A stretch of 64,000 bases of DNA from Jiella pelagia (lineage in GTDB: Bacteria > Pseudomonadota > Alphaproteobacteria > Rhizobiales > Rhizobiaceae): contig NZ_CP114029.1 of assembly GCF_026898155.1 (NCBI RefSeq), positions 1,123,501 through 1,187,500 on the forward strand, given 5' to 3'. A model generated the notes under the pieces. The model searched no databases and was not told where the DNA came from. It saw nothing but the letters and a program-made list of their open reading frames with translations. Below, piece by piece: positions 1 through 64,000 of the stretch (its first letter is position 1; every line of letters starts with the position of its first letter). Position numbers and translations under genes: made by a program.

Positions 1-1
1 C

Positions 2-151
2 CTCGCCGTTGCACCTGAAATCGCGGTTGGCGACGGCGCGATGGGGTTTTGGAAGGCGCTCGATGAGAACTTTACCGGGACCAAGCACCAGAGATGTTGG
101 GTTCACAAGGTCGCCAACGTCCTGAATAATACCAACGTGCGTGAAAGCTGA
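2..151 (+). pseudogene. IS256-family transposase fragment
   Basis: An open frame from the window edge gives about 42 residues typical of the middle of an IS256/mutator transposase: AVGDGAMGFWKAL followed by KHQRCWVHKVANVLN, the segment around the second catalytic Asp and the conserved C-x2-H. It stops at 149-151, but the last few codons belong to the inverted repeat of the IS630 that begins near 129, so the gene was cut by that insertion. The rest of the element is not found on the other side of the IS630. This is a dead remnant, unrelated in detail to the intact IS256 at 5.6 kb. Confidence 0.8.
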
Positions 152-1290
152 CTCGCTGGGGATTCCCATTTTGATGGAAGTCTGAATCAATGATGGCAAA
201 CGGAGGTTTGCCATGGCGATACCGATCCCGCTTCGGAGTGATTTCGACGGACCGACCCTCAGACTGTCCGCGAATGCGACGAAGAATGCTGCCCAGGCCC
301 GGCGCCTCTTGGCGCTGGCCGAGATCTACGACGGCGGCTCGCGCAGCGATGCGGCGCGGATCGGCGGCGTCACCTTGCAGATCATTCGCGACTGGGTGAT
401 GCGGTTCAACGCCCGCGGTCCGGACGGGCTGATCAACGGCAAGGCGCCGGGCAACCGGCCGAAGCTGAACGACGCGCAGCGTCAGGCCCTGGTGGACGTG
501 GTCGAGCGGGGACCGATCCCGGCGATCGACGGCGTCGTCAGGTGGCGCCGCAAGGATCTGGTGCGCTGGATCTTCGAGGAGTTCCGCATCGAGATCGACG
601 AGACGACGGTCGGGCGCGAACTCAAGGCGCTGGGCTTTGCCAAACTCTCGGCTCGCCCGCGCCACCATGCCCAGAACGAGTTCGAGGTGGAGGGTTTTAA
701 AAAAGCTTCCCGACCGAGCTGGCAGCCATCCAGACGAGCCTCCCGGAAGGCACCGAGATCGAACTCTGGTGGGCCGACGAGGCCCGGATAGGCCAGAAGA
801 ACAAGGTCACGCGCCGATGGGCCAAGCGTGGAACCCGCCCCTCGGCTCCCAGCGACCTTCGCACCCAATGGGCCTACATCTTCGGCGCCATCTGTCCGAA
901 GAAGGGCAAGGGCGCCGGTCTCGTCCTGCCCTATTGCAACACCGGCGGGATGAACCAGCATTTGAAGGAGATCAGTCTCGCCGTCGACCCCGGCGCTCAC
1001 GCCGTCCTCATCCTCGATCAGGCCGGCTGGCACACGACGCCGAAGCTCGAGGTGCCGGCCAACATCACCCTGATGTTCCTGCCATCGAAGGCGCCCGAAT
1101 TGAACCCGCAGGAAAACGTCTGGCAGTTCATGCACGACAACTGGCTGTCGAACCGCATCTTCCTCGACTACGACGACATCCTCGCCCACTGCTGCGACGC
1201 CTGGAACAAGCTCATCGACCAGCCGTGGAAAATCATCTCCATCGGCATGCGTGACTGGGCTCACAGGTTCTGATCAATGCCCGTTGGTAT
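129..1290 (+). mobile_element. IS630-family insertion sequence (copy 1)
   Basis: The ends carry short inverted repeats: ATACCAACG at 129-137 and CGTTGGTAT at 1282-1290, with TA-rich flanks as expected for the TA-targeting IS630/Tc1 group. The size of about 1.16 kb fits the family. It encodes one transposase in two overlapping frames and appears complete. The left end interrupts an IS256 transposase. The exact end bases are uncertain by one or two because of the TA-rich junctions. Confidence 0.75.
213..1273 (+). CDS. IS630-family transposase, made by frameshifting
   Basis: Frame 1 from ATG 213 encodes an N-terminal helix-turn-helix region (residues about 20-80, with SDAARIGGVTLQIIRDWV) and runs to a run of six A at 699-704. 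A -1 slip there enters the frame that encodes the DDE catalytic part: WWADEARIG, then LILDQAGWH, then NPQENVW, ending at TGA 1271-1273. Read through the slip the protein is about 353 residues, normal for IS630. Frameshifting or transcriptional slippage at an A-run is a known expression mode in IS630 elements, so I read this as programmed and not as decay. The second IS630 in the window has the same arrangement. Confidence 0.8.
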
Positions 1291-1383
1291 AATACCGCCG
1301 AGCAGATGATGTGACTCGGGTGTGATTTGCGCGGCATCTGCGAGCGTGATTCCTTCGTCCTGGATGGGACGAGGGAGAGACTG

Positions 1384-1566
1384 ATGGCCTTGGAGATCAG
1401 CGGCGCACGCTCGGCAGATGAGCTTCGAGCGATGGCTCGCCGGGAGAAGAACGGCCGCGTCTCGAGCCGGATGTTGGCGATCGCCAACGCGCTTGACGGG
1501 ATGAGCCGTGCCGATGCGGCGCGGAGCGCGGGCATGGATCGCCAGACGCTGCGCGACTGGGTGGTT
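1384..1566 (+). pseudogene. IS630 transposase, N-terminal part (interrupted)
   Basis: ATG 1384 opens 61 codons with a helix-turn-helix (SRADAARSAGMDRQTLRDWV) like the N-terminus of copy 1. The frame is broken at 1567 by the end of the IS3 element, which supplies an immediate stop. The coding sequence resumes at 4581, after the IS3. Confidence 0.8.
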
Positions 1567-1628
1567 TGAGGTGGTCCCCTTTCCCCGCACAGCCTGGCAG
1601 CTGCTTTAAGCTTGGTCTTGGTGGTTGA

Positions 1629-2510
1629 TCATGCCGCCATTTTGATTGTGCTAACGCCTTCGTAGACCTCGGCGGGCGTCTCGCCGCCATGGGTCGAATG
1701 AGGACGTTCAGTGTTGTAATAGGCCATCCATTTCGAGATCCCGGCCCGCGTCTCGGAGCCGGTTTCGAAGGCATGGAGATAGATGCACTCGTATTTGAGC
1801 GAGCGCCACAGCCGCTCGATGAAGACATTGTCCATCCAGCGGCCGCGCCCGTCCATGGAGACCTTCACGCCCGCGCCGGTCAAGACCGTGGTGAAGCGCG
1901 GGCTGGTGAATTGGCTGCCCTGGTCGGTGTTGAAGATGATCGGCTTGCCGAACCGCGTCATCGCCTCCTCGAGCGCCTCGATGCAGAAGTCGGCGTCCAT
2001 GGTGTTCGACAGGCGCCAGGCCAGGACGCGACGGCTGTACCAATCCATGATGGCGACAAGGTAGAGAAAGCCGCGCCGCATCGGAACGTAGGTGATATCG
2101 GCACACCAGACCTGGTCGGGCTGGTCGATCGTCATGTCGCGCAGAAGATAGGGCCAGATCCTGTGCTCCGGGTGCGGGATCGTCGTCCTCGGGCGCTGGT
2201 AGATCGCCGCCAGACCCATCCTGGCCATCAGCCGACGCACCCGCTTGCGGCCGACCGTGTATCCTAGACGGCGAAGGTGACGGACCATCTGCCGGGAGCC
2301 GTACCACGGCGTTTCCAGGAACTGCTCGTCGATCAGCCGCATCAGGCCGATATTCAGGGCATTCTCGCCGTTGATCGGGCCGTAATAGGCCGACCGGCTG
2401 ATCCCGACGAGCTGGCACTGGCGCAGGATCGTCAGTCCCGCATGCTCCGGCTCGATCATCTCTCGCCTCCGTGCCACACTCATCGACCGGAGGCTTTCGC
2501 TAAAAAATCG
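1629..2510 (-). CDS. IS3-family transposase OrfB
   Basis: This is the DDE integrase-type catalytic subunit of the IS3. It contains an HTH_21-like N-terminus (YGSRQMVRHLRRLGY) and the rve core: WCADITYVP (first Asp), FNTDQGSQFTS (second Asp) and DNVFIERLWRSLKYE (Glu), ending in HGGETPAEVYEG. It is about 290 residues. The frame stays open upstream of any good start, as expected if it is expressed as an OrfAB fusion by -1 slippage at 2502-2507. Confidence 0.9.
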   Translation of the reverse strand, partial: RFFSESLRSMSVARRREMIEPEHAGLTILRQCQLVGISRSAYYGPINGENALNIGLMRLIDEQFLETPWYGSRQMVRHLRRLGYTVGRKRVRRLMARMGLAAIYQRPRTTIPHPEHRIWPYLLRDMTIDQPDQVWCADITYVPMRRGFLYLVAIMDWYSRRVLAWRLSNTMDADFCIEALEEAMTRFGKPIIFNTDQGSQFTSPRFTTVLTGAGVKVSMDGRGRWMDNVFIERLWRSLKYECIYLHAFETGSETRAGISKWMAYYNTERPHSTHGGETPAEVYEGVSTIKMAA

Positions 2511-2764
2511 CGTTCCACCACCAGCTGGCCGATCTTCGAATGAAGCCGGTCGATCTCCGCCTCCCGGCTCGCTTCGACAGCTTCGGCCTTGCCCGAGAAA
2601 ACCCCGGACATGCCTTCCATAGCCTGCTTCTTCCAAGCGTTGATCATCGTCTGGTGGATGCCGTGCTTGGCGGCGAGTTGCGCCAACGTCATCTCGCCCC
2701 GGATCGCTTCCAGTGCCACCCTGGCCTTGAAGTCTGCCGAATATCGCTTCCGTTTTCCCGTCAT
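2480..2764 (-). CDS. IS3-family transposase OrfA
   Basis: A 94-residue protein starting MTGKRKRYS. It carries the helix-turn-helix of IS3 OrfA (SADFKARVALEAIRGEMTLA, then HGIHQTMINAWKK) and a C-terminal leucine-zipper-like segment (IDRLHSKIGQLVVERDFL). It overlaps orfB. The overlap holds six T on the coding strand (2502-2507), a typical -1 slippery site by which OrfAB is made: DFLAKA in frame 0, RFFSES in frame -1. Confidence 0.88.
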   Translation of the reverse strand: MTGKRKRYSADFKARVALEAIRGEMTLAQLAAKHGIHQTMINAWKKQAMEGMSGVFSGKAEAVEASREAEIDRLHSKIGQLVVERDFLAKASGR

Positions 2765-2818
2765 CGGGGCCGTCCTCTCTCTCGGGAGAACCAAGCTTAT
2801 CCAAATGTCCGGGAAACC

Positions 2819-4557
2819 GGCTCTTCCGCAGATTGTGTGGTCATGAGGCTTTGCGACTCTTTCTGACACCGCAGATGATGCGGTGGAGAAGGCATGCTTC
2901 AGATATCCATGGTTCCCGGCTGCCTCTGCGGTCGAATCCGGCGCGAAGGGCCGTCGGGATTATCCGTTTCTGCGCAGAGCCGGCGTAGCGGGGCAACATG
3001 CCCGGAATGTCAGCAGCGATCGACAATCATTCACGGGTACTATCACCGGCGTCCGTTGGATCTGCCCCTGATTGGTCGCCATGTCCGGCTCGATCTGCGG
3101 GTTCGGCGGTATGCCTGCCAGAACGCAAATTGCCGACGCCAAACTTTCGGAGAACGACTCCCGATGCTGATCGCGCCCTCGGCGCAACGGACCAAACGTC
3201 TGGCGAAGGCGCAGGCGAGGATCGGAGTGGCTCTCGGTGGCGCGGCAGGCAGCCGCCTTGCAGCGAAGATCGCCATGCCCGTGAGCGGCGACACGGTTCT
3301 GCGCCTGATCCGCCAGATGCCGCAGCCAGTCCTGCCGCCGGCCACGGTCATCGGTATTGACGACTGGGCCATGAAGAAGCGTTTGCGTTACGGCACGATC
3401 ATCGTCGATCTCGAGCGACATTGCCCGATCGACCTCCTACCAGATCGTACGGCGGGAACGGTGACCGATTGGCTTCGCCAAAGGCCTGAGATCGAAATCG
3501 TCGCACGGGATCGCTCGACCGAATACCGTCGTGGGATCACGACGGGCGCTGCGAACGCCGTCCAGGTCGCCGATCGTTGGCATCTTCTCTCCAACATGCG
3601 GCAAATGGTCGAGCGATGGACTGCAGGCGCTCATGCGCGGCTTCGGAGTTTGCCGCCGCTCCAGAGCGTAGAGACGTCAGGAAAGGGCCGCACCAAGGCG
3701 TTTCCCCGCACGCGGTCGGACGCCACGAGTGCCGCCGATAGCCGAGGACGGCGCATGGCCCAGTATGAAGACATCCGCCGCCGCTATCTCGCGGGCGAGA
3801 CGCTGATGGCGATGACCCGTTCGACCGGCCTGGCTCGAGCAACCGTGCGCAAGTTTGCTCATGCCGAAAGCTTTCCCGAACGCTCGGCTCGAGCGCCGCG
3901 GAGGAGCATCATCGACCCTTATCTGCCGATGCTCGAAGCGCGATTGGCAGAGGGCTGCGAGAACGGTCTTCGGCTTTGGCGTGAAGCCCGGGATCAGGGC
4001 TTTCCTGGAACGCCCAAGCAAATTCGGCGGTGGCTTCAGGATCGACGGACCGGCCTCTCGAAGTTCACCACGCATCGTAACGGCGATCATGCTCGACCGC
4101 AGCAAGCCCCGCAACCACCGTCCCTGCGTTCGCCTCAGCAACTCGCGTGGATGATCGTCAAGGCGCCCGAGACGAGATCGGTCGATGAAGTCGACGTGAT
4201 CCGGCGGATCGGCCAGGACCGTGACGCCATCGTCCTGATCCATCTCGTCCGTCGATTTGTTGACCTCGTCCGCCGTGTCGGCACGAAAGCTCGCGATGCC
4301 GGCCCGGTCTTCGACACATGGCTTCTTGAAGCAAAAACGTGCGGCGTGCGTGCGATGGAAACCTTCGCCGCAGGGCTCGAACAGGACCGCAGCGCAGTCA
4401 ACGCCGCTTTGCAAACCGGCTGGAGCAACGCGCAAACGGAAGGGCAGGTCACCAAGCTCAAACTGTTCAAGCGTTCAATGTACGGACGCGGAAACCTCGA
4501 TCTCCTTCGCCGACGGTTCCTCATGGCATCATGAACCACACAATCTGCGGAAGAGCC
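2819..4557 (+). mobile_element. ISL3-family insertion sequence
   Basis: The left end begins GGCTCTTCCGCAGATTGTGT and the right end is its inverted copy, finishing at 4557. It is flanked by an 8-bp duplication, GGGAAACC, at 2811-2818 and 4558-4565, the standard ISL3 target length. It is 1739 bp long and lies 12 bp inside the right end of the IS3. It looks intact and is the youngest of the nested insertions. Confidence 0.92.
2894..4534 (+). CDS. ISL3-family transposase
   Basis: A 546-residue single-frame protein filling the ISL3. The N-terminus has Cys pairs of the zinc-binding HTH region (CLCGRIRR, CPECQQRS, RRYACQNANCRRQTF). The catalytic core shows VIGIDDWAMKKR and YGTIIVDLERH with the first Asp residues, VQVADRWHLLSNM, and an inserted HTH-like segment (YLAGETLMAMTRSTGLARATVR). 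The C-terminus ends LKLFKRSMYGRGNLDLLRRR, characteristic of ISL3. There are no frame breaks. Confidence 0.92.
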   Translation: MLQISMVPGCLCGRIRREGPSGLSVSAQSRRSGATCPECQQRSTIIHGYYHRRPLDLPLIGRHVRLDLRVRRYACQNANCRRQTFGERLPMLIAPSAQRTKRLAKAQARIGVALGGAAGSRLAAKIAMPVSGDTVLRLIRQMPQPVLPPATVIGIDDWAMKKRLRYGTIIVDLERHCPIDLLPDRTAGTVTDWLRQRPEIEIVARDRSTEYRRGITTGAANAVQVADRWHLLSNMRQMVERWTAGAHARLRSLPPLQSVETSGKGRTKAFPRTRSDATSAADSRGRRMAQYEDIRRRYLAGETLMAMTRSTGLARATVRKFAHAESFPERSARAPRRSIIDPYLPMLEARLAEGCENGLRLWREARDQGFPGTPKQIRRWLQDRRTGLSKFTTHRNGDHARPQQAPQPPSLRSPQQLAWMIVKAPETRSVDEVDVIRRIGQDRDAIVLIHLVRRFVDLVRRVGTKARDAGPVFDTWLLEAKTCGVRAMETFAAGLEQDRSAVNAALQTGWSNAQTEGQVTKLKLFKRSMYGRGNLDLLRRRFLMAS

Positions 4558-4577
4558 GGGAAACCGGGACCACCTCA

Positions 4578-5345
4578 GTTCGCTACAATGACGAGGGCCT
4601 TGCCGGGTTGCACGACCGGCCAAAGGGCCATCCAAAGCCGCGGCTGACGGAGGGCGAGTTGGCGACGCTGTCGAACGTCATCTTCCGTGGTCCCGATCTC
4701 GAGAAGGACGCGATCTCGACCTGGACCCTGCCGGAGCTGTGCCGCTGGATCGAGGCGCATTTCGCCAAAAGTTTGCATCCGGCCAGCCTGTCGCGGATCC
4801 TGCGTCAGAATGGTTTCTTGCGGCAGAAGACCCGGCCGAGCCATCCGGCCAAGGACCCCAAAGCGCAGCAGCGCTTTCAAAAAAAGGGCTTTGCGAGGCC
4901 CTGACGGCTGCCCGCCAGGATCATCCGGGCAAGCATGTCGAACTCTGGTTCCAGGACGAGGCACGGATCGGGCAGAAGGGTCGGCTCTGCCATCGCTGGT
5001 GGACCCGTGGAAAGCGTCCGCCGGGCCTGTGCGACCAGCGCTTCGAATGGACCTACATCTACGGTGCCGTCGCCCCGGCCACCGGGCAGTCCTTCGCTCT
5101 GGTGCTGCCCTACGCCGACAAACAGATGATGAACCTCTATTTGGCGGAGTTCGCCAAGACCATTCCCGACCATGTTCACGTCGTCATGGTCCTCGACGGC
5201 GCCGGCTGGCACGGCAAGGCCGCTCTGAACGTGCCCGACAACATCACCCTTGTCCCCCTGCCCGCCTACAGCCCCGAACTCAATCCGGTGGAGAGGCTCT
5301 GGCTTTATCTCAAGGAGACGTACCTCTCGCTGTGCGTCTTCCCAG
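4578..5345 (+). pseudogene. IS630 transposase, middle and C-terminal parts (interrupted)
   Basis: This resumes the gene split at 1566. The first frame (RYNDEGLAGLHDRPKGH to FQKK) runs into seven A at 4880-4886. A -1 slip leads to the catalytic frame with FQDEARIGQKG, MVLDGAGWH and LNPVERLWLYL, the three DDE acidic sites. The expected C-terminal tail is lost after about FPDRAAI, so the copy seems truncated as well as interrupted. The A-run at the same protein position as in copy 1 supports programmed slippage in this family. Confidence 0.75.
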
Positions 5346-5551
5346 ATCGGGCCGCCATTGCAGTTGCTGGAGGTCCTCAAGGAGGTGCGGCAATGAGATG
5401 TCACTTTTTGTCCACCCAGTCGGTGTCCTCCGGCTCCAGTTCGCTTGATCGCGCCAAGCGCCCGATGTCGAGGAAGCGGCGCTCGCGTGCCGGGTGCGCA
5501 GCCTCCTCGGCCCGGCGACGGGCCTCTTCGAACTGGTGAAGGCGTCAGCCC

Positions 5552-6974
5552 GGTCGTGTCCCCACACGTGGTGTAGCTCAGCGGTAGCGTCGCCGATCTC
5601 GTCCGCGCCATTCATCGCGCTGTAGGACGGGATCGGCGAGGCGAGTGGTCACCAGCGGTTTCCGGTTAGGCTTGGGTTGCGAGACCTAACCGCAACCGGA
5701 GATCCTCTGATGACCGACGACATGATGAGCCTGCGCAGCCTTCTGGAAAAGACCCCGGACGCCGATCTGTTGCGCGAGATGATCGGCTTTGCCGCCGAGC
5801 GGCTGATGGAGTTGGAGGTCGGCACTGCGACCGGCGCCGGCCATGGCGAGAAGAGCACCGAGCGCCTTGCGCAACGCAACGGCTATCGCGACAGGGACTG
5901 GCATACCCGCGCCGGCACGGTCGAGTTGCGCATTCCGAAGCTGCGCAAGGGCAGCTACTTTCCCGGCTTCCTGGAGCCGAGACGCATGGCGGAGAAGGCT
6001 CTGACGGCCGTCATTCAGGAAGCCTATGTCCAGGGCATCTCGACCCGCTCGGTCGACGACCTGGTTAAGGCGATGGGCATGGACGGCATCTCCAAGAGCC
6101 AGGTGTCGAGGCTGTGCGAAGAGATCGACGGCAAGGTGAAGGCCTTCCTCGAACGGCCGATCGAGGGCGACTGGCCCTATCTCTGGATCGATGCGACCTA
6201 CCTGAAGGTCCGCCGCGGCGGTCGCATCGTCTCCGTCGCCGTGATCATCGCCGTCGGCGTCAACACCGATGGCCGGCGCGAGGTGCTGGGCATGGAGGTC
6301 GGCACCTCGGAAGCCGAGCCGATCTGGACTGAGTTTCTGCGCAAGCTGACCCGGCGCGGGCTGCGCGGCGTGAAGCTCGTCGTCTCCGATGCTCACGAAG
6401 GCATCAAGGCGGCCGTCACCAAGGTTCTGACGGCGACATGGCAGCGATGCCGGGTGCACTTCATGCGCAACGTGCTGGCCCATGCCGGCAAGAGCGGACG
6501 CCGAGTGGTGTCGGCCTTCATCGCCACCGCCTTTGCCCAGGAGACGCCCGAGGCCGCCAGCCTGCAATGGCGCTCCGTCGCCGACCAGATCCGGCCGAAG
6601 GTGTCCAAGCTCGCCGCCATCCTCGACGACGCCGAGCCCGACGTGCTGGCCTACATGACCTTCCCGAGAGAGCATCGCGCCAAGCTGCACAGCACGAATC
6701 CCATCGAGCGGTTGAACGGCGAGATCAAGCGGCGCACCGATGTCGTCGGCATCTTCCCGAACGACGAGGCCATCCTGCGTCTCGTCGGCGCCATGCTGCT
6801 CGAGCAGAACGATGAGTGGGCCGTTCAGCGGGCCAGGTACATGACACTGGAATCCGTCGCTCCCTTGAGCGATGATCCTCTCATCAGCCTGCCAGCCGTG
6901 GCCCGCTGATCAACCCGGTCTAGCCGGAACCGCGGTGCGGCGCCGTCAGCTACACCACGCCAGGGGACACGATC
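5552..6974 (+). mobile_element. IS256-family insertion sequence (copy A)
   Basis: The terminal inverted repeats are GGTCGTGTCCCC at 5552 and its near-complement ending at 6974, both continuing into GTGGTGTAGCT. An 8-bp target duplication, GTCAGCCC, flanks it at 5544-5551 and 6975-6982. The length is 1423 bp. It inserted in or just beyond the 3' end of the decayed integrase gene. Confidence 0.88.
5710..6909 (+). CDS. IS256-family transposase
   Basis: A 399-residue mutator-type transposase, starting [10 protein letters not shown]. Catalytic landmarks are [12 protein letters not shown] (first Asp), [12 protein letters not shown] (second Asp), the [11 protein letters not shown] Cys-x2-His motif, and [15 protein letters not shown] (Glu). 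It is full length and uninterrupted, so copy A may be active. It is similar to, but clearly different from, copy B at 37.8 kb. Confidence 0.95.
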
Positions 6975-8611
6975 GTCAGCCCTCGCCCTGGCGCGCTTCC
7001 CTGGGAGCTTTGGCAGCTTGCCTGAATGGGCTTTCGCGGCCGCTGTCTGATGCTCCTCGCTGATCCGATCAAACTCGGCGATCACCATTTCTGCCCAGAT
7101 CTCCAGCGCCTCAGCCTTGAGTTCCATCCGCTGGCCCAAGTAATAGAAGAGATCGGTCACGAGGGCCGATGCAGCGATCTGCTCGCCGGTTCGCCCGGTC
7201 TTCTCCGCCGAGTGGTCGAGCACCGCCGAAACGGCGTCCGCGCGGCTGGTCTTCCCGGACACGGCCGTAGCGAAACCGCGCCGAATGTCGTGCGGGCTGA
7301 AATACGGGACATCCGCCAGGAGATCGACGATGCCGGCCGACGCCGAGTCGAAGGCCCCCTCGGGCGCCTCCGCGGCCTCGCAGGCTTCGTCTAACCTGAG
7401 CTTGCTGTGCTGGTCGATACCGCGGAGACGATGCAAAAAACTGCGAAACGGCGTCGTCGCTCAGGTGGATGTCGGCGGTGGAGCCTCTGCCCTTTCGGGT
7501 CGCCGGGAACAGCCAAATCGACTCCTTTCGGCCGCAGCGTTGCGCGGTTGAGCACGCGCTCAACGACGGCCGGAGGAACGGGCAGCAAATGATTACGGCC
7601 GGACTTCATGACGGCGCCCGGAAATGCAACGATCTTCCAACCTTGGCGCTCTGGATGGTCTCGCACCTGATCGCGACGGATGCACATGCTCGCGGAGCGG
7701 CGCTGCCCGCTCAAGGCCAACCACCACAAAGCTGCGACGGTGATCTCATCCGCAGCCGGGGCGTCAATCCGCCGGCCAGGGAGCGGGCGATTGAACCAGA
7801 TCTCGGCCGTATGCAGCACCTTGGCTAAAGCCTCCGCCTCGACGGAGCGATTTCGTCTTCTCGGTTTCCATTGCGGAGAGACCATGCGCCAGGAGGGCTT
7901 CACCTTCGACAACCCGGATGTTCCGCCGTGGTTCTCCAGCGCCCACTCGAACGCCGCCCTCGCATAGTTCACGCACTTTCGCGCGCAGGAGATGGAACGC
8001 GCGTCCCTGGCCCCGTTGCGCATGTTCTCCAGGTCGATCTCGGTTACCAGCTTTCCGCGCAGGTGGTGGTGCCCTCCGGTATTCCAAGGCTTGCCGTTCT
8101 TGCCGGGCTGCCCGTCACGCAGGCCTAGGTATCTCTCGGCGTCCCGCAGCGTGTCGGCCGACGGCGGGATAGGCGAACCGTCCTCGGCGGCATCGCCCTC
8201 TTCGAGGTTCTGGTAGTACCGCCTCGCCAGATCGTCCCATGTCCAATGCCCCGCCGCCGCGCTCTTACGCTTGACCGCGAGCGCGACGGCCTCGTCGTGT
8301 GTGCGGCCAGCCGCCAGCCCTGACAAGTAGGCAGCCGGATCATCACCCGCCGCGAGCAGCGCGCGGACGGCCTGCGCGCGTTCTCGCGCGGCAGAGGCGG
8401 AGCCGACGTCGTTGAGGCTGCCGAGAGTGCGGCTCTTTCCGTTGAACTTCAGGATCCAGGAGGCGCTCCGACCACGGACCTTCAACGTCAAGCCTGGTTC
8501 GCGCTCATCGGCGATGAGAAGAGGCGAGCCGTCGGGATACTCGCGCGACGCGGCGGCCTTCTTCGCCCTCTTCACCTCATTGGGTCCGATAATGGCTCTC
8601 TCTGTCGGCAT
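6975..8611 (-). pseudogene. tyrosine-type site-specific integrase (decayed)
   Basis: The gene starts MPTERAIIGPNEVK at 8611. It carries the N-terminal arm-binding DUF4102-like segment (DEREPGLTLKVRGRSASWILKF), a SAM-like core-binding region, then the catalytic box around LALSGQRRSAS (Arg), PHDIRRGFATAV (His-x2-Arg) and a possible nucleophile Tyr in LFYYLGQRMELK. Two frame breaks interrupt it, one near an A-rich spot around 7530 and one in a T6 run around 7436. Both are homopolymer length changes. The C-terminus is then met by IS256 copy A. Next to a tRNA 3' half, it is the presumed integrase of a genomic island. Confidence 0.75.
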
Positions 8612-8790
8612 CCCGCGGCCCCGTGATTTCGTGCCAACCTCGTGCCAAGTTCGCATTCACTTGTGAAGCTCGTTGAGCCGAGATCCGAGACGATGCTGTG
8701 GACAACGATGTGGCGCGAAGCGCTTGATTTTCAGGGTTTTCGGCCGGATAGCCTCCCTGCAGAGGGCTGCGGATGGACGACGCATGTGCA

Positions 8791-8835
8791 ATCATAATCC
8801 GCGTGTCGGGGGTTCAAGTCCCTCTCCCGCTACCA
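8791..8835 (+). other. 3' half of a CAU-anticodon tRNA (probable att site)
   Basis: From 8791 the sequence fits the 3' part of a tRNA exactly: anticodon loop ATCATAA with CAT at 8793-8795, stem strand TCCGC, a 5-nt variable loop, T arm GGGGG-TTCAAGT-CCCTC, acceptor strand TCCCGCT, discriminator A and encoded CCA (8833-8835). Upstream bases do not pair with the anticodon stem or acceptor, so no D arm or 5' half exists here. Integrases often recombine between the anticodon loop and the 3' end, and one lies 180 bp away. I therefore read it as an attachment-site remnant, not a working tRNA gene. CAU could mean Met or Ile2. Confidence 0.7.
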
Positions 8836-9392
8836 TCTATTTCTTGAATGACGTCAGCTGTTCTGGTGATCGGGATCAAAGCCTTGATGCTCTGATCATG
8901 TCGCATCCATGTTGCAGAGACTTCCCTTGATTTGCAGGGGTTTCCCGGGCCTCGGCAGCTCCACGCGACATGGGATGCGAATTGCCTCGAACCGCCGCCG
9001 CGGTCACGCAGGCCGACATCGCCCGGAGAAACTGCTCATCAGCAAGGCTCGTTGCTCGCTCGATCAATGTCCCTCGCCGTTCGACCTCGATTGATGTTGG
9101 ACAGCGTGATCGGCAATTCCAGCGGCGGATTTGGAGAAAGCACTTATCCTTCGCCGGCGTCGACAGCGTCGCTGCCGTCAAACCCCACGTCACGATGCAC
9201 AAACCCGTTCAGCCACACCTGGTGTCGCTTTCAGCACCTGCAGCTGTCGTTGAGCCAGGGATCTTTGCCGCTCGACAAATGCGCAAGCCCGTTTATAGGT
9301 CGTTAATCTAATGGTTTCGGTTAGGACTGTCGGGTCTCGCGGCGACCTCGCAGGAATTCGCCACTTGGCTCGCATGGGATATATAGACTGCA
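8836..9392. other. intergenic, no gene recognised
   Basis: About 560 bp between the att-like tRNA fragment and the Hint-domain gene. Short open stretches exist on both strands but none has a convincing start, codon use or recognisable family. It probably holds degraded sequence at the island edge plus the promoter of the next gene. Confidence 0.5.
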
Positions 9393-10340
9393 ATGGCAAC
9401 GACAGGTCTAATAGCATTATTTGGCGTAAATCGGAATTCTGCTAACAATTATACAGTAACTAGTAACTACTATGTAAATTATTACATTACCGATTCCGAT
9501 GACGGCGGCGGAGAAAGCCTGAACATACTTGGTGATATTGCAGGAGATAGCGTCACCTCCGGCCAAGGAACTCCGTTCACCTTCGTTTCGTCCACGGTAA
9601 ACGGCGACGGATTCATTGTCAGATATCAAGATGGTCGTTATTTTCTGTTGCAGTATAGCAGTATCTACGCTTTGGGGGACGGCGTTGCGACGACCAACAC
9701 GCCGTTTGCGATCTGCTTCACCTCCGGCACGCGGATCGCAGTGTCTGGTGGAAGCATCCAAATCGAAGATCTTCGTGTCGGCATGAAGGCTGCGACCGCC
9801 TTCGGTGCCGAGCGACAGATTGTCTGGATTGGCAAGCGCACGATCGACTGTTCAGGAGAAGGTGCGCACATGGCGCCGGTGAACGTGCGGGCGAACGCTT
9901 TCGGCGCTGGCGTGCCTGCGCGCGACGTCCTCCTGTCGCCCGGCCATCCTGTGCTGGTGAAGCAGGATGGTCGCGACGTGCTCGTACCGATCATGAACCT
10001 GATCAACGGTACGACAATCGAGCGCACGACGTTGGACAGTGTCACCTATTGGCATGTCGAACTCGACCAGCACGACGTGCTCCTGGCCGACGGGCTGCCG
10101 GCGGAAAGCTTCTTCGACATGGGCACACGCGGCTGGTTCGATAACGATCTCGACGACGTGCTGGCCAATCCAGATCTCGTTCCCGCCGGCCAGCACGGCC
10201 GCTGCCTCGATGTCGCCGTAGACGGACCGCTGGTGGAGGCCGAGCGCAGGCGCTTGGCTGACCTGTTCTATGCAGAGCCTCTCTGTTCAGTGTGCCTGGC
10301 CCAGTGCCGGGCAGTACCCAGCAATGAGTTCCGGACGTAG
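9393..10340 (+). CDS. Hint-domain (Hedgehog/intein-type) protein
   Basis: A 315-residue protein. An N-terminal segment of about 107 residues, rich in Asn, Thr, Tyr and Gly, precedes a Hint_2-type domain that starts at CFTSGTRI (Cys108, the self-cleavage nucleophile). The domain continues through IQIEDLRVGM, LLSPGHPVLV and WHVELDQHDVLLADGLPAESF. Hint domains cut or rearrange their own backbone after this Cys. In Rhodobacterales and Rhizobiales such stand-alone Hint_2 proteins are common, often with repeat-rich or exported N-termini, and their targets are mostly unknown. The start at 9393 lacks a strong ribosome site. The AT-richer 5' part differs in composition from the rest. Confidence 0.8.
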   Translation: MATTGLIALFGVNRNSANNYTVTSNYYVNYYITDSDDGGGESLNILGDIAGDSVTSGQGTPFTFVSSTVNGDGFIVRYQDGRYFLLQYSSIYALGDGVATTNTPFAICFTSGTRIAVSGGSIQIEDLRVGMKAATAFGAERQIVWIGKRTIDCSGEGAHMAPVNVRANAFGAGVPARDVLLSPGHPVLVKQDGRDVLVPIMNLINGTTIERTTLDSVTYWHVELDQHDVLLADGLPAESFFDMGTRGWFDNDLDDVLANPDLVPAGQHGRCLDVAVDGPLVEAERRRLADLFYAEPLCSVCLAQCRAVPSNEFRT

Positions 10341-10821
10341 CTGACGATCCCCGTGTCCTCGACCATGGATGCGAGGGCCGCGTAGCGCCCTGTTTGCGCA
10401 GGACGCTCAGGGCCGCGCTCTGCAGCGCCGACTGCAGCGCATCGCGGTTCTTCGCTCGATCTCGAGGCCCGTCTTGTATTTCATTCGGTCACTGGGATTG
10501 GCGGCGAGCACGGGGAGGATCTGCGCCCGGTCACTAACGTTGTGGGGATCGCGCCCCCGCCATTGCCGCATTGTGGGCCATGACGGCCTCCCGGCAAACG
10601 GCCGCGTCGTCGACGGCTTCCGCGAAGCCGCGAGATTTTTCCCCACGTCCCGACTTCGAGGAACCATCCGACAAAGTCGCGCTAGGAGCGGGCCTTTCGT
10701 GCCGACGGGCGAGGAGGCTGACCCTCTCCGCCCGTCGGACGCAGCGCGCGTTCCGGCAACAAGCCAAAGGCTTGGCGGACGTCGCGATGCGGAAAAGAGG
10801 CATGTCTCAATGCCCCGTGCG
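10341..10821. other. intergenic, no gene recognised
   Basis: About 480 bp between convergent genes. Open frames on the minus strand here contain no recognisable domain and look like coding-free GC-rich DNA or a remnant. No repeat or terminator stands out. Confidence 0.45.
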
Positions 10822-11550
10822 TCAATCCACGCGATAGAGCGGCCGCGGCGGAGCGTCGTTGCGCAGACCGCCGTCGTGTCCTGGACCACGAACATCGCCG
10901 GGACCGCGCCGGTCGGGACCGCCGCGGCGACCGTCGTGCCTGCCGCGACCGTCGAAGCCGGCACGATCGTCGCCACGGCGGCGGTCGTAGTCGCGGCCTC
11001 CGCGGTGGCCATCGCGGTCGCCGAAGTCGCGGTCTCGACCATCCCGGTGGCGGTCCCGGTCGCGGCCGCCGTGTCTCCGGTCGCCCCAGTCACGATCGTG
11101 ACCCCGGCCATCCCAATCACGATCGCGGCCCCGGTCGCCCCGGTCACGATCGCGATGGCCGCGGAACCGATCGCGGTCGCGGTAGAAGTTGCGCGAGCGG
11201 TAGTGGTCGCCCCAGTAGCTGTCGATGGAGAAGCTGATCACCGGCGCCGAATAGGGATCGTAGTCGCGGCGTCCGTCATAGGCGTCGCCGCGGGTGGCGA
11301 TGTAGTTCGCCGACATCCAGCCGCGCTGGCCTTGGAACCTGACGTCGCACCACGACCGGGTCTGCAGGCAGCCGAAGACCCGCAGCCGCTCGCCGCCGCG
11401 CGCCGTGTCGATGACCGGATAGTCGGTCGAAGGCCCGGCCCTGACATTCACGTCGGCGGTGGCGATGGCCCATTCGGATGCCGAAGCCGAGCCCGTGGAA
11501 GCCGCGAGCACGCCCGCCAGGGCGGCCGCGGCGAGAAGCGTCTTTCTCAT
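10822..11550 (-). CDS. exported SH3b protein with Arg/Asp-rich tail
   Basis: A 242-residue protein. A Sec signal peptide (MRKTLLAAAALAGVLAAS, cleavage near SASA-SEW) is followed by one bacterial SH3 domain at about 28-90 (VNVRAGPSTDYPVI, then GWMSANYIA). Residues from about 115 to the end are low complexity, made of Arg, Asp, Gly and His with runs such as RDRDRFRGHRDRDRGDR. SH3b domains of this kind bind cell-wall peptides or proteins, so a periplasmic role is likely. The tail is strongly charged yet nearly balanced, and probably disordered. No partner gene is adjacent; gshB follows upstream on the same strand. Confidence 0.85.
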   Translation of the reverse strand: MRKTLLAAAALAGVLAASTGSASASEWAIATADVNVRAGPSTDYPVIDTARGGERLRVFGCLQTRSWCDVRFQGQRGWMSANYIATRGDAYDGRRDYDPYSAPVISFSIDSYWGDHYRSRNFYRDRDRFRGHRDRDRGDRGRDRDWDGRGHDRDWGDRRHGGRDRDRHRDGRDRDFGDRDGHRGGRDYDRRRGDDRAGFDGRGRHDGRRGGPDRRGPGDVRGPGHDGGLRNDAPPRPLYRVD

Positions 11551-11743
11551 GATGGATGTTCCTCCTGCCGAAATTCCTGGTCGAGAGCCTCCCGACCACT
11601 TCGACTGCAGGAAAACATAGTGCGCCCGAACGGTTCCGGAACGGCACCTTCATCTGCCGTTCATGTTGAACGGAGACTGACCGGCGGACCGTCGGCGACG
11701 GCCATTGCCCGGCGCCCCGGCCTTCTCTCGCCCCGGCCTCTTC

Positions 11744-12682
11744 TCAAAGCCGCGTCTCGATCGCGTCCCAGATCATCGCGGCGATGTCGTTGCCGCCGAA
11801 GCGGGCGACCTCGCGAATGCCGGTGGGAGACGTGACGTTGATCTCGGTGAGCAGCCCGCCGATGACGTCGATGCCGACGAAGAGCAGGTTCCGCTCGCGC
11901 AGCGCCGGACCGATCCGCTCGCAGATCTCCTCCTCGCGCGCCGTCAGCTCGGTCGCCGTCGCGACGCCGCCGACATGCATGTTGGAGCGCGCGTCGGTTT
12001 CCGCCGGCACACGGTTGATGGCGCCTGCGACCTTGCCGTCGACGAGGATGATCCGCTTGTCGCCCTGGCGCACGTCCTTCAGATAGCGCTGGACGATGAA
12101 CGGCTCGCGGAACAAGAGGCCGAAGGTCTCCATGAAGGAGGTGATGTTGCGGTCCTCCCTGGTGATGTGGAAGACCCCCGCCCCGCCATTGCCGTAAAGA
12201 GGCTTCATGACGATCTCGCCGAACTCCTTGCGGAACTCCGCGACCTCGAGCGGATCCTTGGTGATCAGCGTCTCCGGCATCAGGTCCGGAAACTCGGTGA
12301 CGAAGATCTTTTCCGGCGCGTTGCGCACCGAGGCCGGATCGTTCACCACCAGCGTCTTCGGCTGCACCCGTTCGAGGATGTGGGTCGAGGTGATGTAGGC
12401 CATGTCGAAGGGCGGGTCCTGGCGCAGGAGCACGACGTCCGCGGCGCCGAGATCGCGCTTCTCCAGAGGCCCGAGGGTGAAGTGGTTGCCCTCTTCCTCG
12501 CGCAGCTCCATCGCCTCGCCGCGCACCGTCACCTTGCCGTCGCGCAGGGACAGCCGCTCGGGCGTATAGTGGAACAGCGAATGCCCGCGCCGCTGCGCTT
12601 CCAGGCAGATGGCGAAGGTCGAATCGCCCTTGATCGAAATCGACGAGACATGGTCCATCTGGACGGCGACATCGAGCGCCAT
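11744..12682 (-). CDS. gshB: glutathione synthase
   Basis: Joins gamma-glutamylcysteine and glycine with ATP, the second step of glutathione synthesis in the cytosol. The 312 residues contain the pre-ATP-grasp domain ([20 protein letters not shown]) and the ATP-grasp fold with the glycine-rich loop [15 protein letters not shown], the NRVPAE segment and [15 protein letters not shown] near the end, where Mg-ATP is held. The length equals the family norm. The glutathione made here would also serve the glutaredoxin-type arsenate reductase encoded about 5 kb away. It is divergent from sthA. Confidence 0.97.
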
Positions 12683-12942
12683 GGCGGCATCTCCGCTTGA
12701 TCGTGATCGTTATGGGCGGTGGTAGCGCCGCGCAGGATCGCTGGCAATGTCGGCGGCGTTGATGCATCGGTCACGCTTCGCGCACCGCAACGCCTTCCAA
12801 GTGCCGCCTCGCGCCGATCCCCACCCCTTTCCGGCCGGCAAGGCCCGTAAAAGCGTCAGGGTGTATTTGCTGCATTGCAAAAAGCGGTTCCGGCGGTACC
12901 TGGAATCGGACTTTACGAACAATTTCAGATCGAGGTCCGATC

Positions 12943-14368
12943 GTGGAGCACTACGACTTCATCGTCATCGGCTCAGGCCCATCCGGCCGTAGAGCCGCCA
13001 TCCAGGCCGCCAAGCTGGGGCGCAGCGTCCTCGTCGTGGAACGGGGGCGGAAGGTCGGCGGCGTCTCGGTCCATACCGGCACGATCCCGTCCAAGACCCT
13101 GCGCGAGACGGTGCTGAACCTTTCCGGCTGGCGCGAGCGCGGCTTTTACGGCCGCGCTTACCGGGTCAAGCAAGACATCACCGCCGACGACCTCAGGACC
13201 CGCCTCCACCTCACGCTTTCCCACGAAGTCGAGGTGCTCGAGCACCAGTTTGCCCGCAACCGCGTTTCGGTCATGCGCGGCGAGGCGCGCTTCGTCGATC
13301 CCCATTCGATCGAGGTCACGGGCGAGGAAGGCGATGTTCGCCAGTTCGGCGGCAGCAACTTCCTGATCGCCACCGGCACCCATCCGTTCCGCCCGGACTA
13401 CATTCCCTTCGACGGAAAGACCGTCCTCGACTCAGACGAGATCATCGAGGCTCGGCCTGCTGCCACGGTCGATCGCGGTGATCGGCGCGGGCGTCATCGG
13501 CGTCGAATACGCCACCATCTTCAACGCCCTCGACGTCAAGGTGACGCTCATCGAGCCGCGCGACTCGATGCTCGACTTCCTCGACAAGGAACTGCTCTCG
13601 GACTTCACCTATCAGCTGCGCGACAGCGGCATGGTGCTGCGCTTCGGCCACAAGGTCGAGAAGGTGGTGAAGACCGCGGACGGCTTCTGCGAGATCGAGT
13701 TCGAAGGCGGCGGCCACGTGCGCACGCAGATGATCCTGTTTGCGGCCGGGCGCATGGGCTCGACCCGGGCGCTCAATCTCGAGGCCTGCGGCCTGTCGAC
13801 CGACCATCGCGGCCGCCTCGCCGTCGATCCCAAGACGCTGCAGACCTCGGTGCCGCACATCTACGCCGCCGGCGACGTCATCGGCTTTCCGAGCCTTGCC
13901 TCGACGTCGATGGAACAGGGCCGCGTCGCCGCTTGCCACGCCTTCGGCTTTACCGCCGTCGAGCCACCGGACTATTTCCCCTATGGCATCTATTCGGTCC
14001 CGGAAATGTCGATGGTCGGCATGACCGAGCGCGAGGTCTCCGATCGCCACATCCCTTACGAGGTGGGCGTCGCCCGCTTCCGCGAGACCTCCCGCGGCCA
14101 CATCATGGGCCTCGACAAGGGCATGCTGAAGATGATCTTCAGCCTCAAGACCCGGCGCCTCCTCGGCTGCCACATCGTCGGCGAAGGGGCCACCGAGCTG
14201 ATCCACATCGGCCAGGCGGTGCTCAACCTGAAGGGCACGCTCGACTATTTCGTCGAGAACACCTTCAACTACCCCACCCTCGCCGAAGCCTACAAGGTCG
14301 CCGCCCTCGACGCCTACAACCGCATGGCCGGCCCCGACGTGGCCCCGCATATTTCCGGCGAGGAGTAG
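12943..14368 (+). CDS. sthA: soluble NAD(P)+ transhydrogenase (one-base frame break)
   Basis: A flavoprotein that moves hydride between NADPH and NAD+. The FAD motif VIGSGPSGRRAA is near the N-terminus. HTGTIPSKTLRE replaces the Cys pair of related disulphide reductases, as is usual for SthA/UdhA. The NAD motif is IAVIGAGVIGVEYA, and AAGDVIGFPSLA is the second FAD site. The frame breaks inside GAGGCTC at 13447-13453; dropping one G gives GAGCTC and DEIIELGLLPRS, an uninterrupted 474-residue protein of normal length. See the GAGCTC finding: I believe the gene is intact in the cell. Confidence 0.9.
13447..13453. other. GAGGCTC one-base insertion site in sthA
   Basis: This heptamer is one of 13 GAG-N-CTC sites in the window where deleting the middle base repairs a gene. 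The others are 15994-16000, 25511-25517, 28625-28631, 44749-44755, 44768-44774, 46011-46017, 46639-46645, 49455-49461, 55239-55245, 56203-56209, 61682-61688 and 62274-62280. Each repaired gene has a length divisible by three and normal for its family. Confidence 0.9.
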
Positions 14369-14758
14369 GGCAAGGGGCGGCGAGTGGCCGGGAGGTTCTT
14401 CGGCGTCAGGGAGCAAAAGCCACGAAACCGATCGACAGGTTCGCCCCATCACGGCCGCACATCTGGCTCGCAGCGAATGTCCGCTTCGAGCCCTCATACG
14501 AAGTCCGCTCAGTTGCTGCGCAGGCTTGAGACACGGCCCGATCTGATCGATCGGACAGGGTGTCACACAGGCTTGCGCATGAAAGCATCGCTTTCGTGAG
14601 CAAAACGGTTGGCCGTCAGCGGCGCTCGAGCCTGTTGCGAGCGTGAGGCGACCGAAGGGCCGTTTCATTCGATCGGCAGTCTCGGCGGCCCGGCGCGGTT
14701 TGTCGAAGAACGGTGGTATAGCGGAGGCCAAGGATGTTATTTTCTCCGCAGGAATACC
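14369..14758. other. intergenic, promoter region of the AraC-type gene
   Basis: About 390 bp with no convincing gene on either strand. The downstream start at 14759 has an AGGA ribosome site six bases upstream. No clear operator repeat was seen. Confidence 0.4.
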
Positions 14759-15781
14759 ATGGTCACACTGCCCCTGGTCTGGCTGGTCAGTGCTCTCGCG
14801 ACAATCGCGGCCTTTGCATTGGCGCGAGACACCCGCGCGCCCTATCCGTCGCGCCTCTTCCTGTGCAATTTCCTTCTGACATTGGCGACCATCGGCCTGC
14901 TGCTCGGGTACCGACTTTCATTTGACGCGCTCTGGGCCGCTCGGCTTCAGCCTTTGGTGGCCGTGATGGTTGCACCATCGGCCTATCTCGGTTTCTCGGC
15001 GCTGGCCCAGGACCTGGGGTCGAAATGGCGCAAGCGGCTCGCTTTGAGTGGAGGGCTGGTCGCCGTCGCGCAGTTGGCCATCCTGGCGAACCTCTCGATC
15101 TCGGCCGACATGTTCGTCCTCGGGATCAACAGCCTCTACCTTTTTCTGATTGCCCGCCTTCTGCGACGTAAGGCAGATGACTTCGTCCATGTCGCGCCGC
15201 ACGCATTGACGATCGTGCGCTCGGCGATCAAGGCCACGATCGCCCTGCTGGGCATGATGGTTGCGACTGATCTTTCCATCGTGGCGGCCAGCCTGTTCGC
15301 GGGTGATGCCTACATCCTGACATTTCTGACCGGGGTGTCGGGTGTGTTCACGGCATTCGTCTTTGTGGTCGCTCTTGTCGGCGCACCGATGTTGCTTCGG
15401 GTCCCGAAGGGCGATGCGACCAAGGTCGGGGGACCGACCGACAACGATCGGGCGATGCTGTCCGCGCTCGATGCGCTGATGAACGACACGCACATCTACA
15501 CGGACAGCAACCTCACGCTCGCGCGGGTCGCGCGGCGGCTATCTGCACCTGTGCGGGATGTCTCCAACGCCATCAATCGAACGACGAGCGGCAATTTTTC
15601 TCGGTATATCAACGGCTTTCGCATTCGCCACGCGAAGGTCGCCCTGCGCGAGACAGAGCTGTCCATCACTGAAGTGATGTTTGAAGCGGGCTTTATCAGC
15701 AAATCGAGCTTCAACACCGAATTTCGCCGGATCACCGGGCAGACTCCGTCGCAATTTCGCGCGGAAGGGGCAGCCACCTGA
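14759..15781 (+). CDS. AraC-family regulator with membrane N-terminus
   Basis: A 340-residue protein. The first ~215 residues hold about seven hydrophobic segments (for example LVWLVSALATIAAFALA and FLTGVSGVFTAFVFVVALV), and the last ~100 form an AraC-type double helix-turn-helix: NLTLARVARRLSAPVRDVS, then LSITEVMFEAGFISKSSFNTEFRRITGQTP. This layout suggests an inner-membrane sensor with a cytosolic DNA-binding end. The start was chosen at ATG 14759, preceded by AGGA. The signal and target genes are unknown; neighbours on both sides point to no obvious regulon. Confidence 0.85.
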   Translation: MVTLPLVWLVSALATIAAFALARDTRAPYPSRLFLCNFLLTLATIGLLLGYRLSFDALWAARLQPLVAVMVAPSAYLGFSALAQDLGSKWRKRLALSGGLVAVAQLAILANLSISADMFVLGINSLYLFLIARLLRRKADDFVHVAPHALTIVRSAIKATIALLGMMVATDLSIVAASLFAGDAYILTFLTGVSGVFTAFVFVVALVGAPMLLRVPKGDATKVGGPTDNDRAMLSALDALMNDTHIYTDSNLTLARVARRLSAPVRDVSNAINRTTSGNFSRYINGFRIRHAKVALRETELSITEVMFEAGFISKSSFNTEFRRITGQTPSQFRAEGAAT

Positions 15782-15805
15782 CGACGACTGCCCGATTCCC
15801 CGGAC

Positions 15806-16373
15806 CTAAAGCTCCGAGCACGCATGACGGCTGACCGCCGCGCCAAATATGTCGGCAACGATGGAGCTTCCCGGATTGAGAACGAACCCATGACTTTCAC
15901 TCAATCCACTCTGGATGATGACGTCCGCATCGGTGTCGTCCGTCAGGCTGCTGATGCGGTACATATCGCTGACCACGTCCTCGCCGGCCGCCAGAGCCTC
16001 TGGCAACCCGCCGGGATCGGAGGATCAGACGAATTGGTTTCGTTGCGTTGGCTGAGATGCCGTCGCCCCCGAAGTCGCCCGCGACGAAACGGATCGGAAC
16101 GGTCAGGCAATCGTGGCTGTCATCGCTCCTCAAGATCGCGATGCCGGTTCCTATGACGCCCCGCAGTTGCAGCAGCGTCGCCACGCGCGGGGCATCGATC
16201 TGGGCAACCCCGTACGCTCCGGCTGGTATCTGTTGCCCCGCTTCTGTCTGAACGGCAGCGCTCGTCGGCCGGTTGGCTTGCTGTTCGGCGTCCTGGGCGC
16301 CCGCTCCGAGCGAGGTGAGGAGCACTGTGACCTGGGCGGTCAGAAGAATGATGGAGGTTCGGCGGATCGACAT
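15806..16373 (-). CDS. unknown exported protein (one-base frame break)
   Basis: After removing one base from GAGCCTC at 15994-16000 the gene reads as a single 188-residue protein. It starts MSIRRTSIILLTAQVTVLL, a Sec signal peptide ending near GAGAQD. The mature part has two Cys (HDCLTVP and the C-terminal HACSEL) that might pair. I recognise no family. It lies between an AraC-type membrane regulator and the ars operon, on the opposite strand to both. Without the repair the frame ends in an unrelated Arg/Gly-rich tail, so this case is good support for the GAGCTC rule even though the protein is unknown. Confidence 0.6.
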
Positions 16374-16729
16374 TTATCGTGTCCCATTGTGCATGGCTGA
16401 TCGGGCTGCGCACGTGGCAGCAACGCCTTGCACTTGGAGGATGGCGCCGGGCAAGGAGCCCGGATACGCGATCCAGAACGTTCGGAATCGCAATTTCGAA
16501 CATCGTTCACGCGATCATCATTGCCGCTTTGAGCCCGTTTTTCGGAGAGTGCCGCTCGCCATGATGATCGAGGGTGAAACCGCAAACGCTGACATGGCAT
16601 CCATCTGCCCTTGCGGCGGGCCTGACGACCACGCCGGGTCCGAGTTGAAATCCGTCGCGCGATCGCCCCAGTCTCAGATACCGCCGCCTTGGCTTTCCAT
16701 TCCCCAATAATCCTTGTATAGTCGCATCC
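16374..16729. other. intergenic region upstream of the ars operon
   Basis: About 355 bp between divergent genes. It should hold the ArsR-controlled promoter. An AT-rich stretch lies at about 16705-16725, just before the arsR start, but I could not define an operator palindrome. No gene is recognised. Confidence 0.4.
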
Positions 16730-17107
16730 ATGGAAGATAATCACGCCGTCACCGCCCTTGCCGCCCTCGCCCATGCCGACCGCCTGCAGGCGTTTCGCCT
16801 GCTGGTGAAGGCCGGGCCGAACGGCCTCCCCTCCGGCGAGATCGCCGAACGGCTGTCGATCATGCCGACGCGGATGAGCTTTCACCTCGCCGGGCTCGAT
16901 CGCTCCGGCCTCGTGCATTCGTGGCGCGACGGCCGGATGGTGCGCTACGCCGTGCGCTTCGAGGCGATGCGGGCGCTCCTCGCCTTCCTCGCCGAGGACT
17001 GCTGCGACGGCCATCCCGAGATCTGCGGCGTCGGTGCGCTCCCGTCCTGCGACGAGGGATGTTCGGACGCCGAGAAGGCAGCGAAGCGGCGCCAGACAGT
17101 CAGCTGA
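16730..17107 (+). CDS. arsR: ArsR-type arsenic-responsive repressor
   Basis: A 125-residue winged-helix repressor. The HTH spans about 25-80 (LVKAGPNGLPSGEIAERL, MSFHLAGLDRSGLVHSWRDGR). The C-terminal Cys cluster ECDx-like (EDCCDGHPEIC and PSCDEGCSD) could bind As(III) or Sb(III), as in ArsR variants with C-terminal sensing Cys; the classical ELCVC helix site is absent. As first gene of the operon it probably represses its own promoter. The next gene starts 25 bp downstream. Confidence 0.9.
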   Translation: MEDNHAVTALAALAHADRLQAFRLLVKAGPNGLPSGEIAERLSIMPTRMSFHLAGLDRSGLVHSWRDGRMVRYAVRFEAMRALLAFLAEDCCDGHPEICGVGALPSCDEGCSDAEKAAKRRQTVS

Positions 17108-17132
17108 TACCTCGTTCCCAAGGGAGGAAGCC

Positions 17133-17660
17133 ATGACCGACGAAATCTACAACGTCCTGTTCCTGTGCACCGGCAATTCGGCCCGGTCGATCATCGCCGA
17201 AAGCATCATGAATCGCGGCTTTTCCAACCGCTTCCGCGCCTTTTCGGCCGGCAGCCAGCCACGCGGCGAAATCCACCCGCTGACGCTCGACCTGTTGCGC
17301 CGGCTGAACTTTCCGGTCGACGGGCTGCGCTCGAAGCCCTGGGAGGAGTTTGCCGAGGGCCGCGACGGCGCGCCGGAGCTGCATTTCGTCTTCACGGTCT
17401 GCGACGACGCGGCCGGCGAGGCCTGCCCGGTCTGGCCGGGCCAGCCGATGAGCGCCCATTGGGGCGTCCCCGATCCCGCCAGGGCGGAAGGCAGCCCGGC
17501 GATGCGCGCCCTCTCCTTTGCCGAGACGTTCCGCCAGCTGAACAACCGCATTTCGATCTTCGCCAGCCTGCCGATCAGGAGCCTCGACAGGATCAGCCTG
17601 AAGCGGCATCTGGACGCCATCGGCACCACCATCGCCGATCCGGAGAACAAGGTCGCTTGA
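17133..17660 (+). CDS. arsC: arsenate reductase, low-molecular-weight phosphatase type
   Basis: Reduces As(V) to As(III), or acts as a related LMW protein phosphatase. The P-loop CTGNSARSI is at about residues 11-19 (nucleophile Cys), and WGVPDPARAEG carries the Asp-Pro acid. It is 175 residues, starting at ATG 17133 after an AGGGAGGAAG ribosome site. LMW-type members attached to arsR are common in Rhizobiales and are usually reduced by thioredoxin or mycothiol/glutaredoxin systems. The operon also encodes an unrelated ArsC, so two reductase mechanisms coexist. Confidence 0.88.
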   Translation: MTDEIYNVLFLCTGNSARSIIAESIMNRGFSNRFRAFSAGSQPRGEIHPLTLDLLRRLNFPVDGLRSKPWEEFAEGRDGAPELHFVFTVCDDAAGEACPVWPGQPMSAHWGVPDPARAEGSPAMRALSFAETFRQLNNRISIFASLPIRSLDRISLKRHLDAIGTTIADPENKVA

Positions 17661-17871
17661 GGATCGTCGCCGGTCTCGCTCTTCATCGACACGGGGGTCG
17701 GCATGAGCCCCCTCAACGGTCCCGCTTTCATTCCCGCCGGTTGCCTTGGCGCCATGCCGGCCGCCATCATATTTGGCTGGCCACTCGAACCCGCAACGCG
17801 GCCGATGGCCCGTTCCGCAGTTTTTCGCAGGGCGTAACCACCGCCGATCGACCGAGAGAGACCGAGTTCCC

Positions 17872-18282
17872 ATGACCGTTACGATCTACCACAACCCGCA
17901 ATGCGGCACCTCGCGCAACACGCTGGCGATGATCCGACAGTCGGGCGAGGAGCCGCAGGTGATCGAATATCTGAAGACGCCGCCGAGCCGCGAGACGCTG
18001 ATCGAGCTGCTCGACATGATGGGCATGAAGCCGCGCGACCTGTTGCGCGAGAAGGGCACGCCCTATCACGAACTCGGCCTCGACGACGAGAAGCTCTCCG
18101 ACGAGGAGTTGCTCCAGGCGATGATGGAAAACCCCATCCTGATCAACCGGCCGATCGTCGTGACCGACAAGGGCGTCCGGCTCTGCCGTCCCTCGGAAAA
18201 GGTGCTGGAGATCCTGCCGAACGCCGAAATCGGCGCCTTCACCAAGGAAGACGGCGAAGTCCTCCAGCCGCCCCACAACTAA
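17872..18282 (+). CDS. arsC: arsenate reductase, glutaredoxin-dependent type
   Basis: A 136-residue thioredoxin-fold enzyme of the E. coli plasmid ArsC type. The active site HNPQCGTSRNTL holds the Cys at residue 11. Conserved Arg residues sit in LINRPIVV and RLCRPSE, where arsenate is bound. It uses glutathione and glutaredoxin to reduce As(V), which fits the nearby gshB. ATG 17872 was chosen because MTVTIYHNPQ is the family N-terminus. A 210-bp gap separates it from the first arsC, so an internal promoter is possible. Confidence 0.95.
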   Translation: MTVTIYHNPQCGTSRNTLAMIRQSGEEPQVIEYLKTPPSRETLIELLDMMGMKPRDLLREKGTPYHELGLDDEKLSDEELLQAMMENPILINRPIVVTDKGVRLCRPSEKVLEILPNAEIGAFTKEDGEVLQPPHN

Positions 18283-18348
18283 CGCGCCGGCCTGCCACTC
18301 GGTCCCGCCGGTGAATCCCGGGTGGCGGGCCGCCACTCCTTCTTTGAT

Positions 18349-19086
18349 ATGGACGATCGCTTGCCCGACATGCCTCTTCCGGACCTGCCCAATCTCGTCG
18401 CCGGCGCCCTCCAGCCGGTCGACCCGGCGCCCTATGTGGCGCCGGGCGATCCCGGCCATGCGCCCCGCATCCTCACTCTCTACGGCTCGCTGCGCGAGCG
18501 CTCCTATTCCCGCTTCGTCGCCGAGGAAGCCGGACGGCTCCTGACCTTCCTCGGCTGCGAGGTGAGGACCTTCGATCCGCGCGGCCTGCCGCTGCCCGAC
18601 GCCGCCGAGCCCGACCATCCGAAGGTCGCCGAGCTGCGGGGTCTCGCCCAGTGGTCCGAGGGCATGGTCTGGGTCAGCCCCGAGCGCCACGGGGCGATGA
18701 CGGGAATCATGAAGGCGCAGATCGACTGGATCCCGCTGTCGCAAGGGGCAGTACGCCCCACCCAGGGCAAGACGCTGGCGGTGATGCAGGTCTCCGGCGG
18801 CTCCCAGAGCTTCAACGCCGTCAACCAGCTGCGCATCCTCGGCCGCTGGATGCGCATGGTGACGATCCCCAACCAGTCCTCGGTGCCGAAAGCCTTCAAC
18901 GAATTCGACGAGGCCGGCCGGATGAAGCCCTCCGCCCTCTACGCCCGGATCGTCGACGTCTGCGAAGAACTGACGAAGTTCACCTACATGACCCGCGGCC
19001 GCTCAAGCGCCCTCACCGACCGCTATTCCGAACGCGTCGAGACCGCCGAGGCCCTGTCCGCCCGCGTCAACCAGCGCAGCATCTGA
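18349..19086 (+). CDS. arsH: ArsH, NADPH-dependent FMN reductase / organoarsenical oxidase
   Basis: About 245 residues. The flavodoxin-like FMN site is [16 protein letters not shown], and [18 protein letters not shown] and [14 protein letters not shown] are family signatures. ArsH oxidises methylated As(III) compounds or reduces dyes and Fe(III) with NADPH. ATG 18349 ([16 protein letters not shown]) resembles known ArsH N-termini; a GTG at 18322 is also in frame. It is the fourth gene of the ars operon. Confidence 0.95.
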
Positions 19087-19149
19087 CCCGGGGCTGCTTT
19101 CTCTCCTCTCGTCCCGTTCTTCCCCTCTCGCGATAACTGGTCCCACCCA

Positions 19150-20454
<1,305 letters not shown>

Positions 20455-20601
20455 GAACAGCGAGCCAACCTCCCACGCGGCGTCCTGCCGAGAGGTGGAG
20501 CCCTCTGGCGAGCGACAAGCCGTTTCAAACAAACGGCGTTTACCTGTATGACAGAAGCAGGGATGCGGCCCAGACATCCAGCATCAGGAGCGAAACAGCC
20601 G

Positions 20602-21066
20602 ATGAGCGTTGCTTTCGTCAAGGAACCGAACGAGGACCAGGTCGAGGCTCTGCCCGAGCGCGACCTCGGGACCGATCCGAACTTCGTCACCGAGCGCGGT
20701 CTCGAAAAACTCGACGAGGAGATCGCGAAAGCCGAGGCCTCGCTCGAGGCGGCACGGGCGGCGGGCGACAAGATCGCCGTCGCCATGATCAACCGCGACC
20801 TCAGATATTGGCGCGCGCGCCGCTCGACTGCCCAGCTCACCGTTGCCTCGGCCGACACCGACGTCGTCCAGTTCGGCCACCGCGTGCAGATCCGCCGCCC
20901 GAACGGGCAGGTTCAGAGCTACCGCATCGTCGGCATCGACGAAGCCGACCCGGCCCAGGGCCTCATCTCCTACCTGTCGCCGCTCGCCCGGCAACTCGTC
21001 GGCAAGGAAGAGGGAGAGACCGTCCGGGCCGGTCCCACCGAGGCGGAAATCGTCTCGATCGATTGA
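20602..21066 (+). CDS. GreA/GreB-family transcription factor
   Basis: 154 residues from ATG 20602, with AGGAG upstream. The N-terminus (SVAFVKEPNEDQ, PERDLGTDPNFVTERGL) leads into the coiled-coil finger (LDEEIAKAEASLEAARAAG), and the C-terminal FKBP-like domain contains VQFGHRVQIRR and YRIVGIDEADPAQGLISYLSPLARQL. Gre factors stimulate transcript cleavage by stalled RNA polymerase. This short alphaproteobacterial version may be a paralogue of the housekeeping GreA; which one it is cannot be said. It converges with panB. Confidence 0.88.
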   Translation: MSVAFVKEPNEDQVEALPERDLGTDPNFVTERGLEKLDEEIAKAEASLEAARAAGDKIAVAMINRDLRYWRARRSTAQLTVASADTDVVQFGHRVQIRRPNGQVQSYRIVGIDEADPAQGLISYLSPLARQLVGKEEGETVRAGPTEAEIVSID

Positions 21067-21088
21067 GGGATCGCAGAGCTGCTGGCCC

Positions 21089-21907
21089 TCATCCTCGCGG
21101 CTTGTACACATGCTCCGCGGCGGGAAATCTCCGGCCGCGCACCTCGCCAGCATAGGCCGAAACGGCCTCGCTCACCGCTTCGCCGATCTTGCCATAGCGC
21201 TTGACGAATTTCGGCACGCGGGCCGTCAGCCCGAGCATGTCGTTGAGGACGAGGATCTGGCCGTCGCAGGCCGCCGAGGCGCCGATGCCGATGGTCGGGA
21301 TCGCCACCGTCCGGGTGATCTCCTCGGCCAGCGGCTCCACCACCCCCTCGATCACCAGCGCGAAGGCCCCCGCCTCGGCCACCGCCATGGCATCGCCGAG
21401 GATCTTTTCGCGCGCCGCCGCGTCGTGGCCCTGGCTTTTGAAACCGCCAAGCGCGTTCACCGCCTGGGGCGTCAGCCCGACATGGGCCATCACCGGAATG
21501 CCGCGTGCGGCGAGAAAGGCGATCGTCGGCGCCATATGCGCCCCGCCCTCGAGCTTCACCGCCCCGCATTCGGTTTCCGCCATCACTCGTGCGGCGGCGC
21601 GAAACGCGTCTTCGGGCGAGGCTTCGTAGCTGCCGAAGGGCATGTCGACGACGATCAGCGCCTCGGCGGTCGAGCGCACCACAGCCCGGCCATGGGCGAT
21701 CATCATGTCGAGGCTGACGGGAAGCGTCGAATCCATTCCGTGCTCGACCATGCCGAGGCTGTCACCGACGAGGATGAAGTCGACCAGCGGATCGACGAGC
21801 GGCGCGAGGGCGGCGTTGTAGGCCGTCAGCGAGACGATCTTGTCGCCGCCCTTCTGCGCCCCGATCTGCGGTGCCGTGCGGCGTTTCGCCTGGTTCTGCG
21901 CGCTCAT
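21089..21907 (-). CDS. panB: 3-methyl-2-oxobutanoate hydroxymethyltransferase
   Basis: First committed step of pantothenate synthesis: adds a hydroxymethyl group from methylenetetrahydrofolate to alpha-ketoisovalerate. The 272-residue TIM barrel shows [28 protein letters not shown] (metal and substrate site), [14 protein letters not shown] and [17 protein letters not shown]. Length is normal. It sits 28 bp downstream of panC on the same strand, so the two are almost certainly one operon. Confidence 0.97.
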
Positions 21908-21935
21908 CGCCCGCCGCCCCCTTTCATCATGTCGT

Positions 21936-22793
21936 TCAAACCGGCCGCGCCTCGCGCTGGTCGATCAGGAGCACCGGCCCGACCTCTGCCGTCACCAGCA
22001 TCACCACCGGCCGGTCGATCCTCTCGACCACGGAGAGATCGCGCGAGTCGCAAATGTCGAGCGAGCGCAGCGCCACCCCCGGCTCGGCGGCGATCGTCGT
22101 CGTCATCTGCGCGACAACGCGGGCGGCATCGCCCTCGCCCGCTTCGATCATTGCCGCGCCCTCGGCCAGTGCGGCCGAAAGCACCCGCGCCGCCCTCCGG
22201 TCGTCCGGCGACAGCCGGACGTTGCGCGACGACATCGCCAGCCCGTCCGCCTCACGCACCGTCGGCACGCCGACGATCTCCACCGGAAAGTTCAGGTCCT
22301 GGACCATCCGGCGGATGACGGTCAGCTGCTGAAAATCCTTCTCGCCGAAATAGGCCCTGGTCGGCTGGACGATGTTGAAGAGCTTCGCCACCACCGTCGC
22401 GACACCGGAAAAATGGCCGGGACGCACTTTGCCGATCAGCATGTCTCCCAGGGGCTTCAGCGAGATCGTCGTCTGCAGCGGCTGGGGATACATCGCCTCG
22501 ACGCCGGGCGTGAACACCGCGTCGACCTTGGCCGCATCCAGCAGGGCAAGGTCCCGCTCCATGTCGCGCGGATAGGTCGAGAAATCCTCGTTCGGCCCGA
22601 ACTGCGTCGGATTGACGAAGATCGTCACCACCACGCGGTCGTTCTCGGCCCGCGCTCGGCGCACCAGTTCCAGATGGCCGTCGTGGAGATAGCCCATGGT
22701 CGGCACGACGCCGACGCTCTGGCCCGCCTGCCGCGCCTCCCGGAGCGCGGTTCGCAAGGCGTCGATCGTCTCATGTCTGTCCACGGGTCTCAT
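21936..22793 (-). CDS. panC: pantothenate synthetase
   Basis: Condenses pantoate and beta-alanine with ATP. 285 residues. It carries the nucleotidyltransferase HIGH-type motif [48 protein letters not shown], and the KMSKS-like MSSRNVRLS. It is the first gene of the panCB operon. Confidence 0.97.
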
Positions 22794-23034
22794 CCATTGT
22801 TTCGCCGCGACGGCGTTCTAGCGGCTCGAACGGCAGAGCGGAAGGAGCAAGCTGCTTAGCCGGATGTCGTCAAGCGACGCGGCGGCCCGAGGGCTTCTCG
22901 CAGACTGAGTCCGAAACGCCGTCTTTACGACCCATCGCATTGCCTGATGAGACCCATCGCAAATGCGCGTTTGCCCTCCGGCGATTGCGGGGTAAAAGCA
23001 GGGATCACAGAAATCCGTCTCGAGGTCGATCGTC

Positions 23035-24264
23035 ATGAGTGCCGCTCCCGCCCGAGACCGTCCGGACAACGCCGCCCTGATCGCCATCGGGGCCGGCTGC
23101 CTGATCGCGCTTTTGACCTTCGGTCCACGCTCGGCGATCGGCTTCTTCCAGCTGCCGATGCTGATGGACACCGGCTGGAGCCGCGACGAGTTCGCCATCG
23201 CCATCGCCATCCAGAATTTGTGCTGGGGCGCCGGCCAGCCGCTCTTCGGCGCCATCGCCGACAAGTTCGGCACCGCCCGCGTGCTGATCCTCTCCGGCCT
23301 CCTCTACGCCGCTGGCCTCGCGCTGACGGCCGTCGCGCCCTCGCCCTTCTTCCTGACGATCGGCTCCGGCGTCCTCGTCGGTCTCGGCGTCGCCTCCGGC
23401 TCCTTCGGCATCGTCCTCGCCGCCTTTGCACGCAGGGTCTCGGCCGAGCAGCGCTCCTTCGTCTTCGGCCTCGGCACGGCGGCGGGCTCGGCCGGCATGT
23501 TCCTCTTCGCGCCGCTGTCGCAGGCGCTGATCGACAGCTACGGCTGGTCCGACGCCCTGCTCGTCCTCTCCGCCATCATGCTGCTCGTCCCGCTGCTCTC
23601 CTTCGCCCTCAGGGGCAACGGCCAGACCCGGCGCGACCTCAAGCCCGAGATCGAGCAGACCATGGGCGCGGCCCTGCGCGAAGCCTTTGCGACGCGGAGC
23701 TTTCTCCTGTTGACCTCTGGCTTCTTCGTCTGCGGCTTCCAGGTGGCCTTCATCACCGCGCACTTCCCGGCCTTCCTCGCCGATGTCGGCATCGCGCCGA
23801 AATGGGCGGTGATCTCGATGGCGCTGATCGGCTTCTTCAACATCATCGGCTCGATCTCGTCCGGCATCATCGGCCAGCGCGTCTCCAAGCCGCATTTCCT
23901 CGCCTGGATCTATATCGGCCGCTCGATCGTCGTCACCGTCTTCCTGCTGACGCCGATCACCCCCGCGACAGTCGTCGTCTTCGCCGTCGTCATGGGCCTC
24001 CTCTGGCTCTCCACCGTCCCGCCAACCAATGCCCTCGTCGCCATCATGTTCGGCACGAAATATCTCGGCCTGCTGGGTGGTCTGGTGTTCTTCTCCCACC
24101 AGATCGGCTCGTTCCTCGGCGTCTGGCTCGGCGGCTATCTCTACGAGATCTACGGCACCTACGACGTCGTCTGGTGGCTCGGCGTCATCCTCGGCCTCTT
24201 CGCGGCGCTCATGCACTGGCCGATCCGCGAGACGGCCGTGGAGCGGCCGGCACTTGCTGTGTGA
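23035..24264 (+). CDS. MFS transporter, oxalate/formate antiporter-like group
   Basis: 409 residues with twelve predicted membrane helices. The MFS loop motif between helices 2 and 3 is GAIADKFGTARVLILSG, and the second half has GIIGQRVSKPHFLAWIYIG. Overall it resembles monocarboxylate or OFA-type carriers (GFFQLPMLMDTGWSRDEFAIA near the N-terminus). The substrate cannot be read from the sequence. It is a single gene, divergent from panC with a 240-bp spacer, and convergent with recO. Confidence 0.88.
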   Translation: MSAAPARDRPDNAALIAIGAGCLIALLTFGPRSAIGFFQLPMLMDTGWSRDEFAIAIAIQNLCWGAGQPLFGAIADKFGTARVLILSGLLYAAGLALTAVAPSPFFLTIGSGVLVGLGVASGSFGIVLAAFARRVSAEQRSFVFGLGTAAGSAGMFLFAPLSQALIDSYGWSDALLVLSAIMLLVPLLSFALRGNGQTRRDLKPEIEQTMGAALREAFATRSFLLLTSGFFVCGFQVAFITAHFPAFLADVGIAPKWAVISMALIGFFNIIGSISSGIIGQRVSKPHFLAWIYIGRSIVVTVFLLTPITPATVVVFAVVMGLLWLSTVPPTNALVAIMFGTKYLGLLGGLVFFSHQIGSFLGVWLGGYLYEIYGTYDVVWWLGVILGLFAALMHWPIRETAVERPALAV

Positions 24265-24272
24265 ACCACCGC

Positions 24273-25010
24273 TCAACTGACTGTCGAGCGGCCATCCTTC
24301 GCCAGCGCGGCCAACAAGCCATGCCGCGCCTCGGGCTCCTTGATGCCGCGCGGCCCGAAGACGTTGCGGGCGAGGAAGTAGCCGGTCAGGCGGAACGCCT
24401 CGCGCAGCTCGTCCGCGCCCTCCGCGCCGCCCTCCTCCGCCAGAAACGCCGGCAAGGCGAGCAGCTTGTCGTGCCAGGGCGCGCCTGCCTGACGGCTGAC
24501 GGCGCGGCCGGTCTTCGGCGAGACATAGACGAGGTCGTCGGTCTGGCCGGTCGCGGCGCAACGCGCGAGATCGAGCCCAAATCCCAGTTCTTCAAGCAGC
24601 GCAATCTCGAAGCGCAGCATCAAGGTCGCGACGATCTGAGGTTCGGTCAGATGCTCGATGAGGACGGCGAGCCCGTCATAGAGCCGCGGATGCGGGTCCC
24701 GCTCGGGAAGAAGCCTGATATGCGCCGCCGCCAGTTGCACGGCATTCAGCCCCGCGGCGCTCTCGATCAGCGAGGCGGCCCGGAGCGTCACCGGCTCGAG
24801 GATGAAGGTGCCCATATGCTCGTCGAGCCGCGCCCGCCAATGGGCCTCGACGCTGTTTCCCGGCTGCAGCACCGGCTGCTGGCGGCGCGAGCGGCCGCCC
24901 CGCACGATGCCGAGATGCCGCCCCCGCGCCCGCGTCATCACCTCGGCGATGACGCTCGACTCGCCATGGCGCCGGACGCCGAGAACGATCGCCTCCTCAC
25001 GCCATTCCAT
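24273..25010 (-). CDS. recO: DNA repair protein RecO
   Basis: Loads RecA onto SSB-coated DNA with RecR in the RecF pathway. 245 residues. The N-terminal OB-fold has [23 protein letters not shown]-like sequence and [10 protein letters not shown], followed by the helical domain ([19 protein letters not shown]). In place of a zinc-binding Cys set there is a single Cys (ARCAATGQ), common in alphaproteobacteria. It is the last gene of the lepB-rnc-era-recO run, 20 bp after era. Confidence 0.92.
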
Positions 25011-25030
25011 GGCCGAAAGAGCCTCTCAAT

Positions 25031-26078
25031 TCAGCTCGAATAGTCGAGCCCCATTTCCCGGTAGCGCTCCGGGTCGTCGCCCCAGTTCTCGCGCACCTTC
25101 ACGAACAGGAACAGGTGCACCTTCTGGTCCGCCGCCTCGGTGATCTCCTTGCGGGCGGCCTCGCCGATCGCCTTGATCGTCTCGCCCTTGTGGCCGATGA
25201 CGATGCGCTTCTGGCTGTCGCGCTCGACATAGATCGTCTGCTCGAGCCGCACCGAACCATCGGGCCGGGTCTCCCAGAGCTCGGTCTCGACATGGCTGGC
25301 ATAGGGCAGTTCCTGATGCAGCCGCAGATAGAGCTTCTCGCGGGTGATCTCGGCGGCGAGCTGGCGCAGCGGCAGATCGGAGACCTGATCTTCGGGATAG
25401 TACCAGGGCCCCTCGGGCAGCGTCTTGGCCAGCCAGTCCATCAGGTCGCCGCAGCCCGAGCCGTCGAGGGCCGAGATCATGAAGACCCGGTCGAACTCCA
25501 CCCTGTCGGTGAGGCTCCTTGGTGAGGCCCAACAGCTTGTCGCGCTGGATCCGGTCGACCTTGTTGAGAAGCAGCGCCTTGGTGACGGGCCGATCCTTCA
25601 GCCGGTCGAGGATCTGCTCGACATCCTCGCTGACGCCCCGTTCGGAATCGACGATGGCGAGGACGACGTCGGCGTCCCTGGCGCCGGACCAGGCGGTCTT
25701 TACCATCGCCCGGTCGAGCCGGCGCTTCGGCTTGAAGACGCCCGGCGTGTCGACGAAGACGATCTGCGCGTTGTCGTGCATGGCGATGCCGCGCACCAGC
25801 GCCCGGGTGGTCTGAACCTTGTGGGTGACGATCGTCACCTTGGTGCCGACGAGCCGGTTGACGAGGGTGGACTTGCCGGCATTGGGCGCGCCGAGCAGCG
25901 CGACGAAGCCGGAGCGCCGCCCGTCCGACCCGCTACTGGCAGCGACGCCGGCCGCATCCGCGGTGGGGCTCTCAGGGCTCTCCGCGCCGGAGTTCTCATT
26001 CGGCGTCACGTGCGGGGAACTTTCCTCGCCATCCGTCTCGTCGTGGGTCGTCTCGTCGTTCAATCCTGATCCTTCCAT
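25031..26078 (-). CDS. era: GTPase Era (one-base frame break)
   Basis: Essential GTPase for 16S rRNA maturation and 30S assembly. After an unusual 55-residue N-terminal extension rich in Glu, Ser, Pro and Asp comes G1 GAPNAGKSTLVN, the G2/switch region HKVQTTRA, G3 VDTPGVFKPK, and G4 LNKVDRI. The KH domain follows with IVIGHKGETIKAIGEAAR. GAGGCTC at 25511-25517 breaks the frame; GAGCTC there gives LTKELTDRVEFD and a 348-residue protein. Since Era is essential, the break is very unlikely to be real. The start (ATG 26078) overlaps the end of rnc. Confidence 0.9.
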
Positions 26079-26737
26079 ATCCCTTCGCGCCGCAGAACGG
26101 CGGCGGCGGCTTCCTGCTCGGCGATCCGCTTCGAGCGGCCCTGCCCTTCGGCCGGATCGACGCCCTCGACGGCGACCCGGATGGTGAAGACCGGCTCGTG
26201 GTCGGGTCCCGAGCGGTCTATCATCTCGTAGCGCGGCGCCATCGGCCCGCGCTGATGCGCCCATTCCTGCAGCGCCGTCTTCGGGTCCCGCCTTGCGACG
26301 ACGTCGGCGTCGAGCCGCTCGCCCCATTGGCGGGTGACGAAGTCGCGCGCCGTCTCCAGCCCTTCGCCGAGATAGATGGCGGCGATCAGCGACTCGACGA
26401 GGTCGGCGCGGATGTTCTTGGTGCGCTCGCCCTTCAGCTTCTTCAGATCGGAGCCCTGGCGGACATAGTCGAACAGCCCGATCTCGTCGGCGATTTCAGC
26501 GCAGGCATCGGCGCTGACCAGTGCGTTGAGCCGCAGCGACAGTTCGCCTTCGTCGGCATCGGGAAACTGCCCGAACAGCCGCTCGGCGATGACGAGGCCA
26601 AGCACCCGGTCGCCCAGGAATTCCAGCCGCTCGTAGCTCTTCGCGCCGCCTTCGCTGGAAAGGCTCGCATGAGTCAGGGCGCGCTCGAAACGCTCCTTGT
26701 CGCGGATCGGAACGCCGATCCTCTCCTCGAGCCTCAT
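26060..26737 (-). CDS. rnc: ribonuclease III
   Basis: Cuts double-stranded RNA, including rRNA precursors. 225 residues. The RNase III signature ERLEFLGDRVLGLVIAERL carries the catalytic Glu/Asp, ADLVESLIAAIYLGEGLE the second acidic pair, and a dsRNA-binding domain fills about 155-222 (DPKTALQEWAHQRG, RIAEQEAAAAVL). It sits between lepB and era; the stop overlaps the era start by 19 bp, which suggests translational coupling. Confidence 0.97.
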   Translation of the reverse strand: MRLEERIGVPIRDKERFERALTHASLSSEGGAKSYERLEFLGDRVLGLVIAERLFGQFPDADEGELSLRLNALVSADACAEIADEIGLFDYVRQGSDLKKLKGERTKNIRADLVESLIAAIYLGEGLETARDFVTRQWGERLDADVVARRDPKTALQEWAHQRGPMAPRYEMIDRSGPDHEPVFTIRVAVEGVDPAEGQGRSKRIAEQEAAAAVLRREGIWKDQD

Positions 26738-26755
26738 CGAGCGACTTTTCGCGCT

Positions 26756-27490
26756 TTACCCGAGCCATGAGAAGAAGCGGCTCGGCCGCAGATCGCTCGG
26801 CCACTGCCAGACTTCGAGCGGTGAGACGTCGTCCTTGATCGAGAAGAAGATGACCCGCGCCTTGCCGACGAAGTTCTCGAACGGCACGTAACCGACGTCG
26901 AAACGGCTGTCGAGTGAGTTGTCGCGGTTGTCGCCCATCATGAAGTAATGGTCCGGCGGCACGACGAATTCACGGGTGTTGTCGCCGGGCGAGTTTGGCG
27001 ACAGATCGAGCGTGACGTAGGAGGCCCCGTTTGGCAGGGTCTCGCGATACTGCTCGGCCGTCGTCCCGTCGTCGAAGGTGAACTCGCCGGCCGATTCCCG
27101 CGGCACCGCCTTGCCGTTCAGATAGAGGATGCCCTCGCGCATCTGGACGTGATCGCCCGGCAAACCGATCAGGCGCTTGATGTAGTCGACGTCCTCCTCG
27201 TGCGGCTTGCGGAAGACGACGACGTCGCCGCGGCTCGGCTCGAAGGACATCACGCGGCCGTCGAAGATGTCCGGCGAGAATGGAAAGGAGTATTTCGAGA
27301 AGCCGTAGCTCCACTTCGAGACGAAAAGATAGTCGCCGACAAGCAGTGTCGGCATCATCGACCCGGAGGGGATGGAAAAGGGCTGGAACAGGAAGGTGCG
27401 AATGACCAGTGCAAGGACGAGCGCCTGGATGATGACCTTCACGGTCTCGCCGAAGCCGCCCTTGTCCGTCCGTTCGGCCTGGTCGACCAT
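26756..27490 (-). CDS. lepB: signal peptidase I
   Basis: Removes Sec and Tat signal peptides at the periplasmic face. 244 residues. A membrane helix (VKVIIQALVLALVIRTFLF) precedes the catalytic Ser in IPSGSMMPTLLVGDYL. The general-base Lys is in DYIKRLIGLPGD, and box E is FMMGDNRDNSLDSR. It is 19 bp upstream of rnc. Confidence 0.97.
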   Translation of the reverse strand: MVDQAERTDKGGFGETVKVIIQALVLALVIRTFLFQPFSIPSGSMMPTLLVGDYLFVSKWSYGFSKYSFPFSPDIFDGRVMSFEPSRGDVVVFRKPHEEDVDYIKRLIGLPGDHVQMREGILYLNGKAVPRESAGEFTFDDGTTAEQYRETLPNGASYVTLDLSPNSPGDNTREFVVPPDHYFMMGDNRDNSLDSRFDVGYVPFENFVGKARVIFFSIKDDVSPLEVWQWPSDLRPSRFFSWLG

Positions 27491-27580
27491 CGCACTCTCT
27501 TCTTGTCAGTTCGCCTTGGAGCGGCGCGGCCGCAGAGCGCCTTCTAACCAGTTGGCGAGCGGGCCGCAACGGCGACGGGA

Positions 27581-28234
27581 TTAAACTTTGTCCGGCTCCG
27601 AGGCGGCGTGTCCACGGTCGTTGCGAGCCTGTTGCTTGCGTTGTCCGGCGAGGCGCTCGACCAACTCCCTGCCGGCCATATCCATGGGCTTGCGTCCCGC
27701 GCCGATCTGCCGCTTGCGCCGGGCCTGAAAGCTCGCCACGGCAGAACGAACGACGAAATAGGCCAGGGTCCCGCCGAGAAGCCCGAGCGGCACGGCGCCG
27801 ATCAGCATCGGCTTCACCACCGGATCCCAGATCGCCAGGAGATTGGACGGCGAAAGCGAGGACTCGAGGGTGTCGGGATGAGGCGCGTTGGCCGGGCCCC
27901 GGGCCGTGACGAAATGGCCGATTTCGTATGTTGCAGCCCAGATGAATGGAAACGTCCCCGGATTGCCGACGGCCGTTCCGAGCGCCGCCGCCGCCATGTT
28001 GCCGGCGAGGAGATAGGCGATCGCAAAAGCCAGAAGGAAATGGAAGCCGATGAACGGCGTGAAGGAAGCGAAGACACCCGCGGCGAAGCCGGCGGCGACG
28101 GCATGGGGTGCGGCATCAAGGCGGATCACCCGCTTGACGAAATAGCGGAAGGAACGCCTGAACGATCTTCGGGGCCAGAGGAAATTGCGAAACCGCGCCC
28201 ACCGGCCTTCGGGCACGCGCCGCCGGAACAACAT
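27581..28234 (-). CDS. DUF2062 membrane protein
   Basis: 217 residues with three or four hydrophobic segments (AVAAGFAAGVFASFTPFIG, FHFLLAFAIAYLLAGNMAAAA, PMLIGAVPLGLLGGTLAYFVV). The motif AAGVFASFTPFIGFH followed by GNPGTFPFIW defines DUF2062. The function is unknown. In many Rhizobiales it lies in the same neighbourhood between rsh and lepB, often with acpS and pyrE, neither of which is present here. Confidence 0.88.
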   Translation of the reverse strand: MLFRRRVPEGRWARFRNFLWPRRSFRRSFRYFVKRVIRLDAAPHAVAAGFAAGVFASFTPFIGFHFLLAFAIAYLLAGNMAAAALGTAVGNPGTFPFIWAATYEIGHFVTARGPANAPHPDTLESSLSPSNLLAIWDPVVKPMLIGAVPLGLLGGTLAYFVVRSAVASFQARRKRQIGAGRKPMDMAGRELVERLAGQRKQQARNDRGHAASEPDKV

Positions 28235-28534
28235 GCTTCGACAACTCCGAGAGAATTGAACGGACGACCGCGCCGCTTCGCCGCGGCTCCGCCGCCCGCA
28301 AGGAGACGGACAAGCCCCGGCTCGCCGCCGCCGCGCCGGCCTTAGGGCAGGACTTTGCGGCGAAAAATTCTCGGCACGCCCGAACGCGCATTCACGATCT
28401 TGTCACACCTTGGAAACCCGCTGTCAAAGTGCTGACGACCCGGCTCGACCGCCTCGTCTCCTCGATGTCCGCCGGCGGCGTCTCGGTGTAGCCCCGCCCC
28501 GCACCGCCTGCGATCGCCTGTGCCAGAAGCCCGA
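28235..28534. other. intergenic between rsh and the DUF2062 gene
   Basis: 300 bp after the corrected rsh stop. No gene is seen. Relatives usually carry pyrE and sometimes acpS here; no trace of either is recognisable. Confidence 0.4.
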
Positions 28535-30749
28535 TCACCCATTGACGCGTGAGACGTCGGCGACGCAGGACTTGGCGCGCAGCTGCCGGAGCGTCTGGTT
28601 GAGATGCTGAATGTCCCAGACCTCGAGGCTCGATGACCATTTTCGTAAAGTCGGACGCGGTCGAGATCATCGAGAGATTGTGGATGTTGGCGTCGTTGAC
28701 GGCGATCGTCTCGGCGATTTCGGCAAGCGAACCCGGCTCGTTCTTGGCCGACAGCATGATCCGCGCCGGGAAGCGCTCGCTCATCGCCTCGTCGATGTCC
28801 CACCGAACGTCCACCCAGCGATCCGGCTCGTCGTCATAGGCGGTCAGTGCCGGCGACTGGATCGGATAGATGGTGATTCCCTTGCCGGCCTCAATGATGC
28901 CGACGATGCGGTCGCCCGGCACGGCTCCGTCGGGCCCGAAACGCACCGGCATGTCGTCCCCCGCGCCGCGGATCGGGATGGCATTGCCGTTCTTGCGGGG
29001 TTTCGCCTTCGCACGGCCCGGCACGCGGAAGATCATGCCGGCGGCGGTGCGCAGGTTGAACCAGCCCTCGTCCTCGCCCTTTTCGGCCGCCCGCGCCGCC
29101 CGGCTCTCCTGATAGTCCGGGAAAGCCGCCTTCAGAACGTCCGTCGGCTTCAGTTCGCCCCGCCCGACGGCTGCCAGCGCGTCCTCGATGTCGCGGTGGC
29201 CGAGCTTGCCGAGCAGCGGCTTCAGAGCCTCGCGCGAATAGACCTTGCCGGCTCTGACGAAGGTACGCTCGATGATCTGCTGGCCGATGCCGGAATACTG
29301 CTTGCGGATCGAGGTCCGGGCAGCCCGGCGGATCGCGGCGCGGGCCTTGCCGGTGACGGCGATGTTCTCCCAGGCCTGCGGCGGCGTCTGTCCCTTGGCA
29401 CAGATGACTTCGACTTCGTCGCCATTGGCAAGTTCGGTCACGACCGGCATGATCCGCCCGTCGATCTTGCAGCCGACGCAGCTGTCGCCGACCTCCGAGT
29501 GAACGGCATAGGCAAAATCGATCGGCGTCGCGCCCCGTGGCAGCGCGATCAGCCGCCCCTTCGGCGTGAAGCAGAAGACCTGGTCCTGGAAGAGTTCGAG
29601 CTTGGTGTGTTCGAGGAATTCTTCCGGGTTGTCACCGGAAGCCAGAAGTTCGATTGTCCGGCGCAGCCAGCCATAGGCGTTGGACTCCTTCGACAGATGC
29701 ACGGCGCCGGAGGTCTCGCCGTCCTTGTAGAGGGCGTGGGCAGCGACCCCGTATTCGGCGACATCGTGCATGTCCCTGGTGCGGATCTGCAATTCGACGC
29801 GCTGGCGCGACGGCCCGACAATCGTGGTGTGCAGCGAGCGATAGTCGTTCTGCTTGGGCGTCGAAATGTAGTCCTTGAACCGCCCCGGCACCATCGGCCA
29901 GGTTCGGTGGACGATCCCCAGGGTGCGGTAGCAGGATTCGTCGCTGTCGACGATCACCCGAAAACCGAAGATGTCGGAGAGCTGTTCGAGCGAGAGCGCC
30001 TTGCGCTGCATCTTCGAGAACACCGAATAGGCGGTCTTCTGCCGACCGGAAACGCTCGCCTGGATGCCGTTTTCCTTCAGCTTTGCCGTCAGATCCCGCT
30101 CGATGGCGGCGATCGTGCCGGCGTGCCGAGCCTTCAGTTCGGCCAGCCGGGCCGTGATCGTCTCGAATGCGTCGAGATTGATGTGGCGAAAGGCGAGCTG
30201 CTCCAGTTCGTCGCGCATGTCCTGCATGCCCATGCGCCCGGCGAGCGGGGCATAGATGTCCATCGTCTCCTGCGCGATGCGGGCGCGCTTCTCCGGCGCC
30301 ATCGGCCCGAGGGTGCGCATGTTGTGCAGCCGGTCGGCGAGCTTGACGAGGAGGACGCGGATGTCGTCGGCTATCGCCAGCAAGAGCTTGCGCAGGTTCT
30401 CCGCCTGGGCGGCCTTCTTGGAGACAAGGTCCAGCCGCTTCAGCTTGGTCAGGCCTTCCACCAGCTGGCCGATCTTCGGCCCGAACAGCTGGTCGATTTC
30501 CTTGCGCGTCGCGTCGGTGTCCTCGATCGTGTCGTGCAGCAGGGCGACGGCGACCGTCGCCTCGTCGAGATGCATGTCCGTCAGGATCGCCGCGACTTCG
30601 AGAGGATGGGAGAAATAGGGGTCGCCACTGGCGCGCTTCTGCGAGCCATGCTTCTGCATGGCGTAGACGTAGGCCCGGTTGAGAAGCGCTTCATCGAGTT
30701 CGGGCTTGTAGGCCGCGACCTTTTCGACGAGTTCGTATTGCCGCATCAT
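28535..30749 (-). CDS. rsh: bifunctional (p)ppGpp synthetase/hydrolase (one-base frame break)
   Basis: Makes and degrades the stringent alarmone. The HD hydrolase domain has YFSHPLEVAAIL and LLHDTIEDTDA. The synthetase domain has FGFRVIVDSDESCYRTLGIVH and DYISTPKQNDYRSLHTT, the TGS domain has FCFTPKGRLIALPRGATPIDFAYAVH, and an ACT domain ends the protein. GAGGCTC at 28625-28631 breaks the frame inside the ACT domain. With GAGCTC it reads KMVIELEVWDIQHLNQTL and ends at 28535 with 737 residues, the usual Rsh length. It follows rpoZ by 124 bp. Confidence 0.92.
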
Positions 30750-30873
30750 GGGCTTGTGGCGAAGATCCTGTGGGTGATCGGAAACGACGAGGGGCGCCGC
30801 CTGCCTTCAGGCGACACCCCTGCCAATATAATACCGAAAGCCGGACGACTTAAGGGGCGAAAGCCCCGAAGCG

Positions 30874-31305
30874 TTAATAATCGTCGGTCTTTTCCGGCGG
30901 CACCAGGCCTTCGATGCCGGCGAGAAGGTCATCTTCCGACATGCGGTCGAAGGAAACCGGCTCGGCGTCGTCCGCTGCCGGCTCCACGGCGGCGGGAACC
31001 TCCGAATTGGCCGCGGCGATGAGCCGCTGGTTCTCTTCGCTGCGCTGCTGGTCCGGCCGCGGCTCCGGCTCGTCCACCTCGACATGCTTCTGCAGCGAGT
31101 GGATCAGATCCTCCTTCAGATCGCCGGGCGAAAGCGTCTCCTCGGCGATCTCGCGGAGCGCGACGACGGGGTTCTTGTCGTTGTCGCGATCGACGGTTAT
31201 GTTCTGTCCCTGAGAAATCTGGCGCGCCCTGTGACTGGCAAGGAGAACCAGCTCGAAGCGGTTCTCGACCTTGTCGACGCAATCTTCTACGGTGACGCGG
31301 GCCAT
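30874..31305 (-). CDS. rpoZ: RNA polymerase omega subunit
   Basis: 143 residues starting [21 protein letters not shown]. The conserved omega core ([29 protein letters not shown]) is followed by an acidic alphaproteobacterial tail ending in EKTDDY. Omega aids polymerase assembly and forms part of one ppGpp site, which fits the rsh gene directly downstream. A small GGGGC-TTTC-GCCCC hairpin lies just after the stop (about 30852-30868). Confidence 0.95.
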
Positions 31306-31668
31306 GCCTGTCTCCTGCAACGGGTCAAATTGGTGACGAAGTCCCGGACATAGACGTTTCGTCGGCGCGCGGCAAGTACCCCTGCCATCTTGCCGGCGCG
31401 GCACGTCGGTGTCGGCCACGGTGCCGGAGTTCCCGAGCCGAAGCGACCGGGGCCGGTTCTCGAAGCGATGCGCCGCCAGCGCAAGCAGCATGAGCAGATC
31501 AGTCCGCATACGATGCCTCCGCCCGATCGGCAGAGGACGGCAGACCATCTTGCCGCCGGCCCCGCAAACCTGCTACGGGCGCTGCTTGTGAGCCATCGAC
31601 TTGCCGATGCCAGAATTCGATATCCGACTATTCAGCTTTATCCCGCTTTCTAACGGAAGTTGCAAAAA
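31306..31668. other. divergent promoter region, rpoZ and NYN gene
   Basis: About 360 bp between divergent genes. The part nearest the NYN gene is AT-rich (31615-31668), consistent with a promoter. No gene or clear regulatory repeat was found. Confidence 0.4.
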
Positions 31669-32256
31669 ATGTTTGACCAACGCGAGAAACTTGCTCTTTT
31701 CATTGACGGCGCCAATCTTTACGCAACGTCAAAGAACCTTGGTTTCGATATCGACTACAAAAAGATGTTGACCTGGTTCCAGCGTCAATCTTACGTCCTG
31801 CGCGCCTATTACTATACCGCTCTGATTGAAGACAACGAGTATTCCTCGATCCGCCCATTGATCGACTGGCTGGACTATAACGGCTACCGGGTCGTCACCA
31901 AGCCGGCGAAGGAATTCACCGATCCGTCCGGTCGCCGCAAGATCAAGGGCAACATGGACATCGAGCTTGCCATCGATGCCATGGAGCTGGTCGAGACCGT
32001 CGACCACTTCGTCCTGTTTTCCGGCGATGGCGACTTCCGGTCGCTGGTCGAGGCGCTGCAGCGCAAGGGCCGCAAGGTCTCGGTCGTCTCGACGCTGACC
32101 TCCTCGCCGCCGATGGTCTCCGACGACCTGCGCCGCCAGGCCGACCACTTCATCGACATCGTCACCCTGCGCGGCGAGATCGGCCGCAATCCGGCCGAGC
32201 GCGAGGCCCGCATGGCCCGCCGGGCCGAGGTGGAGAGCGAAGAGGACGACTACTGA
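31669..32256 (+). CDS. NYN-domain (LabA/DUF88) ribonuclease-like protein
   Basis: 195 residues from ATG 31669 with a GGAAG ribosome site. The PIN-like NYN fold is shown by LALFIDGANLYAT, GNMDIELAIDAMELV and FVLFSGDGDFRSLVEAL, each providing conserved acidic residues of a metal-dependent nuclease site. LabA/DUF88 proteins are thought to cut RNA. In Rhizobiales a copy next to rpoZ and smpB is usual. The acidic tail ends VESEEDDY. The UDG gene starts 24 bp later, so they are probably co-transcribed. Confidence 0.92.
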   Translation: MFDQREKLALFIDGANLYATSKNLGFDIDYKKMLTWFQRQSYVLRAYYYTALIEDNEYSSIRPLIDWLDYNGYRVVTKPAKEFTDPSGRRKIKGNMDIELAIDAMELVETVDHFVLFSGDGDFRSLVEALQRKGRKVSVVSTLTSSPPMVSDDLRRQADHFIDIVTLRGEIGRNPAEREARMARRAEVESEEDDY

Positions 32257-32279
32257 GCCGCAGCCAGGCAGCAGCGTCC

Positions 32280-32987
32280 GTGTCGACCTCGACGACCAAT
32301 CCGGCCGGCGGCGCCCGCCCCGTCACGGCCCACCCCTTTGCCGGCACGCCGGCCGAGCCGTCGCCCGACTGCCCGCGCTGCCCCCGCCTCGTCACCTTCC
32401 GCGAAGACTGGCGCGCCAAGGAGCCGGATTGGCACAACGCGCCGGTGCCAAGCCTCCTGCCGCCCGAGGGGCCGGACAGCGTCCGTCTCCTCGTCGTCGG
32501 CCTGGCCCCGGGCCTTCGCGGTGCCAACCGCACCGGCCGCCCCTTCACCGGCGACTATGCCGGCGACCTCCTCTATGCGACGCTGACCCGCTACGGCTTT
32601 GCCAACGGCCGCTTCGCCGCCCGCCCCGACGACGGGCTGGAGCTAATCGGGGCGGCAATCACCAATTCGGTCCGCTGCGTGCCGCCGGAGAACAAGCCCG
32701 TCGGCGCCGAGATCAACGCCTGCCGGCCCTTCCTCAGCGAAACGATCGCCCGGCTGCCGAACCTTCGGGCCGTCGTCACCCTCGGCAAGATCGCCCACGA
32801 TTCCACCATCCGCACCCTCGGCGGCCGCGTCGCCGCGCACCCCTTCCGCCACGCCGGCGCCACCGATCTCGCCGGTCTGCGCATCTTTTCGAGCTATCAC
32901 TGCTCGCGCTACAACACCAACACCGGCCGGCTGACCACCGAGATGTTCGAGGCGGTGTTCGCGGAAGCCGCGGCTTTCCTCACTTAG
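32280..32987 (+). CDS. uracil-DNA glycosylase, family 5 (UDGb)
   Basis: Removes uracil, hypoxanthine or related damaged bases from DNA. 235 residues starting at GTG 32280. Motif 1 is GLAPGLRGANRTGRPFTGD, without the acidic catalytic residue, as in family 5. The second motif is HCSRYNTNTG. Cys residues in CPRCPRL, VRCVPP and NACRPF could carry the 4Fe-4S cluster of this group. Confidence 0.93.
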   Translation: MSTSTTNPAGGARPVTAHPFAGTPAEPSPDCPRCPRLVTFREDWRAKEPDWHNAPVPSLLPPEGPDSVRLLVVGLAPGLRGANRTGRPFTGDYAGDLLYATLTRYGFANGRFAARPDDGLELIGAAITNSVRCVPPENKPVGAEINACRPFLSETIARLPNLRAVVTLGKIAHDSTIRTLGGRVAAHPFRHAGATDLAGLRIFSSYHCSRYNTNTGRLTTEMFEAVFAEAAAFLT

Positions 32988-33024
32988 CGCAGACGTCCGC
33001 CTTCTTTCCAACAGGCGCGGCCGC

Positions 33025-33483
33025 CTACCCGATCTCGTGGATTGCCGGCACCATCCCCTCCCCCTCCACCAGCACCGTCGCCACCGTCACCGGCAGCTTG
33101 AAGCGCCGGCGCCCCGCGCTGCCCGGGTTGACATACATCACCCCGCCGAGCGTCTCGAAGCCCGGCTTGTGCGAATGGCCCGAGACCACCGCGTCATATC
33201 CTTCCACCGCCGGATCGAAGGCGAGGTCGCCCCGGTCGTGGATGACGAAGAAGCGCCGCCCGAACAGCTCCACCGCGGCGGTCTCCGGAAAGCCCTGCGC
33301 CCACGTCGCCCCGTCGACATTGCCGCGGATCGCCGTCACCGGCGCGATCGCCTCCAGCTGCGGCACGATCTCCACCGCGCCGATGTCGCCGGCATGGATG
33401 ATGTGGTCCGCGCCCTGAAGCTCAGCCAGGGCCTCCGGCCGCAACAGGCCGTGGGTATCGGAAATGATCCCGACGAGCGGCAT
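33025..33483 (-). CDS. YfcE-type metallophosphoesterase
   Basis: 152 residues starting MPLVGIISDTHGLL. All metal-binding motifs are present: SDTHG, HAGDIG, IRGNVD, FVIHDRGD and SGHSHKPGF. The closest known type is the YfcE/MJ0936 phosphodiesterase group, acting on small phosphodiesters. The physiological substrate is not predictable. It converges with the UDG gene and diverges from DUF2252. Confidence 0.9.
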   Translation of the reverse strand: MPLVGIISDTHGLLRPEALAELQGADHIIHAGDIGAVEIVPQLEAIAPVTAIRGNVDGATWAQGFPETAAVELFGRRFFVIHDRGDLAFDPAVEGYDAVVSGHSHKPGFETLGGVMYVNPGSAGRRRFKLPVTVATVLVEGEGMVPAIHEIG

Positions 33484-33566
33484 GGTGCTTCCCTCTTCAA
33501 CGGTGTGCGCGCCGCAGATCCGCAAGGCGCCGACGCTGACGGAACGGCACCCCCGCCGCCCGCGTT

Positions 33567-33605
33567 CCCGATTGTGTGGGCAGCGAAGGCCCGATTGTGT
33601 GGGCA
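33567..33605 (+). repeat. two direct repeats upstream of the DUF2252 gene
   Basis: The 16-bp unit CCCGATTGTGTGGGCA occurs exactly twice, at 33567-33582 and 33590-33605, spaced 23 bp start to start (about two helical turns). It ends 13 bp before the ATG of the DUF2252 gene at 33619, so it overlaps where a ribosome site should be. It could be a paired protein-binding site or a small local duplication. Confidence 0.7.
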
Positions 33606-33618
33606 AGAAGGATCGACC

Positions 33619-35043
33619 ATGGCCAAGGGGCAGAAGAAGCAGACGCCAGAGGCGAAATCGAAAAAGGTCGAGATCAAACCATCCCACAAGGCGCAAGGGC
33701 GGGTCGAGGCGTTTCGCGACCTGTCGGCTCGCATCGCCGCCGGCGAGCAGATCGTCCCGCCGGTGTCCCTGTCCGGCCAGGCGCGGCGCGAGCATGTCCG
33801 CTCGACGCTGCGGGAGGATCACGCCCAGCGCATCGAGCAGCGCAGCGAGGCCGCCCAGATGAAGTTCGACGAGCTTGCGGGCGACTTCTTCAAGTTCTTC
33901 CGCGGCACCGCCCTTCTCTTTTACCGTGACATGGTCGGCGAGGATGCCGACATGCCCTCGGTCATGGCGCTCGGCGACGTCCATCCGGAGAATTTCGGCG
34001 TCATGCCCGACGAGCACGGCGCGCCGATCTTCGGCGTCAACGACTTCGACGAGACGATCTACGCCCCCTTCACCTTCGACCTGAAGCGCGGCGCCGTCGG
34101 CTTCTGGATCGCCGCCCGCGAGGAAGGCGGCCTGAAGCGCAAGAAGCGGCGCAAGATCGTCGAGGCCTTCGTCAAGGGCTACTTCAAGGCCATGGAGGGC
34201 TATGCCGACCACGCGACGGAGAAGAACGACAGCTACCGGATGGACAATTCCCCCAAGGTGATCCAGCGCCTCTTCGAGGAGGCCTGGGAGGAGCGCGAGG
34301 CCTGGCTCTGGGAGGATTATCTCGACGGCTCCGGTCGGGGCTTTCGCGCCTCCGACGAGCTGCAGCCGATTTCCGGCCAGATCGAGAAGTTCCAGAAGGC
34401 GATGGACGACCTCGCCAAGGCCAACGGCATCGAAGCGACCCACCGCGCGGGCGAACTGAAGGTCAAGGACGTCTGCATGCGCCACGGCCAGGGCACCGCC
34501 TCCCTCGGCCTGCCGCGCTACTACGTCCTGATCGAGGGCCCGTCCAAGGACGCCACCGACGACCTGATCATCGAGTTCAAGAGCGCCCGGCGCTCCGCCC
34601 TCGACGGCCTCGCCCCGCCGTCGGACTTCAACGCCGGCGACAAGGCCGACCGCATCGCCCACGGCCAGGCGGTGCAGCTCGCCCATGGCGACATCTTCTA
34701 CGGCGCCGTCACGATCGACGGCGAAAGCTTCATGAGCCGCGAGCGCGCCCCCTTCCGCGACGACATCGACCTCGACGAACTCAGCTACCCCACCTGGAAG
34801 GAATACGCCGAAGTCTGCGGCGCAGCGCTGGCCCAGGCCCACGCCCTCTCCGACGATCTCGGCCAGATCGACTACGACATCGAGCCCTCCATCGTCGCAG
34901 CCGCCACTCCCCGCCCCCTCTTCGTCGCCGACCTCGTCCGCTTCGCCGAAGAAGCCTCCGACCGCCTCGAGCAAGACCACGCCTTCTTCCGAGAAGACCA
35001 CGCGCTGGGGGCGTTCGATAGTATTGATATGGTTTATCGGTGA
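33619..35043 (+). CDS. DUF2252 family protein
   Basis: 474 residues starting MAKGQKKQTPEAKSKK. DUF2252 proteins have a kinase-like (aminoglycoside phosphotransferase-related) fold. Visible landmarks are FKFFRGTALLFYRDM, ALGDVHPENFGVMPDE and GVNDFDETIYAPFTFDLKR, whose His/Asp/Glu residues are the likely catalytic or metal site. The function is unknown. It is the last core-like gene before the accessory insert at 35.1 kb. Confidence 0.9.
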   Translation: MAKGQKKQTPEAKSKKVEIKPSHKAQGRVEAFRDLSARIAAGEQIVPPVSLSGQARREHVRSTLREDHAQRIEQRSEAAQMKFDELAGDFFKFFRGTALLFYRDMVGEDADMPSVMALGDVHPENFGVMPDEHGAPIFGVNDFDETIYAPFTFDLKRGAVGFWIAAREEGGLKRKKRRKIVEAFVKGYFKAMEGYADHATEKNDSYRMDNSPKVIQRLFEEAWEEREAWLWEDYLDGSGRGFRASDELQPISGQIEKFQKAMDDLAKANGIEATHRAGELKVKDVCMRHGQGTASLGLPRYYVLIEGPSKDATDDLIIEFKSARRSALDGLAPPSDFNAGDKADRIAHGQAVQLAHGDIFYGAVTIDGESFMSRERAPFRDDIDLDELSYPTWKEYAEVCGAALAQAHALSDDLGQIDYDIEPSIVAAATPRPLFVADLVRFAEEASDRLEQDHAFFREDHALGAFDSIDMVYR

Positions 35044-37815
35044 GGGGTGGGGCGGGGCCAGGAGTCGGCACTCGTCGATGCAAAACAGATTTGAGATGCA
35101 GCCGCCGATCCTTGAGTGCGAGGTGACAAAGAGATAGCTATCTTTCTATGAACGAATACTAAAACTGGCTAGTTCGTCATCGAAAATTCATGGACCGCCA
35201 TTCTAGGTTTGTCACTTAAAATTTCATATTCGATTAAGAGTTCATCCAGTTGCTTACGACCCGCATTGCGCGCACCTCTTCCATGACAGGTGCGGTCATT
35301 CCGCCCAGCCTCTGTAATTCAGCATAGATTTCACGAACTCGCACAGGTGCTGATGGACCCAGCACCTTGATAGCGTCCAAGAAGAAAGCTTCTGCCTCTC
35401 TAAATTCACCCAACTCCGCAAAAACTTGTCCGACCCACCGACGTGCATAGGCTCGATTGGAATTGCTGTGAGGCGATGATTCTCTCTCAAGAAGACGCAT
35501 CGATCGCCTGTAACAAATCAGCGCCTCCGGTAATCTTCCGAGTAAGTGGAGACATCTCCCAACATTTCCAAACAATGCCCCATCAGAAAGGGAATTGTTT
35601 TTCGGGCCAGTAAGTTCGGATAGATCAGTTCCCTTCAAAAAGGCTTCAAGGGCGACTTCTGGCTGCCCCGAATCCCGTTGGGCGAGAGCGAGAGTATGTG
35701 CGCAATCGAAGGGGGTATCAACATTAGTCTCATTTTTGAGTGTGACGCCCTTGGTTGCCCATTCTACAGCAGCGTCAAACTGCCCTCTCATCCAGTAGGA
35801 ATGAGCGCGAACGTCACAGAATTTGATGTATCGGGCCGTCTTCTGCGGGATGGTCGCTTCGTAGCGAACAAGCAATGCGTCGGCAGAGTCGTATTCCCCG
35901 AGTTGATCGAGAGCCGCGATCATCACACCAACGATGTTGTCAAATTCCGCATATCGCGTAGCGGCAGTCTCCCAATCGATCGATTCAAACAGCAACCGAC
36001 CAACACGGACAAATTCCTGGACGTGACCACCCCCGATAAACGCGTCCTCTACCTTTGCTAATGTCGCAAATGCTTCGGCAAACAGCCCAGCAGAGACTTC
36101 CAGTTCTGCCTTCTGAGACCAGCGCTCCAGCATTGCAAACGGCAAATGGGCGCCAAGCACTGATCCTATAGCACCAATGATAGCTTCGTACTGGTTGATG
36201 ACCACCCGAATGTATCCGGCGCGTTCCGGCTGCGGGAACTTCGTCCGAACAAATTGCCGAACCAGCGGATGAAGGTCATACAGATCAGGAGCATCTGTCT
36301 CCGGTTTGACAACGATTAAATTCAATGAAGTCAATGATCTTAAGGCCCTGCTAAAGTTCTTATAATTGAGATGCGATGCAACAAAGCGCTCAATGGTCTC
36401 TTCAGTTTCGGGACGAACTGCCTCACCCATAAAACGCAGAAGTGTCTTTTCTCTAAGCGCGAGTTTGTCCCAAATCGATGACAGGACATCAGGAACATCT
36501 TCTCGGCCACGGCGCATATCCTGAAGTAACTTTGGAAGTGTCACCCCTGGAATCTTCGTAGCTTGAACAGCGATCAGGTCTAGCCAGAAGGCATGACCTT
36601 TTGTAAGTCGATGCGCACCGAGAATATCTTCCTTTGGGATTGATTGCGCTGGCGCTCGTTTGGCGAAAAGCTCGATTGCCTCATCGGGAGAAATGCCTTT
36701 CATCGAAAAGGTGATGACCGATGAGGCAGCATAGTGCACATCAGGACGGCATGTAAGCAAAATTCGACTATTTGACATAGAGATAGACATACGCTGCACA
36801 AGCATATCTAACATTCCAGTGAGCGTCTTGTTTTCGAGATCTACATAGCTGTCCACATTGTCGAAAACTAAAACTGCATTGCTATTCCGGATCAACTCAA
36901 GCAATACTTCGATAAGCTCTGCATCGCCTACGCCGGACAAATCTCCTGCCGATATTCGGTCGACCGAGAAGCGGACAATGATTTCGGTGATTTGAGTTCG
37001 TATTCGGTCGCCCTGCTCTTTGCAATCGCGCCAATCCCAGAACCGATAACGATCCTCACGGTCGCCTAGTGTCGCGATATAATGCGAGGCAAGTGCGGAC
37101 TTACCTTCCCCCCTATCCCGCAAACAATTACCACCTTTGCGTTGGAAGTTTCGAGGGCGCGTAACTCACTCTCCCGCCCTACCCATATCTCAATATTTGG
37201 CGGGCGATCACATTCTAGCGGGGCGAGGCGAAACAGGCGCCCTCGGTCTGGGACACGTGCCTTCAGCTCTGGTTCCGCATCAACAGATTTGCTTACTGCC
37301 TGTAGCTGAGAATGCGAGTCGTGGCCCCAGAGGCCTAGCAACTCTGGAAAGAATTCATTACAATCGACTCCATGGTAAAATGTGACACGATTTCGGTCTA
37401 TCCCAGGTTTAAGTGTCTTATAAAGATGCTCACTCAGCGTCGGACTGTCGTCGTATTTTGTCCATAATATCTCTGGGAAAAGGTTATCATTACTGACAAC
37501 TCCTTCAAGTGCTCCTGTAAAGATATCTGGCCATCCTCCATAGGCAACAACCACAACGATCTTGTCCTGAAGTAGGGTTAGCAGGTCGTTCTTGAGAGTA
37601 GGTCTGTGGCGTACGAGCTGCTTGTTGGTGTGGAGCGTATCGGTGCCATACCAATATCCATGAATGTGGATCACCTGGCAGCCCTGAGCAATACTCTGTC
37701 GAATCGAGCCATCGACGGACAGCGAGGTACGCCAGGCGCGACCACCCGCCTGCATTATCGCCACCTCCGCGAGCGGGTCAAAATTCGAAGTTACGATGAT
37801 GTTGCCGAAACGCTC

Positions 37816-39214
37816 GATCATGTCCCCGGGGATGGTGTATGAGCGCCGACCTTCGGAGAAGTCCGAGGCTGATCAGGCTGCCACGGCGGGCAGTCTGATG
37901 GTAGGATTGTCGGTGATGCGGGCCAGCGTTTCAAGGCTCATGTAGCGTCGCGCCACGGCCCACTCGTCGTTCGTCTCGAGCATCAGGGCGCCGACGAGGC
38001 GGACGATGGCCTCGTCGTTGGGAAAGATTCCGATGACGTCGGACCGCCGTTTCACCTCGCGGTTCACCCGTTCCAGTGGGTTCGTCGACGCGATCTGGGC
38101 CCAGTGCTCGCGTGGGAAGGACATATAGGCCAGCACGTCGTCGCGGGAGGCGTCCATCAAGGCTCCGAGCTTGGGCTGTTTCTCCCGGAGAGCGTCGGCA
38201 ACGACTTCCCACTGGTTCTCGGCGTCGGCCTTGGTTTCCTGGGCGAAGATCGTCTTCAGCATCGCCGCCACCGCCATGCGCTGCTTCGTCGGCGCATGGG
38301 CAAGCGCGTTCCTCATCCAGTGAATGCGGCAACGCTGGTGGGTGGCGTTGAACACCCGGCGGGCGGCGGCGCGCAGGCCCTTGTGGTCGTCAGCAATGAC
38401 CAGCTTCACGCCGCGCAGGCCGCGGTCGGCCAGAGATCGCAGGAACTCGGTCCAAAACGTCTCGGCTTCGGACGGGCCGGTCGCGACGCCCAAGACCTCG
38501 CGCTTGCCGTCGTTGTTGACCGCCACGGCGATTATCACGGCACGGCTGACGATCCTGCCGCCCTCGCGCACCTTCACATAGGTCGCGTCGAGCCAGAGAT
38601 AGGGCCAGGCGCCTTCCAGCGGCCGCGAGAGGAAGACGTTCACCCGTTCGTCGATGTCGGCGCAGAGGCGACTGACTTGGCTCTTCGACATCCCACCGGC
38701 GCCCATGGCCTTTACCAGATCGTCGACCGAGCGTGTCGAGATGCCTTGGACATAGGCTTCCTGGATCACGGCCACCAAAGCCTTCTCGGCTGTCCTGCGT
38801 GGTTCGAGAAAGCTCGGGAAGTAGCTCCCCTTGCGCAGCTTCGGGATCTCCAGCGCGATCCTTCCGGCGCGGGTATCCCAGTCGCGATCCCGATAGCCGT
38901 TCCGCTGAACCTCGCGCAACGGCGAACGCGCTCCCTTCGCGGCGCCCGTGCGCGCTTCCACTTCCATCTCCATGATGCGATCGGCAGCGAAGGCCAGCAT
39001 GTCGCGGACGAAGTCGCTGTCGGCCTGCTTCTCAATCAGCTCGATCAGCGCCATTCTCTCGTCGGTCATCGTCGTCTCCGTTTCAGGTTCCAGGTGTTGC
39101 AACCCGAACCTTCTCGAAGATCGGCGATGACCGCCAGCGCTACCGTCGGCCGCGCGCTGCGCTACGCCGAAGGCTCCGCACGCGGCCTCCTACACCACCA
39201 CCAAGGACACGGCC
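37816..39214 (-). mobile_element. IS256-family insertion sequence (copy B)
   Basis: The ends are GATCATGTCC at 37816 and the complement of GGCCGTGTCC ending at 39214, similar to copy A. An 8-bp duplication, AAACGCTC, flanks it at 37808-37815 and 39215-39222. It is 1399 bp long. It lies in the SIR2 domain of the immune-type gene; excision of one repeat restores the frame perfectly. Confidence 0.92.
37873..39069 (-). CDS. IS256-family transposase
   Basis: 398 residues, starting [15 protein letters not shown]. Catalytic motifs are [35 protein letters not shown] and [15 protein letters not shown]. It is full length and in one frame, so the element may still move. Confidence 0.95.
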
Positions 39215-39693
39215 AAACGCTCGGGATACTTGGCAATCAAAATGCCGAGCGACTCAATTGCTGAACTCAGCTCCCAAGCCTGCGGATTCTGATCGAGCGC
39301 ACGAAGCTGTTCATCATTCATTTTGCAGATGACGTCATTCCAATCGCTCTGACCGAGCGGAGTTAATGCACGAGCCACTGCTTTCCGGATAATCTTATTG
39401 GCCGCGTCTTGGCCTGCGCGGCCAACAAGAAAATCGAAAGCCGCCTGATAAGGGTTCGGCGAGCGAAGGAGCGTTGCATCTAACTTCTCAAGTTGTGCTG
39501 GCTTGCTCAGAAACTCAGCTCGGACAAGTTCCACCACCGCGGCAACATTCGCGACGCCACGACGCCCGCCGGACGGTGCCGTCGCGGGTGCGCCTATAAC
39601 GAACACTACCTCTTTATTGGAACCCTCGAGGCCCTCGTGGAGTCGGTAGAGTAGAGCATCCTTGTCGTAGAATGTGATCGCGTCTTCCAGCAT

Positions 39694-40126
39694 AGCCCCC
39701 GCCTCGTTAATTCGACTTAATAAGTCGGAACCCTGATAATATGAACAGGCTAAGATTGCGGCGCCCGCAAAAGAGGTCCGTCACGGGTTTCGGATCATGT
39801 TCGCCTCGTAGGACGCTCAAATAGAAAATGATATTCAATTTTGGTCGCCCACCGAAAGTTGCAATAGCCGTTGATGGCAGGCTCCTAGAGAGATAGAAGA
39901 ACTACCGGTTTCGTGCTCGATGTCGAGCGCCTCGAATGTCCGTAGTGGGTGCAAAGATGTCGGGACCTACCTCTTCCGCAAACACTCCCTCTTCGCGAGG
40001 TTCGAATGAGTCACCTGCTACTTCCGTTCATCATCCTCGGCGCAGGGTCGGGCATTTATGCCTCGCCGCTTCAGGAGCAGCATCGTATCCGGCAAGCGTC
40101 ATCAGAAACACCCCGCCCCGCCTCCT
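39694..40126. other. intergenic, AT-rich right edge of the accessory insert
   Basis: About 430 bp upstream of the SIR2-STAND gene. A GAGGCGGGGG stretch before ATG 39693 can serve as its ribosome site. The AT-rich tract at 39700-39900 probably holds its promoter. No gene is recognised. Confidence 0.4.
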
Positions 40127-40399
40127 TCACCCTTCCATCTGCCGGATCCCCTCCTCGATGAACTGCCGGACCAGCCGGGTGTGGGGAATGCCCCGGCGCC
40201 GGGCGGCGGCCTTCAGGGCGGCGAGCTGGTCGCGCGGGATGCGCACTTCGAGGCGGGCGTCCTTGGGCTGGAACTCGAACTGCGCCGGCTTGAAGCCGGA
40301 AAAGTCGTATTCGCTCAGGTCCGCCGTGTCGGTGAAGCGCTCCGCCGCCTCGTCGGTCTGGTGCACCGGGAACGGCTTACCCTTGTCTCGTTCGCTCAT
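40127..40399 (-). CDS. brnA: BrnA antitoxin
   Basis: 90 residues. The C-terminal half is a ribbon-helix-helix DNA-binding unit (ARLEVRIPRDQLAALKAAARRRGIPHTRLVRQFIEEGIRQ), and the N-terminal half (YDFSGFKPAQFEFQPKD) is the part that binds and blocks BrnT in this family. It overlaps brnT by 23 bp and follows it, the usual brnT-brnA order, and the complex normally represses its own promoter. Confidence 0.9.
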   Translation of the reverse strand: MSERDKGKPFPVHQTDEAAERFTDTADLSEYDFSGFKPAQFEFQPKDARLEVRIPRDQLAALKAAARRRGIPHTRLVRQFIEEGIRQMEG

Positions 40400-40679
40400 A
40401 TTTTTCGATCTCCTTGCGGTGCATGCGCCGGGCGCTCAGCGGCCGGATGAGCGTGTTTCCGTCCTTCTCGCGCAGGGTGAAGACGACGAAGAGGTGCCTA
40501 CCCGCCTGCGTCCTGCCGACGGCGTTGAAGCGACTTTCGACCTCTTCGGGATAGCGATCCTTCAGGACCATCGGCGCGGCCTGGAACAGGCCTTCGATCT
40601 CGGCCTTGCCGACACCATGCTTGCCGCATTTCGGCCAGTTGCCGTGATCCCAGTCGAAGCCCGCGATCGTCCGTGTCAT
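40377..40679 (-). CDS. brnT: BrnT toxin (RelE-fold ribonuclease)
   Basis: 100 residues. Family signatures are FDWDHGNWPKCGKHGVGKAE, SRFNAVGRTQAGRHLFVVFTLRE and IRPLSARRMHRKEIEKYE. BrnT is a RelE-like endoribonuclease that stops translation. The His/Arg/Lys set of the active site (R in RFNAVGRT, RPLSARRMHRKE) is present, so it should be active. It lies at the edge of the accessory insert. Confidence 0.92.
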   Translation of the reverse strand: MTRTIAGFDWDHGNWPKCGKHGVGKAEIEGLFQAAPMVLKDRYPEEVESRFNAVGRTQAGRHLFVVFTLREKDGNTLIRPLSARRMHRKEIEKYERTRQG

Positions 40680-41366
40680 CGGTCAAATGTACGGTGAAAT
40701 GTCCGTGCATGCAATGAGACAGTGGGGAAGGACGAAGCATGCAAGCGCCGGCCCCGCCTGCGTTCCGCCCCGAATCCGAAAAAAGATATCCCCGCCCCGT
40801 CCACCACCCCTACAATCCCCTCACCGCCGTCCCGAGGGACACGAATGATCGCCGGGATCGTTCGGGAAGGCGGGCGGTGTCCGCGGCGTGGCCCCTTCCG
40901 GAGGGGTTCGCGGCTCGGACGGGTCAAAGGCTCCGCCGGCCCCTCGCGTACTATGGCGCGGGTGCGGATCGGTCCGCTTGAGGTCGCCGTGCTGAAAAGG
41001 CGCGGCGGGTGAAGCGCCGGCAGCCGGTGAGCTGCATTCGGTTCGGCCCTGCGGGGAAAGCTGCGGGTGCCGGGCAGGATGTTGCAAGCCAGAAGGGCCC
41101 GCAAAGACACCGTGCGGAACGCCGGAGGCGAGCCGTTAGACTAAAATATCGGAGGGCTTGCCTCCGGCGTTCCGCTGCCCCTCCGTTTGGGGCGGCCAGA
41201 CATCGCTGCGGCGCTTCTCGAAGCGCCCCGGCAAAGGGACTGCAGCCAAACTCGGGGCGCCCCGCGCCGCCGGGCGTTTTCGCACGGCCGGACCCCGTGG
41301 TCATCGCCATCACAGCGGGCGGGAGCCGCCGGCGCGAGCGAGCGAGCGAAAGAGAGCGGCCCCGCC
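40680..41366. other. non-coding GC-rich region between brnT and smpB
   Basis: About 690 bp with no recognisable gene. It contains a long hairpin (41115-41174) and a second, short palindrome (GCGCTTCTCGAAGCGC near 41212). This stretch joins the accessory insert to the smpB-dapA block. Confidence 0.5.
41115..41174. repeat. 20-bp inverted repeat hairpin
   Basis: CGGAACGCCGGAGGCGAGCC at 41115-41134 pairs with GGCTTGCCTCCGGCGTTCCG at 41155-41174, 19 of 20 positions, with a 20-nt AT-rich loop. There is no T-run, so it is not a classical terminator. It could be a REP-type element or the edge of a small non-autonomous element. Confidence 0.75.
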
Positions 41367-41837
41367 TCAGCCTTCCTTCAGGATCCGCGCCTTCTGGCGG
41401 TTCCATTCGCGTTCCTTGATGGTCTGGCGCTTGTCGGGGGCGTTCTTGCCCTTGCCGACGGCGAGTTCCATCTTGGCCATGCCGCGATCGTCGAAATAGA
41501 TCTTCAGCGGCACCAGCGTCATGCCCTCTCGCTGCACGGCGCCGGCGAGCTTGTTCAGCTGGGTCCGGTGGACGAGCAGCTTGCGGCGGCGCTTGGGGTT
41601 GTGGTTGAAGCGGTTGGCCTGCAGATATTCCGGCAGGTTGGAATTGATCAGCCAGAGTTCGCCCTGCTCTTCCGTCGCATAGGCCTCGGCGATCGACGCC
41701 TTGCCCTCGCGCAGCGACTTCACCTCGGTGCCGGTGAGGACCAGCCCCGCTTCCAGCGTCTCGATGATCTCGTAGTTGAACCGCGCCTTGCGGTTTTCGG
41801 CCACGACGTTGGAGTCGGCGGCTTTCTTCTTGGCCAT
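41367..41837 (-). CDS. smpB: SsrA-binding protein
   Basis: Partner of tmRNA in rescue of stalled ribosomes. 156 residues. Typical segments are [58 protein letters not shown] and the basic tail [20 protein letters not shown]. It is downstream of dapA on the same strand (168-bp gap), a standard Rhizobiales arrangement. Confidence 0.97.
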
Positions 41838-42004
41838 GGTTCGTTGCGATGCGCGAGACGCGCACGTCCTTTTTTAGTTGGGGCGGTCACCCGACATCTG
41901 GTCCCTGCCGGTCCCCACCGCCAGAGGGAGCGGCGCCGGGGCCGCCGAGCCGCTTTGCTCGCCGTATGTCTTACCACGGCAGGCGGCGGCGCGCGGCCGG
42001 ATCG

Positions 42005-42889
42005 TCAGTTCGCCAGCCCGGCATGGGCGAGCGCCCGGTCGATCGCCTCGCCGGTGGAGGCCTCGACCGGCACCAGCGGCAGGCGGACGGAATTGGCCAC
42101 CTTGCCGAGCTTTTCCAGCGCGTATTTCACGCCCGTCGGGCTCGGCTCGATGAACAGCGCCTTGTGCAGCGGCATCAGCCGGTCCTGGATCTCGACCGCC
42201 GCCGCATAGTCGCCCCGCGCGCAGGCGGCCTGCATTTCGGCACAGAGCCTTGGCGCGACATTCGCCGTGACCGAGATGCAGCCATGGCCGCCATGGGCGT
42301 TGAAGCCCAGCGCAGTCGAATCCTCGCCGGACAGCTGCACGAAATCCTTGCCGCAGGTCAGCCGCTGTTCGGAGACGCGGTCGACCTTGGCGGTGGCGTC
42401 CTTGACGCCGACGATGTTGGCAAAGTCCGCCGCGAGCCGGCCCATGGTTTCCGGCGTCATGTCGATGATCGAGCGGCCGGGAATGTTGTAGATCAGGATC
42501 GGCAGCGACACCGCCTTCGCCACCGCCGCGTAATGGGCGTAGAGCCCGCGCTGGTTCGGCTTGTTGTAATAGGGCGTCACGACAAGGAGGCCGTTCGCCC
42601 CGGCCTTTTCGGCAAAGACCGCGAGGTCGATCGCCTCGTCGGTGTTGTTGGAGCCGGCCCCGGCGATCACGGGAACGCGACCCGCCGCGACCTTGACGCA
42701 GACGTCGACGACGCGCTTGTGTTCGTCATGGCTGAGCGTCGGGCTCTCGCCGGTGGTGCCGACGGGAACGAGCCCGGTCGAGCCTTCGGCGATCTGCCAT
42801 TCGACGAATTCGGCAAAGACGCCCTCTGCAAAGGTGCCGTCCTCGGCGAAGGGCGTCACCAGCGCCGGAATCGAGCCATTGAACATCAT
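42005..42889 (-). CDS. dapA: 4-hydroxy-tetrahydrodipicolinate synthase
   Basis: Condenses pyruvate with aspartate semialdehyde, the first lysine/diaminopimelate step. 294-residue TIM barrel. [12 protein letters not shown] opens it, [17 protein letters not shown] binds pyruvate, [12 protein letters not shown] holds the Tyr, and [13 protein letters not shown] the Schiff-base Lys. Diaminopimelate is needed for peptidoglycan, which the divergent slt gene product cleaves. Confidence 0.97.
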
Positions 42890-43140
42890 TCACTCCCACT
42901 CCTCCGGGACTCATGCCGCGGAGTTTGTTCTTATCGCCGGAAAAGCTGCAGCCGGGCCGCGCGGGAGGGAACCGGCGGCCTCCCGGGCCAGCGGCGCGAA
43001 CCGTCGCAAGGCTTTCGCTGGTCGGGCGACCATATTGAAGCTCGAAAGGGGAAACAAGCGGCCTCGTCATCGTCGCCGGCCTCGGCGAGAAGGCGGACGG
43101 TAACAGGAGTTTAACGGCGATCGTGGAAGAATTGACAACC

Positions 43141-45392
43141 ATGCCGGAAACGAGACCGCCGGCGCCCCGACCGACGTTTCGACACCCGATGAGGATGTTC
43201 ATGCCGAAGCCCTCGCGCCTCGCCCGATTGCTGCTGGTGACGCTTGCGACGACGCTGGTCGCGCAGCCTTGTCTCGCCCAGTCGGATTTCCTGCCCGATT
43301 TCGGGCCCATGCCGACAGCGCGGCCCGGCGGCGCAGCCGTCGGCGTCGGTCTCGATACCGGGCGCTTCGGCGCCGCGGTTCCCGCTCCCATTCCCTCGGG
43401 CGTTCCCGTTCCCCGCCGCGCGCCGCCGGCACAGGTTCCCGCCGACGCGACCGCCTTCACCGCCTCGATCTCGGCGATGCCGCGCAACATTTCGCCGGTG
43501 GCCGCGGTCAATGGCGATCTGAAGACTGGCCTGCAGGCGCTGTCGGACGGCAATGCGCGCCGCGCCCGGTCGATCCGCGAGGGCATGACGCCGGGCTCGC
43601 TCGACCGGGACATACTCACCTGGGCGATCGCGCTCACCGGCGGCAGCGACGTTCCGGCGATCGACATCGCCAATGCCGCTCGCTCGCTTGCTGGCTGGCC
43701 GGGCATGAAGGCCCTCAGGATCAATTCGGAGAAAGCCATCTGGCGGGAGGATCGTCCCGCCCGCGAGGTGATCGCGGCCTTTGCCAACACGACGCCCGAA
43801 AGCCCGGAGGGCGCAATGGCGCTTGCCAAGGCCTATCTCGGCGTCGGCGAGGCCGGGCGGGCCAAGCAGCTGATCCAGAAGACCTGGCGCAGCGAGGTGA
43901 TGGACCGGTCGACGGAAAACCGGATGCTGTCGACCTTCGGGACGCTGCTCGGCCGTGCCGACCACAAATATCGTATGGACATGCTGCTCTATCGCGAGCG
44001 GGTCAGCGACGCCGCCCGGGTGGCAAAGGCCGCCGGCGCGAGCGAACTCTACGCTGCCCGCGCGGCGGTGATCCGCAACGAGGGCAATGCAGGGCGACTG
44101 CTGGCCGCCGTGCCGCGCTCCCAGCGCTCCGACCTCGGCTATCACCTCGCCCTCGTCGAGTATAACCGCAAGGCCCACAAGGTCGACGAAGCCGCCGAAA
44201 TCCTGGCCAACACCCCGCGGGATCCCGCCGCCCTGATCGATCCCGATGCCTGGTGGAACGAGCGCCGCATCGTCGCCCGCGATCTTCTCGATCTCGGCAA
44301 GGCGAAGATGGCCTACCGTATCGCGGCCGGCCATTCGGCGACCGATTCCACCGAGGCCGTCGAGGCTGAATTCCACGCCGGCTGGATCGCGCTGCGCTTC
44401 CTCGGCGATGCCGCCGCCGCGTCCCAGCATTTCGGCCGCATCGTCCAGATGTCGAACAAGCCGCTGTCGCTGTCGCGCGGCTACTACTGGCTCGGCCGGG
44501 CGGCCGAGGCGTCCCGGTCGAGCAGCGCTGGCGGCTACTATCAGCGGGCCGCCCACTACGGGGCGACCTATTACGGCCAGCTCGCCGCCTCGCGGCTCGG
44601 CCACCGGCCCGGCGAGATCGCGTTCCCCAATCCGAGCAATGCCGAGCGCCAGCGCTTCGCCTCGCGGCCGGCGGTGCGCGCGATCCAGCGGCTCGAGCAG
44701 ATCGGCTCGGACTGGCGGGCGGACATTCTCTATCGCGGCCTCGCCGACGAGGCTCGACAGCCCCGGCGAGCCTCGCGCTCCTTTCCGTCATGGCAGAGCG
44801 GCGCGGCGATCATCATCTCGTTCTGCAGGTCGGCAAGATCGCCTATTGGCGGGGCATCGACGCCCCCGCCCTCGCCTTTCCGATCGGCGTCATTCCCGCA
44901 AGCGCCAACATCTCGGCCTCGGGCAAGGCGCTGGCCTATTCCATCGCGAGGCAGGAAAGCGCCTTCAATCCGAAGGCCCGCTCGCCAGTGGGAGCGCTCG
45001 GGCTGTTGCAGCTGATGCCCGGCACGGCCAAGAGCATGGCCCGCAAGGTCGGCGTCGCCTATTCGCCGCAGCGCCTGACCTCCGATCCCGGCTACAACGC
45101 AACGCTCGGGGCGCAGTATCTCGGCGACCAGATCGACAACTTCAACGGCTCCTACGTCCTCACCTTCGTCGCCTACAATGCCGGCCCGCGCCGGGCGCGC
45201 GAATGGATCGAGCGATTCGGCGATCCGCGCGGCATGTCGCTCGACCAGGTGATCGACTGGGTGGAGCGCATCCCGTTCACCGAGACGCGCAACTACGTGC
45301 AGCGGATCATGGAGAACTACCAGGTCTACAAGCTGCGGCTCGGCGCGCCCTTCTCGATCGAGAGCGATCTCGTCAACGGCCGCCGGGGCTGA
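43141..45392 (+). CDS. slt: soluble lytic murein transglycosylase (two one-base frame breaks)
   Basis: A periplasmic enzyme that cleaves peptidoglycan with formation of 1,6-anhydro ends. A signal segment (RLARLLLVTLATTLVAQPCLAQ) is followed by a long helical superhelix and the SLT domain at the C-terminus: YSIARQESAFNPKARSPVGA with the catalytic Glu, LLQLMPGTAKSMA, AYNAGPRRAREW. GAGGCTC (44749-44755) and GAGCCTC (44768-44774) each add one base; with both repaired the text reads ADELDSPGELALLSVMAERRG and the protein is about 749 residues. The start is uncertain: GTG 43123, ATG 43141 or ATG 43201. Confidence 0.88.
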
Positions 45393-45506
45393 AGCGGACG
45401 GGGCCCTGGCCCCGTCTCGCGCCGCGGCCCCGACGTTCCGACAAGAGAAAGATCGTTCGATAGTCGTTTCGCCCGGCTCGAAACCGCCCGGCTGCGCGAT
45501 AGCTCG

Positions 45507-46485
45507 ATGATGATCGGCAGTGAGAAGCTCTCTCTGCCCAAACATCTCGGAGCGACGACGATGGCACCGAAGGACGACGAACCCTTCTTCTACGATCACG
45601 ACGGGCTGCGGCTGGCCGGCCGGCTGTGGGGTGCGATCGGCCAGGCCGGCGATGCCGGAGGGTCCGCCCCGCTGCCGATCGTCTGCCTGCCAGGCCTCAC
45701 CCGCAATTCCCGCGACTTCGCCGATCTCGCCCGCCGGATCCGCGATGACGAGCCCGACCGCCCGGTCGTCGCCTTCGACTATCGCGGCCGCGGCCTGTCG
45801 GAATACGCCTCTGACCCGGAAGCCTACACGGTGCCGGCGGAAGCCGTCGACACGCTTGCCGGCCTCGATCATCTCGGCATTTCCCGCGCCGTCTTCGTCG
45901 GCACCTCGCGCGGCGCACTGGTCATCCATCTTATCGCGGCGATGCGCCTGCCGGCGATTGCCGGGGCCGTCTTCAACGATGCCGGCCCGCGGCTCGAAAT
46001 CGAAGGCCTGGAGACTCATCCGCGACACGGTCGGCGTCGTGGAGTCCTTTCCCGATTGGCAACGCGCCGTCGATGCCGTGGCGGCATCGCTCGGCCCGAG
46101 CTTTCCGGCGATGGGGCGCGAAGATTTTGAACGCATGGCCCGCGCCGGGTTCATCGAACGAAATGGAACGGTCGTCGGCGACTACGATCCACGTCTGCTG
46201 GAGCTGCTGCGGGCAATGGACCTTGCCGCCGACCTGCCTGAACTCTGGGACCTGTTCGATCTGATGAAGGCAGTGCCGCTTCTCGTCGTTCGGGGCGAGC
46301 ATTCGAGGCTTTTCAGTCGCGAGACCGTCGCCACAATGAAGGCTCGCCACGCGGCCATGGAGGCGGTGGAAGTCGGCGGCCAGGGACATGCGCCGTTTTT
46401 GGAGACAGCAGGATTGCCGGAGAAGATACTGGAATTTGCGCAGCGTTTTGCATCAAGCGTGCGAGCAGAAGCCCCCTCGTCCTGA
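45507..46485 (+). CDS. alpha/beta hydrolase (one-base frame break)
   Basis: Fold landmarks are IVCLPGLTRNSRDFADLA (oxyanion HG-type loop), VAFDYRGRGLSEYA, nucleophile elbow FVGTSRGALV (Gly-x-Ser-x-Gly variant with Thr), LLVVRGEHSRLF (acid) and GQGHAPFLE (His). GAGACTC at 46011-46017 breaks the frame; GAGCTC gives EIEGLELIRDTVGVVE and 325 residues, or 307 from ATG 45561. The natural substrate is unknown. Its stop lies inside a large hairpin shared with pheA. Confidence 0.85.
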
Positions 46486-46539
46486 GGTGCGAAGCTGAGC
46501 CCAGCGACGCTGAGCCTCGAAGGGCGAGGGAGCTTCTGC
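46465..46539. terminator. REP-like hairpin between convergent genes
   Basis: GCAGAAGCCCCCTCG at 46465-46479 pairs with CGAGGGAGCTTCTGC at 46525-46539 with one mismatch, and the interior (CCTGAGGTGCGAAGC ... GCCTCGAAGGGCGAG) matches the dispersed palindromic repeat type common in Rhizobiales genomes. It spans the hydrolase stop codon (46483-46485) and lies just past the pheA stop. It could end transcription from both sides or be a mobile REP element. Confidence 0.6.
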
Positions 46540-46554
46540 CGGCACCGCGTTCCC

Positions 46555-47521
46555 TTACTCCCCCGGCAACAGCAGCGCCTGCCGGTTGTCCGCCGCCCGG
46601 TAGACCCCGAGATTGCGCCATTCCGCCGAGAAGAACCGGAGGCTCTTCCAATGCCCGGCCGAGTGCCGGATCGTGGGGATGGCCTTCGACGTCGGCGTAG
46701 AACAGCGTCGCGGAGAAGCTGCCGCCGAGCTGGTAGCTCTCCAGCTTGGTCATGTTGATGCCGTTGGTGGCAAAGCCGCCGAGCGCCTTGTAGAGCGCCG
46801 CCGGAATGTTCCTCACACGGAAGACGAAGGTGGTCACGACGTTGCGGCTGACCATCTGGCGGCCGTCGTCGCTCTTTTCCGGATCGCGGGCCGCCCACAA
46901 GCTCAGACGCCGCTCGTCCGGATCGACGAAGGGTTGTTGGTCGGGATTGGCGAGGATGACGAAGCGGGTGACGTTGTTGGCCGCGTCCTCGACGTCTTCC
47001 TCGAGGATCGATAGCCCATAGTACTCGGCTGCCAGCCGCGGCGCGAGCGCGCCCCGCGTCCGGTCGCCGGCCTCGGCGACCTCGCGGGCAGCCCCCGCCG
47101 TGTCGCCCGAAACCTGCGGCTTCCAGCCCTGCGCCCGCAGATATTTTCGGCACTGGCCGAGCGCGTGGATATGGCTGGAGACGCTGCGGATTTCCGATCT
47201 CGCAACGCCCGGCAGCGCCATCAGCTGAAAATGGATCGGCATGAAATACTCGCCGACGATTTGCAGGCCGGAATCCGGCATCAGCAGGTGGATGTCGGCG
47301 ACCCGGCCGGCGAGCGTGTTCTCGATCGGGATCATCGCCCGCTCCACCCTGCGCTCGCGGCCCTCGTGCTCGACAACGCCGTTCTTCAGGGCAGCGAAGG
47401 CGTCGTCGAAGGAGGGGCAGGGCAGCGCCTCGTAGGCACCGCCGAACACATCCTTTACCGCCATGTCGGAATTGGCGCCGGGTTCGCCCTGGAAGGCGAT
47501 CATCGGGCGGTCGTCGGCCAT
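46555..47521 (-). CDS. pheA: prephenate dehydratase (one-base frame break)
   Basis: Converts prephenate to phenylpyruvate for phenylalanine. Stand-alone type: substrate domain with IAFQGEPGANSDMA, AMIPIENTLAGRV and NNVTRFVIL, then a regulatory ACT domain (TTFVFRVRNIPAALYKAL, NMTKLESYQLGGSF, FYADVEGHP). GAGGCTC at 46639-46645 breaks the frame near the end; GAGCTC gives ALEELRFFSAEWRNLGVY and 321 residues. It starts 4 bp after kdsB, one operon. Confidence 0.93.
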
Positions 47522-47525
47522 GCCA

Positions 47526-48254
47526 TCATGCTCCGTAGATTTCGCGGGCACGGGCCAGATCGTCCGGCCCGTCGACGCCCAGAGGCACGGTATCGACGAT
47601 CTCGGCGTCGATTCGCATCCCGTTTTCCAGAGCACGCAGCTGTTCCAGCTTCTCGCGACGCTCCAGCACCGAGGGCGACAGCGACACGAACCGCTCGAGG
47701 CTCTCGCGGCGATAGGCGTAGAGCCCGATATGGTGGTAGTGCGGCCCCTCCCCCCACGGCGCCGTCGCCCGGGTGAAATAAAGGGCGTGCAGCCGCTGCG
47801 GCCCGATCGGCGAGCCGACCAGCTTGACGACGTTCGGGTTCGTGCGCTCGTGATCGTCGCGGATCTCGGCGGCGAGCGTCGCGATGTCGCAGGCGGGCTC
47901 CTCGAAGGGGGCGAGCGCGTGTCGGATTGTCTCCGGCTCGATCGTCGGCAGGTCGCCCTGCACATTGATGATCGTCTCGGCCTCGGCTTTCGGATCAACT
48001 TTTTGCAAGGCTTCGTGAATGCGGTCCGAGCCCGACTGGTGCTCGACAGAGGTCATGACCGCCTCGAAACCAGCCGCTTCGACGGCTTGTCGGATCTCCT
48101 CGGAGTCGGTGGCGACGACAATGCGCCCCGCCTCTGCCAAGGCCGCCCGCTCGGCAACACGGACGACCATCGGCTTGCCGGCGATGTCGGCGAGGGCTTT
48201 TTTCGGCAGCCGCGTGGAGCCGAGGCGGGCAGGAATGAGGATGAGTGTCGACAT
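47526..48254 (-). CDS. kdsB: CMP-KDO synthetase
   Basis: 3-deoxy-manno-octulosonate cytidylyltransferase: activates KDO with CTP for lipopolysaccharide. 242 residues. [20 protein letters not shown] binds CTP, and [31 protein letters not shown] (metal Asp) and [12 protein letters not shown] are signatures. It is upstream of pheA and divergent from the cytochrome c gene. Confidence 0.96.
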
Positions 48255-48446
48255 GACGCGCTGCCCGGAATCCTTATTCGTTCATCGAAGCTTGAGCCGA
48301 GGTTTGGAAAGTGTCAAAAGCCCCGGAGGCGCGCCTTGTACAGGTGTTGCCTTGAATCGGCAAAACTCCTAGGGTCCGCGCGTCTCACTGGGGGTCTGCC
48401 GAGACGTCAGAATTGTGGCATATGATGGGGAGGGTCGGTCCCGCCA

Positions 48447-49707
48447 ATGGATTCGTTTGAGGCCAATAAGATCTTCGGCGCCATCCTTGGCACCGTCTTC
48501 GTTTTGTTCGGCGGCAGCATTCTCGCCGAGGGGCTGTTTCATTCCGAGGCGCCCGAGCAGCCCGGCTATGAGATCGTCGCCGCGGACCCTTCCGAGGCAG
48601 GCGCCGCGGCACCGGCAGCCGCACAAGAAGATCCGCCGATCGCTGCGCTCCTGCAGACCGCCAGCGCCGACGCCGGCGCGGACGTCTTCAAGAAGTGCAC
48701 CGCCTGCCACTCGGGCGAAAAAGGCGGTCCGAACAAGGTCGGTCCGCATCTTTGGGACGTGGTGATGCGGCCCATCGCCTCGGTGTCGGACTTTTCCTAT
48801 TCGGCCGCGATGCGGGAGTTTTCCGAAGGCGGGTCGGTCAACTGGGACTACGACCACCTCAATCACTTCCTGAAGGACCCCAAAGGCTACATGCCCGGCA
48901 CCAAGATGGGCTTTGCCGGCCTGAAGAGCCCTGACGACCGCGCCGCCATCATCGCCTATCTGCATTCGCTTTCCGACAATCCCGCGCCACTGCCGGAGGC
49001 ACCGGCCGAAGGCGAGGCCGCGGCAGAAGGCGGCGAGCAGTCGGCGGAAGTCACCAATCCGGCGACGACCACCAAGATGGGCGAAGGCGGCGAGGAGGCC
49101 CAGGCGCCGGCCGAGACTGGCTCTGCACCCGAATCGCCCCCGGTCGAGAGCGGCGATGCGACGACCGAGGCGAAGATGTCGGCTGAGGGCGTTCAGGGCG
49201 AGCAGCCGCTTCCCCCGGGCGCCGATGCCACCAACCTTCCGGCAGAGCCGGCCGAAGGCGCCGCGACCGAGGCCCAGCCTGCCCCGAGCGACGACCAGGC
49301 CGAAGCCGGCACCGCGGCGCCTGCCGCACCGGCCGAGGGCGAGGCGACCGAGGTCGCCGCCATCACCGGAGATGCGGCAGCCGGCGAGAAGGTCTTCAAC
49401 AAGTGCAGGGCCTGCCATGCGGTGGGCGAAGGCGCCAGGAACAAGATCGGCCCCGAGGCTCAACGGCATCGTCGGAGAGGGGATCGCCGCGGTCGAGGGC
49501 TACAGCTTCTCATCGGCCCTCCAGAGCTACGCTGCGGAGCATCCGACCTGGACGGCCGAAGAGCTCCACGCCTGGCTCGCCGACCCGAGGACCCTGGTTC
49601 CCGGCACGAAGATGTCGTTCCCGGGGCTGAAGAACCCCAAGGACATCGACGACGTCATTGCCTATCTCGCCAGCTTCGACGAGAACGGCGCCCAGACGGG
49701 CCAGTAG
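48447..49707 (+). CDS. membrane-anchored di-heme cytochrome c (one-base frame break)
   Basis: 419 residues after repair. An N-terminal helix ([21 protein letters not shown]) serves as signal or anchor. Two class I cytochrome c domains each carry a heme site: [13 protein letters not shown] with PGTKMGFAG, and [13 protein letters not shown] with PGTKMSFPG as Met ligand. Between them lie about 115 residues rich in Ala, Glu, Pro and Gly, probably a flexible linker. GAGGCTC at 49455-49461 breaks the frame; GAGCTC gives [12 protein letters not shown]. An intact GAGCTC occurs further on at 49561-49566. A strong terminator follows. Confidence 0.9.
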
Positions 49708-49743
49708 ACGCCGGTTCGCTGTCTTTGATCCTGCAATGCCGCA

Positions 49744-49775
49744 AGGCCCCGGTTTACCGCCGGGGCTTTTGCTTT
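49744..49775 (+). terminator. rho-independent terminator after the cytochrome c gene
   Basis: AAGGCCCCGG, loop TTTACCG, CCGGGGCTTTT, followed by GCTTTTT. A strong GC stem with a U-rich tail about 40 bp after the stop codon. Confidence 0.85.
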
Positions 49776-49926
49776 TTCAGCCCGGCTCGTCTCCAATGAG
49801 CAGTGGGACCGTGCGGCGGCGATGGCCGGAGAGATGAACGAATCGTCACTTGGCAAGCCGCCCCGATGGTCGCCATAAAGCTGTGACACGCTGCAGACTT
49901 AACGAACGGAACGCTCTCGCGGAGAC

Positions 49927-51939
49927 ATGCCCTTGCCGATCCTGACGCGCGCTGCCCACCTCCTCGCCACGTCATGCATTGCTCTTGGCCTTTCGATACC
50001 AGCAGGCCATGCACAGGATCAGGGAGGTGCCGGAACGGGCCCTGCTCCGGCGGCCACGTCTGCCGAGGGGACCTCCGCCGAGGGGCAACCGGCCGACGGA
50101 TCTGCCGCTGCGACGGCGCAGCCGGCCGCAAACGGTGCGGCCGACCTTTCGTCCGCCGGCGAATGGCAGACTTCGATGTCGCTGACCGAACCGTCCAAGT
50201 ATCCGGCCGATTTCCAGCACTACGACTACGTCAATCCGGATGCCCCGAAGGGCGGGACGCTGAATTCCGTCGCCCTCGGCTCCTATGACAGCTTCAACCC
50301 CTTCGTCGTGCGCGGCACACCAGCGGTCGGCCTCGCCAACTTCGGCGGCGGCCTCCTCTACGACACCTTGATGGAACAATCGACGGACGAGCCGTCGGTC
50401 GCCCATGCGATGATCGCCGAGGCGGTGCGCTTTCCAGAGGACGACTCCTTCGTCACCTTCCGTCTCGATCCGCGCGCCCGCTTCCACGATGGCGAGCCGA
50501 TCACCGTCGAGGACGTGATCTGGAGCTTCGACACGCTGAAGGAGCTTCACCCGCAGTGGGGCGCCTACTACAAGAACGTCGTCAAGGCCGAGAAGACCGG
50601 CGAGCGCGAGGTGACCTTCACCTTCGACCAGACCGGCAATCGCGAATTGCCGCACATCATGGGCGACCTCACGGTCCTGCCGAAGCACTGGTGGGAAGGC
50701 ACCGGCCCGGACGGCAACAAGCGCGACATCTCGCAGCCCTCGCTGGAACCGCCGCTGGGCTCGGCCGCCTACAAGATCGGCCGCTTCGTCACCGGTCAGT
50801 CGATCGAATGGGACCGCGTCGAAGACTATTGGGCCGCAGACGTCCCGACCCACAAGGGCCGCTACAACTACGACAAGATCGACTACACCTATATCCGCGA
50901 CTCCAACGCAGCCTGGGAGGCTTTCAAGAAGGGCGGGCTGAACGATTACCGGCTGGAGAACAGCGCGCGGCGCTGGTCGCAGGAATACAACTTCCCGGCC
51001 TTCGAGAGGGGTGACGTCAAGAAGGTCGCCATTCCGGATCATCAGGTCGAATCGATGCAGGCCTATGTCCTCAACAACCGCCTGCCGAAGTTCCAGGACC
51101 GCCGGCTGCGCGAGGCTCTGACGCTCGCCTACAATTTCGAGGAAATGAACAAGACGCTGTTCTTCGGCCTCTACGCGCGCATGGCGAGCTACTTCGACAA
51201 CAGCGAGCTTGCGGCGACGGGCCTGCCCAGCGAAGGCGAGTTGAAGTTTCTGGAGCCGCTGCGGGACGAGATCCCGCCGGAGGTCTTCACCGAGGAGTTC
51301 CAGCTGCCGGTCTATACCGACAACCGCTCGGTGCGAGACAATCTGCGCAAGGCGCTCGAACTGTTTCGGGAGGCCGGCTACGAACTGGACGGAACCCGCC
51401 TGGTCGATTCGAAGACGGGGCGCCAGCTCTCGATCGAGATGCTCGGCGACGACCCGACCGACGCCAGGGTGCTCCAGCCCTATGCCGACAGCCTGAAGCG
51501 TCTCGGCATCGATGCCTCGATCCGCATCGTCGACACCAACCAGTATATCGAGCGGATCACCAATTTCGACTTCGAGATGGTCTCGATCAAATACTATCCG
51601 CAGTCGCTCTCGCCCGGCAACGAGCAGCGAGACTTCTGGTCGAGCGCCGCCGCCGACTCGCCGGGCAGCCGCAACTATGCCGGCGTCAAGAACCCGGCCA
51701 TCGACAAGCTGATCGACAATATCGTCTATGCCACAGACCGGGACGACCTCGTCGCCGCGACGCGCGCGCTCGATCGGGTGATGCTTTGGGAATACTACGT
51801 TGTTCCGCAATATCGCAACGCGGACATGTGGCTCGCCTATTGGGACAAGCTAGAAATGTCGGGCAAGCGCCCCGGCTATTCGACCATCGATCCGTTCGCA
51901 TGGTGGATCAAGAGCGCCGAGAAGGCCGCGGCGAACTGA
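49927..51939 (+). CDS. yejA: extracellular solute-binding protein family 5 (YejA-like, first copy)
   Basis: 670 residues. A Sec signal peptide (ATSCIALGLSIPAGHAQ) is followed by an Ala/Gly/Pro linker, then the SBP_bac_5 fold: YPADFQHYDYVNPDAPKGG near the start, FRLDPRARFHDGEPITVEDV, YVLNNRLPKFQDRRLREAL. This is the YejA type of peptide-binding protein that feeds the YejBEF transporter. Its stop overlaps the start of the second copy (ATGA). An upstream terminator separates it from the cytochrome gene, so this is the operon start. Confidence 0.92.
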   Translation: MPLPILTRAAHLLATSCIALGLSIPAGHAQDQGGAGTGPAPAATSAEGTSAEGQPADGSAAATAQPAANGAADLSSAGEWQTSMSLTEPSKYPADFQHYDYVNPDAPKGGTLNSVALGSYDSFNPFVVRGTPAVGLANFGGGLLYDTLMEQSTDEPSVAHAMIAEAVRFPEDDSFVTFRLDPRARFHDGEPITVEDVIWSFDTLKELHPQWGAYYKNVVKAEKTGEREVTFTFDQTGNRELPHIMGDLTVLPKHWWEGTGPDGNKRDISQPSLEPPLGSAAYKIGRFVTGQSIEWDRVEDYWAADVPTHKGRYNYDKIDYTYIRDSNAAWEAFKKGGLNDYRLENSARRWSQEYNFPAFERGDVKKVAIPDHQVESMQAYVLNNRLPKFQDRRLREALTLAYNFEEMNKTLFFGLYARMASYFDNSELAATGLPSEGELKFLEPLRDEIPPEVFTEEFQLPVYTDNRSVRDNLRKALELFREAGYELDGTRLVDSKTGRQLSIEMLGDDPTDARVLQPYADSLKRLGIDASIRIVDTNQYIERITNFDFEMVSIKYYPQSLSPGNEQRDFWSSAAADSPGSRNYAGVKNPAIDKLIDNIVYATDRDDLVAATRALDRVMLWEYYVVPQYRNADMWLAYWDKLEMSGKRPGYSTIDPFAWWIKSAEKAAAN

Positions 51940-53816
51940 TGGGCACGACGTTTCGCTTCACCCGACGCGGCTTCGGGCAGATGATGCTCGGCGCCGCAGC
52001 CGCAGCCGCCCTGCCCGGCCGCGGCTTCGCCGCCGCGCAGACGGAGACGCCGCTGCACGGCCTTTCGGCCTTCGGCGACCTGAAATACCCTGCCGACTTC
52101 GCCCAGTTCGATTATGCCACCCCCGATGCACCGGCGGGCGGACAGTTCAACATGTCGGTGCCGAGTTGGGCCCTCAACCAGTCGCCGCTGACCTTCGACA
52201 CGCTCAACACCTTCGTCCTCAAGGGAAACGCGCCCCCGCGGATCGAGAAGCTCTACGATGCGTTGATGACGTCGTCGCTCGACGAACCGGACGCGCTCTA
52301 TTGCGCGCTGGCGAGTTCGGTGACCATCTCGGCGGATCGCAACATCTATGTCTTCGCGCTGCGGCCGGAAGCGACGTTCTCGACCGGCGCCAAGGTGACG
52401 GCCGCAGACGTTGTCTTCAGCTACGAGACGTTCAAGGAAAAGGGCCATCCCTCCCTCCAGATCACGCTCCAGGAGGTCGAGTCGGTGATCGCTGAGGCGC
52501 CGGACCGGGTCCGCCTCGTCTTCTCCGGAAAGCAGACTGACCAGGACGCCCTCGGTGCCTTCGGCATCCCCATCGTGCCGAAGGCCTTCTTCGACGAAGA
52601 GCCCTTCGAGAACGTGACGTCGAAACAGATCCCCGGCAGCGGGCGCTTCGAGGTCAAGGCGTTCGAGTTCGGCCGGTATATCGAATACGGCAAGCGGCAG
52701 GACTATTGGGCGAAGGACATGGCCTTCGCCCGCGGGCTCGACCACTTCGACACCATCCGCATCGATTTTTTCCGAGACAGGACGATCGGCTTCGAGGCCT
52801 TCAAGAAGGGCAACATCACCTTCCGCGAGGAGTTCACCTCGAAGACCTGGGCGACCGACTACGGTTTTCCGGCAGTCCTCGAAGGCAAGGTGATCAAGCG
52901 CGAGTTCCCGCGAGAAAAGACGCCGACCTTCCAGTGCTGGGCGTTGAACCAGCGCCGCGAGCGCTTCGCCGATCGCAACGTGCGCCGCGCCATCAATCTG
53001 TGCTTCGACTTCGAATGGACGAATGCGCAGATGTTCTACGGCATCTACAAGCACTCCGATTCGTGCTTCGAGACATCCGACTTCAAGGCGGAGGGGCCGC
53101 CCTCGCCTGCCGAACTGAAGATCCTCGAGCCGCTCCGCGACAAGCTTCCCGAAGAGGTATTCGGAGAGGTCTGGACGCAACCCGTCTCGGACGGCTCAGG
53201 CCGCGACCGGGCGCTGCTGCGCGAGGCTCTCGGACTGTTTGCCGAAGCAGGCTGGAAGCAGGCTGGCGGCAGGCTGGTCAACGAGGCCGGCCAGACCTTC
53301 GCGCTCGAATACATGATCGACGACCAGGGGTTCGAGCGGGTTTATTCGAAGTTCATCCAGAACCTGAAGGCGGTTGGGGTGGATGCCTCCTTCCGCCTCG
53401 TCGATGGCGCCCAGTACCAGGCGCGCAAGAACCGCTTCGACTTCGATCTCATCGGCGGCGCCTTCTCGCTCGGCTCGACCCCGACGCGGGACACGCTGGT
53501 CGGGTTGTTCGGAAGCCTCACCAAGAACCGGGAAGGCTCCAACAATTTCGTCGGCATGGCCGACCCGGCCGTCGACGCGCTGATCGACGTCGTCAACCAG
53601 GCAAAGGACCGCAAGAGCCTGACGATGGCGATGCGGGCGCTTGACCGGGTGCTGCGCGCCCGCTTCGACTGGATCCCGAACATCCACTCGGAAAGCCACC
53701 GCGTCGCCTATTGGGACATGTTCGGCTTCCGGGAGCCCAAGCCGGACTATGGCTGGCCGGTCGAGCGGCTCTGGTGGTTCGACGAAGACAAAGCGAAAGC
53801 GATCGGCAAGGCCTGA
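51939..53816 (+). CDS. extracellular solute-binding protein family 5 (YejA-like, second copy)
   Basis: 625 residues. The N-terminus TRRGFGQMMLGAAAAAAL is a twin-arginine type signal, in contrast to the Sec signal of the first copy. The fold markers are KYPADFAQFDYATPDAPAGG, FALRPEATFSTGAKVTAADV and CWALNQRRERFADRNVRRAI. The two copies are clearly related but differ along their whole length, so they may bind different peptides. Translation is coupled by the 1-nt ATGA overlap. Confidence 0.92.
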   Translation: MGTTFRFTRRGFGQMMLGAAAAAALPGRGFAAAQTETPLHGLSAFGDLKYPADFAQFDYATPDAPAGGQFNMSVPSWALNQSPLTFDTLNTFVLKGNAPPRIEKLYDALMTSSLDEPDALYCALASSVTISADRNIYVFALRPEATFSTGAKVTAADVVFSYETFKEKGHPSLQITLQEVESVIAEAPDRVRLVFSGKQTDQDALGAFGIPIVPKAFFDEEPFENVTSKQIPGSGRFEVKAFEFGRYIEYGKRQDYWAKDMAFARGLDHFDTIRIDFFRDRTIGFEAFKKGNITFREEFTSKTWATDYGFPAVLEGKVIKREFPREKTPTFQCWALNQRRERFADRNVRRAINLCFDFEWTNAQMFYGIYKHSDSCFETSDFKAEGPPSPAELKILEPLRDKLPEEVFGEVWTQPVSDGSGRDRALLREALGLFAEAGWKQAGGRLVNEAGQTFALEYMIDDQGFERVYSKFIQNLKAVGVDASFRLVDGAQYQARKNRFDFDLIGGAFSLGSTPTRDTLVGLFGSLTKNREGSNNFVGMADPAVDALIDVVNQAKDRKSLTMAMRALDRVLRARFDWIPNIHSESHRVAYWDMFGFREPKPDYGWPVERLWWFDEDKAKAIGKA

Positions 53817-53988
53817 GCAAGGCTGGCAGGAAAGGGTCGGGCGGGCATTTGGCCGGGAGAGTCGCCGGCCTGGCCGCCGCTCTTTTGCGCTGCGCTGCGC
53901 TTTTGGTTAACAACGTCGAAACACAGGCGAATTCCGCGCTGCCGCCCGACAGGGCGGAGCGACGCCAACCGGAGACGCGAAACCCGAC

Positions 53989-55116
53989 ATGGGCGCCTAT
54001 ATCCTTCGCCGACTGCTGCTGATGATTCCGACCATCCTCGGGATCATGGCCATCTCCTTCATCGTCGTGCAATTTGCGCCCGGCGGGCCGGTCGAGCAGG
54101 TTGTGGCCGGCTTGCGTGGCGAGGCGGGCGGTGCGGCCGACCGTGTCTCCGGCGCCAGCTCCGACTTCGGCTCGTCCTCCAGCACCCAGGATTCCGGCTA
54201 TCGCGGCGCCCAGGGGCTCGATCCGGAGTTCATCAAGAAGCTCGAACAGCAGTTCGGCTTCGACAAGCCGCCGCTCGAGCGCTTCGGCCTGATGATCTGG
54301 AACTACGCCCGCTTCGACTTCGGAGAGAGCTATTTCCGCTCGATCGGCGTCTGGGACCTGATCCTTGAAAAGATGCCGGTCTCGATCTCGCTCGGACTGT
54401 GGATCACGCTGATCTCCTACGCGATCTCGATCCCGCTCGGCATCCGCAAGGCGCTGAAGGACGGCTCCAAATTCGACGTCTGGACCTCCGGCATCGTCAT
54501 CGTCGCCTATGCGATCCCCGGCTTCATCTTTGCCGTGCTCCTGATGGTGCTGTTTGCCGGCGGCTCGTTCCTCGACTGGTTTCCGTTGCGCGGCCTCCTG
54601 TCGGACGGCGTCAGCGGCGCCTGGTGCGCGCCGTGGTCGGCGAACTTCGCCCCCGGCGCCTGCATCACCCGGACGATCCCGGACTATTTCTGGCACCTCA
54701 CTCTGCCGCTGATCGCTTTGTCGCTCTCGGCCTTTGCCACGACCACACTATTGACCAAGAACTCCTTCCTGGACGAGATCGGCAAGCAATATGTGACGAC
54801 GGCCCGAGCCAAAGGGCTGAACGAGCGGCGCGTCCTCTACGGCCACGTCTTCCGCAATGCCATGCTGATCATCATCGCGGGCTTTCCCGGCGCCTTCATC
54901 TCGGCCTTCTTCACCGGCTCGCTGCTGATCGAGACGATCTTCTCCCTCGACGGGCTCGGCTATCTCGGCTTCGATTCGATCTACAAGCGCGACTATCCCG
55001 TCGTCTTCGCCACCCTCTACATCTTCTCGCTGATCGGCCTGATCACCACGCTGGTCTCCGACCTCATGTACACCTGGATCGATCCGCGGATCGACTTCGA
55101 GCGGCGGGAGGTCTGA
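53989..55116 (+). CDS. yejB: microcin C/peptide ABC transporter permease YejB
   Basis: 375 residues. The first helix is [20 protein letters not shown], and a periplasmic insert ([18 protein letters not shown]) precedes the BPD_transp_1 core. The cytoplasmic EAA loop is [23 protein letters not shown]-like ([20 protein letters not shown]). It forms the inner-membrane channel with YejE. 172 bp after the binding protein gene. Confidence 0.95.
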
Positions 55117-55118
55117 GC

Positions 55119-56350
55119 ATGGATGACGCCATGAGAGATCGGCTGAAGGAACAGCGCAAAGGCGAACTCCCCGAGGAGCGCGCCGCCGACATCGCCCGGG
55201 AGCAGACGAGCGGCATCGCCCAGCTCGCCCCCGAAGGCGAGCCTCGTCAAGCGCCCCCGCATCTCGCCGATCAACCAGCGCCGCTGGCAGAACTTCAAGG
55301 CGAACAGGCGCGGCTACTGGTCGCTGTGGATCTTCGCCGTCCTCTTCGTCATTGCGCTCTTCGCCGAGTTCGTCGCCAACGACCGGCCGATCCTCGTCGA
55401 ATACAAGGGCGAGTTCTACTATCCGATCCTGGTCGACTATCCGGAAGAGGTGTTCGGCGGCTTCCTGCCAACCACAGACTATCGCGATCCGGTCAATCAG
55501 GAAGAGATCGAGGCGAATGGCTGGATGATCTGGCCGCCGATCCGCTATTCCTACGACACCAAGAATCTCGAACCGCCGACGCCCGCCCCTTCAGCGCCCT
55601 TCTGGACCCTTTCCGACGAAGAGCGATGCGCGGGTTATCCGCAGGGCGTCGATGATCCCGGCTGCGTCATCGGCAACATGAACTGGCTCGGCACCGACGA
55701 CCAGGTGCGCGACGTTCTGGCCCGGGTCATCTACGGTTTCCGCATCTCGGTGCTGTTCGGCCTGATCCTGACCATCGGCTCGGCCCTGATCGGCGTCACC
55801 GCCGGCGCCATCCAGGGCTATTTCGGCGGGCTCGTGGACCTGTTCTTCCAGCGCTTCATCGAGATCTGGTCGTCGATCCCTGTCCTTTATCTTCTCCTGA
55901 TCATTGCCGCGATTCTGCCGCCCGGCTTCTGGGTGCTGCTCGGCATCATGATGCTGTTCTCCTGGGTCGCCTTCGTCGGCGTCGTTCGGGCCGAGTTCCT
56001 GCGCGCCCGAAACTTCGAATATGTGAACGCGGCCCGGGCGCTCGGCGTCGGCGACTGGACGATCATGTTCCGCCACGTCCTTCCCAATGCCATGGTGGCG
56101 ACGCTGACCTTCCTCCCCTTCATCCTGTCGGGCTCGATCACCACCTTGACGGCGCTCGACTTCCTCGGCCTTGGCCTGCCACCCGGCTCGCCGTCGCTCG
56201 GCGAGGCTCCTCGCCCAGGGCAAGAACAACCTGCAGGCCCCCTGGCTCGGCTTTTCCGGCTTCATCGTCCTCGCCCTGATGCTATCCTTGCTCGTCTTCG
56301 TCGGCGAGGCGGTGCGCGACGCCTTCGACCCGCGCAAGAGCTTCAAATGA
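55119..56350 (+). CDS. yejE: microcin C/peptide ABC transporter permease YejE (two one-base frame breaks)
   Basis: Second permease of the Yej system. Repairing GAGCCTC (55239-55245) gives PEGELVKRPRISPINQRRW, and repairing GAGGCTC (56203-56209) gives SLGELLAQGKNNLQAPW; the protein is then 409 residues with no stop. After one N-terminal helix and a periplasmic stretch (GGFLPTTDYRDPVNQEEI, NWLGTDDQVRDVLARVIYG) come the remaining helices and the EAA loop YVNAARALGVGDWTIMFRHV. It starts 2 bp after yejB. Confidence 0.92.
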
Positions 56351-56365
56351 GGCAAGGAGGTTTCG

Positions 56366-56620
56366 ATGGGTGAGATCGGCCGCATCACCAAGACCGTCAG
56401 CGTCGACGAGCTGCCGGAGGAAATGCGGGAGAAATTCGTTCCGGGAACACCCGTGAGCGTTACGTTCGAAGGCCGATTGGCCGATAAACCATTGACCCCC
56501 GAAGAGATCGAGGTGCGCAAACGATCGTTGCTCAAATATTGGGGTGCAGCGGCGCACCTTGGCACGACGAGCGAGGAGGCCGTTGCGCGTATTCGCGCGT
56601 TGCGTGACGAATGGGATTGA
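56366..56620 (+). CDS. putative antitoxin partner of the PIN toxin
   Basis: 84 residues starting MGEIGRITKTVSVDELPEEM, with a GGAGG ribosome site. The N-terminal part could form an AbrB-like or Phd-like short DNA-binding unit, and the C-terminal half is a charged helix (EEIEVRKRSLLKYWG). I do not recognise the family with certainty. Its end overlaps the PIN gene by 10 bp, the classical antitoxin-toxin layout. Confidence 0.7.
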   Translation: MGEIGRITKTVSVDELPEEMREKFVPGTPVSVTFEGRLADKPLTPEEIEVRKRSLLKYWGAAAHLGTTSEEAVARIRALRDEWD

Positions 56621-57045
56621 CACCGGGTCACTTCTATCTCGACACGAACGTCTTTATCGATCTGATCGAGAGGAGGGACGGCGACCTGAAGCGATTCATC
56701 GAGCGGGCGTCGGACGAGCAGGTCAGTTTCTTCACGAGCGAACTCACCTTGGCGGAAGTTCTCGTCAAACCGATCGAACGTGGGCAGACGGAACTGGCGC
56801 GAATGTTCGAGGAGACCGTAGTGACGAGTCCGATCCTGCAGGTGGTGCCGGTTAGTCGCGGCATCCTGCGGCGAAGCGCGATGTTACGTGCCGAGCTGAA
56901 CAACAAGCTGGCCGATTCTATTCATGTGGCAACGGCCGTAGAGGCTGGCTGCCGGTCTTTCGTATCCGACGACAAGAGACTGAGACTTCCGGCGGATATT
57001 GAGCGCGTTACCGCTACTGAATTTGGCGGGATCGACGAGGCATGA
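56611..57045 (+). CDS. PIN-domain ribonuclease toxin (VapC-like)
   Basis: 144 residues. PIN acidic residues are visible in HFYLDTNVFIDLIE, SELTLAEVLVKPIE, LADSIHVATAVEAG and FVSDDKRLRLP, giving the four-acid metal site of a VapC-type RNase. It is encoded directly after the small protein and inside the yej operon, between yejE and yejF. All key residues are present, so it is probably active. Confidence 0.88.
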   Translation: MGLTPGHFYLDTNVFIDLIERRDGDLKRFIERASDEQVSFFTSELTLAEVLVKPIERGQTELARMFEETVVTSPILQVVPVSRGILRRSAMLRAELNNKLADSIHVATAVEAGCRSFVSDDKRLRLPADIERVTATEFGGIDEA

Positions 57046-57190
57046 ACGGCGATCTGCCTGCCCTTGGACTGCGGTCCCTCTCTCCCGATGGCTGAGATCG
57101 CTTAGCGTTTCATTTCACCTCGGCACCTTGCGTGCTGACTTTGGCGCCAAAGCCGGGCCGCGACGAACAACAGAAGAAGGATAGCCGCGC

Positions 57191-58845
<1,655 letters not shown>

Positions 58846-58849
<4 letters not shown>

Positions 58850-59508
58850 GCGGACATTATCGCGACCAGCTGACAGATCAGCCGCTCGCCTTCGAGATTC
58901 TGCGGGAGGAGCTGATCCATCGCGGCTTCCGCGACTTCAAGAAGCTGACCATCGAGCATGACGCGCTCGACGGCGGCGCGCGGATCGGGCCGATGGAGCG
59001 GGAGTATCTGGCGACGGGCCCTGTCGCCGTGATCGTCCCCTATGATCCCGGACAGGACGCCATCGTCGTCATCCGGCAGTTTCGCTTGGCGGCAGCCCTC
59101 GACACGCCGACTGCCGCCGCCGTGGAGCTTCCCGCCGGCATGGTGGATCCCGGCGAGGACGCTCTCGCGGCCGCAGCGCGCGAACTTCAGGAAGAGACCA
59201 GCCTTGCCGCTCTGGCCATCGAGCGATGCTTTTCGATGTTGCCCTCGCCCGGCCTCAGCGACGAGCACGCGCATATCTATCTGGCCATCGTCGACGCCGG
59301 CAATCTCGAGGTGCACGCAGGCAAGGACGACGAGCACGAGGACATCCGGCCGATCCTCGCCCCAGTCGACGATCTCATCGCAGCCGTCGACGAGGGCCGC
59401 GTGCAGAACGGCTATCTCATCGCCTGCACCCATTGGTTCGCCCGCAAGGGGCGCGCACGGGCACAGGCGCTCCAGGGAACGCTTTTCGACAGCGAAGGTG
59501 ATGCATGA
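58846..59508 (+). CDS. NUDIX hydrolase, ADP-ribose pyrophosphatase type
   Basis: 220 residues. The Nudix box is GMVDPGEDALAAAARELQEETSLAA, with ARELQEE as its catalytic helix, preceded by the ADPRase-type VVIRQFRLAAA. It should hydrolyse ADP-ribose or related nucleotide sugars to AMP. The ATGA overlap with yejF and with the following gene (4 bp) makes it part of the same transcript. Confidence 0.9.
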
Positions 59509-60446
59509 CCATTCTTCTCTCCGTCACCGGCTTCGACCCCTCCCGCTGGTGGCAGGCATTGCACGATGCCGCGCCCGAGCGGAAGATCGTCCTTGATGCG
59601 GCGGATGCCGGCGACGAGCCGATCGACTACGCCGTCGTCTGGAAGCAGCCGCCGGGGCTTCTGACGACGCTTCCGGACCTGAAGGCGATCTTCTCCCTCG
59701 GCGCCGGCGTCGACCACATCCTTACCGACCGTGAACTCCCCGATGTCCCGATCGTGCGGATCGTCGCCGACGATCTGAAGGAGCGGATGAGCGAATATGT
59801 CGTCTGGCGGGTGCTCGATCATTTCCGCCGTGGCAGGGCCTATCGCCAGCAGCAGGCCCAGAAGATCTGGCACGAGCGCATGCAGCCGGCCGCACGCGAG
59901 ATCACCGTCGGTATCATGGGCCTCGGCGTTCTCGGCATCGACGCAGCGGCGAAGCTGCAGGTCCTTGGCTTCGACGTCGTCGGCTGGAGCCGGAGCGAAA
60001 AGACGGTACCCGGCGTCCAGACCTTTGCCGGCGATGCGGGTCTTGGCCCCTTCCTCGCCACCAGCGACATCCTCGTCGTGCTTTTGCCTCTGACGGCCGA
60101 CACCCGGGGCATCATCGACGGGCCTCTGCTGTCACGCCTGAAGCGGGACACACTGCTCGGCGGGCCGGTTTTGATCAATGCCGGCCGCGGCGGACTGCAG
60201 GACGAGACGGCAATCCTCGCCGCTCTCGACGAGGACCGGCTGATGGAGGCGTCCCTTGACGTCTTCACGGTCGAGCCCCTTCCCGCGGAGTCGCGGCTCT
60301 GGAGCCATCCGAAGGTTTTCGTGACGCCCCATGCGGCGGCGCTATCCGACCCTGATGCGCTGGCCCCGATCATCATGCGGCAGATCGCCGCCCATCAGCG
60401 CGGCGAGCCGCTCGAGAACGTCGTCGACAGACGTGCCGGCTACTGA
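59505..60446 (+). CDS. ghrA: glyoxylate/hydroxypyruvate reductase A-type dehydrogenase
   Basis: 313 residues of the D-2-hydroxyacid dehydrogenase family. SLGAGVDHIL and MSEYVVWRVLDHFR are GhrA-type, GIMGLGVLGIDAAAKL binds NAD(P)H, and the catalytic set is INAGRGGLQDE (Arg), LDVFTVEPLP (Glu) and VTPHAAALSDP (His). It reduces glyoxylate and hydroxypyruvate. The first codons overlap the NUDIX gene by 4 bp. Confidence 0.9.
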   Translation: MTILLSVTGFDPSRWWQALHDAAPERKIVLDAADAGDEPIDYAVVWKQPPGLLTTLPDLKAIFSLGAGVDHILTDRELPDVPIVRIVADDLKERMSEYVVWRVLDHFRRGRAYRQQQAQKIWHERMQPAAREITVGIMGLGVLGIDAAAKLQVLGFDVVGWSRSEKTVPGVQTFAGDAGLGPFLATSDILVVLLPLTADTRGIIDGPLLSRLKRDTLLGGPVLINAGRGGLQDETAILAALDEDRLMEASLDVFTVEPLPAESRLWSHPKVFVTPHAAALSDPDALAPIIMRQIAAHQRGEPLENVVDRRAGY

Positions 60447-60552
60447 GGACGGGTTTGCCTTTGCCGAAATGGCGATCGTCTCTGACAGGCGAACCTTTCC
60501 CGCGCCGTCTTCGTTAAGGCGGCGAGACGGTACGAATGTCAGGAGCAGAACG

Positions 60553-60732
60553 ATGGCCGACGTCGACACGACCAAGCAGCGGGACGAGCATTCCCCGGAC
60601 GACAACCGTGAACGGGAAACCGAGGCAGAAAAGACGCAGCATGAAGAGGAAGATCTCGACGAGGCTCTGGACGAGACCTTCCCTGCTTCGGATCCAATCT
60701 CGCCTTCGCGGATCGACGGCCCGAACAACTGA
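60553..60732 (+). CDS. small acidic conserved protein
   Basis: 59 residues starting MADVDTTKQRDEHSP with an AGGAG ribosome site. Nearly all residues are polar or acidic, followed by the motif DEALDETFPASDPISPSRI. Short proteins ending in DEALxxTFPASDP are widespread in alphaproteobacteria and unnamed. It is probably disordered, with the motif as a binding peptide. It stands alone between ghrA and the OhrR-like gene. Confidence 0.75.
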   Translation: MADVDTTKQRDEHSPDDNRERETEAEKTQHEEEDLDEALDETFPASDPISPSRIDGPNN

Positions 60733-60898
60733 GCGCCCAGTGGCCCGCCCGGCTCCGCTGAGCTTGGTGGCCGACATGCAGAAGAGCTGGATCGCGTTGA
60801 GAGAGAGACGGTTCGTCCGACACGCGGTCACGTGGTCGCACCGGCCAAAGCGCCGGGGGACAGGGCGGCCTCCGACGTCGCCGTTGAAGGCTTAGCCT

Positions 60899-61399
60899 TT
60901 ACACCGGCTCGCCCGAGTTGGTTGCCAGGCGTTGGCGGGCGCGAGTGCCACGTGCGCTGACTGTCTTCGTTGCCATCCGCTCAGCCAGCGCCGTCAGCTC
61001 GTCTCGCAGATGGTCGAGATCGTCAGGCGCCAAGCCCGTCTGGCACTCGACGACCTGTTGGGCGTCATAGACGGCGGACTCCGATGCCTCGCCCCGAGGT
61101 GTCAAGGCGATGTGCACGACACGCCTATCAGTGCGGTCGCGTTGCCGTGTGACGAGGCCGCTCTCTTCAAGGCGATCAAGGAGCGGACTGATGGCATTGG
61201 CCGACAGTTGCAGCCGCTGCGCGATCTCCCGCGACGTCGAGTGGCCGTCTTGCCAGAGCACCAGCATGACCAGATACTGCGGATAGGTCAGATCCAGCTG
61301 CGCCAGAAGCGGCCGATAGGCGCGGGTGACGGCATTGGTCGCCGCATAGAGAGCGAAGCAGAGCTGCTTGTCGAGGCTCAGTTTTTTTTCATCGTTCAT
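60899..61399 (-). CDS. MarR-family regulator, OhrR-like
   Basis: 166 residues from ATG 61399 (MNDEKKLSLDKQLCFALYAA). The Cys in LCFALYA is placed as the peroxide-sensing Cys of OhrR. The winged helix has SREIAQRLQLSANAISPLLDRLEESGLVTR and DRTDRRVVHIALTPRG. OhrR represses an organic hydroperoxide resistance gene (ohr), but no ohr gene is seen nearby, so the target may lie elsewhere. Confidence 0.85.
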   Translation of the reverse strand: MNDEKKLSLDKQLCFALYAATNAVTRAYRPLLAQLDLTYPQYLVMLVLWQDGHSTSREIAQRLQLSANAISPLLDRLEESGLVTRQRDRTDRRVVHIALTPRGEASESAVYDAQQVVECQTGLAPDDLDHLRDELTALAERMATKTVSARGTRARQRLATNSGEPV

Positions 61400-61530
61400 C
61401 GAAATCGTCCCTGCATGGGGACAGTTGCGACTTCCCACATGAACCAATCGGATGCGGAACACTGTGCCTGCGCGTTGGAGAGTGCAGGCTGCTCCACCAG
61501 AATATCAACCGCATCCACGTGCGAGACGCA

Positions 61531-61562
61531 AAATGCCCCGGCGCGTTTCCGCAGCCGGGGCT
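61531..61562 (-). terminator. rho-independent terminator after typA
   Basis: On the minus strand, GCCCCGGC, loop TGCGGAAACGC, GCCGGGGC, then ATTTTG. It starts about 25 bp after the corrected typA stop. Confidence 0.75.
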
Positions 61563-61588
61563 GATCCTATCGTCTGCCGGTCTATCTG

Positions 61589-63417
<1,829 letters not shown>

Positions 63418-63834
63418 AGGTATATCCGGTTCAGGCGCGCCAAAAGCCCCCACCGGATGGGAGGGGGCGCGCAATTCGTAGCGATCGAGGTTGCGGCGAT
63501 CGGGGCTCGCGCGATCTAATACACGATTTTTCGCAACTGCGAAAGCCGGGGGACAACACATCGCAACAGATCTCGAACTCGCCTCACTTCCCGCGCTCGC
63601 GCATCCAATGTTGCGGAGGTTTTTTGGGACCTGTGAACATTATCTCATCTTCACTTGCCGAAGATTCGCCTCCCGCAAAGACGGAGGCAAGCACGGCCCG
63701 CTTCGTGACCGGATCGCGCTGGCGCCAAAGACGCTCGGGCGGCCCCTCGCCCGGTCGGCTACAGCGGACCGGAGGCCAAGCCTCCGGTCCGTGCGGATTC
63801 ACACCCGGCTCGATCTGGTCGATCGGTCGGTGTT
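63418..63834. other. intergenic upstream of typA
   Basis: About 417 bp. It contains a perfect hairpin, CGGACCGGAGGC-CAA-GCCTCCGGTCCG (63765-63791), just after the stop of the neighbouring gene; it may act as its terminator though no T-run follows. The typA promoter probably lies in the half next to 63417. No gene is seen. Confidence 0.5.
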
Positions 63835-64000
63835 TCAGGCCTTGCGGGCCGGCTGCAGCGTGGTCTTCCAAAGCTCGGTATCGGCGGTGTCCATGAGGCG
63901 GACGGTCAGCTCCTCGCTGGCGCCGTCGATGTCGACGATGCCGAAGAACTGCAGGCCGGCCGAGGGCGGCAGGTTGACCTGGCCTTCTTCCGGCGCCTTC
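63835..64000 (-). CDS. C-terminal end of a PhoD/alkaline-phosphatase-like protein (partial)
   Basis: Only 54 codons are inside the window, ending PARKA-stop at 63835. The text PPSAGLQFFGIVDIDGASEE and LTVRLMDTADTELWKTTL resembles the beta-rich C-terminus of PhoD-type metallophosphatases. The active site is outside the window, so the family is only a suggestion. Confidence 0.5.
   Translation of the reverse strand, partial: KAPEEGQVNLPPSAGLQFFGIVDIDGASEELTVRLMDTADTELWKTTLQPARKA

Follow-up and report, generated by a model that had tools for sequence, protein, structure and literature searches.

What is a toxin-antitoxin pair doing in the middle of an operon for peptide transport? In the 64,000-nucleotide stretch of Jiella pelagia DNA analysed here (contig NZ_CP114029.1; hereafter the window), two short reading frames lie between yejE and yejF. 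The original prediction read them as a PIN toxin with its antitoxin, oriented with the yej operon and placed where two genes are normally adjacent. Both reading frames are there, on the same strand as the flanking yejB, yejE and yejF (Table 1), and a search of 61 related genomes for the PIN and antitoxin genes finds the same arrangement in congeners, in other genera and in other families. The ATG of the toxin gene overlaps the end of the antitoxin gene by 10 nt (an alternative in-frame TTG at 56617 reduces this to 4 nt), and the antitoxin gene starts 15 nt past the yejE stop.

Table 1. Features of the yej region, in window coordinates.
Feature	Position	Strand	Remark
yejA-type substrate-binding protein	51786..53816	+	upstream part of the operon; named via match to yejA-like reading frames of relatives
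yejB, inner-membrane permease	53989..55116	+	
yejE, inner-membrane permease	55119..56350	+	two frameshifts in the assembly
putative antitoxin (class A, 84 aa)	56366..56620	+	between yejE and yejF
putative toxin, PIN domain (VapC-like), 144 aa	56611..57045	+	
toxin-yejF spacer, 145 bp	57046..57190	+	
yejF, two-domain ABC ATPase	57191..58849	+	

Two properties of the window should be kept in mind. It belongs to an assembly that is 85% complete and in three contigs, and at least four genes besides the twice-frameshifted yejE are split relative to the congener G007. The yejE frameshifts are therefore likely sequencing errors, and the assembly probably carries many indel errors; frameshifts relative to the congener outside yejE (55119-56350) fall at about 13450, 25514, 44750, 49450, 61686 and 62277. 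Upstream of yejB there are two large tandem reading frames, 49927-51936 and the yejA-like one at 51786-53816. The first matches a 682-aa reading frame at the same position in a congener, and the two are possibly both substrate-binding proteins. No Rfam element matches between 51000 and 60000, and no tRNA gene is found in the 64,000 nt of the window.

We begin with the toxin, which is the easier of the two proteins to name. Its 144-aa product scores 63.9 bits for the Pfam PIN family (PF01850; cut-off 23.6 bits, E 2.8e-17), and among solved structures it weakly matches one VapC (7by2, E 0.002). Residues D11, E49, D102 and D121, which we take to be the catalytic acids of PIN nucleases, are invariant across 12 aligned relatives. 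The gene order is also that of VapBC systems, with a small antitoxin gene first, directly upstream and overlapping or abutting the PIN gene: the gap between the two genes ranges from -19 to +9 nt across 31 class A loci, class A being the type of pair found in the window. This 31-locus set requires an intact PIN gene, an antitoxin and enough of YejF; it includes five of six loci that had been selected beforehand and leaves out decayed loci and three in which a cation transporter gene follows the PIN gene.

The antitoxin is a different matter. That the 84-aa reading frame is a gene follows from its conservation in five congeners (69-81% identity) and from purifying selection in 11 pairs of relatives. 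Its N-terminal half, which carries LPEDLR.G..V.VT.E across the family, is conserved, and its C-terminal tail is EEAVARIRALRDEWD. Against Pfam, the window protein has nothing near the cut-off (best E 0.11), and against NCBIfam and PADLOC it has no match. Searching for a recognised DNA-binding fold (RHH, AbrB, Phd or HTH) in 29 family members yields only scattered weak Pfam matches, the best at E 0.0023 and one to MazE_antitoxin at E 0.0042. The predicted fold, which is of low confidence (pLDDT 74, pTM 0.32), resembles no solved fold, and the top profile matches in the PDB are repeats of designed proteins that align to a single helix. Two known partners of PIN toxins were considered by name. The window antitoxin has no match to PSK_trans_fac (PF07704). 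Passages in one paper (PMC2701414) pair COG2880 proteins, the AF2212-like family (PF01954), with PIN toxins; no class A member reaches the gathering score of that family, one matches it weakly (E 0.05), and a profile comparison of the N-terminal halves gives a probability of 2.4%, so the kinship is unsupported. Since neither Pfam, NCBIfam and PADLOC nor the sequences and folds of the PDB offered a convincing family, class A antitoxins appear to belong to an undescribed one, in agreement with the earlier suspicion that the family was unclear and might be new. At one locus (L113), where the toxin is gone, the antitoxin reading frame carries an apparently repeated C-terminal tail.

Now we consider how often the junction between yejE and yejF is occupied, a survey that the original prediction had itself proposed. 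YejE is found in 106 of 111 genomes sampled from the family and likewise in 106 of 111 sampled from the order. Together these are 209 different genomes with YejE, 22 of which lie outside the junction survey. The junction set comprises 193 loci (180 fetched, 12 from the initial search of related genomes and the window), and yejF follows yejE on the same strand in 187 of them. Six loci (L003, L004, L005, L007, L010 and L025) had come in through searches for the pair or its antitoxin and are excluded from prevalence, which leaves 181 unselected junctions. Adjacency is the norm, as had been supposed: 119 of the 181 are empty. In the other 62 the extra DNA exceeds 150 bp, so that what had been described as one insertion is a recurrently occupied site, and the survey across relatives rules out a single chance insertion. 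Class A pairs or their remnants account for 34 junctions, including one tandem with a second kind of pair that we call class B (a PIN gene with a PSK/RHH-type antitoxin); class B alone fills 17, a cation transporter alone six, a lone PIN gene three and other content two. Occupied junctions are common to 12 family codes.

The class B antitoxin that was tested matches PSK_trans_fac (PF07704) at E 2.2e-18, and the class B PINs form one fully supported group of 17 apart from class A in the PIN tree. Because the antitoxins of the two classes are unrelated, at least two kinds of toxin-antitoxin pair occupy the same junction, and in L177 they stand in tandem. The cation-efflux gene is alone and co-oriented with the operon in L032, L034, L036, L178, L183 and L189 (one member tested is PF01545), beside an antitoxin remnant in L033 and beside a PIN gene in L009, L035 and L038. 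Other junctions of the operon were considered as hot spots and rejected: among 17 genomes (six class A, four class B, seven empty) the yejA-yejB gaps measure 4-235 nt, and in the 13 of them with yejE visible the yejB-yejE inserts are at most 62 nt.

Such an occupancy table raises the possibility that the site is simply permissive, and that the pair is a tolerated, inherited insertion with no functional link to Yej and possibly no active toxin in many hosts. The cation-efflux gene at the same junction, without any pair in 6 of 181 cases, invites this reading, as do the decayed toxins described below. There is also precedent. Passages in one paper (PMC7167474) describe relA-mazEF-mazG and dinB-yafNO-yafP in E. 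coli as pairs that separate two operon genes which are neighbours in strains lacking the pair, report different kinds of pair at one site in relatives, with parDE in the relA-mazG gap of Salmonella, and judge such pairs functionally unlinked to their surroundings. Three results weigh against it: purifying selection on both genes, the failure to find class A antitoxins anywhere else among the candidates scored, and repeated replacement of the cassette, which suggests continuing selection. We judge a merely permissive site somewhat unlikely, and note that it overlaps with the explanation that we prefer below, as both claim no service to Yej.

The second of these results depends on how the searches were made. 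The class A profiles (A2 and A4) were built from yej-linked sequences only, and in the family and order genomes at most 50 first-look candidates were scored per genome, so copies elsewhere could be missed. Among the candidates scored, the antitoxin profile matches 17 of 111 family genomes, in all 17 at yejE, and 21 of 111 order genomes, in 20 at yejE; two genomes (G007 and G132) have additional matches limited to the C-terminal tail. The remaining order genome, G199, carries its class A pair (L307, G199:C1:499279) directly upstream of a yejF that has become separated from yejE. Thus there are 36 different matching genomes among the candidates scored, 35 with the antitoxin beside yejE and one beside the displaced yejF. 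It had been stated in advance that relatives carrying the same pair at unrelated places only would speak against a link to the operon; what we find is the opposite. Nineteen of the 36 genomes are absent from the profile, one of these (G103) being approximately a copy of a profile row, and the search recovers 33 of 34 known junction antitoxins, missing a remnant in G030. Beyond the order, a class-level sample of 289 genomes gives only two weak antitoxin matches besides G000, with 19 candidates scored per genome, where absence is least certain. Carriage as cargo of a mobile element was also considered and rejected: two queries for the class A antitoxin against 72,556 plasmid records found none, the PIN protein matches two distant cyanobacterial plasmids only, and viral contigs give no confirmed match to the pair.

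When named genomes are scanned with the PIN alignment, 64 loci are returned. The 38 of them at the junction belong to Jiella, Aurantimonas, Aureimonas, Fulvimarina, Rhizobium, Peteryoungia, Xanthobacter, Ancylobacter, Chelatococcus, Phreatobacter, Methylopila, Roseibium and others, and each has a match to the class A antitoxin profile at E 5.8e-8 or better. The Jiella and Aurantimonas loci have the same antitoxin sequences as the congeners G002, G003, G004 and G009, a result that by itself places the window in or near Jiella. In L217 and L264 the antitoxin frame is truncated beside an intact PIN frame (an assembly error is possible). The 26 unlinked PIN relatives come from Planctomycetota, Cyanobacteriota, Meiothermus, Nitrospira and others. 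Sixteen have no antitoxin match and ten have weak ones (E 1.5e-8 to 0.0056), mostly to the C-terminal part only; by eye, the N-terminal halves of unlinked antitoxins are RHH, AbrB or AF2212-like. Two unlinked matches (L230 and L258) extend into the N-terminal half, and L230, at E 1.5e-8, is an unlinked pair with a similar-looking N-terminus. A tree was made of 33 PINs linked to yej and 21 unlinked ones. All but one of the linked PINs, 32 in number, group together with support 89, below the starred level; the exception, L170, is placed with the unlinked. Two changes separate linked from unlinked rows on this tree, and class A needs four on the tree that adds class B and lone PINs; a single origin of class A PINs was not retained.

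Class B gives the impression of one branch, bound to this locus, within a widespread family. With 48 candidates scored per genome in the family sample, its best 18 matches, at E 1.7e-28 or better, are all junction loci. The matches that follow start at 8.9e-16, and the 12 of these that were fetched sit away from the junction, with neither yejE nor yejF beside them. More distant relatives of class B are common elsewhere in genomes; among the candidates scored, nothing of the kind was seen for class A.

If the pair has lived at this address for a long time, its sequence should carry a record of it. Across 11 pairs of close cassettes, dN/dS is 0.03-0.23 for the antitoxin and 0.12-0.29 for the PIN gene, which indicates purifying selection on both. 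Over the 31 loci, PIN and antitoxin distances correlate with those of YejF (r 0.55 and 0.63; none of 2000 permutations reaches as high). Quantitative inspection of individual pairs reveals a second signal: the window and L005 differ at synonymous sites by 0.15 in yejF, by 0.71 in the PIN gene and by 0.68 in the antitoxin gene, and against three congeners the flanks of the window are 90-96% identical in DNA and the cassette 51-58%. Such a jump from flank to cassette appears in 7 of 10 chosen pairs and is absent in 3. Fast evolution in place is an unlikely cause in the seven discordant pairs because synonymous sites, too, are near saturation. Taken together, the correlation with YejF and the jumps suggest that long residence and replacement are both at work. 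On a YejF tree (181 rows, selected separately by a YejF longer than 200 aa) class A needs 24 state changes, against 29-36 in shuffles, and class B 10, against 14-17; both classes are clustered, yet there have been many gains or losses.

The decayed loci carry information about the toxin. In six the toxin is broken or gone and the antitoxin remains (L025, L035, L098, L113, L120 and L176), which fits an active toxin. Two others (L033 and L037) hold remnants only, and G011 (L016, L290) has an antitoxin with two stops and a damaged PIN gene. The three lone PIN genes (L147, L163 and L190) keep their acidic residues, have no antitoxin and overlap the yejF start by 4 nt; class A antitoxins were found in none of four lone-PIN genomes searched. 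As far as their sequences can tell, these lone genes would fit poorly with an active toxin and simple addiction, unless another antitoxin serves them.

How, then, is the pair expressed? Where the junction is empty, the stop of yejE and the start of yejF share 4 nt in 83 of 119 cases. The same 4-nt overlap joins the toxin stop to the yejF start at 19 of the 31 class A loci and at 17 of the 18 from class B, so the cassette has assumed the stop-start contact of yejE. The window itself is an exception, and coupling is loose in its genus: in six of seven loci examined, the yejF frame starts 8-146 nt past the toxin stop. The spacer of the window contains a terminator-like hairpin at 57091-57106, one of two such sites in the region where 1.0 is expected by chance. 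On the upstream side, 39 loci have a class A match, the window included, and in 36 of them the antitoxin frame begins no more than 64 nt past the yejE stop. A promoter of the pair's own, autoregulated through an operator, finds little space in so short an interval, and a consensus scan of 56000-57400 shows no sigma-70-like site; a promoter could lie inside yejE. Because there is almost no room for another promoter, expression of the pair should follow the yej operon. The separate promoter that the original prediction named as contrary evidence is not seen by consensus scan and spacing. In A. tumefaciens, passages of one study (PMC9790009) place yejA and yejBEF on one mRNA by RT-PCR. We also considered in-frame toxin deletions as proof of coupling and dropped the argument, because the frames are mixed (L098, L176 and L120 in frame, L025 and L035 out of frame) and the search favours in-frame remnants.

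This geometry suggests a bolder reading, in which the junction is dedicated to PIN nucleases. Toxin-antitoxin families with unrelated antitoxins would have been recruited independently into a stop-start-coupled "hostage operon" with an importer of muropeptides and peptides, so that pair and importer would be made in lock-step, would protect each other from loss and would exchange cassettes like alleles. We offer this tentatively and regard it as fairly unlikely. A related proposal makes the PIN ribonuclease a working part of Yej: it would tune the output of YejF or of the transporter, for instance by cutting operon mRNA or tRNA, with the antitoxin as its regulator, and PINs would have been recruited repeatedly. 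Consistent with it, class A, class B and lone PINs share one junction and one stop-start geometry in spite of unrelated antitoxins, class B PINs form their own starred group apart from class A, some PINs occur without an antitoxin, and in G199 the pair accompanies yejF when yejF moves. The distribution argues the other way, as the 119 empty junctions make the pair patchy and a cation transporter uses the site too; moreover, lone PINs could derive from class A, a joint grouping being unrejected (p-AU 0.81). That Yej is tuned by its resident nuclease is, in our estimate, unlikely.

Could the pair instead protect the transporter? It had been suggested that the pair might stabilise the operon or guard against its loss. 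In one form, the pair would kill or arrest cells that lose yej expression, countering escape mutants selected by Trojan-horse peptides that Yej imports. The expected tie to yej transcription suits such a role. So do passages in two papers, one in which Yej of S. meliloti imports phazolicin and bleomycin and yej insertions appear among resistant clones (PMC10128002), the other in which loss of YejBEF-YepA weakens the cell wall of A. tumefaciens (PMC9790009). The same S. meliloti account adds that yej single mutants remain sensitive to phazolicin, so selection against Yej alone may be weak. In the family and order samples YejE is kept (106 of 111 genomes in each) with or without the pair, and most genomes that have YejE lack the pair, so at the level of species the pair is unnecessary for retention of the operon. 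The suggestions that the pair might sense peptide import, stabilise the operon or guard it find no support here, and the escape-mutant version is improbable. A guard or regulator role is imaginable, as Yej takes up phazolicin and bleomycin in S. meliloti (PMC10128002) and recycles muropeptides in A. tumefaciens, where its loss causes severe cell-wall defects (PMC9790009); yet yej is kept without the pair.

Drawing these lines together, the explanation that we prefer, and consider probable from the sequence comparisons, is that the pair would be a VapBC-type (type II) addiction module that has long occupied the yejE-yejF junction in Hyphomicrobiales and shares the expression of the operon. The comparisons show its genes, its address and near-exclusivity there, its embedding, the purifying selection and that whole cassettes have been replaced between relatives. 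Mechanistically, the pair would be transcribed from the yej promoter, with little room for its own unless inside yejE. By analogy with the family, free PIN protein would cleave RNA and stop growth, and the C-terminal tail of the antitoxin would neutralise it; the module would persist as loss of the antitoxin frees the toxin. In the many copies that are stop-start coupled to yejF, damage to the cassette could also cost the cell YejF. A clean deletion of the pair would then be difficult, and this may explain its persistence at this address. The main route of cassette replacement would be homologous recombination in the conserved yej genes on either side, so that strongly diverged cassettes come to lie between flanks that are almost identical.

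Several observations strain this addiction reading. Lone PINs with their acidic residues seem to be what an active toxin should not allow, and the broken antitoxins of G011, L217 and L264 (the last two maybe assembly errors) would appear equally awkward. In the genus of the window itself the pair is only loosely coupled to yejF, and the cation-efflux gene suggests that the junction may simply be permissive.

Set against known systems, the module departs from VapBC in its antitoxin, which has no convincing described family, in the little room for a promoter in most copies and in its one fixed address. Class B brings a PSK_trans_fac (PF07704, Rv0623-like) pair with a PIN toxin to the same junction with the same 4-nt overlap, and the AF2212-like likeness of class A consists of the partner toxin, the single weak match and the unlinked L230 pair, which matches the class A profile. 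The mazEF pair has its own autoregulated promoter; the yej pair has little room for one, its downstream stop-start overlap is common and its site is in use across 12 family codes. With relA-mazEF-mazG it shares a position between two operon genes and a site at which the kind of pair varies, and it differs in that the class A antitoxin family is confined to the yej site as far as searched. Pairs lodged in operons are, by this comparison, already known from E. coli. In the open-licence literature, to the extent of the text available, no paper was found that joins yej with a toxin-antitoxin module; papers naming yejABEF and toxin-antitoxin treat them separately, and none found with yejE or yejF contains "toxin-antitoxin". 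New, as far as searched, are the order-wide scale, the restriction of an antitoxin family to a single address, the sharing of one mode of coupling by two kinds of pair, and the evidence that cassettes have been replaced.

Natural variants of a single site can thus be compared: two kinds of toxin-antitoxin pair, lone toxins, decayed toxins, empty sites and replaced cassettes. Because the flanks are well conserved and many of the bacteria culturable, the choice of site, the replacement of cassettes and the value of being embedded in an operon are open to experiment. Should the pair affect Yej, the consequences would extend to the recycling of the cell wall and to peptide uptake, since A. tumefaciens imports muropeptides through Yej (PMC9790009) and peptide antibiotics enter S. 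meliloti by this route (PMC10128002).
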